In this document: piece by piece, positions 1 through 46,908 of the stretch
Layout: the number at the start of each line of letters is the position of its first letter
How positions within the stretch are numbered: the first letter of the stretch is position 1
Origin: Clostridia bacterium
GTDB lineage: Bacteria; Bacillota; Clostridia; UBA1212; UBA1255
Assembly: GCA_017613535.1 (NCBI GenBank)
Contig: JAGADO010000106.1
Coordinates: 1 to 46,908, forward strand
Length of the DNA: 46,908 nt
Reading direction: 5' to 3'
The notes under the pieces: generated by a model
What the model was told of the DNA's origin: nothing
Seen by the model: the letters and a program-made list of their open reading frames with translations, nothing else
Databases searched by the model: none
Position numbers and translations under genes: made by a program

Positions 1-1
1 A

Positions 2-757
2 CTCGACGGAAGGCGCGAGATCATTGCCGGAATCAACCATATGGCATGGCTGCTTGACATACGCGATAAGGACGGGAACGACCTCTACCCCGAGATCAGG
101 CGCCGCGCGAAAGAGAAGAACGCTAACGAAAAGCACGACGACATGGTGCGCTTCGACTATATTGACAAGCTCGGCTATTTCTGCACCAAATCGTCTGAGC
201 ACAACGCGGAGTATAACCCGTTCTATATCAAGGCAGGCCGTGAAGACCTGATCGAAAAGTTCAACATTCCTCTCGATGAATACCCGCGCCGCTGTATCGA
301 GCAGATCAAAGGCTGGGCAGCGCAGCGCGACTCCATTCTTGCGGGCGGGAACGTCTCGCACACGCGCACGAGCGAGTACGCTTCGCACATAATCGAGGCA
401 ATGACGAAAGACCGCCCCTACAGGATCGGTGCGAACGTGATAAACAACGGCCTCATTTCGAACCTTCCGAAAGAAGCGTGCGTGGAAGTGCCGTGTATGG
501 TTGACCGCATGGGCATCCGTCCGATATACGTAGGAGAGCTGCCACTCCAGTTGGCAATGATGAACTCTTCGAATATTTATATGCAGCTGCTCACGATCCA
601 GGCGGCGGTCACCGGCGACAGACGCACCGTGTGGCAGGCGGCAATGGCAGACCCGCACACCGGAGCGCAATTGTCGACGGACGAGATCAGAGACATGTGC
701 GAAGAACTGCTTGACGCGCACGAAGCGGCCGGGTATCCCTGCCTGCACGAACCCTGA
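2..757 (+). CDS. GH4 alpha-galactosidase-like glycosidase, 3' part (5' end outside window)
   Basis: The frame is open from the first bases and its start lies upstream. About 251 C-terminal residues remain. It begins with the AGINHMAW block typical of glycoside hydrolase family 4, where the His helps bind the catalytic divalent metal, and continues with the GH4 C-terminal fold (VINNGLISNLP, then CVEVPCMVD). GH4 enzymes are cytoplasmic and cleave glycosides by an NAD- and metal-dependent oxidation/elimination mechanism; the closest subgroup by eye is MelA-like alpha-galactosidase. The N-terminal Rossmann part cannot be seen, so substrate assignment is tentative. The next gene, a secreted GH71/99-like lipoprotein, starts 38 bp downstream and suggests a carbohydrate locus. 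Confidence 0.85.
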   Translation, partial: LDGRREIIAGINHMAWLLDIRDKDGNDLYPEIRRRAKEKNANEKHDDMVRFDYIDKLGYFCTKSSEHNAEYNPFYIKAGREDLIEKFNIPLDEYPRRCIEQIKGWAAQRDSILAGGNVSHTRTSEYASHIIEAMTKDRPYRIGANVINNGLISNLPKEACVEVPCMVDRMGIRPIYVGELPLQLAMMNSSNIYMQLLTIQAAVTGDRRTVWQAAMADPHTGAQLSTDEIRDMCEELLDAHEAAGYPCLHEP

Positions 758-795
758 AGGACTTCTGAGATGACGCGAAAAGGACGGCGCTTGAG

Positions 796-2730
796 TTGAA
801 AAAGACATTGCTTTTTGTAAGGATATTGTGCCTGCTGACTGCGGGGCTGATAGCGATCGGAATGCTTTCGGCCTGCACCGGTGGAGACTGGAACGGAGAT
901 AACGGGAACGGAAACGGGAACGGAAACGGGAACGGAGATAACGGAAACGGGAACGGCACGGAGGAATTCACTGTGAAAACGATCGAAAACATCACTCCTG
1001 CGGAATATTACCGCAACGGGTACACCGCCAATTCCGTCATCGGTATCGACCAGTTCGAACGCACGTTCGGGGCGACTGCCGGGGATAAGAAGGACAAGGA
1101 GCGCAACGTCGGTATCTTCTATTTCTGCACGCTCGGACAGCACGGAGGCGAAAAGATATACGACGTCACCAAGATCCTGGCTATGGACAACGGCATAGAA
1201 CTGATGTTCAAGACGGACAACGACATTGCCCCCGCAGGACAGGGCTATTTCTGGGGCGAGCCGCTGTACGGTTACTACAATTCCGCCGACAGCTGGGTCA
1301 TCCGCCGTCACCTCTCGCTGCTCACGCTCGCAGGCGTTGACTTCATCGTATTTGACGTCACGAACGCTGTCACGTACGACACTGTCGTGATGCGCATCAT
1401 AAATGAGTGCAGGAAAATGATCGACGCAGGCTGGGATATTCCAGGGCTGGTGTTCTACACGAACGCTTATTCGCACCGCGTCATAATGAATCTGTACAAC
1501 AGCTACTATAAAAGAGGCGCGTACGAAAACGTCTGGTACTATGTTGATGGAAAACCGCTGATCATCGGCAATATTTCGAAAGAATCCGATTATATAGAAG
1601 TCAGATCGCGCGAAAAGGATTACCAGGCCAACGATCTGTCCGAGGAGATACTGAACTTCTTCTATTTCCGCGATTCGCAGTGGCCGAGTGACAGTTTCAA
1701 GGAAAACGGCTTCCCGTGGATCGAATGGACGTACCCGGCGCCTGTCCACAACGACGTGATAAATGTGTGCGTCGCCAGCCATCCCGCGCTCCCGATGTCG
1801 TTCTCGGTGACGAGAGGCGATAAAAACTGGGGCAGAGGCTGGAACATGGAGACTAAGCAGAACGAGCCCGAGAAAGCGTACGAAGGTCAATTCTTCCAGA
1901 CCACCTGGGACGTTGCCCTGAAAGAGGATCCTGGCACGGTATTCGTCACCGGCTGGAACGAGTGGGTCGCTGGCAAGAGCATGTATGACGGCGAGTACGC
2001 GATGGTCGATCTGTGCAATATGGAGTTTTCGAGGGATGCCGAGATGATGAAAGGCGGTTACAACGACGCTTTCTACATCCAGCTGGCTAAAAATATTCGC
2101 GCTTACAAGAGCGTAGAGATAAGCGAAGGCAGCCAGTTTGCCGCGAGCGAACTGACGATACCGATGACGGATGACGTATCAGCATGGGACAACGCATATG
2201 CCGTGTTCCGCGACCCGATTGTTGTCAATAAAGCCCGCAGCAGCAACGGCGCCGCTCCTTCCGTTCACTATGACCAGGCAGCCGCGCGCAACAACGTTAC
2301 CGAGATACGTGTCGCCTGCGACGCAGATCATTTCTATTTCCTCCTCAAGGCCGATGCGGATATAGTGCCGCGTGAAGAAGGCGACAGAGGCTGGATGAAC
2401 CTGTTCATCGGTACCGGACGCCTTGAAAATAAGGGCTGGGAAGGGTACGAATTCGTGATCGGACGCGAGGATGCGGGAGACGGCAGGCTCAGCATCGAAA
2501 AGCTTAACGCAGACTTTACGGGAACGAAGACAGGCGAGGCAGAATATACCGTTTCGGGCGGAACGATGCAGGTGAAGGTGGCGCGTTCGGCGCTCGGTAT
2601 CGAGGCCGGAACGAACCAGTTCTATTTCAAGTTTGCGGACGGTATTGACGAGCCTTCGGACATCATGGATTACTACGTGTCGGGCAAGTCGCTGCCTATG
2701 GGCAGGCTGAGTTTCCGCTATATCGGCTGA
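796..2730 (+). CDS. Lipoprotein with GH71/99-like glycosidase fold and C-terminal CBM9-like domain
   Basis: 644 aa from a TTG start 11 bp after an AAAAGGA site. A lipoprotein signal peptide ends at LSAC (Cys27), followed by an Asn/Gly linker (about residues 30-55) encoded by repeated AACGGG/AACGGA hexamers. Residues about 105-430 resemble the TIM-barrel domain of GH71/GH99-like proteins, including GVDFIVFDVTN, a GKPLIIG strand and a TGWNEWVAGK motif near residue 385. From about 448 to the end the pattern resembles a CBM9/DOMON-like sugar-binding beta-sandwich. I infer a surface-anchored, substrate-binding glycosidase. Activity is unproven; the acid catalysts cannot be fixed by eye. It may share a transcript with the preceding GH4 gene. 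Confidence 0.6.
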   Translation: MKKTLLFVRILCLLTAGLIAIGMLSACTGGDWNGDNGNGNGNGNGNGDNGNGNGTEEFTVKTIENITPAEYYRNGYTANSVIGIDQFERTFGATAGDKKDKERNVGIFYFCTLGQHGGEKIYDVTKILAMDNGIELMFKTDNDIAPAGQGYFWGEPLYGYYNSADSWVIRRHLSLLTLAGVDFIVFDVTNAVTYDTVVMRIINECRKMIDAGWDIPGLVFYTNAYSHRVIMNLYNSYYKRGAYENVWYYVDGKPLIIGNISKESDYIEVRSREKDYQANDLSEEILNFFYFRDSQWPSDSFKENGFPWIEWTYPAPVHNDVINVCVASHPALPMSFSVTRGDKNWGRGWNMETKQNEPEKAYEGQFFQTTWDVALKEDPGTVFVTGWNEWVAGKSMYDGEYAMVDLCNMEFSRDAEMMKGGYNDAFYIQLAKNIRAYKSVEISEGSQFAASELTIPMTDDVSAWDNAYAVFRDPIVVNKARSSNGAAPSVHYDQAAARNNVTEIRVACDADHFYFLLKADADIVPREEGDRGWMNLFIGTGRLENKGWEGYEFVIGREDAGDGRLSIEKLNADFTGTKTGEAEYTVSGGTMQVKVARSALGIEAGTNQFYFKFADGIDEPSDIMDYYVSGKSLPMGRLSFRYIG

Positions 2731-2780
2731 CGGATAGGCTGCCGGCGCGCGGATGACGCGAAGCCCCGCTGCCGAAAAAA

Positions 2781-2809
2781 TTGTACTTCATGTAAAAGTA
2801 TGATATACT
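2781..2809 (+). promoter_or_regulatory. Sigma-A promoter for the vanW-like gene
   Basis: The -35 box TTGTAC (2781-2786) and -10 box TATACT (2804-2809) are separated by 17 bp. They lie 80 bp upstream of the TTG start at 2890, in the only sizeable gap between the glycosidase and the VanW gene (2731-2889). I see no convincing terminator or riboswitch in the rest of that gap. Confidence 0.75.
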
Positions 2810-2889
2810 AAAAAGACAAGTCCGGACGGGAACCGGACCGAGGCGCGGCCGGGATCTCCGCCGTACGCCTTAATGAGGAGGAAAAAGTT

Positions 2890-5442
2890 TTGGGAAACCG
2901 CACAGACGAATATCCTGAAATTGAAAATACAGACTCCGGTGAGGAAGCCGTTGTCTCCGGTGCCGAGGCCGTTCTCCCCGGTGCGGAAGATGCGTCAGAG
3001 CCAGGTGCGGGAGCAGACGTCGTTGACGAAGACGACGATATGATCATTGCCCCGGACAGACCTTCTGCTGCGCGTTTTGAGCAGGGAGAGGTCATCGAGG
3101 ATGAGGTCGACGGACTTTTCGACGGCCTTGATGAGATCGACGACGGATCTGATGACGGTTCCCGTGACGGAGAAGATGACGATGATTTCGATATCGAATC
3201 TGTAGGTTCGGATGGAGACGAAGGTAAAAAAGCCGTGGCGGGCAGCGCTGCCGGGGCTGCTTCTGCTTCGCTCAGAAACCGCGGTTCGAAAGAGACGTTT
3301 AATAAAAAAGCTAAAGCCGATAAGAAAAAGAATAAAAAGCAAAAGGAAAAAGAGCGCCGGGAGCGCGCGGATCAGAAGCCTTCCGAGAATGTCGGACGCC
3401 ATGCCGTTACCACCTCCAGAGGCGTCGTTTATGTAGAGAGCTACAGCGACGACGATTACGAGATGCATACCGGCCTGAAAAGCCGCGTCGCAAAAATAAT
3501 ATTGTCGCTGTTTATAATTGCCGCCGTAGTGTTTGCCGCGATAATGTTCGTGGATTACTGCCGCAGGACCGTTGACGGTGACCGCGTGTATAACGGCATA
3601 ACGCTCAACGGAAAAAGCGTTGCCGGCCTTACGCGCAGGGAACTGGGAGAATATATCGATAAGACGTACGCCGCGCCTGTATCGGGATCGACGATAACGG
3701 TCAGGGCGGGAGAAGATTACGTTGTCTACCCGCTTAACGCCATAATCAGGCTTCCCGATACCGAAAAACTTGCGGACGAAATATATGAATACGCCAGGAG
3801 CGGAAACCTTGTCAGCCGCGCGTTCACCGTTATCAAACTGAAGGAAGCAGGTAAAAATTACACGCTTAATTATTCAGTTAACACGGCTACTATCGATGCG
3901 ATCACCGGGTATATGAACTCCAAAAACCGCGCTAAAGTCGATCCGACGTACACGGTCGAGGAAGACCGCGTGGTATTCACGTACGGCAGCAACGGACTCG
4001 AACTCGGTTCCGAGGATATCCAGAGCAGCCTTACCGAATATACGGATAATCTATTAAAGTCTCTCACCGAGGGCACCGCTACAAACAGCGTCAGCGGTAC
4101 GGTAAATCTCGTGCCGCGCGTTTCGGAATTCAAGAAACTGCTGAAGATCAACGTCGTCAACGACCTGCCGCTCAAGGCTGTCGCGCCCAAGATCGAGCGG
4201 AAGTCTGCGACGGAAGTCTGGGTGTCGCCCGGAACGGACGGCGCGGAATACGACGCCGAGCTGCTTGATCAGATCATTGACCGCATCAATTCCGGAGAGC
4301 CTTCCGCAGAAGGAACCGAGATCCTTCCGCTTACACGCGAGCAGTCGTTCATAACGAAAGAGTTTTACGAATCGGTGCTCTTCCGCAACGTGCTCGGAAA
4401 GGGCAGCAACGTCAATACTCCCGAGACCGAGCCCGAGAGAGCGCTGCTGAACGAAAACCGCGATAAAAATATTGCCCTGGCGGTCTCGAAACTTGACGGC
4501 CTCGTGATAATGCCCGGCGAGGTATTCAGCTTTATGGATTCGATAAAAGCTTACGAAGCCAAGACGGGATTCCTGTTCGCGTACGAAAATTATTACGGCA
4601 TTGAAAATCCGGTCGAAGGCGGAGGCATTGCGCAGGTAAGTACGGCGCTGTACAATGCCGCGCTCCTTGCAGACGCCGATATCGTTGTCAGAACGAAGTA
4701 CAGATTCGCTCCTTTGTTCGGTCTGATGGGTTATGACGCATACACGTCGATCAAGGAAAAATCCGACCTGAGGATCAAGAACAATGACACGTTCCCGTGG
4801 AGGATCGAGGCGAAATACACGTCCGGTACGGTCAGCGTGTCGATCAACGGCACCGTGTTCTGGGAGACCGACTTCCTTGACGAGGAAGGCAAGCCGATCG
4901 ATCCGGAGCTGATACCTAAGAACATAAAGATCGTTAAAGACAGGCCTGAAAAGGAATTGTCAACGCAGATCGCACGCCGCAACGCATACGTCGTGAATAC
5001 GTTCTCCGATCCGAATATGGACGAGGGGACAACGAGTATCTACCAGAAGGGTATTGACGGCTACACGCTTAACCTTTACCTCATCGTCAGACAGGGCGGT
5101 AAGGAGGACAAGCAGTTCATCGGTGTTGAGACGTACGAGTCGCGCTCCGAATACATTATGACCGGCACGAGGGTCGTGACACCCACGCCTACCGAAGTGC
5201 CTACCGAAGAGCCTACTCCTACACCTACCGAAGTACCTACCGAGATCCCGACAGAGATCCCGACCGAAGTACCTACTGAAACGCCTACCGACGCCCAGAC
5301 AGACGTGCCCGAGACACCTACCGAACCGGTCGCAACGCCTACCGAAGATCCCGGACCTACCGACGAGCCAGCACCGACCGGCACGGAAGAACCGGGACCT
5401 GCGGATGAAGTGACGGAACCGTCGCCAACACCAGAAGAATGA
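2890..5442 (+). CDS. VanW-family surface protein with acidic cytoplasmic N-terminus and P/T/E-rich tail
   Basis: 850 aa from a TTG start placed by the AGGAGG site just upstream. Residues 1-150 are very acidic and then turn Lys-rich, with no signal peptide. A single membrane segment follows at about 198-220, so the rest is probably outside the cell. Residues about 235-450 match the YoaR/PG-binding-4 type domain that often precedes VanW. The VanW domain starts near 540 (GEVFSFMD, then GGGIAQVSTALYNAAL near 577). The last ~85 residues are TPTEVPTE-type repeats resembling a wall-spanning linker, with no sortase motif. VanW proteins are linked to cell-wall and glycopeptide loci, but their biochemistry is unsettled. 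The stop overlaps the next start by 4 bp, implying co-translation. Confidence 0.88.
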   Translation: MGNRTDEYPEIENTDSGEEAVVSGAEAVLPGAEDASEPGAGADVVDEDDDMIIAPDRPSAARFEQGEVIEDEVDGLFDGLDEIDDGSDDGSRDGEDDDDFDIESVGSDGDEGKKAVAGSAAGAASASLRNRGSKETFNKKAKADKKKNKKQKEKERRERADQKPSENVGRHAVTTSRGVVYVESYSDDDYEMHTGLKSRVAKIILSLFIIAAVVFAAIMFVDYCRRTVDGDRVYNGITLNGKSVAGLTRRELGEYIDKTYAAPVSGSTITVRAGEDYVVYPLNAIIRLPDTEKLADEIYEYARSGNLVSRAFTVIKLKEAGKNYTLNYSVNTATIDAITGYMNSKNRAKVDPTYTVEEDRVVFTYGSNGLELGSEDIQSSLTEYTDNLLKSLTEGTATNSVSGTVNLVPRVSEFKKLLKINVVNDLPLKAVAPKIERKSATEVWVSPGTDGAEYDAELLDQIIDRINSGEPSAEGTEILPLTREQSFITKEFYESVLFRNVLGKGSNVNTPETEPERALLNENRDKNIALAVSKLDGLVIMPGEVFSFMDSIKAYEAKTGFLFAYENYYGIENPVEGGGIAQVSTALYNAALLADADIVVRTKYRFAPLFGLMGYDAYTSIKEKSDLRIKNNDTFPWRIEAKYTSGTVSVSINGTVFWETDFLDEEGKPIDPELIPKNIKIVKDRPEKELSTQIARRNAYVVNTFSDPNMDEGTTSIYQKGIDGYTLNLYLIVRQGGKEDKQFIGVETYESRSEYIMTGTRVVTPTPTEVPTEEPTPTPTEVPTEIPTEIPTEVPTETPTDAQTDVPETPTEPVATPTEDPGPTDEPAPTGTEEPGPADEVTEPSPTPEE

Positions 5443-6920
5443 GACCTCCGGTAAATAAAAATCAGATAATCGAGATCTGCCCTGATTCAGTGAACGAAGC
5501 CGGTGACGGCGTAGCGAGGATCGAGGGCGGATTTGTTATTTTCTGCAAAGATCTGCTCCCGGGAGAGCGGGGGAGCACGCGGATCGTTAAAGTTAGCGGA
5601 AACTATGCGGTCGCGCGCGTTATGAGCCGCGAAAACAGTTCGGAACTCAGGCGGGAGTCGGTCTGCCCGTATAATGCGAAGGGGTGCGGCGGATGTGCGT
5701 TTGCGCATGTTACGGACGAGGGGCAGCGCTCTTTCGCTAAAGAGCGCGTCTCCGGCTGCTTAAAGCGTATCGGCGGGTTCGGTACGGAAGGCGGACCGGA
5801 GCTGCCGGACGTTGCCCAGTGCATTTCTCCGGAGGGCAATTCTTTCCGTAATAAAACTTCTTATCCCTTTTTCGAAACTGACGGCCGCATCGCCACCGGT
5901 TTTTACGCACGCGCTTCACACCGCCCGGTACGGTTTGAACGCGGAAAACCCTGCCCTCACGAAAATCCGCTCGCGGCGCGGCTTCGAGAGGCCATAGAAG
6001 AGTTTGCCGCCAGCCGCGGCATTACCGCGTACGACGAAGAAAAGCGCACCGGCGAACTCCGCTTTCTGACGCTGCGTGTGAGCGACCGGACGGGCAGGAT
6101 AATGGCGGTGATCACGGCAAATTCCGAAAGGCTTTCTCACGAGGATGAGCTGGTACGCGCTCTCTCGGAAGATTTTCCGGAACTTGCTTCGCTGTGGATT
6201 TGCACGACCTCCGGAGCGTCAATATCCGGCAGCGGGAACAGTATTTTAGGCGGCCGTTTCCGCCTTCTTTCGGGCGATCCGCAGCTCGAATGTGCTATCG
6301 GAAACGCGTCATTTATGATATCGCCGGAATCGTTTTTCCAGGTAAGTACCGCCGGAGCCGAAGCGCTGTACGACACGGTATACCGTTATGCCGGACTGAA
6401 AGGCGGAGAATTTTTGCTTGACCTTTACTGCGGCGTCGGGACGATCGGGCTTTACCTGCTAAAGCGGTTCGCATCTGAAAAACAGGCGGCGATAATGCCC
6501 TGCCTGACCGGAATAGAGATCGTCGAGGCGGCCGTTGAAAACGCCGTGCGCAATGCTTATCTCAACGGTATCGAAGGGTGCAGGTTTATTGCCGGCGACG
6601 TGCCGCGAGTGCTAGGCGAGATAGACCCCGGAAAGCCGGATCTCGTCATTATTGACCCGCCGCGCAAAGGCGTGGACAATTCCCTCGTCGTTTCCCTTCG
6701 AACGCTTGCCCCGGGGCGCATCGTTTATGTTTCGTGCGATCCGACAACGCTTGCCAGAGATCTGAAAGCGATCTGTGCGGACGGGCTTTACCGCGTTATG
6801 GCCGTGCAGCCGGTCAATATGTTTCCTGACACCGGTCACATTGAGTCTGTTGTCCTTTTAAGTCGGAAAAATATTGACGACCATCTGGAGTTCGTCTGGA
6901 CGGATAATGAGTTCAGGTAA
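5439..6920 (+). CDS. rlmD: RNA (uracil-C5)-methyltransferase, TrmA/RlmD family
   Basis: 493 aa. It transfers a methyl group from S-adenosylmethionine to C5 of uridine in RNA, most likely 23S rRNA. An N-terminal TRAM-like beta-barrel (about 1-65) is followed by a Cys cluster (CPYNAKGCGGC, near residue 75) expected to hold a 4Fe-4S cluster. The SAM-binding motif DLYCGVGTIG is near 327, IDPPRKGVD near 404, and the nucleophilic Cys lies in YVSCDPTTLARDL near 432. Length and motif order are normal for the family. The ATG overlaps the stop of the VanW gene. Whether it acts as RlmD, RlmCD or on tRNA cannot be decided from motifs. Confidence 0.93.
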   Translation: MRPPVNKNQIIEICPDSVNEAGDGVARIEGGFVIFCKDLLPGERGSTRIVKVSGNYAVARVMSRENSSELRRESVCPYNAKGCGGCAFAHVTDEGQRSFAKERVSGCLKRIGGFGTEGGPELPDVAQCISPEGNSFRNKTSYPFFETDGRIATGFYARASHRPVRFERGKPCPHENPLAARLREAIEEFAASRGITAYDEEKRTGELRFLTLRVSDRTGRIMAVITANSERLSHEDELVRALSEDFPELASLWICTTSGASISGSGNSILGGRFRLLSGDPQLECAIGNASFMISPESFFQVSTAGAEALYDTVYRYAGLKGGEFLLDLYCGVGTIGLYLLKRFASEKQAAIMPCLTGIEIVEAAVENAVRNAYLNGIEGCRFIAGDVPRVLGEIDPGKPDLVIIDPPRKGVDNSLVVSLRTLAPGRIVYVSCDPTTLARDLKAICADGLYRVMAVQPVNMFPDTGHIESVVLLSRKNIDDHLEFVWTDNEFR

Positions 6921-6969
6921 TACTAGAAAAGCGCGGACGGTCAGTTTTTTTGAGTAAAATGAGGTTGCT

Positions 6970-7578
6970 ATGGGAATCGAATCTATTAGTATTATGAACG
7001 ACATTATTGAATGTGTTCCTTCAAAAGACTTAAGGCGGCATTTGATAGATCACCCGATCAAGCTGACTGTTTTACAGCAGGCAACGATCGTTTCGGAATA
7101 TGCTGCGAAGAAACATAAAGTAGAGTTGTTGAAGCAACTCGCGGAAAAGGCCGAGACAGATTCAGTATTAACTCTTCTGAACACTGCAATAGCAGATATC
7201 AAAAAGACGGGATATACGGGTGAGGCTTCTAACAGAATATATGCTTTGTTATTCCCCCACAATGGTTTTCCTCTTTATCCATTTCTTGAAGTCTGTGCTC
7301 TCCCCGTTCTGTTTAAACAGGGGGAATTAATACGGTTTCGAAAACATCATTATTATGTTGTAGGAACACCTGTTTCAACCGAGTATTCAGATTTTACTGA
7401 TGAATGCTATTATTGCTATGATTTGTCTGTACGTATTCAAAACGGTGCAGATTTATTTTCTGCTCATGAACATATCCATGTTTGTGAGGCAGAAGCTGCC
7501 TCCGCTGAAGATTTAAACGCGAGCGAGCAAAAGACGTTAGCAAATGTAAAAAGACTGTTGAAAACCCCTTCTGTTTGA
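6970..7578 (+). CDS. Hypothetical protein, AT-rich gene
   Basis: 202 aa from the ATG at 6970, seven bases after a weak GAGG site. I recognise no domain. The N-terminal half is predicted helical (KLTVLQQATIVSEYAAKKHKVE); the C-terminal half has a beta-like, aromatic and Cys-containing stretch (FRKHHYYVVGTP, DECYYCYDLS) followed by a helix. There is no signal peptide or membrane segment, so it is probably cytoplasmic. Codon use is clearly more AT-rich than in the flanking methyltransferase, suggesting acquired DNA. The genes downstream to about 9012 share this look. An immunity or accessory role is possible but not shown. Confidence 0.7.
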   Translation: MGIESISIMNDIIECVPSKDLRRHLIDHPIKLTVLQQATIVSEYAAKKHKVELLKQLAEKAETDSVLTLLNTAIADIKKTGYTGEASNRIYALLFPHNGFPLYPFLEVCALPVLFKQGELIRFRKHHYYVVGTPVSTEYSDFTDECYYCYDLSVRIQNGADLFSAHEHIHVCEAEAASAEDLNASEQKTLANVKRLLKTPSV

Positions 7579-7732
7579 TATTCGATTTCTTACCTAAAAA
7601 GGTGCATGTCGAGACTGTATGCTGCCTGTACCACCAAAAGAAAGACTTCATTTCAGTGCCGTATGAGCCGAAGAATGCGGACTATCTAAGTACCATAAAC
7701 AAGTAATAAGTTCGTTATGAGAGGAGAAAGAT
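7579..7732. other. AT-rich spacer with possible gene-end remnant
   Basis: This 154-bp gap has no intact gene. One + frame stays open from about 7513, inside the preceding gene, to a TAA near 7705 and ends in ISVPYEPKNADYLSTINK. It could be the leftover 3' end of a lost gene, but no start, ribosome site or family supports it. A good ribosome site (GAGAGGAGAAAG) for the next gene sits at the right edge. Confidence 0.3.
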
Positions 7733-8287
7733 ATGAATCTTGCAGCATTTGATGGCAAATGTGTAAGGATCGTTACCACCTGGGGCGAGGTGTTTGAGGG
7801 GGTCGTATCGTATGACGACAAAGAATATGCTTTTCATGAATATGGTCATGATCAGGAAGCTTTGCATCTTACACCAATAATTCTTTTTAAAGATGACATA
7901 TTAAGTGTTATAAGTCTGGAAAATGTGAACGGTCCGTTTGGGCATTATTCTGAAAAGTATGGCCTTTTAGAAAAGAAGTGCCTGGAGTGGGGAACCGATA
8001 TGATAGAAGAAGTGTTTGATTCAGAAGATGACAGCCAGATACTCAGAATGCTGGCTTGTATGAATGATCATTTTCAGATACTTGCGGAAAGAGCTGTTCC
8101 CGGCATCGCTCCATGGCGCAGCGGAAAAAGCATATCGAAATCAGAAGATGCTGAAAATGAGCTTGGGCCAGTTTACTATGGAGAACTTAAGAACATGCTG
8201 AGTGCACTCATAAAAAACAATGAGAACGAAGAAGTCGTTAATGAGGCAAAGGGCCTTTTGGAGAGATTATCAGCATATTTTTCCTGA
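7733..8287 (+). CDS. Hypothetical protein with LSm-like N-terminal domain
   Basis: 184 aa, ATG at 7733 behind a clear GAGGAG site. Residues 1-65 (DGKCVRIVTTWGEVFEGVVSYDDKEYAF, then ILFKDDILSVISLE) read as a small Sm/LSm-like beta-barrel: a strand, the G-E-V-F-EG-V turn, then a return strand. The remaining 120 residues are helical and acidic, and I do not recognise them. No membrane segment is visible, so it is likely cytoplasmic. AT-rich composition matches its neighbours. The Sm-like reading rests on pattern only, and RNA binding is not established. A decayed SymE-like toxin remnant follows directly downstream. Confidence 0.68.
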   Translation: MNLAAFDGKCVRIVTTWGEVFEGVVSYDDKEYAFHEYGHDQEALHLTPIILFKDDILSVISLENVNGPFGHYSEKYGLLEKKCLEWGTDMIEEVFDSEDDSQILRMLACMNDHFQILAERAVPGIAPWRSGKSISKSEDAENELGPVYYGELKNMLSALIKNNENEEVVNEAKGLLERLSAYFS

Positions 8288-8309
8288 AATTAGTTGTATT
8301 ATACACGGC

Positions 8310-8525
8310 GCAGAAGAAATACAACGGATCAATGTTTACGGCAAGAGCGGCTACAAGTATCGGGACACGCCGACGATCATGCTCAAAGGTCAATGACTGA
8401 AGAAAGCGGGTCTTGATATATATGTTTTTATGCTTCCTTTCAATATCACGCACGAAAGTTTCCGAACGGAATATTGTTATCTGTTCCGCCTTTTTCGGCC
8501 TGATCCTTTCAAAAAAGCTGGATAA
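8310..8525 (+). pseudogene. Degraded SymE-like toxin remnant
   Basis: Translation of 8310-8393 gives a stretch ending VYGKSGYKYRDTPTIMLKGQ, then a TGA at 8394-8396, then LKKAGLDI. SymE-family toxins carry a conserved (V)MLKGQWL.AG(F)(D/E)IG core, so the TGA sits exactly where TGG (Trp) is expected. After LKKAGLDI the frame stays open to about 8525 but family resemblance is lost, indicating further decay. There is no good start codon or ribosome site upstream. All neighbouring genes use TGA as stop and TGG for Trp, so recoding is unlikely. I read it as a dead toxin fragment. Confidence 0.6.
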
Positions 8526-8613
8526 AATGACTGCGACATGTTAAAATAGTTCAACTCATACCACCCGGTAAATGATTTTTTTGACGTGAGGATCGTAAAG
8601 AGGGCTAATAGAT

Positions 8614-9012
8614 ATGTGGAACGAATTAGAAAGTGAAATTGAACTGGAAGTTTTTTTGCGCAGGATATCCTGCTTCCACGACAGCTGCTTAAAAAGTTTT
8701 TCGTACGTTAGCGGAGCGTATGTGAGCCCGGATCTTTCAATGTACCCGCTCAACGATAAAAGGACACTGAATATGATTTTCCAAAGGCAGTCTGAGGATG
8801 TTGCCGGCTTCGAGCTGGAATTCTATGGATTGAGGAGTTTCAATTTTGTCCCGACGGATCCGCGATTCACATGCGAGATCGAGGCCGCTAAAATGTTTTT
8901 TAAAGATGGTTATATCCATTTTGAAAATGACAGCTGCCGTGTATCAGAGGAGAACGGACGGGTTATTGTCAATTCCGTTTGTGCAGACGGATGCAGATGG
9001 AGAGAAATATAA
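8614..9012 (+). CDS. Hypothetical protein, possibly immunity-like
   Basis: 132 aa, ATG at 8614 with an AGAGGG site 10-15 bp upstream. The sequence is soluble and beta-rich: FHDSCLKSFSYVSGAYV, MIFQRQSEDVAGFELEFYGLRSFNF, then a short acidic strand and FKDGYIHFENDSCRV. The shape, about 130 residues with FHDS and ELEF.GL blocks, reminds me of small uncharacterised Firmicutes proteins found near toxins, but I cannot name a family. It lies at the end of the AT-richer patch, just after the SymE-like remnant. The next gene starts 25 bp downstream, so they may be co-transcribed. Confidence 0.65.
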   Translation: MWNELESEIELEVFLRRISCFHDSCLKSFSYVSGAYVSPDLSMYPLNDKRTLNMIFQRQSEDVAGFELEFYGLRSFNFVPTDPRFTCEIEAAKMFFKDGYIHFENDSCRVSEENGRVIVNSVCADGCRWREI

Positions 9013-9037
9013 GCAAAGGCGAAGGGAAAGAAAAAAG

Positions 9038-10084
9038 ATGGAAGAACTGAATATACTTTTCAGAACAGACGAAGCATTGCCGTTCCGCGAGGCAGACATC
9101 GATAAAGATTTTAAAGTGAACCTGAGCGGAATGGTGGAAGTTTACGACTACGACGCTGCAGTTTTCGGCGAAGGAGGAGCGGAGCAAGACGCGATTCGTG
9201 AAAAAGTACTGGAATTATTGCCCGGGTGCCTATTAAAACGGACCGGAAAAGAGCTGATGACGACCCAGGGCGCCAGAGAAGAGCTCAGAATACTTCTGAA
9301 AAATGCATTGTCCGATGCGGGTGTGACAGCAGAAGTCATACTCAAGAAAATCGAAATTGCCCGGGAATCCATTGAGGAATACCGATGCCATACAGGCGGG
9401 CAGCTCATGAACAAACTGTTCCCGGCCGTAACTCCGGACCGCACATTGGAAGAAGAGCACGGCCCGCTGATCGGCTTCGCACTCAGCTACTCCTCGCACG
9501 GTATGATGATGGGCACGAGTTCATACTCCTCGCAGAACCTTGACTGGAACAGAGACGGGAGCATCACTTTAACGTACACGTCGAATGGCAGAGGCACGAG
9601 CCTGAACCAGGTATATAACGTTAAACCGGAAATTGCCCGGAAAATGCGCGATTACGTAGCCGAAAAACATCTGGCGGCGCTGTCAAAACAAGAGATCCCG
9701 ACTATTATGATGGCGGACAATTTCACCAGCGCCTCATTTTCGATGACGTTTGACGACAGCGGGATCGGCGGCAGCCCGTATGAGATGATGAGTGTTAATT
9801 GCGGACCGGCCGGAATGACGTTCAGGACAATAGAAAACGAGCTTTCCGCTATCCTGGAAGAGTGCCGTGATACAGGTGAATGTATTGCGAGCGACAGCAA
9901 AAAGACAGATGGCATGATCGGCTTCCTCGGCGGATCAGGCGGCATTGTAATTTCTTCTTCACCGTCGGGCGTTGGCGGCGCGAAAGCCCCCGAAATCAAG
10001 AGCGTAATCTACTGGACGTGCTCAAATTGCGGCTACAATAAAAACAGCGGAAAATTCTGCACCGAATGCGGATGCCGCCACTGA
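9038..10084 (+). CDS. Hypothetical protein with C-terminal zinc ribbon
   Basis: 348 aa. The start is placed at ATG 9038 after a GAAGGGAAAG ribosome site; an upstream in-frame extension would overlap the preceding gene. Residues about 15-110 resemble the edge of an SPFH/band-7-like domain (FKVNLSGMVEVYDYDAAVF, then a helical block ending AGVTAEVILKKIEI), but this is weak. The middle has a Gly/Ser-rich beta region (SYSSHGMMMGTSSYSS). The C-terminus is a clear two-CxxC zinc ribbon (CSNCGY and CTECG, residues about 331-345). It has no membrane segment. The ribbon suggests metal binding or a protein/nucleic-acid interaction; a cellular role is unknown. Confidence 0.75.
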   Translation: MEELNILFRTDEALPFREADIDKDFKVNLSGMVEVYDYDAAVFGEGGAEQDAIREKVLELLPGCLLKRTGKELMTTQGAREELRILLKNALSDAGVTAEVILKKIEIARESIEEYRCHTGGQLMNKLFPAVTPDRTLEEEHGPLIGFALSYSSHGMMMGTSSYSSQNLDWNRDGSITLTYTSNGRGTSLNQVYNVKPEIARKMRDYVAEKHLAALSKQEIPTIMMADNFTSASFSMTFDDSGIGGSPYEMMSVNCGPAGMTFRTIENELSAILEECRDTGECIASDSKKTDGMIGFLGGSGGIVISSSPSGVGGAKAPEIKSVIYWTCSNCGYNKNSGKFCTECGCRH

Positions 10085-10106
10085 CCGAAAGGATAAACCA
10101 ATCAGG

Positions 10107-10859
10107 ATGGACACAAAAAGCAAGTCAAAAAAACGCAGAACGATCATCGCGACAGTTATAATCGCGCTTGTCATCGCGCTGGCGATCCCTGCGATCCTGC
10201 TGTACTGCGGCGTCATTCATCTAAACAACCCGTCTTCGGAAAAATATCCGGTGAGGGGCGTTGACCTCTCGTCCTACCAGGGCACGGTCGACTGGGACAC
10301 GCTGGCATCGCAGGGGATAAGTTTTGCATTTATAAAAGCGACGGAAGGCTCGAAGCATATTGACCCGTACTTCGAAAAGAACTGGGACAATGCCTCAAAG
10401 ACCGGGCTCAGGATAGGCGCGTACCACTTTTTCAGCTTCGAATCATCGGGCGAAAAGCAGGCGGAACTGTTCTGCGGAAACGTAAAACCGGTCGATCGCA
10501 TGCTCCCGCCTGTTATTGACGTCGAATTTTACGGCAGCTTCAAATCAGAGAAAGATATTGACGCGGCGCAGATAAAACAGGAACTGCGTGTGCTTGTCGA
10601 CAAACTCACCGAAACCTACGGCATGAAGCCTGTCATTTACGCTTCGAAAGACACATATTCCGCGATCGTGAAAAACGATTTCGGCGACTGCGACCTGTGG
10701 TACAGAAGCGTGTACTCAGCCGTTCCGGACGGAGTTGACTGGACGTTCTGGCAGTATTCCAACAGGCACAGGCTGAAGGGCTACGACGGAAAAGAAAAGT
10801 ATATCGATATGAATGTTTTCTGCGGAAGTCCGGAAGAATTCGAAGCTTATCGGGGCTGA
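10107..10859 (+). CDS. GH25 muramidase (lysozyme-like), membrane-anchored
   Basis: 250 aa, ATG at 10107. A basic N-terminus (KSKSKKRR) leads into one membrane segment (about 13-35) without an obvious cleavage site, so the enzyme probably stays tethered with its catalytic domain outside. The GH25 domain begins at RGVDLSSYQG (Asp near 53), has FAFIKATEG and IGAYHFF, and carries the catalytic DVE motif in PVIDVEF near 137. Family members cleave the beta-1,4 bond between N-acetylmuramic acid and N-acetylglucosamine. Length is close to a single GH25 domain with no binding repeats. A role in wall turnover is the simplest reading; no holin or phage genes are nearby. Confidence 0.92.
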   Translation: MDTKSKSKKRRTIIATVIIALVIALAIPAILLYCGVIHLNNPSSEKYPVRGVDLSSYQGTVDWDTLASQGISFAFIKATEGSKHIDPYFEKNWDNASKTGLRIGAYHFFSFESSGEKQAELFCGNVKPVDRMLPPVIDVEFYGSFKSEKDIDAAQIKQELRVLVDKLTETYGMKPVIYASKDTYSAIVKNDFGDCDLWYRSVYSAVPDGVDWTFWQYSNRHRLKGYDGKEKYIDMNVFCGSPEEFEAYRG

Positions 10860-10874
10860 TCGGAGGTGCGCGGA

Positions 10875-12017
10875 GTGACGGAGATCAGAAAAGCGGCTCT
10901 TTCGGACGCTGCGAGGCTGCTCGAAATTTACGATTATTATGTAAAGAATACGGCGGTCACGTTTGAATACGACACGCCTTCGCTTGAAGAGTTTACGGCA
11001 AGGATGAAGCGCACGCTCGAACGATATCCGTATATTGTCGCCGTGAGAGACGGAAAGATAGAGGGATACGCGTACGCGGGACCGTTTGTGGGCAGAGCGG
11101 CGTACTTCCGGTCGTGCGAGACGACAATATACGTTGACCGCAGCGTTCTTAGAAGCGGCCTCGGGAGGGTGCTGTATGAGGCGCTCGAGGCTGAGCTTAA
11201 AAAGATGGGGATAACGAACCTTTACGCGTGCATCGGGTACCCCGTGGCAAGCGATGAGTTTCTGACAACGAACAGCGCGGATTTTCACGCGCATTTCGGT
11301 TATTCGAAGGCCGGTCATTTTCACAAATGCGGGTACAAGTTCGGCCGCTGGTACGATATGATATGGATGGAGAAAATTATAGGGGAACATATGGAACAGA
11401 AGAATTTTACGATCAGGCACGAGGAAAAAGAAGACTACAGGGCGGTTGAAAATCTTATAAGGGAGTCGTTCTGGAACGTTTACAGGCCGGGCTGCAGCGA
11501 ACACTACGTTATGCACGTGCTCAGAAACGACCCGGCATTCATTGACGAGCTCGACTTCGTGATGGAGAAGGACGGGGAGCTCATCGGGCAGAACATGTTC
11601 ATGAAGACCGTTATTGACGCGGACGACGGCAGAACGGTAGACGTGCTGACAATGGGCCCGATATGCATTGCACCGGAGCTCAAGCGAAAAGGGTACGGCA
11701 AGGCGCTGCTTGATTATTCTCTCGAAAAAGCGGCTGAACTCGGTTTCGGCGCGGTTTTGTTCGAGGGCAATATCGGTTTTTACGGTAAGTGCGGTTTTAA
11801 TTACGCGTCTGAGTTCGGGATCAGGTACCACGATCTGCCGGAAGGTGCGGATGCGTCTTTCTTCCTGTGCAGGGAACTGCAGCCGGGATACCTTAACGGT
11901 GTTACGGGCGTGTACAGGACTCCGGCGGGATATTATGTCGATGACGCTGACGTCGAAGAGTTCGATAAATCTTTCCCGCCCAAACAGAAACTCAAACTTC
12001 CTGGACAGCTGTTCTGA
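10875..12017 (+). CDS. Tandem GNAT protein: PAT-like plus YhbS-like acetyltransferase domains
   Basis: 380 aa. I choose the GTG at 10875 because GGAGG lies at 10861-10865; a GTG at 10866 is too close to that site. The first half (about 1-172) matches phosphinothricin-acetyltransferase-like GNATs (IRKAALSDAARLLEIYDYYV, then RSGLGRVLYEALE as the acetyl-CoA loop). The second half (about 177-380) is another GNAT (FTIRHEEKEDYRAVENLIRESF, acetyl-CoA loop ELKRKGYGKALLDY near 275). ATG 11392 lies at the junction with a weak GGGGA site, so the second domain could also be made separately. Substrates are unknown. A separate AlkD-like gene starts 17 bp downstream. Confidence 0.85.
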   Translation: MTEIRKAALSDAARLLEIYDYYVKNTAVTFEYDTPSLEEFTARMKRTLERYPYIVAVRDGKIEGYAYAGPFVGRAAYFRSCETTIYVDRSVLRSGLGRVLYEALEAELKKMGITNLYACIGYPVASDEFLTTNSADFHAHFGYSKAGHFHKCGYKFGRWYDMIWMEKIIGEHMEQKNFTIRHEEKEDYRAVENLIRESFWNVYRPGCSEHYVMHVLRNDPAFIDELDFVMEKDGELIGQNMFMKTVIDADDGRTVDVLTMGPICIAPELKRKGYGKALLDYSLEKAAELGFGAVLFEGNIGFYGKCGFNYASEFGIRYHDLPEGADASFFLCRELQPGYLNGVTGVYRTPAGYYVDDADVEEFDKSFPPKQKLKLPGQLF

Positions 12018-12034
12018 TCCGGAGGTGGCCGCGC

Positions 12035-12724
12035 ATGGTAACAGACGAAATAAGAGAAGAACTGATAAGGCTGGGGGACGCTAAACTCGCGGAATTTCAA
12101 AGCAAATTGACTCCGACGGTCGAACGAGGGCGGTTTTTAGGCATATACACGCCTGAATTGCGGAAACTCGCGAAACAGTACGGTAAAAGGAAAGATATTG
12201 ACGCATTCATGAACGGTCTTCCGCATTATTATTTCGAAGAAAACCAGCTGCATGCGTTCATCATTTCGGAAATGAAAGATTTCGATAAGTGCGTGGCTGC
12301 GGTAAACGCGTTTCTTCCTTTCGTTGATAACTGGGCAACGTGCGACCAGATGTCGCCCAAAGTGTTTGCAAAACACAGGCGCGAACTTCCGGAGCTTGCC
12401 GGTCAATGGATCGATTCGGGCCGCACTTACACCGTCCGTTTCGGTATCGGAATGCTTATGGAGCACCTGCTTGGTGATGATTTCGATGCGTCATATCCCG
12501 GGACGGTCGCCGCGGTCAGGTCGGACGAGTACTACGTCAATATGATGATCGCCTGGTATTTTGCCACTGCGCTTGCCAAGCAGTACGATGCGGTGCTGCC
12601 GTACATCGAGGAGCGCAGGCTCGATGCCTGGACGCATAATAAAGCGATCCGGAAGGCGATCGAGAGCAGGCGGATAAGCCCGGAGCAGAAGGAGTATCTG
12701 CGGAGCCTGAAGATCAAGGGCTGA
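12035..12724 (+). CDS. AlkD-like DNA alkylation repair protein (HEAT-like)
   Basis: 229 aa, ATG at 12035 after a GGAGGTGG site. It matches AlkC/AlkD-type DNA glycosylases made of HEAT-like helical repeats: GIYTPELRKLAKQYGK, YYFEENQLHAFII, the diagnostic VDNWATCDQMSPK (near residue 97) containing the conserved Asp, and MMIAWYFATALAKQYD with AWTHNKAIRKAIES. Family members remove positively charged alkylated bases such as 3- or 7-methylpurines. Length is normal and no part is missing. Its 17-bp spacing from the GNAT gene suggests one transcript. Confidence 0.88.
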   Translation: MVTDEIREELIRLGDAKLAEFQSKLTPTVERGRFLGIYTPELRKLAKQYGKRKDIDAFMNGLPHYYFEENQLHAFIISEMKDFDKCVAAVNAFLPFVDNWATCDQMSPKVFAKHRRELPELAGQWIDSGRTYTVRFGIGMLMEHLLGDDFDASYPGTVAAVRSDEYYVNMMIAWYFATALAKQYDAVLPYIEERRLDAWTHNKAIRKAIESRRISPEQKEYLRSLKIKG

Positions 12725-12739
12725 AGGCGCTTTTCCTGA

Positions 12740-12768
12740 TTGCGCTGCCGAAGAAAAAGCGCTATTAT
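12740..12768 (+). promoter_or_regulatory. Sigma-A-like promoter for the nitroreductase-permease pair
   Basis: TTGCGC (12740-12745) and TATTAT (12763-12768) are 17 bp apart, 40 bp upstream of the ATG at 12808. The same interval contains imperfectly complementary GCGCTTTT and AAAAAGCGC arms (about 12727-12762), which overlap the spacer and could act as a weak terminator or operator. Confidence 0.55.
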
Positions 12769-12807
12769 ATTGGAGGCGTGGATGGAAGCGCGCCAAGAGG
12801 GAAAAGT

Positions 12808-13545
12808 ATGGAACTTTACGATCAGATTTTTAAGAGAAAATCGTTTCATCTGTTCAGAAACACGGAGCCGATGGATGACGCGGACGTGCGGAAGATCGAA
12901 AAAATAATTGACGCCGCAAGACCGCTTGACCCGGACATAAAGACCGAGACGGTCATTGTCCGTGAGAAAGAGACGACATGCAGGCGCGGCGCCGATTTCT
13001 GCATTCTGTTTTACAGCGAAATAAAAGACGGTTATCTGAGAAACATCGGGTATATCGGGGAGCAGATCGACCTTATGCTCGCGGCGGAGAATTACGGCGC
13101 TCTCTGGTTCGGCATCGGAAAGCCTAAAGAGCTCAAAAGAAACGGGCTCGATTACGTGATAATGATCGCCGTGTCGAAGATGCCAGGGACGTCGTTCCGC
13201 GCGGATATGTTCAAATCGAAGCGCAAGCCTCTTTCCGAGATCTGGCAGGGACCGGTCAATGACTTTTCGGATATCGTCAGGTTTGCTCCGAGTGCGTGCA
13301 ATTCCCAGCCTTGGTTCGTTAAGAACGACGGTGCGCTTTACGTTTACAGGTACAGAAAGCCGGGTAAGCGGGGAATAATGCCCGCGGCGAAGGTCCCGTT
13401 TTATAACCGCATCGATATAGGAATATTTATCTGCTTCATCGAAGTCTGCCTCGCTCACGGCGGGACCGGATTCGAGCGCGAACTGTTCCCCGACGACGGC
13501 GGAGACGCTGAAATGACGCTTAATGCCGTATATAAGATCAAGTGA
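12808..13545 (+). CDS. Putative nitroreductase family protein (TM1586-like)
   Basis: 245 aa. ATG 12808 is preferred over an upstream GTG because an AGAGGG site sits 7 bp before it. The N-terminus MELYDQIFKRKSFHLF is the nitroreductase-type Arg/Lys-Ser FMN-binding start, followed by DDADVRKIEKIID. The middle has YIGEQIDLMLAAENYGALWFGIG, and the C-terminal half has FAPSACNSQPWFV. It looks like the double-domain TM1586-type subgroup, which uses FMN, and it is cytoplasmic. The substrate is unknown. The permease overlaps its stop, so the pair is translationally coupled. Confidence 0.82.
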   Translation: MELYDQIFKRKSFHLFRNTEPMDDADVRKIEKIIDAARPLDPDIKTETVIVREKETTCRRGADFCILFYSEIKDGYLRNIGYIGEQIDLMLAAENYGALWFGIGKPKELKRNGLDYVIMIAVSKMPGTSFRADMFKSKRKPLSEIWQGPVNDFSDIVRFAPSACNSQPWFVKNDGALYVYRYRKPGKRGIMPAAKVPFYNRIDIGIFICFIEVCLAHGGTGFERELFPDDGGDAEMTLNAVYKIK

Positions 13546-14681
13546 AAGCTGTTTTACGATTTTTAAAAAAAGAATTGATGCTGACTCTCTCGCTCCTGGC
13601 AGCCGTGATAGCGATGATCATCACGCCGCCGTCTGCGAAACTGCTCTCGGATATTGACTGGCGCACGCTCGGAACGCTGCTGATGATGCTGTGCGTACTG
13701 GAAGGGTTCAAGCAGGAAAACGTTTTAAGACCTCTTGTCCGGCTGGCAGGCGGAATAAAACGTATGACCGGCCTGTCGCTGTTTCTGATATTCGGCGTGT
13801 TCTTCACGTCAATGTTTGTCACCAACGACGTGTCCCTCATAATATTCGTGCCCCTCACCATACTGCTGTTCCGCAGCGGGGGCAAGGAAAAGTACATCCT
13901 TCCCGTCATCGCCATGGAGAATATCGCGGCGATCCGCGGCAGTCTGCTCACTCCTTTCGGCAGCCCGCAGAACCTGTTTCTTTACGGCCAGTCGGGCGTC
14001 AGCGCGTGGCATTTCATGCTGCATATGCTGCCTCTTTGCGCCATGTCAGGCGTGCTGCTCGTGGGATTCGTGTTTTTCCTTTACCGCAAAGAACCGCGCG
14101 AAGAGATATCCGCCGGCGGGGCCGGGACGCCCTGGCTTCCGGAACGCAGAAAGCAAAGGATCGTATACGGCGTGCTGTTCCTGCTTATACTTGCGGTGAT
14201 CGTAACGAGGACAACGTTCTGGTATATTGCCGTCGCGGTGGTGCTGGGAACGATACTGATTGCCGACCGCCGCCTTTTCCTGAAAGTGGATTACGTGCTG
14301 CTCGTGACGTTCCTCTGCTTCTTCATATTTTCGTCGTCGATCGCGGCCAACGCAAAGATCGCCGCAGTGCTGAGCAAGGCGGTGGCGGGCAACGAATACT
14401 GGTGGGCTATCGGCCTCAGCCAGCTTATCTCGAATGTTCCCGCGTCGATCGTGCTCTATCCGTTTACAACTAACTTTGCAGGCCTTATTTACGGCGCCGA
14501 CACCGCCGGACTCTGCTCGCTCATAGGATCACTGGCGTCAGTGATCAACTACCGCATTTACGTCAGAGAATATCCGGGCTGCGGCGGAAAATTCATTAAA
14601 ACGTTCATGATCGTAAGCTGGGCGTTTTTCCTGATCGTTGTCATACCGGGGCTGCTGCTTTCAAACTGGCCGTTTACATAA
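13542..14681 (+). CDS. SLC13/ArsB-NhaD-type anion permease
   Basis: 379 aa from a GTG overlapping the nitroreductase stop (GTGA). It is highly hydrophobic with about ten membrane segments. Recognisable blocks are MIITPPSAKLL, DWRTLGTLLMMLCVLEGFK, VFFTSMFVTNDVSLIIFVPLTILL and ENIAAIRGSLLTPFGSPQNLFLYG, which fit the ion-transporter superfamily (CitMHS, ArsB/NhaD, SLC13), with the TND and GSPQN re-entrant signatures. Transport of an organic or inorganic anion across the cytoplasmic membrane is expected; the ion cannot be stated. It is shorter than most SLC13 members (about 450 aa) but both halves appear present. Confidence 0.85.
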   Translation: MKAVLRFLKKELMLTLSLLAAVIAMIITPPSAKLLSDIDWRTLGTLLMMLCVLEGFKQENVLRPLVRLAGGIKRMTGLSLFLIFGVFFTSMFVTNDVSLIIFVPLTILLFRSGGKEKYILPVIAMENIAAIRGSLLTPFGSPQNLFLYGQSGVSAWHFMLHMLPLCAMSGVLLVGFVFFLYRKEPREEISAGGAGTPWLPERRKQRIVYGVLFLLILAVIVTRTTFWYIAVAVVLGTILIADRRLFLKVDYVLLVTFLCFFIFSSSIAANAKIAAVLSKAVAGNEYWWAIGLSQLISNVPASIVLYPFTTNFAGLIYGADTAGLCSLIGSLASVINYRIYVREYPGCGGKFIKTFMIVSWAFFLIVVIPGLLLSNWPFT

Positions 14682-14761
14682 AAAAAGATTTGTGATAAAC
14701 TTTATATAGTGCGTAACCGTGTAATAATGCAGAGGCGCATGATCATCAGAAGCAGGAAAAG

Positions 14762-17700
14762 ATGAACGAAGAGTATTCAGTAAGTGAAAACAATCAGCAA
14801 TCGCCGGAGTTTCAGACTTATTCCGAATTAAATGCCGAGAGCAATGTCGGAGAGTTCGAGCAATATGCGACTGAATACGGGTATGTCCCGAAGGAATTCC
14901 AGACGTACGAAAATACGACGCCGCCCGGAAAACTGACGCGGCACAGCTCGATCCTGAGGGACAATAAAAACAGGCTCGGAAGGCTGCTTGCGATGCTTGC
15001 CGCTATCATCGCGCCCGTGCTGCTTGTGATATTGCTCGCATCGAACTCTATATTTGTTGACGTGCGCGGATATACCGCCGAACCTGATCTCCTTGAGGTC
15101 AAGCTCAGCTTGTATTCTTCGTCTTCCGACACGGAATTCAACGCTGTACTTACGGACCGCGAAGGAAACGTGGTAAGAGAGCAGTATATTGACAGAAGCG
15201 TGCCGCTCCTCCTGTTTACCGGCCTTGAGCCCGGAAGTCTTTATTATCTCGAAGTTTATGCCGACGGTGAATCGCGCCTGAGGCTTAATTATATCCTGCC
15301 TGAATACGAAAAGGAAGGTCCGGAGACCGGCCCGACGGGAGGACCCGGATATGAGACCGAACAGCCCGGCGAACCCACGAATGCGCCTGACGTAACTCCT
15401 TCCGGCTCAACTGCGACACCTGAGCAGCCTACGGACGAACCTACGAACGAACCTACGGACGAGCCGACCGCGGCGCCGGAACCTGTTATCATGCTCTCGG
15501 GAGAGGAATCCAAATTTGAATCATTCACACTCACGCTGACCGCCGAAAATATTGACACGGCTGACCTCAGGGCAAAGATCAACGATCAGGACGCGGCTCT
15601 TACGCCTCAGGCAGACGGAAGCACCGTGACATTGTCCGCGGATGGACTCGTGCCTGATACCGAGTACCCGTTCGTGATCACGGATAAGGACGGAAAAGAG
15701 CTTTATTCCGGCAGCATAAAGACTGCGAAACGCACTCCCGCTCAGGTCACGGTCCAGCTCTTCACGAGCACGCTGACGTGGACGGATATAGAATTTGTTG
15801 CCGTGAACCCTGACGGGAATAAGATCACCGCAAAATTTGACGGGCAGGACTTCAACTACACCAAGAACGGTAATATGATGTCGTTCGTGTTCAACGGGCT
15901 CGAGGTGGGATCGGCCCACAGGATCGATTTCTACGACTGGAACGGCTCGCTTATATTGTCGTACCCGTTCACGACGAGAGCGAGGGAAGGCGCGAGCGTA
16001 TCTGTAACTTCGCAGACGATTGGTATTGACAGCGCATCGATCACATTCTCTATCACGAACCCGGATAACAACGCGCTCTCTGTCAGATACGACGGCACAG
16101 TTATCGAATCGGAACTGACGGCGTCAACATTCGATTTCAGCAGAAGCGGCCTCGCATACGGCGTGTCGCATCTTATCGAATTCATTGATTGGGACGGAAC
16201 GGTAATTTATACGCACTCGTTTGCACCGAGGGCAAGGCGCGCCGCGAGCGTGTCTGTCGCTTCTCAGACGATCGGCATCGACAGCGCATCGATCAGGTTC
16301 ACGATCAATAACCCGGACAGCAACGAGCTCTCCGTCAGGTACGACGGTACCGTCATCAAATCCGCGCTAACGGCTTCATCGTACGATTTCAGCAGAAGCG
16401 GCCTCGTTTCAGGCGTTACGCATAAGATCGAATTCCTCGACTGGGACGGCAGCGTAATATTTACGCATACGTTTGCGGCGAGGTCAAGGAATCCTGCTAC
16501 CGTTTCATTCACCAATGTTTCGGCGGGATACAACAGCATTTCCGTCAGACTCAGCGTCAGTAACCCTGACGGGAACGAGCTCGAGCTCAGGGTCAACGGA
16601 AATCGCGTGAGTGCCGATCTTTCGTCTGCTTCTCCGTCGGCAAGCATCACCGGCCTTGACCCGAGGACGAGCTACACGATCACGGTTCAGGACGTATCGT
16701 GCGGCTCGACCGTTGCGACAACGACTGCGACTACTGTCACGTCGGTGAACTGGTCCCAGGACGGTTCGGGCAATACGACGTTTACTCTGACTGACGCGTT
16801 CGCGAGCCTGTACCCGAATGCGGCGATCACCGTTACGGACAGCCTCGGCTATAAAGTAAAAACAACTTCTCCGAGCTCGAAGAAATTCTACGTCGCGGCG
16901 AGCGATTCCGTCTACAGCGACAGCTACACCGTGAAGGTCACTTCCGGAGGCAGCACGGTCGACACCGTAACTGCTTCGCTCTCGGGCAAGGCAAGGCCTG
17001 TCATCGGCATGACATATGAAACTTACGGGCCTGCGACTCTGGAAGAAGCAAAGAGGAATGGGTACAGCTGGATCTCATATCCCGGATACAAATATCAGCT
17101 CAAATCGGGATATGTCGAGGATGTATATAGAGACGACTCTGAAACTCCTGAAGTTATACCCGATAACACGCACTGGACCGCACTTATCGTTAAAAACAGT
17201 TCCGGCGAGGTCTTCAGGATCGCTGTTTCAGGAATCGGGATAGAGGAAGAATGTGTAAGACTGACCGGCACCGAATGGATCTCGTTCTGGGCGTTAGGCG
17301 GAAATTACGACGATGCGCCTGCCGGAACATATACCGCTGCTCTATATACGGCTGACGGATACACAGTGGACGAGATGCAGGATATGTTCTACGAGGCAAC
17401 AGAAGCAGAGGATTACGAAAAAGCCATGCCTCTCATCAACGCATTTATCTCATCCGGCAGGCGCGTGTCGAAAAACGTCAGTTACAATGTGCCGGATGAT
17501 GACGGTTACAAAGGGGACGGCTATACCACAATAAACAGCGCGCAGATAGTTCGCGACAGATTGCTTGTAAACGCAACTGTCAGCTATTACGGAGACACAG
17601 GGCTGGAAGGTTTCCTCGTGTTCGTATCCGCATCCGATCCGACAGTGATGCTGAGCGATCCTATATCTCTCGGGACAGGCAGCACATACGGATACTCGAT

Positions 17701-17806
17701 CGATCCGACATACCTCGATACAACGGATCCCGTATACATGATCATTTACACAGGAACGTTCAGCCCCGAAAACTATATTGTCATTGACTATATAATACCG
17801 CAATAA
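14762..17806 (+). CDS. Large single-pass surface protein with FN3-like tandem repeats
   Basis: 1014 aa. The first 70 residues are Gln/Glu/Tyr-rich and cytoplasmic, followed by one membrane segment (about 75-97), so about 900 residues face outside. After a first beta domain comes a P/T/E-rich linker (about 183-240), then a series of 80-90 residue beta-sandwich repeats resembling fibronectin-III folds. Two near-identical copies begin at about 411 and 495 (252-bp DNA period, 15992 and 16244), and a more divergent copy starts at 579. The C-terminal 250 residues form a different domain. There is no sortase motif and no catalytic signature. I infer a structural or adhesive surface protein. Confidence 0.75.
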   Translation: MNEEYSVSENNQQSPEFQTYSELNAESNVGEFEQYATEYGYVPKEFQTYENTTPPGKLTRHSSILRDNKNRLGRLLAMLAAIIAPVLLVILLASNSIFVDVRGYTAEPDLLEVKLSLYSSSSDTEFNAVLTDREGNVVREQYIDRSVPLLLFTGLEPGSLYYLEVYADGESRLRLNYILPEYEKEGPETGPTGGPGYETEQPGEPTNAPDVTPSGSTATPEQPTDEPTNEPTDEPTAAPEPVIMLSGEESKFESFTLTLTAENIDTADLRAKINDQDAALTPQADGSTVTLSADGLVPDTEYPFVITDKDGKELYSGSIKTAKRTPAQVTVQLFTSTLTWTDIEFVAVNPDGNKITAKFDGQDFNYTKNGNMMSFVFNGLEVGSAHRIDFYDWNGSLILSYPFTTRAREGASVSVTSQTIGIDSASITFSITNPDNNALSVRYDGTVIESELTASTFDFSRSGLAYGVSHLIEFIDWDGTVIYTHSFAPRARRAASVSVASQTIGIDSASIRFTINNPDSNELSVRYDGTVIKSALTASSYDFSRSGLVSGVTHKIEFLDWDGSVIFTHTFAARSRNPATVSFTNVSAGYNSISVRLSVSNPDGNELELRVNGNRVSADLSSASPSASITGLDPRTSYTITVQDVSCGSTVATTTATTVTSVNWSQDGSGNTTFTLTDAFASLYPNAAITVTDSLGYKVKTTSPSSKKFYVAASDSVYSDSYTVKVTSGGSTVDTVTASLSGKARPVIGMTYETYGPATLEEAKRNGYSWISYPGYKYQLKSGYVEDVYRDDSETPEVIPDNTHWTALIVKNSSGEVFRIAVSGIGIEEECVRLTGTEWISFWALGGNYDDAPAGTYTAALYTADGYTVDEMQDMFYEATEAEDYEKAMPLINAFISSGRRVSKNVSYNVPDDDGYKGDGYTTINSAQIVRDRLLVNATVSYYGDTGLEGFLVFVSASDPTVMLSDPISLGTGSTYGYSIDPTYLDTTDPVYMIIYTGTFSPENYIVIDYIIPQ
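15992..16495 (+). repeat. Tandem 252-bp coding repeat (two copies)
   Basis: Copies at 15992-16243 and 16244-16495 encode 84-residue units starting ASVSV(T/A)SQTIGIDSASI and sharing LSVRYDGTVI, YDFSRSGL and WDG blocks. A third, clearly diverged unit follows from 16496. High nucleotide identity between the first two copies implies recent duplication or gene conversion. Confidence 0.85.
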
Positions 17807-17850
17807 TAAGACGCAATAAAACACGTTATGCAAAGAAAGGATTTTGAAAA

Positions 17851-18888
17851 ATGATTACTTTCAAAGAAAAATCCGAAAAGACCCAGAAAGCGGTCGGAAC
17901 TATTATTACAGTACTGCTGCTCATACTGGCTGCGGCATATTTCGTACTGCTGATCTTCGGCGGGAAGATCTTCGGCGAAGAAAGCCGCCTGTACAGGAGC
18001 ATCAATCTGTTCAGCGGAGCAGGCGACTACATCAAGTGGGTAAGGATACTCAGCTACGCCTTCTTCTTCTTCACGATCGGCTACATCATAAGGGTCATCA
18101 TCAGCTGGATATCGACGTTTATCAAGAAGCGCAAGGCGATCCTGGACCTGCTGGGGTCGTTCATCAAATATCTTTCGGTGATCATATTCGTGTTCGCGAC
18201 GCTGAAGGTCTTCAATGTTGACACGGGCACGCTGCTTGCAGGCATCGGAATATTGTCCCTGATCGTAGGCCTCGGAGCTCAGCCGCTGATCGAAGATATA
18301 ATTTCCGGCTTGTTCATCGTGTTTGAGAACGTGTTTGACGTCGGGGAAATTATTATTGTCGACGGCTTCCGCGGCACCGTGCGCGACATCGGCATCAGGA
18401 CGACGAGATTCGAGGATACGAGCGGTAACTTCAAGATCATGAATAACTCCGATCTGCGCACCGTTATCAACCTCACCGATCATCTCACGCTCGTTCCGTG
18501 CGTCGTGCAGATCGAGTACGGCGAGTCTATCGAGCGCGTCGAGGCGGTCATTAAGGATCACATCGAAGAAGTCGGAAAGGCGATCCCGGATATCGTGGAA
18601 GGCCCGTTCTACAAAGGCGTTTCGGAACTCGGATCGTCCGGCGTGTCGCTCAAGTTCGTGGCGAGGTGCGAGGAGGCCAACAGGTTCCAGGTGGAGAGAG
18701 ATTTGAACAGAGAGTTCAAGCTTCTGTTCGACGCTCACGATATCAATATTCCGTTCACGCAGGTCGTTATTCATCAGCCTACCGTGTTCACTCAGGCGAA
18801 CGAGGCTGACAAGCGCAAGTCCGCGGCATTTGTCGAGGAGCAGCGTGGAAATACTGCTGAAGCGGCGGACAACGACTATCGCGCATAA
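17851..18888 (+). CDS. MscS-family mechanosensitive ion channel
   Basis: 345 aa, ATG at 17851 with an AAAGGA site 10 bp upstream. Three or four membrane segments come first: about 15-35, 63-85, 97-118, and the pore helix from about 125. The pore/beta-domain signature reads GTLLAGIGILSLIVGLGAQPLIEDIISG, then FENVFDVGEIIIVDGFRGTVRDIGIRTT, which is diagnostic for MscS. The C-terminal cytoplasmic vestibule ends with a charged tail (EADKRKSAAFVEEQRGN). MscS channels open on membrane tension and release solutes during hypo-osmotic shock. A strong terminator follows at 18902-18967. Confidence 0.94.
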   Translation: MITFKEKSEKTQKAVGTIITVLLLILAAAYFVLLIFGGKIFGEESRLYRSINLFSGAGDYIKWVRILSYAFFFFTIGYIIRVIISWISTFIKKRKAILDLLGSFIKYLSVIIFVFATLKVFNVDTGTLLAGIGILSLIVGLGAQPLIEDIISGLFIVFENVFDVGEIIIVDGFRGTVRDIGIRTTRFEDTSGNFKIMNNSDLRTVINLTDHLTLVPCVVQIEYGESIERVEAVIKDHIEEVGKAIPDIVEGPFYKGVSELGSSGVSLKFVARCEEANRFQVERDLNREFKLLFDAHDINIPFTQVVIHQPTVFTQANEADKRKSAAFVEEQRGNTAEAADNDYRA

Positions 18889-18901
18889 TTATTAACATCT
18901 T

Positions 18902-18967
18902 AAATTGCCGCGCCTGCGGTGCGTTCCCGAAATGTGCGGGAGCGTGTTGCGAGCAGCGGCAATTTTT
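18902..18967 (+). terminator. Branched rho-independent terminator after mscS-like gene
   Basis: The 10-bp arm AAATTGCCGC (18902-18911) pairs perfectly with GCGGCAATTT (18956-18965), which runs into a short T-tract. Inside the loop CGTTCCCG and CGGGAGCG can form a second stem with one G-U pair. It separates the channel gene from the rhamnosidase gene. Confidence 0.8.
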
Positions 18968-19004
18968 AGGTTAACCGGCTCCGGTGATGCAGGGGGATAT
19001 GGTC

Positions 19005-22000
19005 ATGGGTAAATTATATAAAGCGTTCAGAAAAATGATGTGCCTCGGTCTCTCGGCGGCAATGCTCGGCTCTTGTGCCGGAGGGCTTGCCGGCATCGTC
19101 CCTGCGGCATCCGAGACCGGGTCCGGAGAGATAAAAACAGAGGTGTTTCAGACATCATCGACGTACGATCTGGGCATTGACGCGGACAACGTCAGGCTCG
19201 GCTGGCGCATCGTGACCGAAAAGCGCGGCGTGTACCAGAAAGCATATAACTGTGTTGTCACCGACGAGCGCGGAGCAGTGGCCTGGGACAGCGGCTGGGT
19301 CGAGAGCAGCGTACAGACAGGCATTGTCCCCGGAAACCTGAAACCCGAAACGATATACAAAGCCGCTGTCAGCATCAGGACGAAGGACGGTACGGAATCG
19401 GGCTTCGGAGAATCGCTTGAATTCGAGACCGCTCCCTCAAAGCTTGAGGGCAGCTGGATCGCCACGGACAGATTGCTCCGTTACGAATTTGAGCTTGACC
19501 AGCCGCTTTCGAACGTCGAACGTGCGCGCTGCTACCTGGCGAGCACCGGTATCATAGAGATCCGCCTGAACGGGTCAAAGGTCGGAGATCTGATCTGGGG
19601 GCCGCGTAAATCCGTACCGGATAAAATAGCATATTACAACACTTACGACATCACTTCTATGCTGCTGGAGGGTGCTAACTGTATCGGCGCGTACGTCAGC
19701 GGCAGCACGTATATGAGCCACGATCTGTGCGGAATGCTCAGGATACGCTACAGGGACGGCAGCGTTCAGACGGTGAGCACCGGCAGCGGCTGGAAGGCAT
19801 GCGTGTCATCCGAAATAGTCAGCGAAAATCTGTCCAAGGGCGAAGATATCGATATGCGCAAGAAGACTGACTGGGATACGCCCGGCTACAAGACGAATTC
19901 GAGCTGGAAAAAGGCGGAGACCGTGGCGTTCGAGGCAAAAGACGGGGAGCTTCAGATACCGGGAAATTCCGGCACGTTCACGACGTATCAGACGTTCAAA
20001 GGCAATTACACTATCGAAGCTGAAGTAAAGGTGATACAGGGCGTTGCCGCGATCGAATTCGGAGCGAAGGGCACAGAATCGAACCCGCTTATGTGGCAGG
20101 TGGGAACGGCCGGACTCAGGCTGCACCGCGTGGGATGGACGGATATTGACACACCTTCAGCAAAAGGGCTTGGCGCGAATAAAAAAGTGACGATGCGGAT
20201 CGAGATCGCGGACGGCACGGTCACGACGTTCATTAACGGCACGCAGGTGCACAGCGCGAAATTGCCGCGGAGCCAGACGGACGGAGCACTGGGAATACGC
20301 TCGGCGCTGGACGAAATCGCCGTATACGACCGTATCACGGTGACGCAGGACGGAAAAGTGATCTGGGAAGACAATTTCGACACGGTCGACACGACAAAAT
20401 GGACGTTCCCGGGCAATGCCGAGATGGTGCCTGCACCCGTCGGCACCAAAGTGCTGCGCGAGATCAAACCCGTATCATGCACTAAGCGCGACGGTAAAAA
20501 AACAACGTACATACTCGATTTCGGCGTCAATATGCAGGGCTACGTCAGGCTCACCACGTCCGGGAAAGCCGGGGAAAAATATAAGATAGAATATGCGGAG
20601 ATGCTCGATGAGGAAGGCGATATCTGGGCAAATACGACGGCGCATAAGCCTGTTTCCACGTACACGCTTTCGGGCGGCAATGACGTTTTCGAACCTCGCT
20701 TTTTCTACACCGGCTTCCGCTACATCCGCGTGACACCGCCCGACGGCGAGGCATTCGATCCGAATATTTTCACCGCGTGCTTCACGAGCGACGACGTAGT
20801 GCAGACCGGCTTCTTCGAATCATCTAACGAGCGCCTTAATAAGGTGTTCGAGATGTACAACGTTTCGCAGCGATCCAATATGATGGGTAACTACACCGAT
20901 TGTCCACAGCGCGAGAAGAACGGCTGGACAGGCGACGCCGCCGTAACGAAAGAATCGTGCGCGATGCTCCTTGCCGACTGGGCGACGGCTGAAGCCTACC
21001 TCGAAGCGATGCTGCAGGACGTAAAAAATGACGGGCGGCCGCAGATCGTTGTCCCGATAGCATCCGGCAGCGAAAGCGGCGCTCAGTACGACATAACCTG
21101 GGCCTCCGCCATATTCATTTTCCCGTACGAACTCTACATGCAGACAGGCGATAAATATTATATCGAGCACAGCATCGACACGCTCATCAGAGTGTTCGAG
21201 TACGCTAAAACGTACGAAAAGAGCGGTATCGTCACGCAGAACGTGTACGGAGACTGGGTCGGTTTCGATAACGGCGCCGGGCTGATCGACCGCGGCTTCC
21301 TTTCCGCCTCCTGCTACTATTACTGCGGAATGCTGCTTGAGGAAATGATGGATATAATCGGCCGCGACAGTTCGGCGCACAGAGCGCATATGGAAGAAGT
21401 GTACGATGCCATCCAGCTGCGCTATTTCTGCTCCGACTATTACGCTGCCGTAAACCAGACGAACAATGCAATGGCGCTCGATTTCGGACTTGTGCCGTCG
21501 AGGTACGAAGAAACGATTCTCAATACGATAAAAAAGGTCTGCGAGGACAAGGGTCGCGTCCTGGGCACGGGCGTGCTTGGCACGAAGTCGCTGTACGACG
21601 CGCTCAGTGAGGCCAACGAGCACAAGCTTTTGCTGGATATGACGATCGCGAGCGAGAAATGCTCGTTCGGTTTCATGATCGACAACGGCGCCACGTCTCT
21701 CTGGGAGTACTGGGATACCCCGGGCAATAACTTTAACTCTAACGCCGGCGAGTTTCTTGCGTATTTTGATTCACTTAACCACGTCATGCTGGGCGGCGGT
21801 CCTGCGTGCTGGATGTTCCAGGGTCTCGGCGGAATCCGTGCGAAAGAAGCGGGGTACAGTTACCTGGAATACCGGCCCGGCCTCGAGAGCGGCCTTAAAT
21901 ACGTGAATTCATCGATCGATTCGATCATCGGAAAATGCGTTTCCGACTGGAACTACAGCGGCGGAAAACTCACGTGGAACATTCAGATCCCGGCCAATTC

Positions 22001-22307
22001 TACCGCCACGGTCATAATACCGGTTTCCACCGCTAAGAGCATACGCGAATCAGGCAAAGATATTTTCAAAAAGAACGGCGACGGCATCGAGTTTAATTAC
22101 GTTGACGGCGACGGCAATTTTGTCTATACGTTCAGCGGCGGCACTTACATGCTCGAAGTGAGCAACACGCCTTACACTGACGTCGGTCCGGACAATACTT
22201 CCGGCAGGGCGCTGAAGATCGCGCTTTGCATTACGGCTGGTGCGGCAGTCTGCGCGGCAGCCGCTTCAGCAGCTATTGTGGTTAAAAACAAGAAAAAGCA
22301 TAAATGA
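19005..22307 (+). CDS. GH78 alpha-L-rhamnosidase, membrane-anchored, with inserted jelly-roll domain
   Basis: 1100 aa. ATG 19005 is chosen because the AGGGGG site at 18991-18996 is 8 bp upstream. A hydrophobic signal sequence opens the protein. Then come an FN3-like domain, the rhamnosidase N-domain (IEIRLNGSKVGDL), a concanavalin/DUF1080-like insert (about 313-461; GTFTTYQTF to WEDNFDT), the beta-domain with YILDFGVNMQGY, and the (alpha/alpha)6 barrel from about 599 with the GH78 signature NYTDCPQREKNGWTGDA near 630. It ends in a membrane helix plus KNKKKHK, so it is tethered at the surface without sortase. GH78 enzymes remove terminal alpha-L-rhamnose from plant glycans or glycosides. Confidence 0.9.
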   Translation: MGKLYKAFRKMMCLGLSAAMLGSCAGGLAGIVPAASETGSGEIKTEVFQTSSTYDLGIDADNVRLGWRIVTEKRGVYQKAYNCVVTDERGAVAWDSGWVESSVQTGIVPGNLKPETIYKAAVSIRTKDGTESGFGESLEFETAPSKLEGSWIATDRLLRYEFELDQPLSNVERARCYLASTGIIEIRLNGSKVGDLIWGPRKSVPDKIAYYNTYDITSMLLEGANCIGAYVSGSTYMSHDLCGMLRIRYRDGSVQTVSTGSGWKACVSSEIVSENLSKGEDIDMRKKTDWDTPGYKTNSSWKKAETVAFEAKDGELQIPGNSGTFTTYQTFKGNYTIEAEVKVIQGVAAIEFGAKGTESNPLMWQVGTAGLRLHRVGWTDIDTPSAKGLGANKKVTMRIEIADGTVTTFINGTQVHSAKLPRSQTDGALGIRSALDEIAVYDRITVTQDGKVIWEDNFDTVDTTKWTFPGNAEMVPAPVGTKVLREIKPVSCTKRDGKKTTYILDFGVNMQGYVRLTTSGKAGEKYKIEYAEMLDEEGDIWANTTAHKPVSTYTLSGGNDVFEPRFFYTGFRYIRVTPPDGEAFDPNIFTACFTSDDVVQTGFFESSNERLNKVFEMYNVSQRSNMMGNYTDCPQREKNGWTGDAAVTKESCAMLLADWATAEAYLEAMLQDVKNDGRPQIVVPIASGSESGAQYDITWASAIFIFPYELYMQTGDKYYIEHSIDTLIRVFEYAKTYEKSGIVTQNVYGDWVGFDNGAGLIDRGFLSASCYYYCGMLLEEMMDIIGRDSSAHRAHMEEVYDAIQLRYFCSDYYAAVNQTNNAMALDFGLVPSRYEETILNTIKKVCEDKGRVLGTGVLGTKSLYDALSEANEHKLLLDMTIASEKCSFGFMIDNGATSLWEYWDTPGNNFNSNAGEFLAYFDSLNHVMLGGGPACWMFQGLGGIRAKEAGYSYLEYRPGLESGLKYVNSSIDSIIGKCVSDWNYSGGKLTWNIQIPANSTATVIIPVSTAKSIRESGKDIFKKNGDGIEFNYVDGDGNFVYTFSGGTYMLEVSNTPYTDVGPDNTSGRALKIALCITAGAAVCAAAASAAIVVKNKKKHK

Positions 22308-22359
22308 GGTATTCTCCTGATATCTCGCACTAAAACAGCAGAATTTATTTAATTTATTG

Positions 22360-22428
22360 CGAATATTGCTTCAAAATGATGCAATTTGCAATATCGTGTT
22401 GAATTTATGTTAAAAAATGTGATACAAT
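22360..22428 (+). promoter_or_regulatory. Promoter with upstream inverted repeat for the discoidin-domain surface protein
   Basis: TTGAAT (22399-22404) and TACAAT (22423-22428) are 18 bp apart, 52 bp upstream of the ATG at 22481. Immediately upstream CGAATATTGC (22360-22369) is nearly complementary to GCAATATCG (22388-22396), a possible operator. The region 22308-22480 is AT-rich with no other feature seen. Confidence 0.6.
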
Positions 22429-22480
22429 ACAATAGTCTACTGCGGATTTTTTCCGAAACAGAGAATAAGGAGGAAAAAAC

Positions 22481-24865
22481 ATGAAGAAATTGTTACTTAT
22501 TGTAATCGCTGCAGCACTTGCAATATCGCTCTTTGCGATAGCCACTTCTGCTGAAGAATCTTCGATCGAGCACACGAACATTGACTTCGTATGCATCGTT
22601 GACTCAAACGGCGCGATCATTGAAAACGCAGGCAAGGGCGCCGATCTCGGTAACCTCAAGGTTCAGACAGATGCCGGCGCTGCGTACCTCTGGCTTATCG
22701 GCTGGCATTACCCCACGAAAGAACCCGTTGACTTCGGTTATCAGATCGATGACGGCGAGATCGTATACGGCGGAATGAACTGCACCTACAACGAAGGCAC
22801 CTCCGGTGTTATTGCATCCTGGAGCGAAGAATGGGCACTCCATGCCGACTGGGTCAGAACGTTCAACGGTTACGTACCCATGCCGGCCGGCGCACATGAA
22901 GTCAAGCTTTACGTGAAGTACACCGACGGAAATACCAAGGTCATTTATAAGACCAAGTATTCCACCGATGACAGCAACATCGCTCTTGGCAAACCCGCGT
23001 TCGTTGACCTCTACAATGTCGGTTCATACGGTTTACCTTACTGGGATCCCTCGTTCCTGACCGACGGCACGAAATGGCTCTTCAACGCAGACCTTGCCAA
23101 CCCCGTTCCGCTGGGCTGGTACGGCGCATATGCTGCAAATGCTTCCGCTAAATTCTATATCGACCTTCAGGGCGTATATGACCTTTCAAGTGTGAATATT
23201 CACGCTATGGGTTTTGATAACGCCTCTATTCCGAACGCATTCACGGTATACGGATCGACAGACGGCGTTAACTGGGAGACCATCGGTAAGATCGAAGGCG
23301 TGACCGGAGCAGTTGACTCCGCAGACCCGATCGTATTCACCACGAACAAGCGTGCCCGCTTCATTATGGTCAATGTTGACACGTTCAACACTACCGCATC
23401 CGGCGCGGTTATTGGTCTGGGCGAGATCGAGGCTTACGGTACGTTCGTTGAAGCTTCTTCCTTCAAGGCTCCGTACACGATCCACTATTCGACATATGAA
23501 GGCACCGTGAGCGGCGATACCGGAGGACTGTGCGGCTGGACCGGATTCACTACCGGCACGCTTACATATTCGTTCGAATTCAATACCGACGTTTCGTTCT
23601 ACAAAGTCGGATTCCCGGCATTCTGGGCTTATCCCGGAACTCCTCTTCAGATCGACTTCACCAAGGACGGAGAAGTCGTTCTCACCCGCAACCATACGAC
23701 TCTTGGAGACGGCGGATTTGCGCTTCCTCTCGGCGAGACTCTTCCTGCCGGACAATACGTCTGCAAGATAACTATTCTGGACAATACTCTCGGATCTGCT
23801 GAGGCAGGATATCCCGAAGGAGCATATCAGGACTACATCGTTGTAGGTTATGCTGACAACGGCCTGCTTGGTACCGATTATGTTGTCGCCGATCGCGGCC
23901 AGCCCGCTATCGACATCTACTCGACAGAGGAGAACAGCCAGGGCTTCATCAAGCGTGCATACAAGCAGCATGTGAATATCGACGTTGTCCGTCTCGACGG
24001 TGCCGATCAGGAAAATGCAGATAACTCTCACATCATTGTTGACGAAAACAGCAAAGAGATCCTTGTCCACGGCTGGCTCGCTGCTAACTTCCCGGTCGAA
24101 AAGTACGGATATAAGATCGACGGCGGCGAAGCTGTTTACGATGACAGCTTTATGGTGACCGATTACGGTACGGCCGATAATCCAAATATGGACTACTTCG
24201 CTATTATGGAAGCAGCTAAGAATAAGTTCGGACCTGCCGGAAACGGATACCGTGCGAATGTTAAGGTCCCCGTGACCGCAGGCAAGCACACTGTTGAGAT
24301 CGTTGCTTACGTTAACGGTGCTGACAGACACATCCGTACGTTCTCTTACGGAACCGAAGCCGCTACAGCGTTCGTGGAATATTACTCCCGCGACCAGATC
24401 ACTCTTGACGGCGTTGACAAAGCTAAATTCGGCGGAAACGACGAAGTGACCAACATCGATGAGAACCTCTTCGATTCGATCGGCAAAAAGCTGCGCATCT
24501 GGGGCTGGTACGGAAACAATAAGGGCCTCGATAAGTACGGCGTTAAGGTCGACGGCGGCGAGATCGTTTATTTCGACAGATACGAAGCTGAAGATATCGT
24601 TAACCACATCAAGACGAACCTGATCAAGGACGACGACGTTTACGCATCCCGCTTCGAGATCTTCGTTGACATCACCGGCGGCGAGCATACCGTAGAGGTC
24701 TTTGCGATCGCTAACGGCGAAGAGCGCCTGCTCTGGACGGTCAACTACAATGCGATCGGCGATTCCATCCCCGAGACCGGCGATGCATCTGTCGTACTGT
24801 TCGCAGTGATCGCAGTGCTGGCAATGGGTGCCGCAGTTGTTTTCGTGAAGAAAAAGTCTTTCTGA
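22481..24865 (+). CDS. Sortase-type surface protein with F5/8C (discoidin) domain and three GY-IDGGE repeats
   Basis: 794 aa, ATG at 22481 behind a near-perfect AAGGAGG site, suggesting high expression. A signal peptide spans about 1-24. Three related domains contain a W-x-W/GW strand followed by Y-G(Y/V)-K-(I/V)-DGGE-x-VY (about 26-160, 495-630 and 638-755). Between the first two lies an F5/8 type C/CBM32-like domain (about 166-318; LTDG..W, then FTVYGSTDGVNWETIG) and a beta-rich region. The end is IPETG (about 762-766), a hydrophobic helix and KKKSF, which has the layout of a sortase sorting signal. I infer a wall-attached glycan-binding protein with no visible catalytic site. A strong terminator follows. 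Confidence 0.82.
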   Translation: MKKLLLIVIAAALAISLFAIATSAEESSIEHTNIDFVCIVDSNGAIIENAGKGADLGNLKVQTDAGAAYLWLIGWHYPTKEPVDFGYQIDDGEIVYGGMNCTYNEGTSGVIASWSEEWALHADWVRTFNGYVPMPAGAHEVKLYVKYTDGNTKVIYKTKYSTDDSNIALGKPAFVDLYNVGSYGLPYWDPSFLTDGTKWLFNADLANPVPLGWYGAYAANASAKFYIDLQGVYDLSSVNIHAMGFDNASIPNAFTVYGSTDGVNWETIGKIEGVTGAVDSADPIVFTTNKRARFIMVNVDTFNTTASGAVIGLGEIEAYGTFVEASSFKAPYTIHYSTYEGTVSGDTGGLCGWTGFTTGTLTYSFEFNTDVSFYKVGFPAFWAYPGTPLQIDFTKDGEVVLTRNHTTLGDGGFALPLGETLPAGQYVCKITILDNTLGSAEAGYPEGAYQDYIVVGYADNGLLGTDYVVADRGQPAIDIYSTEENSQGFIKRAYKQHVNIDVVRLDGADQENADNSHIIVDENSKEILVHGWLAANFPVEKYGYKIDGGEAVYDDSFMVTDYGTADNPNMDYFAIMEAAKNKFGPAGNGYRANVKVPVTAGKHTVEIVAYVNGADRHIRTFSYGTEAATAFVEYYSRDQITLDGVDKAKFGGNDEVTNIDENLFDSIGKKLRIWGWYGNNKGLDKYGVKVDGGEIVYFDRYEAEDIVNHIKTNLIKDDDVYASRFEIFVDITGGEHTVEVFAIANGEERLLWTVNYNAIGDSIPETGDASVVLFAVIAVLAMGAAVVFVKKKSF

Positions 24866-24923
24866 TAACGGCTGAGCTGAAATCAAATTAAAGGTCAAAA
24901 GGGACTAAAAAAGCCCTGTTTAA

Positions 24924-24970
24924 GACCGGCAATCATTCGCTACCCGGCGAAAGATTGCCGGTCTCTTCAT
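24924..24970 (+). terminator. Rho-independent terminator
   Basis: GACCGGCAATC (24924-24934) pairs perfectly with GATTGCCGGTC (24953-24963) around an 18-nt loop, followed by the T-rich TCTTCATTTATT. It ends the transcript of the surface protein. Confidence 0.85.
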
Positions 24971-24973
24971 TTA

Positions 24974-25002
24974 TTGCATTGCGCGCGTATTAATGGTATT
25001 AT
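24974..25002 (+). promoter_or_regulatory. Sigma-A promoter for the PNPOx-like gene
   Basis: TTGCAT (24974-24979) and TATTAT (24997-25002) have a 17-bp spacer and lie just after the terminator, 54 bp upstream of ATG 25056. It probably drives the run of genes to about 27908. Confidence 0.6.
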
Positions 25003-25055
25003 ACGAACGATCGGCGGCAGGGAATAATTGCCGCAAAAGAAGGAGGATCCGGAAT

Positions 25056-25463
25056 ATGAATAACGAAGGAATCAGTAAAGTATTTGAATTTCTGAACGAA
25101 GCAGGGACGTACTACCTTGCCACCGCAGAAGGCGACCAGCCGCGCGTGAGACCGTTCGGAACAGTTCTTTTTTACGACGGAAAACTCTACATTCAGACCG
25201 GAAAGATCAAGCCCGTATCGAAACAGCTTGCGGCGAATCCGAAGGCCGAGATCTGCGCGTTCATGAAAGGCGCGTGGATAAGGGTAAGCGGAGAGCTTGT
25301 GAACGACGATGACCGCGCGGTGAAAATCGCGATGCTCGACAAATATCCTGAGCTTAAGGGAATGTACAGCGCGGATGACGATAATACCCAGGTGCTGTAT
25401 TTTAAAAACGCAACGGCAGTATTCAGCGCATTCGGATCGAAGCCTGAGACGGTCACGTTCTAA
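25056..25463 (+). CDS. Pyridoxamine 5'-phosphate oxidase-like flavin-binding protein
   Basis: 135 aa. The start is placed at ATG 25056, after a strong GGAGG site; an upstream in-frame extension crosses the promoter. The sequence is a single split-barrel domain: FLNEAGTYYLATAEGDQPRVRPFGTV, then LYIQTGKIKPVSKQLAANPKAEICAF and WIRVSGELV. These match the small PNPOx-like/general stress group that binds FMN or F420. The substrate is unknown; family members often reduce small molecules. It is cytoplasmic. The GNAT gene follows 19 bp after the stop. Confidence 0.88.
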   Translation: MNNEGISKVFEFLNEAGTYYLATAEGDQPRVRPFGTVLFYDGKLYIQTGKIKPVSKQLAANPKAEICAFMKGAWIRVSGELVNDDDRAVKIAMLDKYPELKGMYSADDDNTQVLYFKNATAVFSAFGSKPETVTF

Positions 25464-25482
25464 GCTGCAGACAGAGCTGTCA

Positions 25483-25971
25483 ATGATCATCAGGATAGCG
25501 ACCGCAGCTGATCTTCAGCGCATAATGGAAATATACGGCATCGCTCAGGAGTTTATGATCCGGTCAGGAAACCCGGGTCAATGGGCGCGTTCCTACCCGC
25601 CGCGCGAACTGATCGGGGACGATATACGGCGCGGAATATGTCACGTTATTTGCGACAACGGCATTATCCGCGGCGTGTTTGCGCTGCTTACCGAGCCCGA
25701 ACCGACCTACAGCCGCATCGAGGGCGGTCAATGGCTTAATGACGGCCCATACGTCACCATCCACCGAGTTGCGAGCGACGGTCAGGCGCACGGCATATTC
25801 ACCTGTGCCGCGGACTATTGCAAACAGATCAGCAAAAACGTACGCGTTGATACGCACGAAAAGAACCTCCCGATGCAGCACCAGATAGAGAAAAATGGCT
25901 TCAAACGCTGCGGGATCGTTTATGTGCGTGACGGGACGCCTCGTATCGCGTACCATTGGACGGAGCAGTAA
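25483..25971 (+). CDS. GNAT-family N-acetyltransferase
   Basis: 162 aa, ATG at 25483; the longer upstream frame overlaps the preceding gene and has no ribosome site. The N-terminus IIRIATAADLQRIMEIYG is GNAT-like. The middle (IIRGVFALLTEPEPTYSRIEGGQW) and IHRVASDGQAHGIFTCAADYCKQ form the central strands and the acetyl-CoA loop, although the usual Q/RxxGxG/A is degenerate here (SDGQAHGIF). HEKNLPMQHQIEKNGFKRCGIVYV is the C-terminal helix-strand pair. Substrate unknown. The next start lies 23 bp downstream. Confidence 0.85.
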   Translation: MIIRIATAADLQRIMEIYGIAQEFMIRSGNPGQWARSYPPRELIGDDIRRGICHVICDNGIIRGVFALLTEPEPTYSRIEGGQWLNDGPYVTIHRVASDGQAHGIFTCAADYCKQISKNVRVDTHEKNLPMQHQIEKNGFKRCGIVYVRDGTPRIAYHWTEQ

Positions 25972-25994
25972 ATTTACTGCGGAGAAAAACAGAA

Positions 25995-27056
25995 ATGGTA
26001 ATATTGATAACAGGCGCGACACACACGGGCAAAACATTGCTTGCCTCGCGCCTGATCGAAAAATATAAATTCCCGTGCACGTCGATCGATCACCTTAAAA
26101 TGGGACTGATCCGCAGCGGAAATACTGCGCTCACTCCGGAAGACGACGGCGATCTTACTGACTATCTCTGGCCTGTCGTGCGCGAGATGATCAAGACCGC
26201 GATCGAAAACAGGCAGAACCTGATCGTGGAAGGCTGCTACGTGCCGTACGACTGGCGGAAGGATTTTGACGAGACGTACCTTGCGGACATACGGTTCATC
26301 TGCCTGGCAATGACAGATGAATATATTGACGCAAATTTCGATAAAATAGTCGCACACGCCTCGGATATCGAAGCGAGGCTTGACGACAGCTATTGTACGG
26401 CCGGGACCATAAAAGCGATAAACCGCGAACTGACAGAAGGCTTCAGAAGGAGCGGGGAACAGGTGACGCTGATCGACGGAGATTACGAAGAGGCGATCGA
26501 AACGCTCTTGAAACGCCTTGCCCGGACGATCCCGCCGTTCACGGTCATCCCGCACCTCGAAAGCAACCGCATAACCGTCAGAAAATTGACCGTATCCGAC
26601 GCAGAAGGGCTCGAAGAACTCGCGCACGACGAAGCTGTGTACCGCTACCTTCCCACGTTCCTGTTCGAACAGAAATACGACGATACCGGCACCGTGATCG
26701 ACCGCCTGTACACCGAATGCCTCCGCGAATCCATCATTATGGGTATCTTTGCAGACGGACAATTCGCGGGTCTGATCGAACTGTACGGCCATCGCGCTCC
26801 GATACGCAAGATAAGTGTAGGCTACAGGCTGCTCCGTTCGTTCTGTGGCAAAGGCATCGCGTCCGAGGCGCTCGGCCTGCTGATCCGCTACCTGTACGAA
26901 GAGACCGACACCGAGATCGTTACCGCCAGCACGATGGTAGAAAACCGCGCATCTGCAAATGTGCTGATCAAAAACGGCTTCTCGCTCGTTGCCTCCGCCG
27001 TGCCCGAAGACTGGGGATATGAGGAACTGACGCCTGCCGATAAATGGATAAGGTAA
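25995..27056 (+). CDS. P-loop kinase fused to RimJ/RimL-type GNAT acetyltransferase
   Basis: 353 aa. ATG 25995 is preferred, with a GGAG site upstream and the Walker A motif GATHTGKT starting at residue 6. Residues 1-190 look like an adenylate-kinase/zeta-toxin-type P-loop kinase: TSIDHLKMGLIRSG, then NLIVEGCYVPYDW and a late strand VTLIDGDYEEAIE. Residues about 200-353 are a GNAT of the ribosomal-protein/antibiotic type (ITVRKLTVSDAEGLEELA, then SVGYRLLRSFCGKGIASEAL as the acetyl-CoA loop, and VENRASANVLIKNGF). Both domains look complete. The fusion is unusual and its substrate unknown; small-molecule modification or resistance are guesses. Confidence 0.83.
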   Translation: MVILITGATHTGKTLLASRLIEKYKFPCTSIDHLKMGLIRSGNTALTPEDDGDLTDYLWPVVREMIKTAIENRQNLIVEGCYVPYDWRKDFDETYLADIRFICLAMTDEYIDANFDKIVAHASDIEARLDDSYCTAGTIKAINRELTEGFRRSGEQVTLIDGDYEEAIETLLKRLARTIPPFTVIPHLESNRITVRKLTVSDAEGLEELAHDEAVYRYLPTFLFEQKYDDTGTVIDRLYTECLRESIIMGIFADGQFAGLIELYGHRAPIRKISVGYRLLRSFCGKGIASEALGLLIRYLYEETDTEIVTASTMVENRASANVLIKNGFSLVASAVPEDWGYEELTPADKWIR

Positions 27057-27083
27057 TCTAAAACGAAATCAATAACAATAACA

Positions 27084-27908
27084 ATGAAAATGAAAAAATA
27101 CCTGCCCCCTATAATTTTACTAGCCGTATTTGAAACCGTCGCGATCGTCCTCTGGCTCATGAAAAACAATATCTTCTACCTCTTCAACTTCAGCTATATA
27201 GGCCTTTCGATCGCGCTCGGCCTGTTCCTCTACATCAGAAAATACAAATATGCGAGACGGATCGTGCAGCTGCTCGTCGGTCTTTATATGCTTATCTACC
27301 TCGGACTGATATGCGGCGAAAATATGCAGCTCGAAGGCTTCTGGTACTACCTGTTCACAGGCGTGTTCGAGGCGGCAACGATCCATTATGCCGTGGCAAA
27401 GATTTTCGGGCCTCTGATCTTCGGGAGGGGCTGGTGCGGGTACGCCTGCTGGACGGCAATGGTGCTCGATTTTCTCCCGTATAAAACGCCGTCGGGCCCG
27501 CGCAAAAAGCTTGGCTGGATGCGGTACGTGATGTTCGCGATATCGCTCGCGTTCGTGGCAGCATTGTTCCTGGCGCACGTCGGCAACATCGAAAAGATCA
27601 TGTTTGTAGCGTTTATTGCCGGAAACGTGCTGTACTACGCGTCCGGGATCGTGCTGGCGTTCGTCATGAAAGATAACCGCGCATTCTGCAAATATCTTTG
27701 CCCCATCACCGTATTCCTGAAGCCAATGAGCTATTTCGCGCTGATACGCGTCAAGTGCGACAAATCGAAGTGCGTGAACTGCGGCAAGTGCAGGAAGGTT
27801 TGCCCGATGGACGTTGGCGTCACGGACAACTCCCGCAAGCGCAAAAACGGCACCGAATGCATCCTCTGCCTGGAGTGCAAAAAGAATTGCCCGAAGGACG
27901 CCCTCTGA
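27084..27908 (+). CDS. Membrane polyferredoxin, NapH/NosR-like 4Fe-4S protein
   Basis: 274 aa. The N-terminal 210 residues hold about five or six membrane segments with the NapH-like Cys motifs GRGWCGYACW (near 116) and FCKYLCP (near 205). The C-terminus has two ferredoxin-type clusters, CVNCGKCRKVCPMD (near 231) and CILCLECKKNCPKD (near 259). Such proteins carry electrons at the membrane. No reductase, nos or rnf genes are adjacent, so the partner is unknown. The start is unusual: the upstream bases (27064-27083) are CAATAA-like repeats with no ribosome site; ATG 27084 or 27090 are equally possible. Confidence 0.85.
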   Translation: MKMKKYLPPIILLAVFETVAIVLWLMKNNIFYLFNFSYIGLSIALGLFLYIRKYKYARRIVQLLVGLYMLIYLGLICGENMQLEGFWYYLFTGVFEAATIHYAVAKIFGPLIFGRGWCGYACWTAMVLDFLPYKTPSGPRKKLGWMRYVMFAISLAFVAALFLAHVGNIEKIMFVAFIAGNVLYYASGIVLAFVMKDNRAFCKYLCPITVFLKPMSYFALIRVKCDKSKCVNCGKCRKVCPMDVGVTDNSRKRKNGTECILCLECKKNCPKDAL

Positions 27909-27939
27909 CGCGGCAGGCAGCGACGCGGACGATTTAAAA

Positions 27940-27968
27940 TCAAGTTGATTTACTCCGCAAAGTATAAT
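27940..27968 (+). promoter_or_regulatory. Possible promoter for the 28025 gene and perhaps the sugar cluster
   Basis: A perfect -10 TATAAT (27963-27968) lies 57 bp upstream of the ATG at 28025. Only a poor -35 (TCAAGT, 27940-27945) is at 17-bp spacing; TTGATT nearby is too close. No better promoter is visible ahead of the cluster that starts at 29018. Confidence 0.4.
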
Positions 27969-28024
27969 AAAATGACAGAAGCAGAAAGCCCCGTGCGGCA
28001 GCGCGGAGGCGGAAGAGGAATAGA

Positions 28025-28297
28025 ATGATCGAATTTCTTAGTAAGAATCTTATACCGATAATGGTCGTCTTATCCGTCGCGATATTTGCGTTCAGGATGT
28101 ACAGGCTTATGCGCCGCGAAAAGCAGGAAGCGGAGGCCAGGAAGGCGAACGCGGAGAAGGCGTCCGGGGCCGAATACGAGGATGCGGCATCCGCGACAGA
28201 TGAAGACGGAACAACGCAAAATGACGCACAGGATGGCGCGCAGGACGATGCGCAGGATGACGCGCTGAACGAAGGCGGCGCAGATACTTCGGAATAA
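28025..28297 (+). CDS. Small membrane protein with acidic D/A-repeat tail
   Basis: 90 aa, ATG at 28025 with GGAAGAGGAA upstream. One membrane helix (about residues 9-26) is followed by a basic patch (RLMRREKQ), an Ala/Glu helix and a very acidic low-complexity end built from DAQDGAQDDAQDDA. I recognise no family. The tail is encoded by imperfect tandem repeats (about 28210-28268) that could slip in length. The next gene starts 15 bp after its stop with its own AAGGAGG site, so the two are probably co-transcribed. Confidence 0.65.
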   Translation: MIEFLSKNLIPIMVVLSVAIFAFRMYRLMRREKQEAEARKANAEKASGAEYEDAASATDEDGTTQNDAQDGAQDDAQDDALNEGGADTSE

Positions 28298-28312
28298 AAG
28301 GAGGAAAGAAGT

Positions 28313-28981
28313 ATGGGATTTTTAGACAAACTTTTTGCGGGCGTAAAAGCCGATTCCGCAAGCGGCGGTGAAAAAGGTCTTAAAGGAGAATGGACGCAGG
28401 ACAGAACGATCGTATTGACGAAAATGCCTGAAAACCTTGACGAGCTCAAGGCGGCTGTGGACGTAAAAGATCCGGGCAGCGTGGCGGCGTACTGGCTGTA
28501 CGGCGTGCTTGGATTGACGGCTGATTACGATATCGGAATGAGCATGATGAAATATCTGTTCGCAGACATCGAACCGTTCGGACGCGGCTTTACAGAAGGC
28601 GGCGGAGCGGGCAGAGCAGGCTGGGATCCGTACTTCAACGAGCGCCTCACCGACGACGATTACCGCTGGCTGCCTCGCGCATACGTCCGCGGAGCAGTGG
28701 CCGAAAACGGATTCAAACTCGTGGAACCTTTGACCGTTGACCTTCACTACAACGCTCCGAATACCGAAACGATCAATGCCCAGAGCTTCAAGCAGCTTGG
28801 CAGACTCAACATCGTTTACTGGATCCAGAGCAACGCCGCAGGGAACAAGGTCAATATCACTCTGAGCCGTTTCGACGGCAGCGACAGGTGGTACGTCACG
28901 AGCGGCACGTCCTGCTCGGCGGTGTTTTACGATCAGAGGGGCGGATTAACTGCGGAAGCCAGGGAAAAGCTTTATTCGTGA
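28313..28981 (+). CDS. Hypothetical protein, DUF6935-like
   Basis: 222 aa, ATG at 28313 after an AAGGAGG site. It begins MGFLDKLFAG, a short amphipathic leader seen in many small cytoplasmic or membrane-associated Firmicutes proteins. Further blocks are LDELKAAVDVKDPGSVAAYWLYGVLGL, NERLTDDDYRWLPRAYVRGA, LTVDLHYNAP and a C-terminal DRWYVTSGTS. Layout and length resemble DUF6935-type proteins, a guess from memory. There is no signal peptide and no catalytic motif. Its stop lies 36 bp before the amidohydrolase start, so it may lead the sugar-cluster transcript without belonging to it. Confidence 0.6.
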   Translation: MGFLDKLFAGVKADSASGGEKGLKGEWTQDRTIVLTKMPENLDELKAAVDVKDPGSVAAYWLYGVLGLTADYDIGMSMMKYLFADIEPFGRGFTEGGGAGRAGWDPYFNERLTDDDYRWLPRAYVRGAVAENGFKLVEPLTVDLHYNAPNTETINAQSFKQLGRLNIVYWIQSNAAGNKVNITLSRFDGSDRWYVTSGTSCSAVFYDQRGGLTAEAREKLYS

Positions 28982-29017
28982 CCCGCGGCAGCATAAAAAT
29001 GAACGGAGCATACGATC

Positions 29018-30085
29018 ATGCCGTTATTTGAAGTAACTGAAAACGATAAGAGAATTTACGAGACCGAGCTGAAGGACTTTCTGCCCGCGAAGATCATTGA
29101 CGTCCATACGCACGTGTGGCTCGATTCATTGACCGAACCTGCACCGGAAGACGAAGATCCGCGCGCCGTAAAATGGCCCTCGCTCGTGGCGAAGGATAAT
29201 AGCATTGAGGATCTTCAGGAGACTTACCGCCTGCTTTTCCCGGGGAAGGACGTTTCTGCGCTCATGTTCACGAGCAGAGTCCACAGCATTGAGAGCGGCG
29301 TTAAGAACAATGAATACGTGTCCGATGCTTCGCGCAGGAGCGGCTGGCCCGCATTGTATTACAGCCATCCTCTTCAGAGCGCGGACGAGGTGGAGCGAAA
29401 GATCCGGGAAGGCGGGTTCGTGGGAATCAAATCGTACCTCACTCTTTCTCCCTCTTATCTGCCTGAAGCAGAGATACGCATATTCGATTTCTTCCCGAAA
29501 GAGCAGCTCAGACGCATGAATAGCATGGGAGCGATCGTGATGCTCCACATACCGCGAAACGGACGCCTGAAGGACCCAGTTAACCTCGAGCAGATACTCG
29601 AGACCAAGAGAGAATTCCCGGACATCAGGCTGATCGTGGCGCACGTGGGAAGAGCGTACACGTTCGGGGATGTGGGCAATGCTTTTACCGATTATCTGTG
29701 CAAAGCTCCCGACCTTATGTATGATTTCTCGGCCAACTGCTGCGAGTACGCTATCACCGAGGTCATTCGCCACGCCGGTCCAAAGCACGTCATGTACGGG
29801 ACCGATATGCCTATCCTCAGGATGCGCACGCACAGGATAGAGGAAAACGGCACATATATAAACCTGATTCCGCCCGGACTTTACGGAGACCCGTCGCAGG
29901 ACAGGCACCTGAGAGAAGTAAGCGCCGAAGAAGCAGAAAAGATAACGTTTTTCGTGTACGAGGAACTCCTGGCGTTCAAACGCGCATGCACGAAACTCGG
30001 CGTAACGAAAGAAGACGTTTCCGACATGATGTACGGGAACGCGGCCAGGCTGATCGAAGGGGCAAGGAAATCAATTTACGGATGA
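29018..30085 (+). CDS. Amidohydrolase-family TIM-barrel hydrolase (COG2159-like)
   Basis: 355 aa, ATG at 29018 after a CGGAGC site. It shows the COG2159/ACMSD-like amidohydrolase pattern: a first metal motif DVHTHVW (near 31), then MLHIPR, LIVAHVGRAY and YGTDMPIL carrying the later His and Asp ligands. Members hydrolyse or decarboxylate small carboxylates and lactones using a bound divalent metal in the cytoplasm. Here it is the first gene of a compact cluster with sugar isomerases and a sugar kinase, so lactone or ester hydrolysis of a sugar derivative is a reasonable inference. The next gene starts 40 bp downstream with its own ribosome site. Confidence 0.8.
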   Translation: MPLFEVTENDKRIYETELKDFLPAKIIDVHTHVWLDSLTEPAPEDEDPRAVKWPSLVAKDNSIEDLQETYRLLFPGKDVSALMFTSRVHSIESGVKNNEYVSDASRRSGWPALYYSHPLQSADEVERKIREGGFVGIKSYLTLSPSYLPEAEIRIFDFFPKEQLRRMNSMGAIVMLHIPRNGRLKDPVNLEQILETKREFPDIRLIVAHVGRAYTFGDVGNAFTDYLCKAPDLMYDFSANCCEYAITEVIRHAGPKHVMYGTDMPILRMRTHRIEENGTYINLIPPGLYGDPSQDRHLREVSAEEAEKITFFVYEELLAFKRACTKLGVTKEDVSDMMYGNAARLIEGARKSIYG

Positions 30086-30125
30086 TCAGATAAAACTTAG
30101 GAAAACTTAAGCGGAGGACAATATA

Positions 30126-31520
30126 GTGAAAAAGACGAAGATAGGCTACCTGCCATTTTACATCAAGTTATACGACGATGCGTACCCGGATATCCGCGCT
30201 CCTTACGAGGCGTATATGCACAAACTGATCGGAATGATCGAAGAACGCGGCTTCGAGGTAGTTTACCCCGGAGAAGTATGCAGGGTAAAAGAAGAATTTG
30301 ACCGCGCCGCGGCAGTATTCAACGCAGATCCGGAGATCGCTGCAGTCGTCACGCAGCATCTGGCATATTCGCCTTCGCTCGAGTCGATACAGGCGCTCCT
30401 GTCGCTGCGCGCACCTATAATCGTGTTTGACACTACGCCCGATTACGAACTGCTGAAATACGCCGAGACCGAGGATCGCATAATGCCTAACCACGGAATT
30501 CACGGCGTGCAGGATATGTGCAACATGCTGCGCAGAAACGGCAGGCATTATGAAATATGCGCCGGACACGCGCTCCACAGCGACGTTGTCAGCGAACTTT
30601 GCAGCCTTTGCCGCGCTGCCGGTACCGCTCTGAACCTCAAAAATTCGCGCATCGGAATGGTGGGCGGAGAGTTCGAAGGAATGGGAGATTTCAGATTGCC
30701 CGATGACGTGCTTAAACGCGAATTGGGCGTCGAAACGGTGCGCATGACCGAGGCGGACGGCCGCAAATTCACGCATGCTGTGACGGATGACGAGATAAAG
30801 GCGGAGATCGACTCGGATGCGGTCAATTTCGACGTGCGTGCCGTCAATGATTCCGCGTATGCTCTTGCTACGAAGGCCGGACTCGCGGTGCGCAAGTGGA
30901 TGGAGGCAAATGAGCTCAATGGCGTTACCGTTAACTTCCTCCATACCGATACGGCCGGCATCCCCAAGATGCCTTTCGTGGAGTGCTGTAAAGTGCTTGA
31001 ACGATGCCAGGGTTACGCGGGAGAGGGAGATAATCTCACGGCTGCGCTCGTTGGAGCACTCATACGCACGTACCCTGACACCACGTTCACTGAAATGTTC
31101 TGCCCTGATTGGGCTGAAGGACTTATCCTGCTCAGCCACATGGGAGAGATGAACCCGAAGCTTTCTATGTGGAAGCCCGTGCTGCGCGATAAAAGATTCA
31201 CTTACAATTCCTGCGGAAACACCGTTTCTCTGAGCGGCTGCTTCAAAGCGGGTAAAGTCGTGCTCGTGAACCTTGCCCCGGCGGAGAAAGGCTTTACGCT
31301 TATCGTTACCGCGGCGGAGATCACCGGAGACGGTTATCCTACCGGCGCGTACGAGGCCGAAGTGCAGGGCTGGTTCAAGCCGTCGCTGCCTCTGCCGGAA
31401 TTTCTTCAGACGTATTCGAAGTATGGCGGAACACATCATTCCGCGATGGTATACGGGGGAGACGTGAATGAGATCGCCGCGTTTGGCCGGTTTATGGGCT
31501 TCGAGACGGTGATCATCTGA
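30126..31520 (+). CDS. L-fucose/L-arabinose isomerase-like protein
   Basis: 464 aa from a GTG start (30126) with a GCGGAGG site upstream. It belongs by pattern to the COG2407-type fucose/arabinose isomerase-like proteins: KIGYLPFYIKLYDDAYPDI, the VVTQHLAYSP strand, GMVGGEFEGMGDF, VNFLHTDTAGIPKMPFVECCK, a metal-site-like EGDNLTAALVGAL and TFTEMFCPDW, and a C-terminal TYSKYGGTHHSAMVYG. Such enzymes interconvert aldoses and ketoses with Mn. Length fits. In this cluster it most likely makes the ketose for the FGGY kinase. The sugar cannot be named from sequence. Confidence 0.85.
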   Translation: MKKTKIGYLPFYIKLYDDAYPDIRAPYEAYMHKLIGMIEERGFEVVYPGEVCRVKEEFDRAAAVFNADPEIAAVVTQHLAYSPSLESIQALLSLRAPIIVFDTTPDYELLKYAETEDRIMPNHGIHGVQDMCNMLRRNGRHYEICAGHALHSDVVSELCSLCRAAGTALNLKNSRIGMVGGEFEGMGDFRLPDDVLKRELGVETVRMTEADGRKFTHAVTDDEIKAEIDSDAVNFDVRAVNDSAYALATKAGLAVRKWMEANELNGVTVNFLHTDTAGIPKMPFVECCKVLERCQGYAGEGDNLTAALVGALIRTYPDTTFTEMFCPDWAEGLILLSHMGEMNPKLSMWKPVLRDKRFTYNSCGNTVSLSGCFKAGKVVLVNLAPAEKGFTLIVTAAEITGDGYPTGAYEAEVQGWFKPSLPLPEFLQTYSKYGGTHHSAMVYGGDVNEIAAFGRFMGFETVII

Positions 31521-31536
31521 TAAGGAGAATCATAGA

Positions 31537-32244
31537 ATGAAACCAGTAATACGCACGCCGTATTTTGAAATCGGTACGAAAAATTACGTATACGGCGATA
31601 AAGTGCTCGAATATGCGCTGGCAGCGGACAAAGCCGCGGAGAAATACGATATTGACGTCCTGTTCATCACGCCCGCGGTGGAGATCCGCAGAGTGGCAGA
31701 AAATACGAAGCACCTAATCGTGCTTGCCCCGTACATGGACACGCTCAGACCGGGCCGCGGAATGGCGGATATATTGCCCGAAGCGCTGAAAGCAGCAGGA
31801 GCGAAAGGCGTTGTCATAAATCATTGCGAAAAGCCGATGAGCCTGCCTCAGATGAAGGCAACGATCGACCGTGCGCGCGAACTTGACTTTATCGTTTTCG
31901 CGTGTGCAGATACGCTTGCGGAGGCAAAGGCGATCGCCCAGCTTCATCCCGACATCATCAACCCCGAACCGTCCGCGATCATCGGAGGCGGCAACGGCGT
32001 TTCGCCCATGGATTACGTCATGGATTCGATCCGCGAGATCAAGTCCGTGTACCCGGATATCATGGTCGAGCAGGCCGCGGGGATAACGAACGGGCAGCAG
32101 GTTTACGATTTCATTATGGCGGGCAGCGAGGCGGCAGGCGCTGCATCCGGCATCATGAACGCGAAAGATCCGATAGCGATGATAGACGAGATGATCGCCG
32201 CAACGCGCCGCGCGGCAGACGACCTTAAAAAACGGGAGAAATGA
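31537..32244 (+). CDS. Triose-phosphate-isomerase-like protein (tetrose/pentose-phosphate isomerase candidate)
   Basis: 235 aa, ATG at 31537 after AAGGAG. It has the TIM layout: an N-terminal Lys in EIGTKNYVYG, the catalytic His in GVVINHCEKP, the catalytic Glu in INPEPSAIIGGGNG and the phosphate-binding late loops (EQAAGITNGQQ, then GSEAAGAASGI). This resembles archaeal-type TIMs and the L-erythrulose-1-phosphate isomerases (LerI/EryH) of tetritol pathways more than glycolytic TpiA. It lies inside a sugar cluster with its own kinase, so an alternative phosphosugar substrate is likely. The YjbQ gene begins 1 bp after its stop. Confidence 0.82.
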   Translation: MKPVIRTPYFEIGTKNYVYGDKVLEYALAADKAAEKYDIDVLFITPAVEIRRVAENTKHLIVLAPYMDTLRPGRGMADILPEALKAAGAKGVVINHCEKPMSLPQMKATIDRARELDFIVFACADTLAEAKAIAQLHPDIINPEPSAIIGGGNGVSPMDYVMDSIREIKSVYPDIMVEQAAGITNGQQVYDFIMAGSEAAGAASGIMNAKDPIAMIDEMIAATRRAADDLKKREK

Positions 32245-32245
32245 T

Positions 32246-32740
32246 ATGGTAAAAAAGTATTCATTCAAACTTGAGTCGAACCACCGCGCCGTGAGCTTCC
32301 ACGACGTTACGGACCGGGTGAAGGAGTATATAAAAGAGTCCGGCATGACCGACGGGATCGCGGTAGTTTATTCGCACCACACGACGTGTTCGGTGATAAC
32401 GCAGGAATGCGCGTTCGATAAGTCCATGACGGGGCTCGAGACGCTCCAGCAGGATCTCGTTAATGTTTTTGAAAAGTGGATCCCGACCTGCCGCTATGAG
32501 GGCATGTACCTTCACCCCGGACCGGAAGCGCTGAAGTTCGCGGAAGAGCACGGCGAGGACAATTTCGGCTGCCATAATACGGATGCTCATCTGCGCTCAT
32601 CGATCATCGGACGGAGCGTCACGATCGTTGTCGACAACGGCATTGCGGACCTCGGTGAGTTCGGCCGTATCCATTTTATTGACTGGGACCAGACACGCGG
32701 CCGCACGCGCACGGTCCAGGTGATGCTGATCGGTGAATGA
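32246..32740 (+). CDS. YjbQ/UPF0047-family protein, copy 1
   Basis: 164 aa, ATG at 32246 only 1 bp after the previous stop, and 4-bp overlap with the kinase start, so it is tightly coupled. Family hallmarks are VVYSHHTTCSVITQE (near 42), a HPGPEAL block, NTDAHLRSSIIGRSVTIVV (near 112) and IHFIDWDQTRGRTR. YjbQ proteins form trimers; one E. coli member has weak thiamine-phosphate synthase activity, but the true role is unsettled. No thiamine genes are nearby. Lying between a TIM-like isomerase and an FGGY kinase suggests a sugar or sugar-phosphate role. Confidence 0.9.
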   Translation: MVKKYSFKLESNHRAVSFHDVTDRVKEYIKESGMTDGIAVVYSHHTTCSVITQECAFDKSMTGLETLQQDLVNVFEKWIPTCRYEGMYLHPGPEALKFAEEHGEDNFGCHNTDAHLRSSIIGRSVTIVVDNGIADLGEFGRIHFIDWDQTRGRTRTVQVMLIGE

Positions 32741-34122
32741 CAATGAAGTATCTTATCGGTCTTGACATTGGCACTTCCGCGGTGAAAGGCGCGCTGATGG
32801 ATGCGGATACACGCATCGTATGCACGTCTGCCGCTCCGTTTACATATTTTGAAGAAGGGACGGCAAAGCTGCTGGATCCGGAGCATTTCGTCAATACCTG
32901 CAAGAGCGTGATACGCGAACTGGCATCGAGGGCTGCGGCTGATGCCGAAGCGTGCGGTGAATGCGGCAGAGCGGAGATAATTGCCATCTGCTCGTGCTGC
33001 GCCAGCGGCTGCCCGCTGTTCCTTGACGCGAATCTGGCGCCGCTCACGCCTATAATCGGCTGGCAGACGTCCGTCGAGTGGGACGTGCTAAATAAAGTGT
33101 ACACTAAGGAGGAGCAGGATGCGTTCTACCGCATGGTCGGCTGGGATTTCTTCGACGGAATGCCTGCCGCGAACCTCGCCTGGTTCAAGGTAAACCGCCC
33201 CGAAATTCTCGAAAAAACGCACTTTTTATGCATGAGCGCCGAATATCTGAATTACAAGCTTACCGGCCTGTGGGGCCTCACGCATTCGATGGGCACTCCG
33301 TCGTACCTGATGGATCAGGAAAAGGGCATTTACAACAGCGCTATGCTCGAAAAATTCGGACTTCGCGAAGAAATGCTGCCGCCTATTTACGATAAAGGCA
33401 CCGTTTTGGGTGCCGTGAAGCCGGAGATCGCGCAGGAACTCGGGCTCGGAAAAGATACCGGGATCGTGCTCGGAACGTTTGACCACCCGTCCGGAGCGCT
33501 CGGAGCAGGCGTGATCGACGAGGGCGAAATGTTATTGTCCTGCGGCACGTCGTGGGTCGAATTCTTCCCTGTAGCAGACCGCGAATTCGCGCTCAGCACC
33601 GGAGGGCTCGTTGACCGCTTCATGCTGAAAGGCGCGCCGTACTGCGTGATGAAATCGCTCGAATCGGTCAGTGATAAGATCAACGGTCTTCGCGAGAAAC
33701 TGCTGGGTAAGATCACATTCAGCGAAAACGACGCGCTGATCGAGGCTTCCGAACCGGGCGCACACGGGCTCAGGTTTGACTTCACGGATGGCGATGCTGA
33801 GCGTGCGAAAGGTTTTTCCAGAGCGGATATCGCAAGGGCGATCGTTGAAAGCGCCGCGATAATGCTCAGGGACAATCTCCGCCAGCTCGAGCTGTGCGGT
33901 CTTCGCGCGGACAATCTCACCGCGATCGGCGGCATTACCAATTCCGCTACGTGCGTGAATGTTATATCTGAAATTCTCGGGCGCAAAATAAGCGTCGTCA
34001 ACGGCCAGGCTGCGGGTGCCGTGGGTTCGTGTCTGCTTGCCGGTATCGGCACAGGCGTGTTCGCTTCGGAGCGCGAAGCCGTAAACATAATGAAGGCGCG
34101 TCTCAACGCCCCGGAGGAGTGA
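32737..34122 (+). CDS. FGGY-family sugar kinase
   Basis: 461 aa, ATG at 32737 overlapping the yjbQ stop. It has the ASKHA/FGGY architecture: N-terminal ATPase motif LIGLDIGTSAVKGALMD, WDFFDGMPAANLAWFK, catalytic-region GTFDHPSGALGAG (where xylulokinases have a GGDNAAGA-type motif), SCGTSWVEF, and the C-terminal adenosine motif GGITNSATCVNVISEILGRKISVV with GAVGSCLLAG. Family members phosphorylate ketoses, polyols or related sugars. The unusual FDHPS around the putative catalytic Asp argues against a plain xylulokinase. It probably phosphorylates the product of the isomerase. Confidence 0.9.
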   Translation: MTMKYLIGLDIGTSAVKGALMDADTRIVCTSAAPFTYFEEGTAKLLDPEHFVNTCKSVIRELASRAAADAEACGECGRAEIIAICSCCASGCPLFLDANLAPLTPIIGWQTSVEWDVLNKVYTKEEQDAFYRMVGWDFFDGMPAANLAWFKVNRPEILEKTHFLCMSAEYLNYKLTGLWGLTHSMGTPSYLMDQEKGIYNSAMLEKFGLREEMLPPIYDKGTVLGAVKPEIAQELGLGKDTGIVLGTFDHPSGALGAGVIDEGEMLLSCGTSWVEFFPVADREFALSTGGLVDRFMLKGAPYCVMKSLESVSDKINGLREKLLGKITFSENDALIEASEPGAHGLRFDFTDGDAERAKGFSRADIARAIVESAAIMLRDNLRQLELCGLRADNLTAIGGITNSATCVNVISEILGRKISVVNGQAAGAVGSCLLAGIGTGVFASEREAVNIMKARLNAPEE

Positions 34123-34127
34123 GTGTT

Positions 34128-34724
34128 TTGAAGAAAGAATCGCTTGAACAGGCGATGAAAGTGTACGAGATCGAAAGCGAATGCATACGCGAGATGCAGT
34201 CGTACTTCGATGAAGAGGCGTTCGGAAAAGCCGCTGAACTGCTCAAAAACGCACAGCGTATCGGCGTATCCGGCTGCGGCCACTCGGGAATATTGTGCCA
34301 GCATTTCGCGCACCTGATGTGCTGCATCGAACAGCCCGCCAAATTCATATTGCCCTCGGAGGCAATACACGGCGGTACCGGTTTCCTGCAGCCCGGTGAC
34401 GTGTGCGTACTGGCATCGCGCGGCGGAAAAACAGCGGAACTTTTGCCGATCCTCGACATCTGCCGTAAAAAAAGCGTGAAGGTGATCACGATCACTGAAA
34501 ATCTGGACTCGCCGCTCGCCAAAGGTGCGGACGTAGTGCTCAAACAGCACGTGAACAGGGAGACGGACAAGTATAATTGCCAGGGGACAACGTCGAGTAC
34601 GGCGCTGGCGGTGATCTTTCACGTGCTGCAGACGATCCTCATCGAGGAGACGGATTTTCAGAACGAACGGTTCGCGCTGATCCATCCCGGAGGAGCGGTA
34701 GGATCAAGATTAAATGGGAAATGA
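34128..34724 (+). CDS. SIS-domain phosphosugar isomerase (KpsF/GutQ-like)
   Basis: 198 aa. The TTG at 34128 is chosen because GGAGGAG lies about 8 bp upstream; the longer frame would run into the kinase gene. It is a single SIS domain: GVSGCGHSGILCQHFAHLM, VLASRGGKTAELLPIL with the Ser/Thr phosphate-binding pattern, QGTTSSTALAVIF, and a KdsD-type ending IHPGGAVGSRL. It lacks the CBS pair of full KdsD/GutQ (about 320 aa). Arabinose-5-phosphate-type aldose-ketose isomerisation is the known activity of the group. With the TIM-like protein it gives the cluster two phosphosugar isomerases. Confidence 0.87.
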   Translation: MKKESLEQAMKVYEIESECIREMQSYFDEEAFGKAAELLKNAQRIGVSGCGHSGILCQHFAHLMCCIEQPAKFILPSEAIHGGTGFLQPGDVCVLASRGGKTAELLPILDICRKKSVKVITITENLDSPLAKGADVVLKQHVNRETDKYNCQGTTSSTALAVIFHVLQTILIEETDFQNERFALIHPGGAVGSRLNGK

Positions 34725-34741
34725 TTAATGGCAAATTGCAA

Positions 34742-34761
34742 ATGGGCTAACCGAGTGACAG
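34742..34761 (+). repeat. 20-bp dispersed inverted repeat, left copy
   Basis: ATGGGCTAACCGAGTGACAG here matches the reverse complement of 37991-38010 at 19 of 20 positions. The pair flanks the second yjbQ, the phosphatase and the transporter. Confidence 0.75.
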
Positions 34762-34769
34762 AATTAGAA

Positions 34770-34825
34770 TGGCAAATGGGAAGTTGCCACTTGCCATTTG
34801 CCACTTGCAACTTGCCACTTGCAAC
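34770..34825. repeat. Hairpin plus 14-bp tandem repeat upstream of second yjbQ
   Basis: TGGCAAATGG (34770-34779) is perfectly complementary to CCATTTGCCA (34794-34803). Overlapping it are two exact tandem copies of TTGCCACTTGCAAC (34798-34811 and 34812-34825) and a 12/14 copy at 34784-34797. The array ends 21 bp before the start of the next gene and just upstream of its ribosome site. Confidence 0.85.
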
Positions 34826-34846
34826 TTAAATATACGGAGGTTTATT

Positions 34847-35467
34847 ATGGAATTTAAAGTGTATCAGAAAGAACTTGAACTGCAGTCGCGCGGCTGGATC
34901 CCCACGTTCCACGACGTGTCGAAAGAAGTGCTCGAGATCGTAAAAGCATCAGGCGTGAAAAACGGAACCGTTGCCATCGCATCGCACCACACCACGTGCT
35001 CGGTAATGATCCAGGAATGCTCACATGATATTGACAGCTTCGACATCGAATATCTGCAGCACGACCTGCTTGACATAATGCGGAAACTCATTCCTGATTT
35101 CGCGGAAGAGCATCAGTACCGCCACCCAGGACCGATCCACCTGCAGTTCGGCCGCTACGTAAACGAGCCAGGCGACTTCACCAGTATGAACACCGACGGC
35201 CACCTGCGCTCTGTATTTTTCGGACGCAGCGAGGTCATGACGATCAAGGACGGCGAGCTTGACGGAGGCGAATTCGCGCACATCTATTTCGTTGACTGGG
35301 ATCACGTGCGCGCGCGCCGCAGACAGCTCAACATCACCGTCATGGGCACGACCGAGGACGTTGAAGACCGCAAATGGAACGGCGGAGAAGTTATCAATAC
35401 GCTTCGCAAATACACCGACGAAGAGAAGGCGTTCGACGAACACTATACGCTCCAGCAGAAACGCTGA
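34847..35467 (+). CDS. YjbQ/UPF0047-family protein, copy 2 (divergent, extended C-terminus)
   Basis: 206 aa. ATG 34847 is placed by the CGGAGG site; an upstream in-frame ATG lies inside the repeat array. The YjbQ core is clear: GWIPTFHDVSKEVLEIV, IASHHTTCSVMIQE, HPGPIHL, NTDGHLRSVFFGRSEVMTI and IYFVDWDHVRARRRQ. It diverges strongly from copy 1, has about 35 extra C-terminal residues (DRKWNGGEVINTLRKYTDEE) and lies after a repeat-filled gap rather than being coupled. The two copies may form hetero-oligomers or act on different intermediates. No catalytic assignment is possible. Confidence 0.9.
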   Translation: MEFKVYQKELELQSRGWIPTFHDVSKEVLEIVKASGVKNGTVAIASHHTTCSVMIQECSHDIDSFDIEYLQHDLLDIMRKLIPDFAEEHQYRHPGPIHLQFGRYVNEPGDFTSMNTDGHLRSVFFGRSEVMTIKDGELDGGEFAHIYFVDWDHVRARRRQLNITVMGTTEDVEDRKWNGGEVINTLRKYTDEEKAFDEHYTLQQKR

Positions 35468-35555
35468 AATATTGACGATGCGGCCGGAAACGGCGCCCGG
35501 GACAGCGTGCTGATAAGCGTTCAGGCGCGTCAACAGCGAAAAAGGGGGAATTGAT

Positions 35556-36272
35556 TTGAGACTCGTTTTTATCCGACACGGAGACCCCGATTACGAACAC
35601 GATTCATTGACACCGCGCGGAAGAAAAGAGGCGGAAGCGCTCGTGCCGAGAGTCGCGGGACTTAACGCAGATGCGTTCTATTGCTCACCACTGGGCAGAG
35701 CGAAATTGACCGCGGAACCGTCAATGAAATTCCTGGGCAGGGAGGCGGAGATCGTTCCCTGGCTGGAAGAATTCAACGCGCCTGTGCTCGATCCGTACAG
35801 CGGCAATATCCGCTGCGCCTGGAACCTTCCTCCAAAGTACTGGACGGAAGATGCGATGCTCTACAGCAAGGACGAATGGACGCACGCGGACATAATGCGC
35901 ACCGGGCGGGTTGAAAGCAGGTTTAAAGAGATCTGCGCCTCGATGGACGAGGTCATTAAACAGTACGGGTACGTGCGCAGACCTGGCAGCGAAAACATTT
36001 ACGACGTCATCTCTCCGAACACGAAAACGATCGTGTTTTTCTGCCATATGGGCGTGTCGCTCGTGCTGATGTCGCACCTTTTTGGCATCTCAGGCGCATG
36101 CATGTGGCAGAACTTCTGCCCGCTGCCGTCGTCCGTATCGATGCTCAGGACCGAAGAATGCGATAAAGGAATTGCCGTGTTCCGAACGGCGTTTTTAGGA
36201 GACGTTTCGCACCTGTACGCGGCCGGAATAGAACCGTCTTTCTCAGGCTTTGCCAATGAAATATACCCATAA
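35556..36272 (+). CDS. Histidine phosphatase family protein
   Basis: 238 aa from TTG 35556, 7 bp after an AAGGGGGAA site. The RHG signature is at the very start (LVFIRHGDPDYEHDSLTPRG), followed by FYCSPLGRAKLTAEP and, near residue 168, FFCHMGVSL with the second catalytic His. Members of this branch dephosphorylate small metabolites, often sugar phosphates, in the cytoplasm. An unusual feature is the long region between the two motifs (WNLPPKYWTEDAM and so on). As part of the sugar cluster it may remove a dead-end phosphate or act on a pathway intermediate. Confidence 0.88.
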   Translation: MRLVFIRHGDPDYEHDSLTPRGRKEAEALVPRVAGLNADAFYCSPLGRAKLTAEPSMKFLGREAEIVPWLEEFNAPVLDPYSGNIRCAWNLPPKYWTEDAMLYSKDEWTHADIMRTGRVESRFKEICASMDEVIKQYGYVRRPGSENIYDVISPNTKTIVFFCHMGVSLVLMSHLFGISGACMWQNFCPLPSSVSMLRTEECDKGIAVFRTAFLGDVSHLYAAGIEPSFSGFANEIYP

Positions 36273-36300
36273 AGCGATTTGACGAAATAAGGAGCAGCTT

Positions 36301-37971
36301 ATGAAACTTAATTACAAAAGGACGATACTGGTAGGTTTCGCGTTCTTCCTGATCTGTATGTTCTGGCAGGCGTACGACAATACCATCCCGCTTATCCTGA
36401 CAAACAAGTTCGGTATGTCACAGACGTGGTCGGGCGTGATCATGGCGCTGGACAATATATTGGCCCTGTTCCTGCTGCCGCTTTTCGGCGCGCTCAGCGA
36501 TAAGGTCAGGACGAAAGCCGGCAGGCGCACACCGTTCATAATGATCGGAACGATATTGGCCGCGGTGCTGTTCATCGGATTGTCCGTAGCGGACTACCGC
36601 CAACTCACGAAGGTCGATGCGGTTACGCCCGATAACGGCAATTATTCGAACTCTCTCAGTGTGATCTACGATGCCAATCCGAACGTGGCCGTGCCGGAGG
36701 AGAAGAAGGACGGAATGACGTTCTTCGAAGCTATCGGCGACGTGTTCGCGGTGAAGGAGAAGAAGCCACTTAATGAGCTTTTCCCCGTGAAGGAAGATTT
36801 CACGTCGATCGAGATGTTCAAAAAGGACGAGAACGGTGAATACACTAAAGATACGACGGACGATTATACGAATTACGTCGTACCTGCGCGCAATGCGTAT
36901 GCATGGAAAATGACCGCTGCCTCGCCTGTAACGCTCGTGTTCTTCGTCGTGCTGCTGCTCGGCGTGCTCGTGTCAATGGGCATCTTCAGATCGCCTGCTG
37001 TCGCTCTCATGCCGGACGTCACTCCCAAGCCGCTTCGTTCGAAGGGCAATGCGATCATTAACCTGATGGGTTCATTCGGCGGTATTCTCGTGCTGGTGCT
37101 CGGCATGATTTTCAAAACGGGTGCTCCGGTCAACGCCATGATGAATTACATTCCGTTCTTCTGCACTGTAGCGGGGATAATGATAATCGCGCTCATCGTG
37201 TTCAGATTGACCGTGAAGGAGCCTAAATGGGCGCTCGAAGCGGCAGAAATCGACGCGAAACTTGACGCCGAAGCAGAAGAAAAAGAGAAAACCAAAGCAG
37301 CGGGGAAAACGGCGGAAATTGCCGAAAACGCAGGAACTGCCGCTGCTCCTTCGGGGAAACTGCCTCCCGCCGTACGCAGATCGCTCATATTCATCCTATT
37401 GTCCGTCGCGCTCTGGTACATGGGCTACAACGCCGTTACGAGCAAGTACTCGGTTTACGCCAGCAGCGTACTTAATATGGACTACAATATGACGCTGATC
37501 ATTGCCCAGGCTGCCGCGATAATATCGTACATTCCGATCGGTATCATTTCCACCAAACTCGGCCGCAAAAAGACGATCATCGCAGGCGTCATTATGCTCG
37601 GCGTGGCGTTCGGAGCCGCATCGTTCATGCGCGCAGGCAGCTCGCTATTGCTGATGAATATATTGTTTGCTCTCGCCGGTATCGCGTGGGCAACGATCAA
37701 CGTTAACTCTTTCCCGATGGTCGTGGAGCTCGCTCACAGCAGCAATGTGGGCAAGTACACCGGTTACTACTACACCGCGAGCATGGCCGCGCAGGTCGTG
37801 ACGCCTATACTGAGCGGTATATTCCTTGACATCCGCTTCACAACGCTGTTCCCGTACGCTACCGTGTTCGTGGCGCTGGCGCTGGTGACAATGCTGTTCG
37901 TGAAGCACGGCGACGCGAAGCCGCAGGCTCCGAAGGACAAGATGGAGTACCTGGCAGGAGCGGATGACTAA
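36301..37971 (+). CDS. MFS sugar transporter, GPH/SLC45-like
   Basis: 556 aa, ATG at 36301 after AAGGAGC. There are about 12 predicted membrane segments. The N-terminal part reads like GPH/SLC45 sugar cotransporters: WQAYDNTIPLILTNKFGMS, MALDNILALFLLPLFGALSDK and TKAGRRTPFI with the MFS motif A. Two insertions lengthen it: a ~100-residue acidic region after the third segment (about 100-200) and a Lys/Ala/Glu-rich central loop (about 315-355). As the last gene of the cluster it is the obvious candidate for importing the sugar or glycoside. Substrate unknown. Confidence 0.85.
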   Translation: MKLNYKRTILVGFAFFLICMFWQAYDNTIPLILTNKFGMSQTWSGVIMALDNILALFLLPLFGALSDKVRTKAGRRTPFIMIGTILAAVLFIGLSVADYRQLTKVDAVTPDNGNYSNSLSVIYDANPNVAVPEEKKDGMTFFEAIGDVFAVKEKKPLNELFPVKEDFTSIEMFKKDENGEYTKDTTDDYTNYVVPARNAYAWKMTAASPVTLVFFVVLLLGVLVSMGIFRSPAVALMPDVTPKPLRSKGNAIINLMGSFGGILVLVLGMIFKTGAPVNAMMNYIPFFCTVAGIMIIALIVFRLTVKEPKWALEAAEIDAKLDAEAEEKEKTKAAGKTAEIAENAGTAAAPSGKLPPAVRRSLIFILLSVALWYMGYNAVTSKYSVYASSVLNMDYNMTLIIAQAAAIISYIPIGIISTKLGRKKTIIAGVIMLGVAFGAASFMRAGSSLLLMNILFALAGIAWATINVNSFPMVVELAHSSNVGKYTGYYYTASMAAQVVTPILSGIFLDIRFTTLFPYATVFVALALVTMLFVKHGDAKPQAPKDKMEYLAGADD

Positions 37972-37990
37972 AACGAAGCCGGAATTCGTA

Positions 37991-38010
37991 CTGTCACTCG
38001 GTTCGCCCAT
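37991..38010 (-). repeat. 20-bp dispersed inverted repeat, right copy
   Basis: Reverse complement of 34742-34761 with one mismatch. It is followed on the + strand by an AT-rich filler, and CCATTTT (38007-38013) can pair with AAAATGG (38028-38034), which holds the ATG of the next gene. Confidence 0.75.
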
Positions 38011-38030
38011 TTTCAATTTTTAATTAAAAA

Positions 38031-38855
38031 ATGGTTGCATTGATTATAATTTGCATAGTGGTCGTTGTTCTTGCTTTGCTTGTGCTTTTCCTTGTGTTTC
38101 CTGCGCTCAGGAGGCATCCGGACAGGGAAATGTTCAGGGGAAAGTTTATTGCCCACAGGGGGCTGCACGGGGGCGGAGAAGGAGAACCGGAAGTGCCCGA
38201 AAACTCGATTGCCGCATTCAGGCGCGCGATAGAGAAGGGGTATGCGATCGAGACCGATATCCATCTCACGCGCGACGGGCGCGTGGCGGTGTTCCACGAC
38301 GACGACCTGAAGCGGATGTGCGGAGACCCGCGAAAACCGGAGGAATTGACCCTGGCGGAGCTGAAGGCGCTCAGACTGGCGGGAACGGACGAGACCGTGC
38401 CGGCGCTGGAAGAACTGCTGGAGCTTGTCGGCGGGAAAGTACCGCTGCTGATCGAGTTTAAATGCATCGATTTGAAGACGTGCACGGCGCTCTGCGAAGC
38501 CGCGGCGGACATTTTAGACGGGTATCAGGGCGAATACGCGATCCAGTCGTTCTTTCCGTTCGTGGCGCGCTGGTATAAAAAACACAGGCCGAAGGTCATG
38601 CGGGGGCAGCTCTCGATGGGCTTTTACAAAGAAAGCTTTCCGAAAAAACTTGCCGGAGCACTGCTGTTCAACTTCCTCGGCCGCCCGGATTTCGTGGCGT
38701 ACGACGTGAGAAACTGCCGCAACATATTTTTCAGACTTTGTTCCGGGCTGGGGGCAATGAAGCTCGGCTGGACTTTTAAAGACAGTGCCGCGCTCGACAA
38801 GGCACGCAAATATTTCGACGGATTTATTTTTGAAAACGAGGAGACGGTAAAATGA
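38031..38855 (+). CDS. Glycerophosphodiester phosphodiesterase, membrane-anchored
   Basis: 274 aa. The N-terminus has one long membrane helix (about 2-26), then the GDPD catalytic domain: FIAHRGLHGG, VPENSIAAFRRAIEKGYAIETDIHLTRDGRVAVFHDDDL with the catalytic His and metal-binding Glu/Asp, then LLIEFKC and YAIQSFFPF. GDPDs split glycerophosphodiesters from lipids into glycerol-3-phosphate and an alcohol. The start codon has no ribosome site and lies in a small palindrome beside a dispersed repeat. An internal ATG at 38130, with AGGG upstream, would give a soluble form beginning FRGKFIAHRG. Its stop overlaps the PepF start. Confidence 0.88.
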   Translation: MVALIIICIVVVVLALLVLFLVFPALRRHPDREMFRGKFIAHRGLHGGGEGEPEVPENSIAAFRRAIEKGYAIETDIHLTRDGRVAVFHDDDLKRMCGDPRKPEELTLAELKALRLAGTDETVPALEELLELVGGKVPLLIEFKCIDLKTCTALCEAAADILDGYQGEYAIQSFFPFVARWYKKHRPKVMRGQLSMGFYKESFPKKLAGALLFNFLGRPDFVAYDVRNCRNIFFRLCSGLGAMKLGWTFKDSAALDKARKYFDGFIFENEETVK

Positions 38856-40618
38856 AAGAATTCAACGGACAATGGGATCTGAGCATCCTTTACGACGGCA
38901 TTGACGACGCCAAACTTACGGCGGACGTAGAAAAGCTCGGAGACGCAATAAAAGAAGCGAACGAGATTGTCGCGGCTCGCGAACAGATGCCGCATAAAGA
39001 CCTGCTGCACAGGTATATTGACGTCAGCGAAACGATCGCAGCGCTTTCGGAAAAGCTGTTCATATATGCAAATCTCGTGTATTCGACCGATACTTCGAAC
39101 ATGCAGGCGGCCGGGCTGATGGGAAAGCTCCAGGCGATGCTTTCCGAGACTTCCGCTGCGGATACGGCTGTCAGGCACCTGATCAGCTCGATGGACGATC
39201 TCGAGGATCTTATCGCTTCCGACGGCGCGCTTTCGGGTTATGCATATTTCCTGCGCACGATCAAAGAAGACAGCAAATATCTGCTCAGCGAGCAGGAGGA
39301 GAAACTGTTCTCGCTCATGAACATCTCCGGCGCTTCCGCATGGCGCGACCTGCACAGCACGCTTACGAGCACCGTGAGCGTCGATTACAGGGGAGAGGAG
39401 ATACCGCTCTCGGCGGCAAGGAACCTTGCCTATGACGGCGATCCTGCCGTGCGTAAAGAGGCGTACGAGGCTGAACTTAAATGCTATCCGAAAGTGGAGC
39501 AATCGGCCGCTTTTGCGCTTAACAGCATCAAACTTCAGGTGCTGAATGAGTGCAGGCTGAGAGGATACGCTTCTCCGCTTGATCAGGCGCTGTACGATTC
39601 ACGCATGAGCAGAAAGACGCTTGACGCGCTTATCGGGGCAATGAATGATTATATGCCCAAGTTCAGGGAATATCTGAAAGCGAAAGGCAAAGCGCTCGGA
39701 CACGAAAACGGATTGCCCTGGTACGACATGTTCGCACCGATGGGATCGCTCGATAAAAAATATACTGTTGACGAGGCGAAAGAGTACCTGCTCGAAATAT
39801 TCGGCGGTTTTGACTCTGAACTTCACGATATGGTTAAGCGTGCGTTCGAGGAGAACTGGATCGATTTCTTCCCGCGCAAGGGTAAAGTCGGAGGTGCGTT
39901 CGACTGCGGTGTGCCTTCCGCCCGCCAGAGTCGCGTGCTCACGAATTTCGACGGAGCGTTCGGAGATATAGTAACGCTCGCACACGAACTTGGCCACGCA
40001 TTCCACGACCGCCAGGTGTTCGGACACTCGATCCTTCAGCAGGAATATTCGATGCCCGTCGCCGAGACCGCGTCAACGTTCAACGAAGTGCTCGTTGTCA
40101 GCAAGGCGATCGAACGTGCGGAGTCAAAAGAAGAGAAGCTGGCCCTCATCGAGAACCAGCTCCAGGACGCATGCCAGATCATCACCGACATCTATTCGCG
40201 CTACCTTTTTGAAACGTCCGTGTTCGAGAACCGCGACAATGAGTTCATGGATCCGGAGCGTATGTGCGAGCTTATGCATCAGGCTCAGCTGGCTTCCTAC
40301 GGCGACGGTATCACGGAGGACACGCTCCATCCGTACATGTGGCTGTGCAAGGGCCACTACTACAGCGGCGGGCTCAGTTTCTACAACTTCCCGTACGCAT
40401 TCGGCGGTCTGTTCGCACGCGGGCTGTACGCACTGTACAAGAAGCAGGGAAGCGATTTCGTGCCGCTCTACAAGGCGCTGCTGAATGCTACGAGCGTTAA
40501 CAATGTTGAGGATACGGCTAAAATGGCAGGTATCGATCTGACGGACAAGGCGTTCTGGTGCGAGGGGCTTCAGTCTCTTTCCGACGAGATCGACGAATTC
40601 ATCGAACTGCTTAAATAA
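38852..40618 (+). CDS. pepF: M3-family oligoendopeptidase (PepF-like)
   Basis: 588 aa, ATG overlapping the GDPD stop. The protein is a standard PepF/M3B zinc peptidase: N-terminal helices beginning FNGQWDLSILYDG, the catalytic HELGH (near residue 378, in TLAHELGHAFHDRQ), the third zinc ligand in the downstream MPVAETASTFNEVLV block, and YYSGGLSFYNFPYAFG near the end. It cleaves short peptides in the cytoplasm. Length is normal. It has no signal peptide. Confidence 0.94.
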   Translation: MKEFNGQWDLSILYDGIDDAKLTADVEKLGDAIKEANEIVAAREQMPHKDLLHRYIDVSETIAALSEKLFIYANLVYSTDTSNMQAAGLMGKLQAMLSETSAADTAVRHLISSMDDLEDLIASDGALSGYAYFLRTIKEDSKYLLSEQEEKLFSLMNISGASAWRDLHSTLTSTVSVDYRGEEIPLSAARNLAYDGDPAVRKEAYEAELKCYPKVEQSAAFALNSIKLQVLNECRLRGYASPLDQALYDSRMSRKTLDALIGAMNDYMPKFREYLKAKGKALGHENGLPWYDMFAPMGSLDKKYTVDEAKEYLLEIFGGFDSELHDMVKRAFEENWIDFFPRKGKVGGAFDCGVPSARQSRVLTNFDGAFGDIVTLAHELGHAFHDRQVFGHSILQQEYSMPVAETASTFNEVLVVSKAIERAESKEEKLALIENQLQDACQIITDIYSRYLFETSVFENRDNEFMDPERMCELMHQAQLASYGDGITEDTLHPYMWLCKGHYYSGGLSFYNFPYAFGGLFARGLYALYKKQGSDFVPLYKALLNATSVNNVEDTAKMAGIDLTDKAFWCEGLQSLSDEIDEFIELLK

Positions 40619-40654
40619 GATAAAATAACTTAAAAGGGAACGGTTTTTATAATC

Positions 40655-41215
40655 ATGAACACTTTAAAAACGATTCAGGTATTGGCAAAAATCGGCAGGA
40701 TCATCAGCAAGATAATATTTATCCTTTGTATCGTCGGGTTCTGCTGCTGCGCCATCGGTATCATTACCCTCGCGGCCGGTACCGGGTCAATAGTGATCGG
40801 CGGCGTTACTATCCACAGCATTATCGAAAACGAAGCCGGGCTGAGCCTTGGCGCAATGTACGCGGCAATGGCCGTTGGTATTGTTTTGTGCGCCGCAGAG
40901 GCGGTACTGTGCAAATTTGCCGAAATTTATTTCAAAAACGAACTGAAAGACGGCACTCCTTTCACGCTGCGCGGGGCAAAAGAGCTGCTTATGCTCGGCA
41001 TTCTGACGGTCGCGATATCGCTCGGTGCTGTCATAATCTGCTCCATTGGATTAGGAATCGCACGCCACTTCGTTGATGACATCGAAAAGATCTCGCTAAG
41101 CGGCTTCGGATCCGTCGGGCTCGGAATATCGATGATCATATTGTCGCTGTTCTGCCGCCACGGCGCAGAGATAAGCGAGGAAAATTCGGAACTGAAGGCC
41201 GGAAAAGAGCAATAA
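40655..41215 (+). CDS. Small integral membrane protein (DUF2975-like)
   Basis: 186 aa, ATG at 40655 after a weak AAGGGA site. Four membrane segments: about 15-40, 64-86, 108-132 and 146-165. The layout, with a central charged segment EIYFKNELKDGTPFTLRGAKELL between helices two and three, resembles the DUF2975 family of small four-helix membrane proteins, often found next to small DNA-binding regulators. No such regulator is present here. The function is unknown. The next gene starts 1 bp after the stop. Confidence 0.7.
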   Translation: MNTLKTIQVLAKIGRIISKIIFILCIVGFCCCAIGIITLAAGTGSIVIGGVTIHSIIENEAGLSLGAMYAAMAVGIVLCAAEAVLCKFAEIYFKNELKDGTPFTLRGAKELLMLGILTVAISLGAVIICSIGLGIARHFVDDIEKISLSGFGSVGLGISMIILSLFCRHGAEISEENSELKAGKEQ

Positions 41216-41216
41216 A

Positions 41217-42182
41217 ATGGAACAGGGTATTGACGCTGTAAAAACGGCAGTGCTGTACGTTCACGGAAAAGGCGGCAGTGCCGGAGAGAGTGAACATTAT
41301 AAAACGCTTTTCCCCGGAGCTGCCGTATTCGGACTTGATTACAAAACATTTACGCCGTGGGAAACGGGAGAAGAAATCCGCCTGGCCGTCGAAAAACTCG
41401 CCGGTGAATATGATATAGTCATCCCGGTCGCAAACAGCATCGGCGCGTTTTTCTGTATGAACGCGCACATCTGTGGGATGGTACGAAGGGCGTACTTCAT
41501 TTCGCCGATCGTCGATATGGAAAAGCTGATCCTCGGCATGATGCGTATGGAGGGCGTGACCGAAGAGGAGCTTGAGGCCGCGGGAGTCATCAGGACGTCG
41601 TACGGAGAAGAGCTTTCGTGGAATTATCTTTCATACGTGAGGGACAATCCTCCTGACTGGGACGTTCCGACACAGATCCTGTACGGGAGTGAAGATGCGT
41701 TGACGACGCTTGAGGCGGTCAATGATTTTGCGCGCGCGCATAAATGCGTCCTGACCGTGATGGAGGGCGGAGAACACTGGTTCCACACGGAAGAACAGAT
41801 GCGGTTCCTTGACGGCTGGATAAGGAAAAACGAGGAAGAAAGAGGAAGAAACATGAAAATGATTGCTTACTGCGGACTTAATTGCGAAGCTTGCGAGGCC
41901 AGGATCGCGACGGTGAACGACGACAATAATTTGCGGCAGAAGGTCGCGAAACTCTGGTCGGAGCTCAACAACGTAGAGATCACGCCCGAAATGATAAACT
42001 GCGACGGATGCCGCGTTGACGGCAGAAAAACGGTCTACTGCGAATCGCTCTGCCCGATCAGGCAGTGTGCGCTCACGAAAAATTACGAGACGTGCGGAGA
42101 TTGCGCGGAACTTAAAGGCTGTAAGAAGGCCGGTATGGTCATCGGCAACAACGAAGAGGCGCGCAAGAATCTCGGGTTATAA
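41217..42182 (+). CDS. Alpha/beta hydrolase fused to Cys-rich DUF3795 domain
   Basis: 321 aa. Residues 1-205 form a small alpha/beta hydrolase: VLYVHGKGGSAGES as the oxyanion-hole motif, nucleophile Ser near 74 in VANSIGAFF, the acid in LYGSEDALT and His in MEGGEHWFH. Residues 213-321 are a DUF3795-type zinc/metal-binding domain with about ten Cys (YCGLNCEACEA, CDGCRVDG, YCESLCPIRQCAL, CGDCAELKGC). The join is KNEEERGRN followed by ATG 41853, which has a GAGGAAGAAAGAGG purine tract upstream, so the second domain may also be translated on its own. Roles of both parts are unknown. Confidence 0.83.
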   Translation: MEQGIDAVKTAVLYVHGKGGSAGESEHYKTLFPGAAVFGLDYKTFTPWETGEEIRLAVEKLAGEYDIVIPVANSIGAFFCMNAHICGMVRRAYFISPIVDMEKLILGMMRMEGVTEEELEAAGVIRTSYGEELSWNYLSYVRDNPPDWDVPTQILYGSEDALTTLEAVNDFARAHKCVLTVMEGGEHWFHTEEQMRFLDGWIRKNEEERGRNMKMIAYCGLNCEACEARIATVNDDNNLRQKVAKLWSELNNVEITPEMINCDGCRVDGRKTVYCESLCPIRQCALTKNYETCGDCAELKGCKKAGMVIGNNEEARKNLGL

Positions 42183-42198
42183 TTCAAAAGTAATCTGA

Positions 42199-44130
42199 TT
42201 AGAGATCGCGCGGCATTACCGTGACCGTACTGAATCCTGAATATGTGACCATACCCGGCCTGCCGCCGGGTATTTTTTTGACGTTTTTAACGAGCGTATA
42301 ATCCACGTCAACTTTTGACCCTGAACGCTGTGAACTGTAATACGCGGCAAGTTCCGCCGCCGTTTCTATGTCTTTATCTTCCGCTTCGGGAGAGGCCGAT
42401 TCTTTCAATTTCAGTACGACGTGGGACCCGGGCGCGTTTTTAACGTGGAACCACATATCTTCGGGAGCAGCATCGCGCAGCGTAAGTTTCTCGTTCTGGC
42501 GGGAATTGCGGCCGATCAGGATGCGCTTTCCGGAAGGGGAAATGCGCTGGATCGGGCGCGTGAGACCTGCGGTATCCTTTTCATCTTTCTCGCTTTTTTC
42601 GGCCTTATCGCCCCCGTGACCGCGGCCGGAAGACTTCGCTTTCGCCGCATTCGCCCTCGCCCGAAGGCTCTTTTTAGACGCCGGCTTCCCTCCGAGGTAA
42701 GCGGAAGGAGGTATTTTAGGATCGTGCGCATGATTTCCGGCACGTGAATCATCGGAAAAACCGTCTTTCGACCGGCGCCCGGAACGCGCTTCCTCAGCGC
42801 GAAGTTCGGAGCGGATATCCGCGATTTCATCGAAAGAAGTGGAATTTCTGAGCATTGCAGCCAGATCTTCGAGGTAATCGAGCTCTGCCTTTGCCGCATC
42901 CCTCAGTTTAGCGACATTTTCCGAAGTGGCCTTATGCTTGCGGTAACGCTTGAAGTACAGTTGAGCGTTTGCCGCGACGCTGCGGGACGGGTCAAGTTCG
43001 AGCCTGAGCGACGGATCTCCGTCCGAGTAATAATCGGTAATTTCTATTTCGCGCGCGTATTCGGGCAATGAATAAAGCTGTGCGTTCAGCAGTTCTCCGA
43101 GCTGTTTTTCGCGCTCGAAACCGGCTGCCTCGTCAAGTTCGCGGCTGTATTCCTGTATTTTTTTTGACAATTTCTCCGTATTTCCGGATATTTCCCGCAT
43201 CACGCCTGCCAGTTCGCGCCCAAACCGCTCGGTCTCGGCTTTTGCGGTGAAGAAGCGGTCAACGGCCAGATTCACCGTGCTGAACGTGCTTACCGCCCCG
43301 AACGCTCTCGAGCAGACGGAAAGGCAGTGAAAATCGGAACCGTTTTTGATGAACGAAGGATGATAATTGCCTGAGCTGATCTCCTGAACGGCAGACGACA
43401 CGGCATCGATGAACCTGGCCGCGTCGCTGCGGCTGAGGGCCGCGGCAGGTGCGGCCGGATTTATTCCGGCGTCGATGCAGATAGCGTCGCACAGCGCAGG
43501 GCTGAAACCGGCTGCAATAGACAGAAGACACTTCGAAACGGTATTGCCCCCGCCAGAACCTTCGCTCGTATCTGCGGAAAGCGCCTCCGAAATGCGGCCG
43601 TACGTCAGATTCTGCGGTGCATATTTATTCTGTGCCGGCGGGGGAGTGTACGGCCTCGCAGGCATGACCTCGCGAAAGCGGTTAACGGAATTGTCCGCGT
43701 GGCGGATAGCGTCGTGAATGACACCCGCCGAATTGAGCAGAATAAGATTGCTCTGCCGGTTCATTATCTCCAGCACGAGTTTTTTGATCTCTGTATCACC
43801 GAGTTCGTTGCGCGTTTCGAATTCGATCACAGCCACGCGATCGAACCCCTGCTGCCTTACAGCGGCGATCCGCGCCCCGGACAGGTACTTTCTCAGCACC
43901 ATACAGAACGGGGGAGGCAGCGAAGGATTTTCTTTCTTAGTGCGCGTAAGATGAATGCGCGCGGAAGCCGGATCGGCGCTCAAAAGAAGCCTATAGTGCT
44001 CCTGCGAGGCGTGAATAAGCAGCGTGATCTCATACGGCTCCGTCTGAAATATCTTTTCGACGCGGCCGCCGGTGAGCAATCCTCTTAATTCTTCTGTTAT
44101 TGCGTGAAGGACGACGCCGTCAAATGCCAT
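42199..44130 (-). CDS. rqcH: RqcH/NFACT ribosome quality control protein
   Basis: 643 aa; ATG 44130 preceded by AAAGGA on the - strand. RqcH binds stalled 50S-peptidyl-tRNA complexes and directs C-terminal Ala tailing of nascent chains. The N-terminus MAFDGVVLHAITEELR and the FDR motif at 96-98 (Asp97-Arg98, the pair known to be needed in Bacillus RqcH) are conserved. Helix-hairpin and coiled-coil regions follow, and the C-terminal NFACT-R domain contains RNSRQNEKLTL, DMWFHVKNAPGSHVVLK and a YTLVKNVKK end. A low-complexity basic linker (about 470-535; KKSLRARANAAKAKSS) lies before NFACT-R. Convergent with the gene ending at 42182, only 16 bp apart. Confidence 0.93.
   Translation of the reverse strand: MAFDGVVLHAITEELRGLLTGGRVEKIFQTEPYEITLLIHASQEHYRLLLSADPASARIHLTRTKKENPSLPPPFCMVLRKYLSGARIAAVRQQGFDRVAVIEFETRNELGDTEIKKLVLEIMNRQSNLILLNSAGVIHDAIRHADNSVNRFREVMPARPYTPPPAQNKYAPQNLTYGRISEALSADTSEGSGGGNTVSKCLLSIAAGFSPALCDAICIDAGINPAAPAAALSRSDAARFIDAVSSAVQEISSGNYHPSFIKNGSDFHCLSVCSRAFGAVSTFSTVNLAVDRFFTAKAETERFGRELAGVMREISGNTEKLSKKIQEYSRELDEAAGFEREKQLGELLNAQLYSLPEYAREIEITDYYSDGDPSLRLELDPSRSVAANAQLYFKRYRKHKATSENVAKLRDAAKAELDYLEDLAAMLRNSTSFDEIADIRSELRAEEARSGRRSKDGFSDDSRAGNHAHDPKIPPSAYLGGKPASKKSLRARANAAKAKSSGRGHGGDKAEKSEKDEKDTAGLTRPIQRISPSGKRILIGRNSRQNEKLTLRDAAPEDMWFHVKNAPGSHVVLKLKESASPEAEDKDIETAAELAAYYSSQRSGSKVDVDYTLVKNVKKIPGGRPGMVTYSGFSTVTVMPRDL
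42252..42279 (+). terminator. Rho-independent terminator inside the 3' coding end of rqcH
   Basis: TACCCGGC (42252-42259) and GCCGGGTA (42265-42272) form a perfect 8-bp stem with a 5-nt loop, followed by seven T. It would end + strand transcripts coming from 41217-42182. On the - strand the same bases encode the PGGRPG part near the C-terminus of RqcH. Confidence 0.75.
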
Positions 44131-44179
44131 TGTTCACTGATCCTTTCGGTCCGGTTCCGCGGATGATGCTTCGGGACAT

Positions 44180-45157
44180 TCAGTCAAGCTGTTTGCTGAG
44201 CTTTGCAAATTTGGGAGAAATGCGCTCGAGCGATGCGAATGCTTCCTCGGTGGGAACTTCTTCCATGCCGGACTGCAGGTAATTTCTGAGTACGCCGGTC
44301 AATATGAACGGACGGATGAATGCTGAGTGGATCACGGACCAGATCGCTATTCCGGCAACGACCGCCACGGCAATTACGAGCGTTTTGGGGTTGGACAGGA
44401 TATCATATAGCCATCTGCTTTCGACTTCCGCACCCTCTGCGACAACGAATTCCGCCGCGAGCGTCTCGAATGCGCGCGGGAAGCTTGAGAAGATCAGGTA
44501 GAAAATGCCGAAAAACACTCCGCCGATCGCGAGGAGCGACACGAGCGACATTCCGAAAATGCGGCCCATATTTTTAGCAAGCGTCTTTCCGTGCTTGAAG
44601 AACAGCACGGCACCCTCGCACGTTGCCCGCACGGAGCCCTTTTCCTTGCGGTAGAAGACCCAGCCGAGGCAGCAATCGCAAAGGTATGCGACAAGAGTAT
44701 TGATAGCGGTTGAGATCGCCGAACCGACCGCCCCGCCGGAGTCGCCGCCTATTGCCCGTCCCGCGCTCGTTATTCCGCGGCCGATCTGCGTGAAGATCCC
44801 CTTTATAGCCGCGGTTACTGCAAAGAAGCCCGCAATGGTGGCGAAGCGCTCTTTAACGGCGCGCTTGCCTTCCTTATAAACGTTGTCCGGAAGAGAGCCT
44901 TCCGTAATACCCCTCGTCATCATCGCGATCTGTCCTGCTTTGAATATGTACGACACAAGTCGCGTAAGCAGCGCGAGAATCACGATTCCGACGACCAGTC
45001 CGATGACAAGTCCTATCGGGCCTTTGTTGAATTTATTCTCGGCAATAATGAAGCCTCCTACGGCCAGCCCTGCCAGCACGAGCAGCGAGATGATGTCGAA
45101 CACCAGCCTGCGTATCGAAAAGCACAATGTCTTTTTGTAGATCTCTTTGTTTGTCAT
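44180..45157 (-). CDS. Uncharacterised multi-pass membrane protein
   Basis: 325 aa. I use ATG 45157 (MTNKEIYKK), which follows a GGAGGGGC site; the longer upstream frame runs across the promoter. About five or six membrane segments: residues about 18-40, 46-72, 109-135, 205-235 and 264-290. A Gly/Ala-rich segment (GRGITSAGRAIGGDSGGAVGS) sits in the middle and a charged C-terminal tail ends KFAKLSKQLD. I recognise no family. It lies 49 bp upstream of rqcH on the same strand, so they likely form an operon, but a functional link is not established. Confidence 0.75.
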   Translation of the reverse strand: MTNKEIYKKTLCFSIRRLVFDIISLLVLAGLAVGGFIIAENKFNKGPIGLVIGLVVGIVILALLTRLVSYIFKAGQIAMMTRGITEGSLPDNVYKEGKRAVKERFATIAGFFAVTAAIKGIFTQIGRGITSAGRAIGGDSGGAVGSAISTAINTLVAYLCDCCLGWVFYRKEKGSVRATCEGAVLFFKHGKTLAKNMGRIFGMSLVSLLAIGGVFFGIFYLIFSSFPRAFETLAAEFVVAEGAEVESRWLYDILSNPKTLVIAVAVVAGIAIWSVIHSAFIRPFILTGVLRNYLQSGMEEVPTEEAFASLERISPKFAKLSKQLD

Positions 45158-45203
45158 AACAGCCCCTCCGATTGGTGTTGTTTTGTTCAGATTTTGCGCG
45201 CTT

Positions 45204-45232
45204 ATTATATTCTTATTTTGCGGCTGGCGCAA
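45204..45232 (-). promoter_or_regulatory. Sigma-A promoter for the membrane protein-rqcH operon
   Basis: On the - strand, TTGCGC (45232-45227) and TATAAT (45209-45204) have a 17-bp spacer, 47 bp upstream of ATG 45157. It is divergent from the promoter at 45251-45279. Confidence 0.7.
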
Positions 45233-45250
45233 GAAAAGATGCGGTCCGGA

Positions 45251-45279
45251 TTGACCGCGCGGTAAAAATCGATTATACT
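45251..45279 (+). promoter_or_regulatory. Sigma-A promoter for the PLP enzyme gene
   Basis: TTGACC (45251-45256) and TATACT (45274-45279), 17-bp spacer, 30 bp upstream of ATG 45309. It lies back-to-back with the - strand promoter, their -35 boxes 18 bp apart. Confidence 0.8.
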
Positions 45280-45308
45280 TTCAGCCATGGAGGCCATGAG
45301 CTGACGAT

Positions 45309-46730
45309 ATGAGCACGAACGGTATTGACGAAATCAGTAAAAATAAAACAGATATGAGCATGCTTGAATTCCTGCAGAAACGCGCTGAGGCGGGCAGGGT
45401 CAGGCTTCATATGCCCGGTCACAACGGCCGCGCTCTTACCGGCGCATTCTGGGAGGAGCTGTTTAAAATCGACGTGACGGAGCTTCCGGATACGGATGAT
45501 TTGCATTCGCCGTGCGGGATGATCGCGCGTTCGCAGGAGCGTGCGGCTGCTCTTTGGGGGGCAAAGCGTTCGTTCTACCTCGTGGGGTCAAGCACCGCCG
45601 GAATTCTTGCGGGGGTCCTTGCCGCGGCAGAAAGCGGGACGGTCATTCTTGCGCGCAATTGCCACAAAAGCGTGTACAGCGCGTGCGACGTTGCCCGCGT
45701 GCGCAAATCGTTCATCATGCCACGCGTTGACCGCGAAAGCGGTATCTTCCTTTCCGTAACGCCCGAACAGGTGCGCGATGCCATAAGGCGCGAGAAGGGC
45801 AGGGCGTCGCTCGTCGTTATAACTTCTCCAACGTACGAAGGTGTGATCAGCGACACCGCCGGAATTGCGCGCGTGTGCCGCGAAGAAGGGGTACCGCTGA
45901 TGGTCGACGAAGCTCACGGAGCACATCTGGCTATCGGTGCGCATGGAGGCGTTTTCGGCGGTTCGGCCGTGCGTTCCGGGGCGGATATCGTCATACAGAG
46001 CCTTCATAAGACGCTGCCGAGTCCTACTCAGACCGGTATCGCGCATTTCTGTTCCGAAAATTCCGCGCTGGAGAAGCGTTTCGTGAGGATGCTGGAGGTC
46101 GTGCAATCGTCAAGTCCTTCGTATATATTGATGGCCGGCATTGATGCGTGCGTGCGGCTGATGGAGGAGCGCGGCAATGAACTTATGCGCAGCTGGAAGA
46201 TGCTGGTGTCTGACGCGAGGAAAGAACTCGGCAAGCTTAAGAATGTGCGTGTTTTCGGCGGTGCTGACGGTGTTTTTATGACCGATCCCACAAAGATCTG
46301 CCTTATCGTTCCGGACGGCGAGGAGTACGCCCGCAGGCTGAGCGATGACGGGATCGATTGCGAATTTGCGCTCGGCAGGACTGTTTTGCTGTATACCGGC
46401 GCCGGAACCGATAAAAATGACCTTTGCAGGGCCGCAGAGACGCTTAAAAAGCTTGACAGGGTCAACATCCCTCCGGTCAATGATGTGCCTTTTCCGGGCA
46501 TTCTGCCGCGTCGTGCGAGGTCGGGCGCTGACAATACTTTTTCTGTTTCTGATCTTGTTTCTCCCGAGGGTGTGCTTGGTTCGGCCGGCCGCGTCAGTCC
46601 CTGCTATGTTTGGACTTACCCGCCCGGGATCCCGCTCCTCTGTCCCGGCGAGCGGCTGGACAAAGCGCTTGCTGCGTGGCTGGCGGAGTGTGTGAGGGCC
46701 GGAGTGAAATTGAGCATAAGGGCGGAATAG
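45309..46730 (+). CDS. Orn/Lys/Arg decarboxylase-family PLP enzyme
   Basis: 473 aa, ATG at 45309; the GGAGG site (45289-45293) is 15 bp away, rather far, so a slightly later start is possible. The fold-type I PLP core is clear: RLHMPGHNGRALTG at the start, FYLVGSSTAGILAGVLAA, NCHKSVYSACDVA, SPTYEGVISD, MVDEAHGAHLA with the Asp that pairs with the pyridine nitrogen, and the PLP-binding Lys in SLHKTLPSPTQTG. It matches short SpeA/Orn-Lys-Arg decarboxylase group proteins in Firmicutes. Decarboxylation of a basic amino acid for polyamine synthesis is the default guess. It lacks the N-terminal wing domain of large decarboxylases. Confidence 0.87.
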   Translation: MSTNGIDEISKNKTDMSMLEFLQKRAEAGRVRLHMPGHNGRALTGAFWEELFKIDVTELPDTDDLHSPCGMIARSQERAAALWGAKRSFYLVGSSTAGILAGVLAAAESGTVILARNCHKSVYSACDVARVRKSFIMPRVDRESGIFLSVTPEQVRDAIRREKGRASLVVITSPTYEGVISDTAGIARVCREEGVPLMVDEAHGAHLAIGAHGGVFGGSAVRSGADIVIQSLHKTLPSPTQTGIAHFCSENSALEKRFVRMLEVVQSSSPSYILMAGIDACVRLMEERGNELMRSWKMLVSDARKELGKLKNVRVFGGADGVFMTDPTKICLIVPDGEEYARRLSDDGIDCEFALGRTVLLYTGAGTDKNDLCRAAETLKKLDRVNIPPVNDVPFPGILPRRARSGADNTFSVSDLVSPEGVLGSAGRVSPCYVWTYPPGIPLLCPGERLDKALAAWLAECVRAGVKLSIRAE

Positions 46731-46735
46731 AATGA

Positions 46736-46908
46736 TGCGGCCGGATCTGGCGCTTTTGCCGGGTTCGGCCGCTGCTTTATTGCGGCGGTATACGGCCACA
46801 TTCCGCTATTCCATTGATTGTGGCCGTATGAATCGGGCGTGGCGCACGGCCGCAAACGGCGATTTCATCAAATGTGGCCGTGCTTTTACTCAGTGGTATA
46901 CGGCCACA
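46736..46908. repeat. Tandem array of 54-bp palindromic units, cut by the window end
   Basis: ATACGGCCACA (46790-46800), 18-nt loop, TGTGGCCGTAT (46819-46829); GCACGGCCGCA (46844-46854), 18-nt loop, TGTGGCCGTGC (46873-46883); ATACGGCCACA again at 46898-46908. Unit starts are exactly 54 bp apart. The arms carry paired changes: AT/AT in one unit, GC/GC in the next. A degenerate unit (GCGGCC and GGCCGC) lies before at about 46737-46772. The array starts right after the PLP gene stop and continues past the window. Confidence 0.8.

Follow-up and report, generated by a model that had tools for sequence, protein, structure and literature searches.

The tetritol pathways of Mycolicibacterium smegmatis, which are of the LerI/EryI type, include a TIM-like (triose-phosphate-isomerase-like) isomerisation of a tetrulose phosphate towards erythrose-4-phosphate; the kinase family, dehydrogenases and RpiB of these pathways have no counterpart in the cluster described here. 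The erythritol operon of Brucella and Rhizobium is composed of the kinase EryA, the dehydrogenase EryB, the racemase EryC, the TIM-like EryH and the RpiB-like EryI (PMC11508834, PMC10190533). Like our cluster, it combines an FGGY-family kinase with an isomerase of the TIM family, after which a second isomerase comes (PMC11508834, PMC10190533). Its product is taken up by transaldolase and aldolase (in Brucella, erythrose-4-phosphate enters via Tal and Fba; PMC11508834), and the same enzyme types accompany the TIM- and YjbQ-bearing relatives of our locus. A preliminary description of this DNA had invoked EryH and LerI, a comparison that proves useful as a functional analogy. Unlike the erythritol operon, however, the cluster has no RpiB-type gene and no homologue of EryB or EryC (by Pfam and NCBIfam models across its nine genes), its TIM belongs to the archaeal type (PRK04302), the place of the RpiB-like EryI is taken by YjbQ and SIS proteins, and there are in addition an AraA-like aldose isomerase and an amidohydrolase.

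The cluster lies on contig JAGADO010000106.1 of a Clostridia bacterium (UBA1212; UBA1255; assembly GCA_017613535.1), within the 46,908-nt stretch of forward strand that was analysed and that we call the window. Nine open frames, all on the + strand, occupy positions 29018-37971, where the preliminary description had placed them, and the gene content and strand that it gave are confirmed; curated Pfam and NCBIfam models back every family call (PF04909; the AraA domains PF02610, PF24856 and PF11762; PF00121; UPF0047 twice; FGGY; SIS; His_Phos_1; MFS_1). The first gene, AH (29018..30085), encodes a PF04909-type metal-dependent hydrolase (Pfam, 71.9 bits) and is followed by ISO (30126..31520), an AraA-like aldose-ketose isomerase of ~464 aa recognised by its AraA domains and catalytic residues, and by TIM-A (31537..32244), a core gene for an archaeal-type TIM-like enzyme. 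Further downstream are YjbQ1 (32246..32740), a long-form UPF0047 protein, the FGGY-family sugar kinase (32737..34122), a SIS-domain sugar-phosphate isomerase (34119..34724) and YjbQ2 (34847..35467), a second long-form UPF0047 protein of 206 aa with a C-terminal extension, encoded by the most conserved core gene. A histidine phosphatase (35556..36272, His_Phos_1) and an MFS/GPH-like sugar transporter (36301..37971, MFS_1 by Pfam and NCBIfam) complete the row. The genes had been described as overlapping or within 40 bp of each other; this holds for six junctions, with a 4-bp overlap or at most 40 bp, but not for the SIS-YjbQ2 gap (122 bp) or the YjbQ2-phosphatase gap (88 bp). The SIS start is corrected from 34029 to GTG 34119 (or TTG 34128) and that of YjbQ2 to ATG 34847, its apparent N-terminal extension being an interspersed, unstranded TTGCCAC/TTGCAAC repeat of the SIS-YjbQ2 gap (34784..34827), which is outside the system. 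This repeat occurs at ~53 places across the window's genome.

The residues E300, E323, H338 and H437/H438 of ISO are invariant in 24 sequences and align to the catalytic residues of E. coli AraA; such retention of the metal/catalytic Glu, Glu, His, His is consistent with the aldose-ketose isomerase proposed earlier. ISO also shares the three-domain signature of AraA, but its score on the AraA model is remote (84.9 bits vs a cut-off of 622) and the AraB and AraD partners are absent. For the FGGY kinase the best model is XylB, at 166 bits vs 380.25, and the protein falls far under every named kinase model, which argues against an ordinary xylulokinase and in favour of the earlier reading of the locus. 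AH found no match in a single-sequence PDB search and only weak PF04909 neighbours in profile and fold searches, its predicted fold (pLDDT 88) being nearest to PF04909 decarboxylases/hydrolases at a TM of ~0.5 only; it is an enzyme of the PF04909 hydrolase/decarboxylase fold.

The cluster TIM passes the cut-off of PRK04302 (153.3 vs 132 bits), and its K15, H96 and E144 (Lys, His, Glu) are invariant in 41 sequences. That it might be the only TIM of the cell is ruled out by a separate housekeeping TIM gene in the same genome (G000:C168, 321 bits), which suggests that the cluster enzyme is specialised although the Lys-His-Glu set is kept. The SIS protein shares a single SIS domain with KdsD/GutQ and HxlB, but has no CBS domains, and it scores 110 bits on the KpsF/KdsD model (cut-off 203.7) and 47 bits on the HxlB model (cut-off 160). 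Its nearest solved relatives are the single-domain phosphosugar isomerases 3fxa (Listeria), 5uqi and E. coli KdsD. In the alignment, SIS has H and K where KdsD has its catalytic K59 and E111, and because of this departure the SIS reaction is uncertain.

The YjbQs had been given no role in the preliminary description; they turn out to be the most constrained part of the set. YjbQ1 and YjbQ2 score 90.8 and 86.4 bits on the UPF0047 Pfam model (cut-off 27), and 82.3 and 65.5 on the NCBIfam equivalog TIGR00149 (cut-off 67.75). The sugar-operon YjbQs make up one side of a 100/100 branch, apart from the generic YjbQ of the same class, and on the same Pfam model their domain spans ~420-429 nt vs 339-348 nt in the generic form, the extra length being an insertion with a PG motif ahead of N115. 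The fold and the conserved residues (H48, T49, T50, E57, D73, N115, H119, G126, D152, R155 and R157) are common to both clades, so that the active site is likely intact, whereas clade, PG-motif insertion and an obligate sugar-operon context set the long form apart. The predicted structure of YjbQ2, of modest confidence (pLDDT 70), has the YjbQ fold (1vmj, 1vph). YjbQ2 is 83-100% identical in relatives at a fourfold-site identity of 25-57%, and 83-92% identical between families whose housekeeping TIM is 56-60% identical; high protein identity together with near-saturated fourfold sites indicates strong purifying selection. We do not ascribe this identity chiefly to recent transfer or contamination, since fourfold sites are 25-57% identical at 88-98% protein identity. 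From partner genes and conserved residues, the long-form YjbQ would, on balance, be a sugar-phosphate isomerase or epimerase.

The neighbourhood comparison proposed in the preliminary description finds the set again in other genomes. ISO orthologues (40-79% identical) occur in 12 other genomes with the same partner genes around them, and, because the window's gene order is repeated in a second species (loci L034/L049) and the core is found in dozens of genomes, the set is not due to chance. For gene counts, genome contigs were scanned with a profile of the YjbQ2 alignment, which returned 268 relatives; the best 80 of these loci were used, with 10 kb flanks that were in many cases cut by contig ends, and they come from rumen and gut Clostridia, Victivallales/Lentisphaeria and Anaerobacterium chartisolvens. 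Among these best 80 of 268 loci, SIS was present in 69, TIM in 57, FGGY in 56, AH in 22, ISO in 21 and an FSA-type aldolase in 18 (with the FSA glutamine and tyrosine kept), while the window's phosphatase and MFS genes were present in 2. Of 291 genomes surveyed in the class, 37 carried a YjbQ2 relative, 38 the cluster-type TIM and 39 the SIS; cluster-type TIM was present in every YjbQ2 genome (37/37) and all three occurred together in 34 (YjbQ2-TIM co-occurrence, Fisher p 4e-46, relatedness ignored). The conserved unit is thus the TIM-like isomerase, the long-form YjbQ and the SIS isomerase, not the nine genes originally taken as the set, and the phosphatase and MFS genes are accessory. That the locus is a functional module we regard as practically certain, and its role is very probably sugar-phosphate catabolism. 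Searches of open-access papers for YjbQ or UPF0047 in connection with sugar genes, FGGY kinases, hexuloisomerases or erythrulose brought up no account of this gene set.

Two clean versions of the locus could be distinguished among the best 80 of 268 loci. TIM-A loci, whose TIM is 81-97% identical to that of the window, carry YjbQ1 (24/24), ISO (20/24) and AH (19/24). These three genes are all absent from TIM-B/C loci (0/33; TIM ~41-56% identical to the window's), in which a FucI-related isomerase (15/33), a 496-aa protein (14/33) and NagA-like plus NagB-like genes (7/33) are found. Both versions share SIS and YjbQ2, and the window's nine genes are therefore one version of a modular system. The NagA-like/NagB-like variants suggest an amino-sugar link that lies outside the reach of the carbonyl relay proposed below. 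A ceramidase reading of the 496-aa TIM-B protein, made by eye only, was set aside as Pfam gave no match, and a transaldolase identity for the aldolase of related loci was replaced by the FSA type. The TIM-B variant resembles the sulfoquinovose transaldolase pathway (SftI, SftT) in having a TAL_FSA aldolase and an SftI-related isomerase of the FucI-like kind, but scores on the SftI model are just 37-45 bits (cut-off 700), and the kinase and TIM/YjbQ/SIS are added.

On the constant core, the head may consist of an AraA-like isomerase with AH and FGGY, a FucI-like isomerase with FGGY, a PTS, or an SDR with a 3-epimerase and FGGY, and the tail of a fructose-6-phosphate aldolase, a class II aldolase, a transketolase, a transaldolase or HxlB. 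Class II aldolase, TIM and YjbQ occur together in Enterococcus raffinosus, on an E. faecium plasmid, on a Lacticaseibacillus plasmid and in related Clostridia; several of these loci also encode a PTS for import, which in the one tested is of the galactitol type (PTS-Gat), and one has a transaldolase and a transketolase nearby. The combination of PTS, YjbQ, RPE-like protein and HxlB is carried by hospital E. faecium plasmids and by another Lacticaseibacillus plasmid, the latter also with a SIS gene; HxlB of these operons is above its cut-off and has RPE/allulose-6-P-epimerase-like neighbours. About 150 Enterococcus records hold a relative of the long YjbQ clade, with the PTS operon in the E. 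faecium records inspected. A Shinella locus encodes an SDR dehydrogenase, a ketose 3-epimerase-like protein, TIM, YjbQ (adjoining TIM) and FGGY; its plan follows that of the Brucella erythritol operon, YjbQ taking the position that EryI holds there beside EryH. The statement that aldolase, transketolase and dehydrogenase are lacking therefore stands for the window's cluster, but not for its relatives, among which FSA, class II aldolase, transketolase, SDR or HxlB genes occur.

The best explanation overall, to which we assign a probability of about 0.4, is that these genes form an operon for the breakdown of a rare sugar in which TIM, the YjbQs and SIS form a carbonyl relay. The MFS transporter would import the sugar, the AraA-like isomerase would convert it to a ketose and the FGGY kinase to a ketose phosphate, whose carbonyl would be misplaced for entry into glycolysis or the pentose phosphate pathway. 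Next, the TIM-like enzyme, the long YjbQs and SIS would, in sequence, move the carbonyl stepwise away from the phosphorylated end, a logic modelled on EryH then EryI in the erythritol catabolism of Brucella, and yield D-erythrose-4-phosphate, fructose-6-phosphate or another compound of central metabolism, to be taken up by enzymes of the aldolase, transaldolase or transketolase type; we infer both the order of steps and the relay product. The preliminary description had put forward a rare tetrose, pentose or branched sugar as the substrate and a lactone-opening amidohydrolase, both of which we regard as conjectural. In the general scheme, a head (isomerase and kinase, PTS, or dehydrogenase, epimerase and kinase) would make the ketose phosphate and a tail would consume the product, so that a tetrulose-1-phosphate would reach erythrose-4-phosphate in two shifts and a hexulose-1-phosphate fructose-6-phosphate in three or, with a 6-deoxy sugar, an FSA substrate. 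The core is constant while the heads vary, and the tails fit products of the erythrose-4-phosphate or fructose-6-phosphate type (FSA, Tal with transketolase, class II aldolase), including HxlB, a fructose-6-phosphate-making enzyme, all of which speak for the relay. Against it, four candidate isomerases (TIM, two YjbQ, SIS) exceed the needs of a tetrose route, and some YjbQ operons have no TIM (E. faecium YjbQ, RPE and HxlB). The division of the shifts between TIM, long YjbQ and SIS is accordingly proposed as tentative. It is a more doubtful proposition that the long YjbQ clade may be a new family of sugar-phosphate isomerases which, with the TIM-like and SIS enzymes, shifts the carbonyl through the full length of a ketose-1-phosphate and in this way feeds rare sugars into central metabolism without stereospecific dehydrogenases, as an interchangeable cassette common to Bacillota, Lentisphaerota and Alphaproteobacteria.

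The same genes could be read more narrowly as a strict tetrose route, in which the head would give L-erythrulose-1-phosphate, TIM would form D-erythrulose-4-phosphate as EryH/LerI do, and the long YjbQ would form D-erythrose-4-phosphate as EryI does, replacing RpiB. TIM and YjbQ are indeed the invariant pair, a tetrulose phosphate needs two shifts, the tails (aldolase, transaldolase, transketolase) are known consumers of erythrose-4-phosphate, and in Shinella the SDR scores on the GolD/DthD model and the epimerase on ketose 3-epimerase models. However, the usual substrates of AraA- and FucI-like isomerases are pentoses and hexoses, the route would have no use for SIS or the second YjbQ, and the rumen is not rich in free tetroses; we consider this route rather unlikely. 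Less probable again is an epimerisation of an unusual ketohexose-6-phosphate (tagatose, sorbose or psicose series) to fructose-6-phosphate via transient 3-keto or 4-keto forms. Its clearest case would be the HxlB operons, where HxlB and RPE/allulose-6-P-epimerase-like proteins stand beside YjbQ, and NagA/NagB-like heads could also yield a ketohexose-6-phosphate, but the route itself does not need a TIM-like enzyme and the window's SIS is nearer to KpsF/KdsD than to HxlB (110 vs 47 bits).

YjbQ might also stand outside the pathway, as a metal-dependent repair, mutarotation or binding protein that guards TIM/SIS intermediates or as a supplier of thiamin phosphate for transketolase. Generic YjbQ does occur without sugar genes, and YjbQ is not known to have any activity other than a weak thiamin-phosphate-synthase side activity (Morett 2008, as cited elsewhere). 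What makes such a role improbable is the linked TIM-like gene in 37/37 genomes, the separate clade with its lineage-specific insertion, the presence of two copies in TIM-A operons, and the clusters inspected, in which no thiamin-synthesis genes were noticed. We give still less credit to a 6-deoxyhexose route in which a FucI/AraA-like isomerase and FGGY would produce a 6-deoxyketohexose-1-phosphate, three shifts would lead to 1-deoxyfructose-6-phosphate, and cleavage of the latter by FSA would release hydroxyacetone and glyceraldehyde-3-phosphate. The FSA-type aldolase of 18 of the best 80 of 268 loci, the FucI-related TIM-B isomerase and three candidate shifts (TIM, SIS, YjbQ) would suit this chemistry, which is wholly conjectural; yet neither a fucosidase nor a rhamnosidase turned up in the neighbourhoods inspected, and family searches of the window's genome (82% complete) found transketolase N-domains but no TAL_FSA gene. 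Finally, although ISO has AraA domains and XylB is the best kinase model, an ordinary L-arabinose/xylulose-type pathway with divergent paralogues is very improbable given the low scores of both enzymes (85 vs 622 bits on AraA, 166 vs 380 on XylB) and the lack of AraD, and it would leave TIM, SIS and two YjbQs unexplained.

The set is very probably a sugar-catabolic operon with phosphosugar isomerases and plausibly holds a new enzyme family, and it points to a widespread sugar-breakdown route of gut and rumen anaerobes that is apparently new to the literature. Proteins of the YjbQ/UPF0047 family are found across bacteria and archaea and have at least eight solved structures, but no accepted function. 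The tie of one YjbQ clade to sugar-phosphate isomerases, found in 37/37 genomes, provides a specific and cheap assay for the family, and in these genomes the constraint on this clade is stronger than that on the housekeeping TIM. The related plasmid operons imply that a mobile sugar-use trait of clinical Enterococcus strains may share the same chemistry.

An array of TTGCCAC/TTGCAAC heptanucleotides occupies positions 34784-34827 of the window, between the SIS isomerase gene and YjbQ2, the second long-form YjbQ gene. This array is a member of an interspersed repeat family: when up to 3 mismatches were allowed, a 24-mer of it matched 53 sites in its own genome and none in the backward control. 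The apparent N-terminal extension of YjbQ2 is an artefact of this repeat. Outside the cluster, a tandem duplication (positions 15991-16489; two copies of a 252-bp unit, 78% matches) is probably part of a large repeat protein gene, and upstream of the sugar genes lies a gene for a 794-aa secreted protein (22481-24865) whose C-terminal tail, ETGDASVVLFAVIAVLAMGAAVVFVKKKSF, resembles a sorting signal.

In other genomes, relatives of the long-form YjbQ are common on Enterococcus plasmids (L151, L153 and about 150 records), predominantly from E. faecium. In the E. faecium records inspected, the gene lies within a PTS operon that is flanked by insertion sequences and is usually of the form PTS-YjbQ-RPE-HxlB.

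Several protein families accompany the related loci. A 600-aa family with a motif like WGEPxFGYYRSDDxWVIRKHAxxLxxAGVDF, matched by neither Pfam nor NCBIfam, recurs close to related sugar clusters (L035:14435-16243, L038:9108-10943, L044:16039-17832 and L043/L078); its genes adjoin Gfo/Idh, GH38 and CE2-type genes, and it is possibly an unclassified glycosidase. A conserved 496-aa protein (L125:7412-8902 and 13 further loci), without a match in Pfam, is frequent in operons with TIM-B/C cores, the versions other than the window type, and is restricted to them. Finally, a 324-aa protein (L089:5194-6168; also L075, L084, L087, L094 and L116) had no Pfam match, and its only similarity was a remote one to NagB (25 bits). 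The neighbours of its gene are the TIM/SIS/YjbQ core genes and one that is NagA-like, a grouping that could give amino sugars an entry into the TIM/SIS/YjbQ route.
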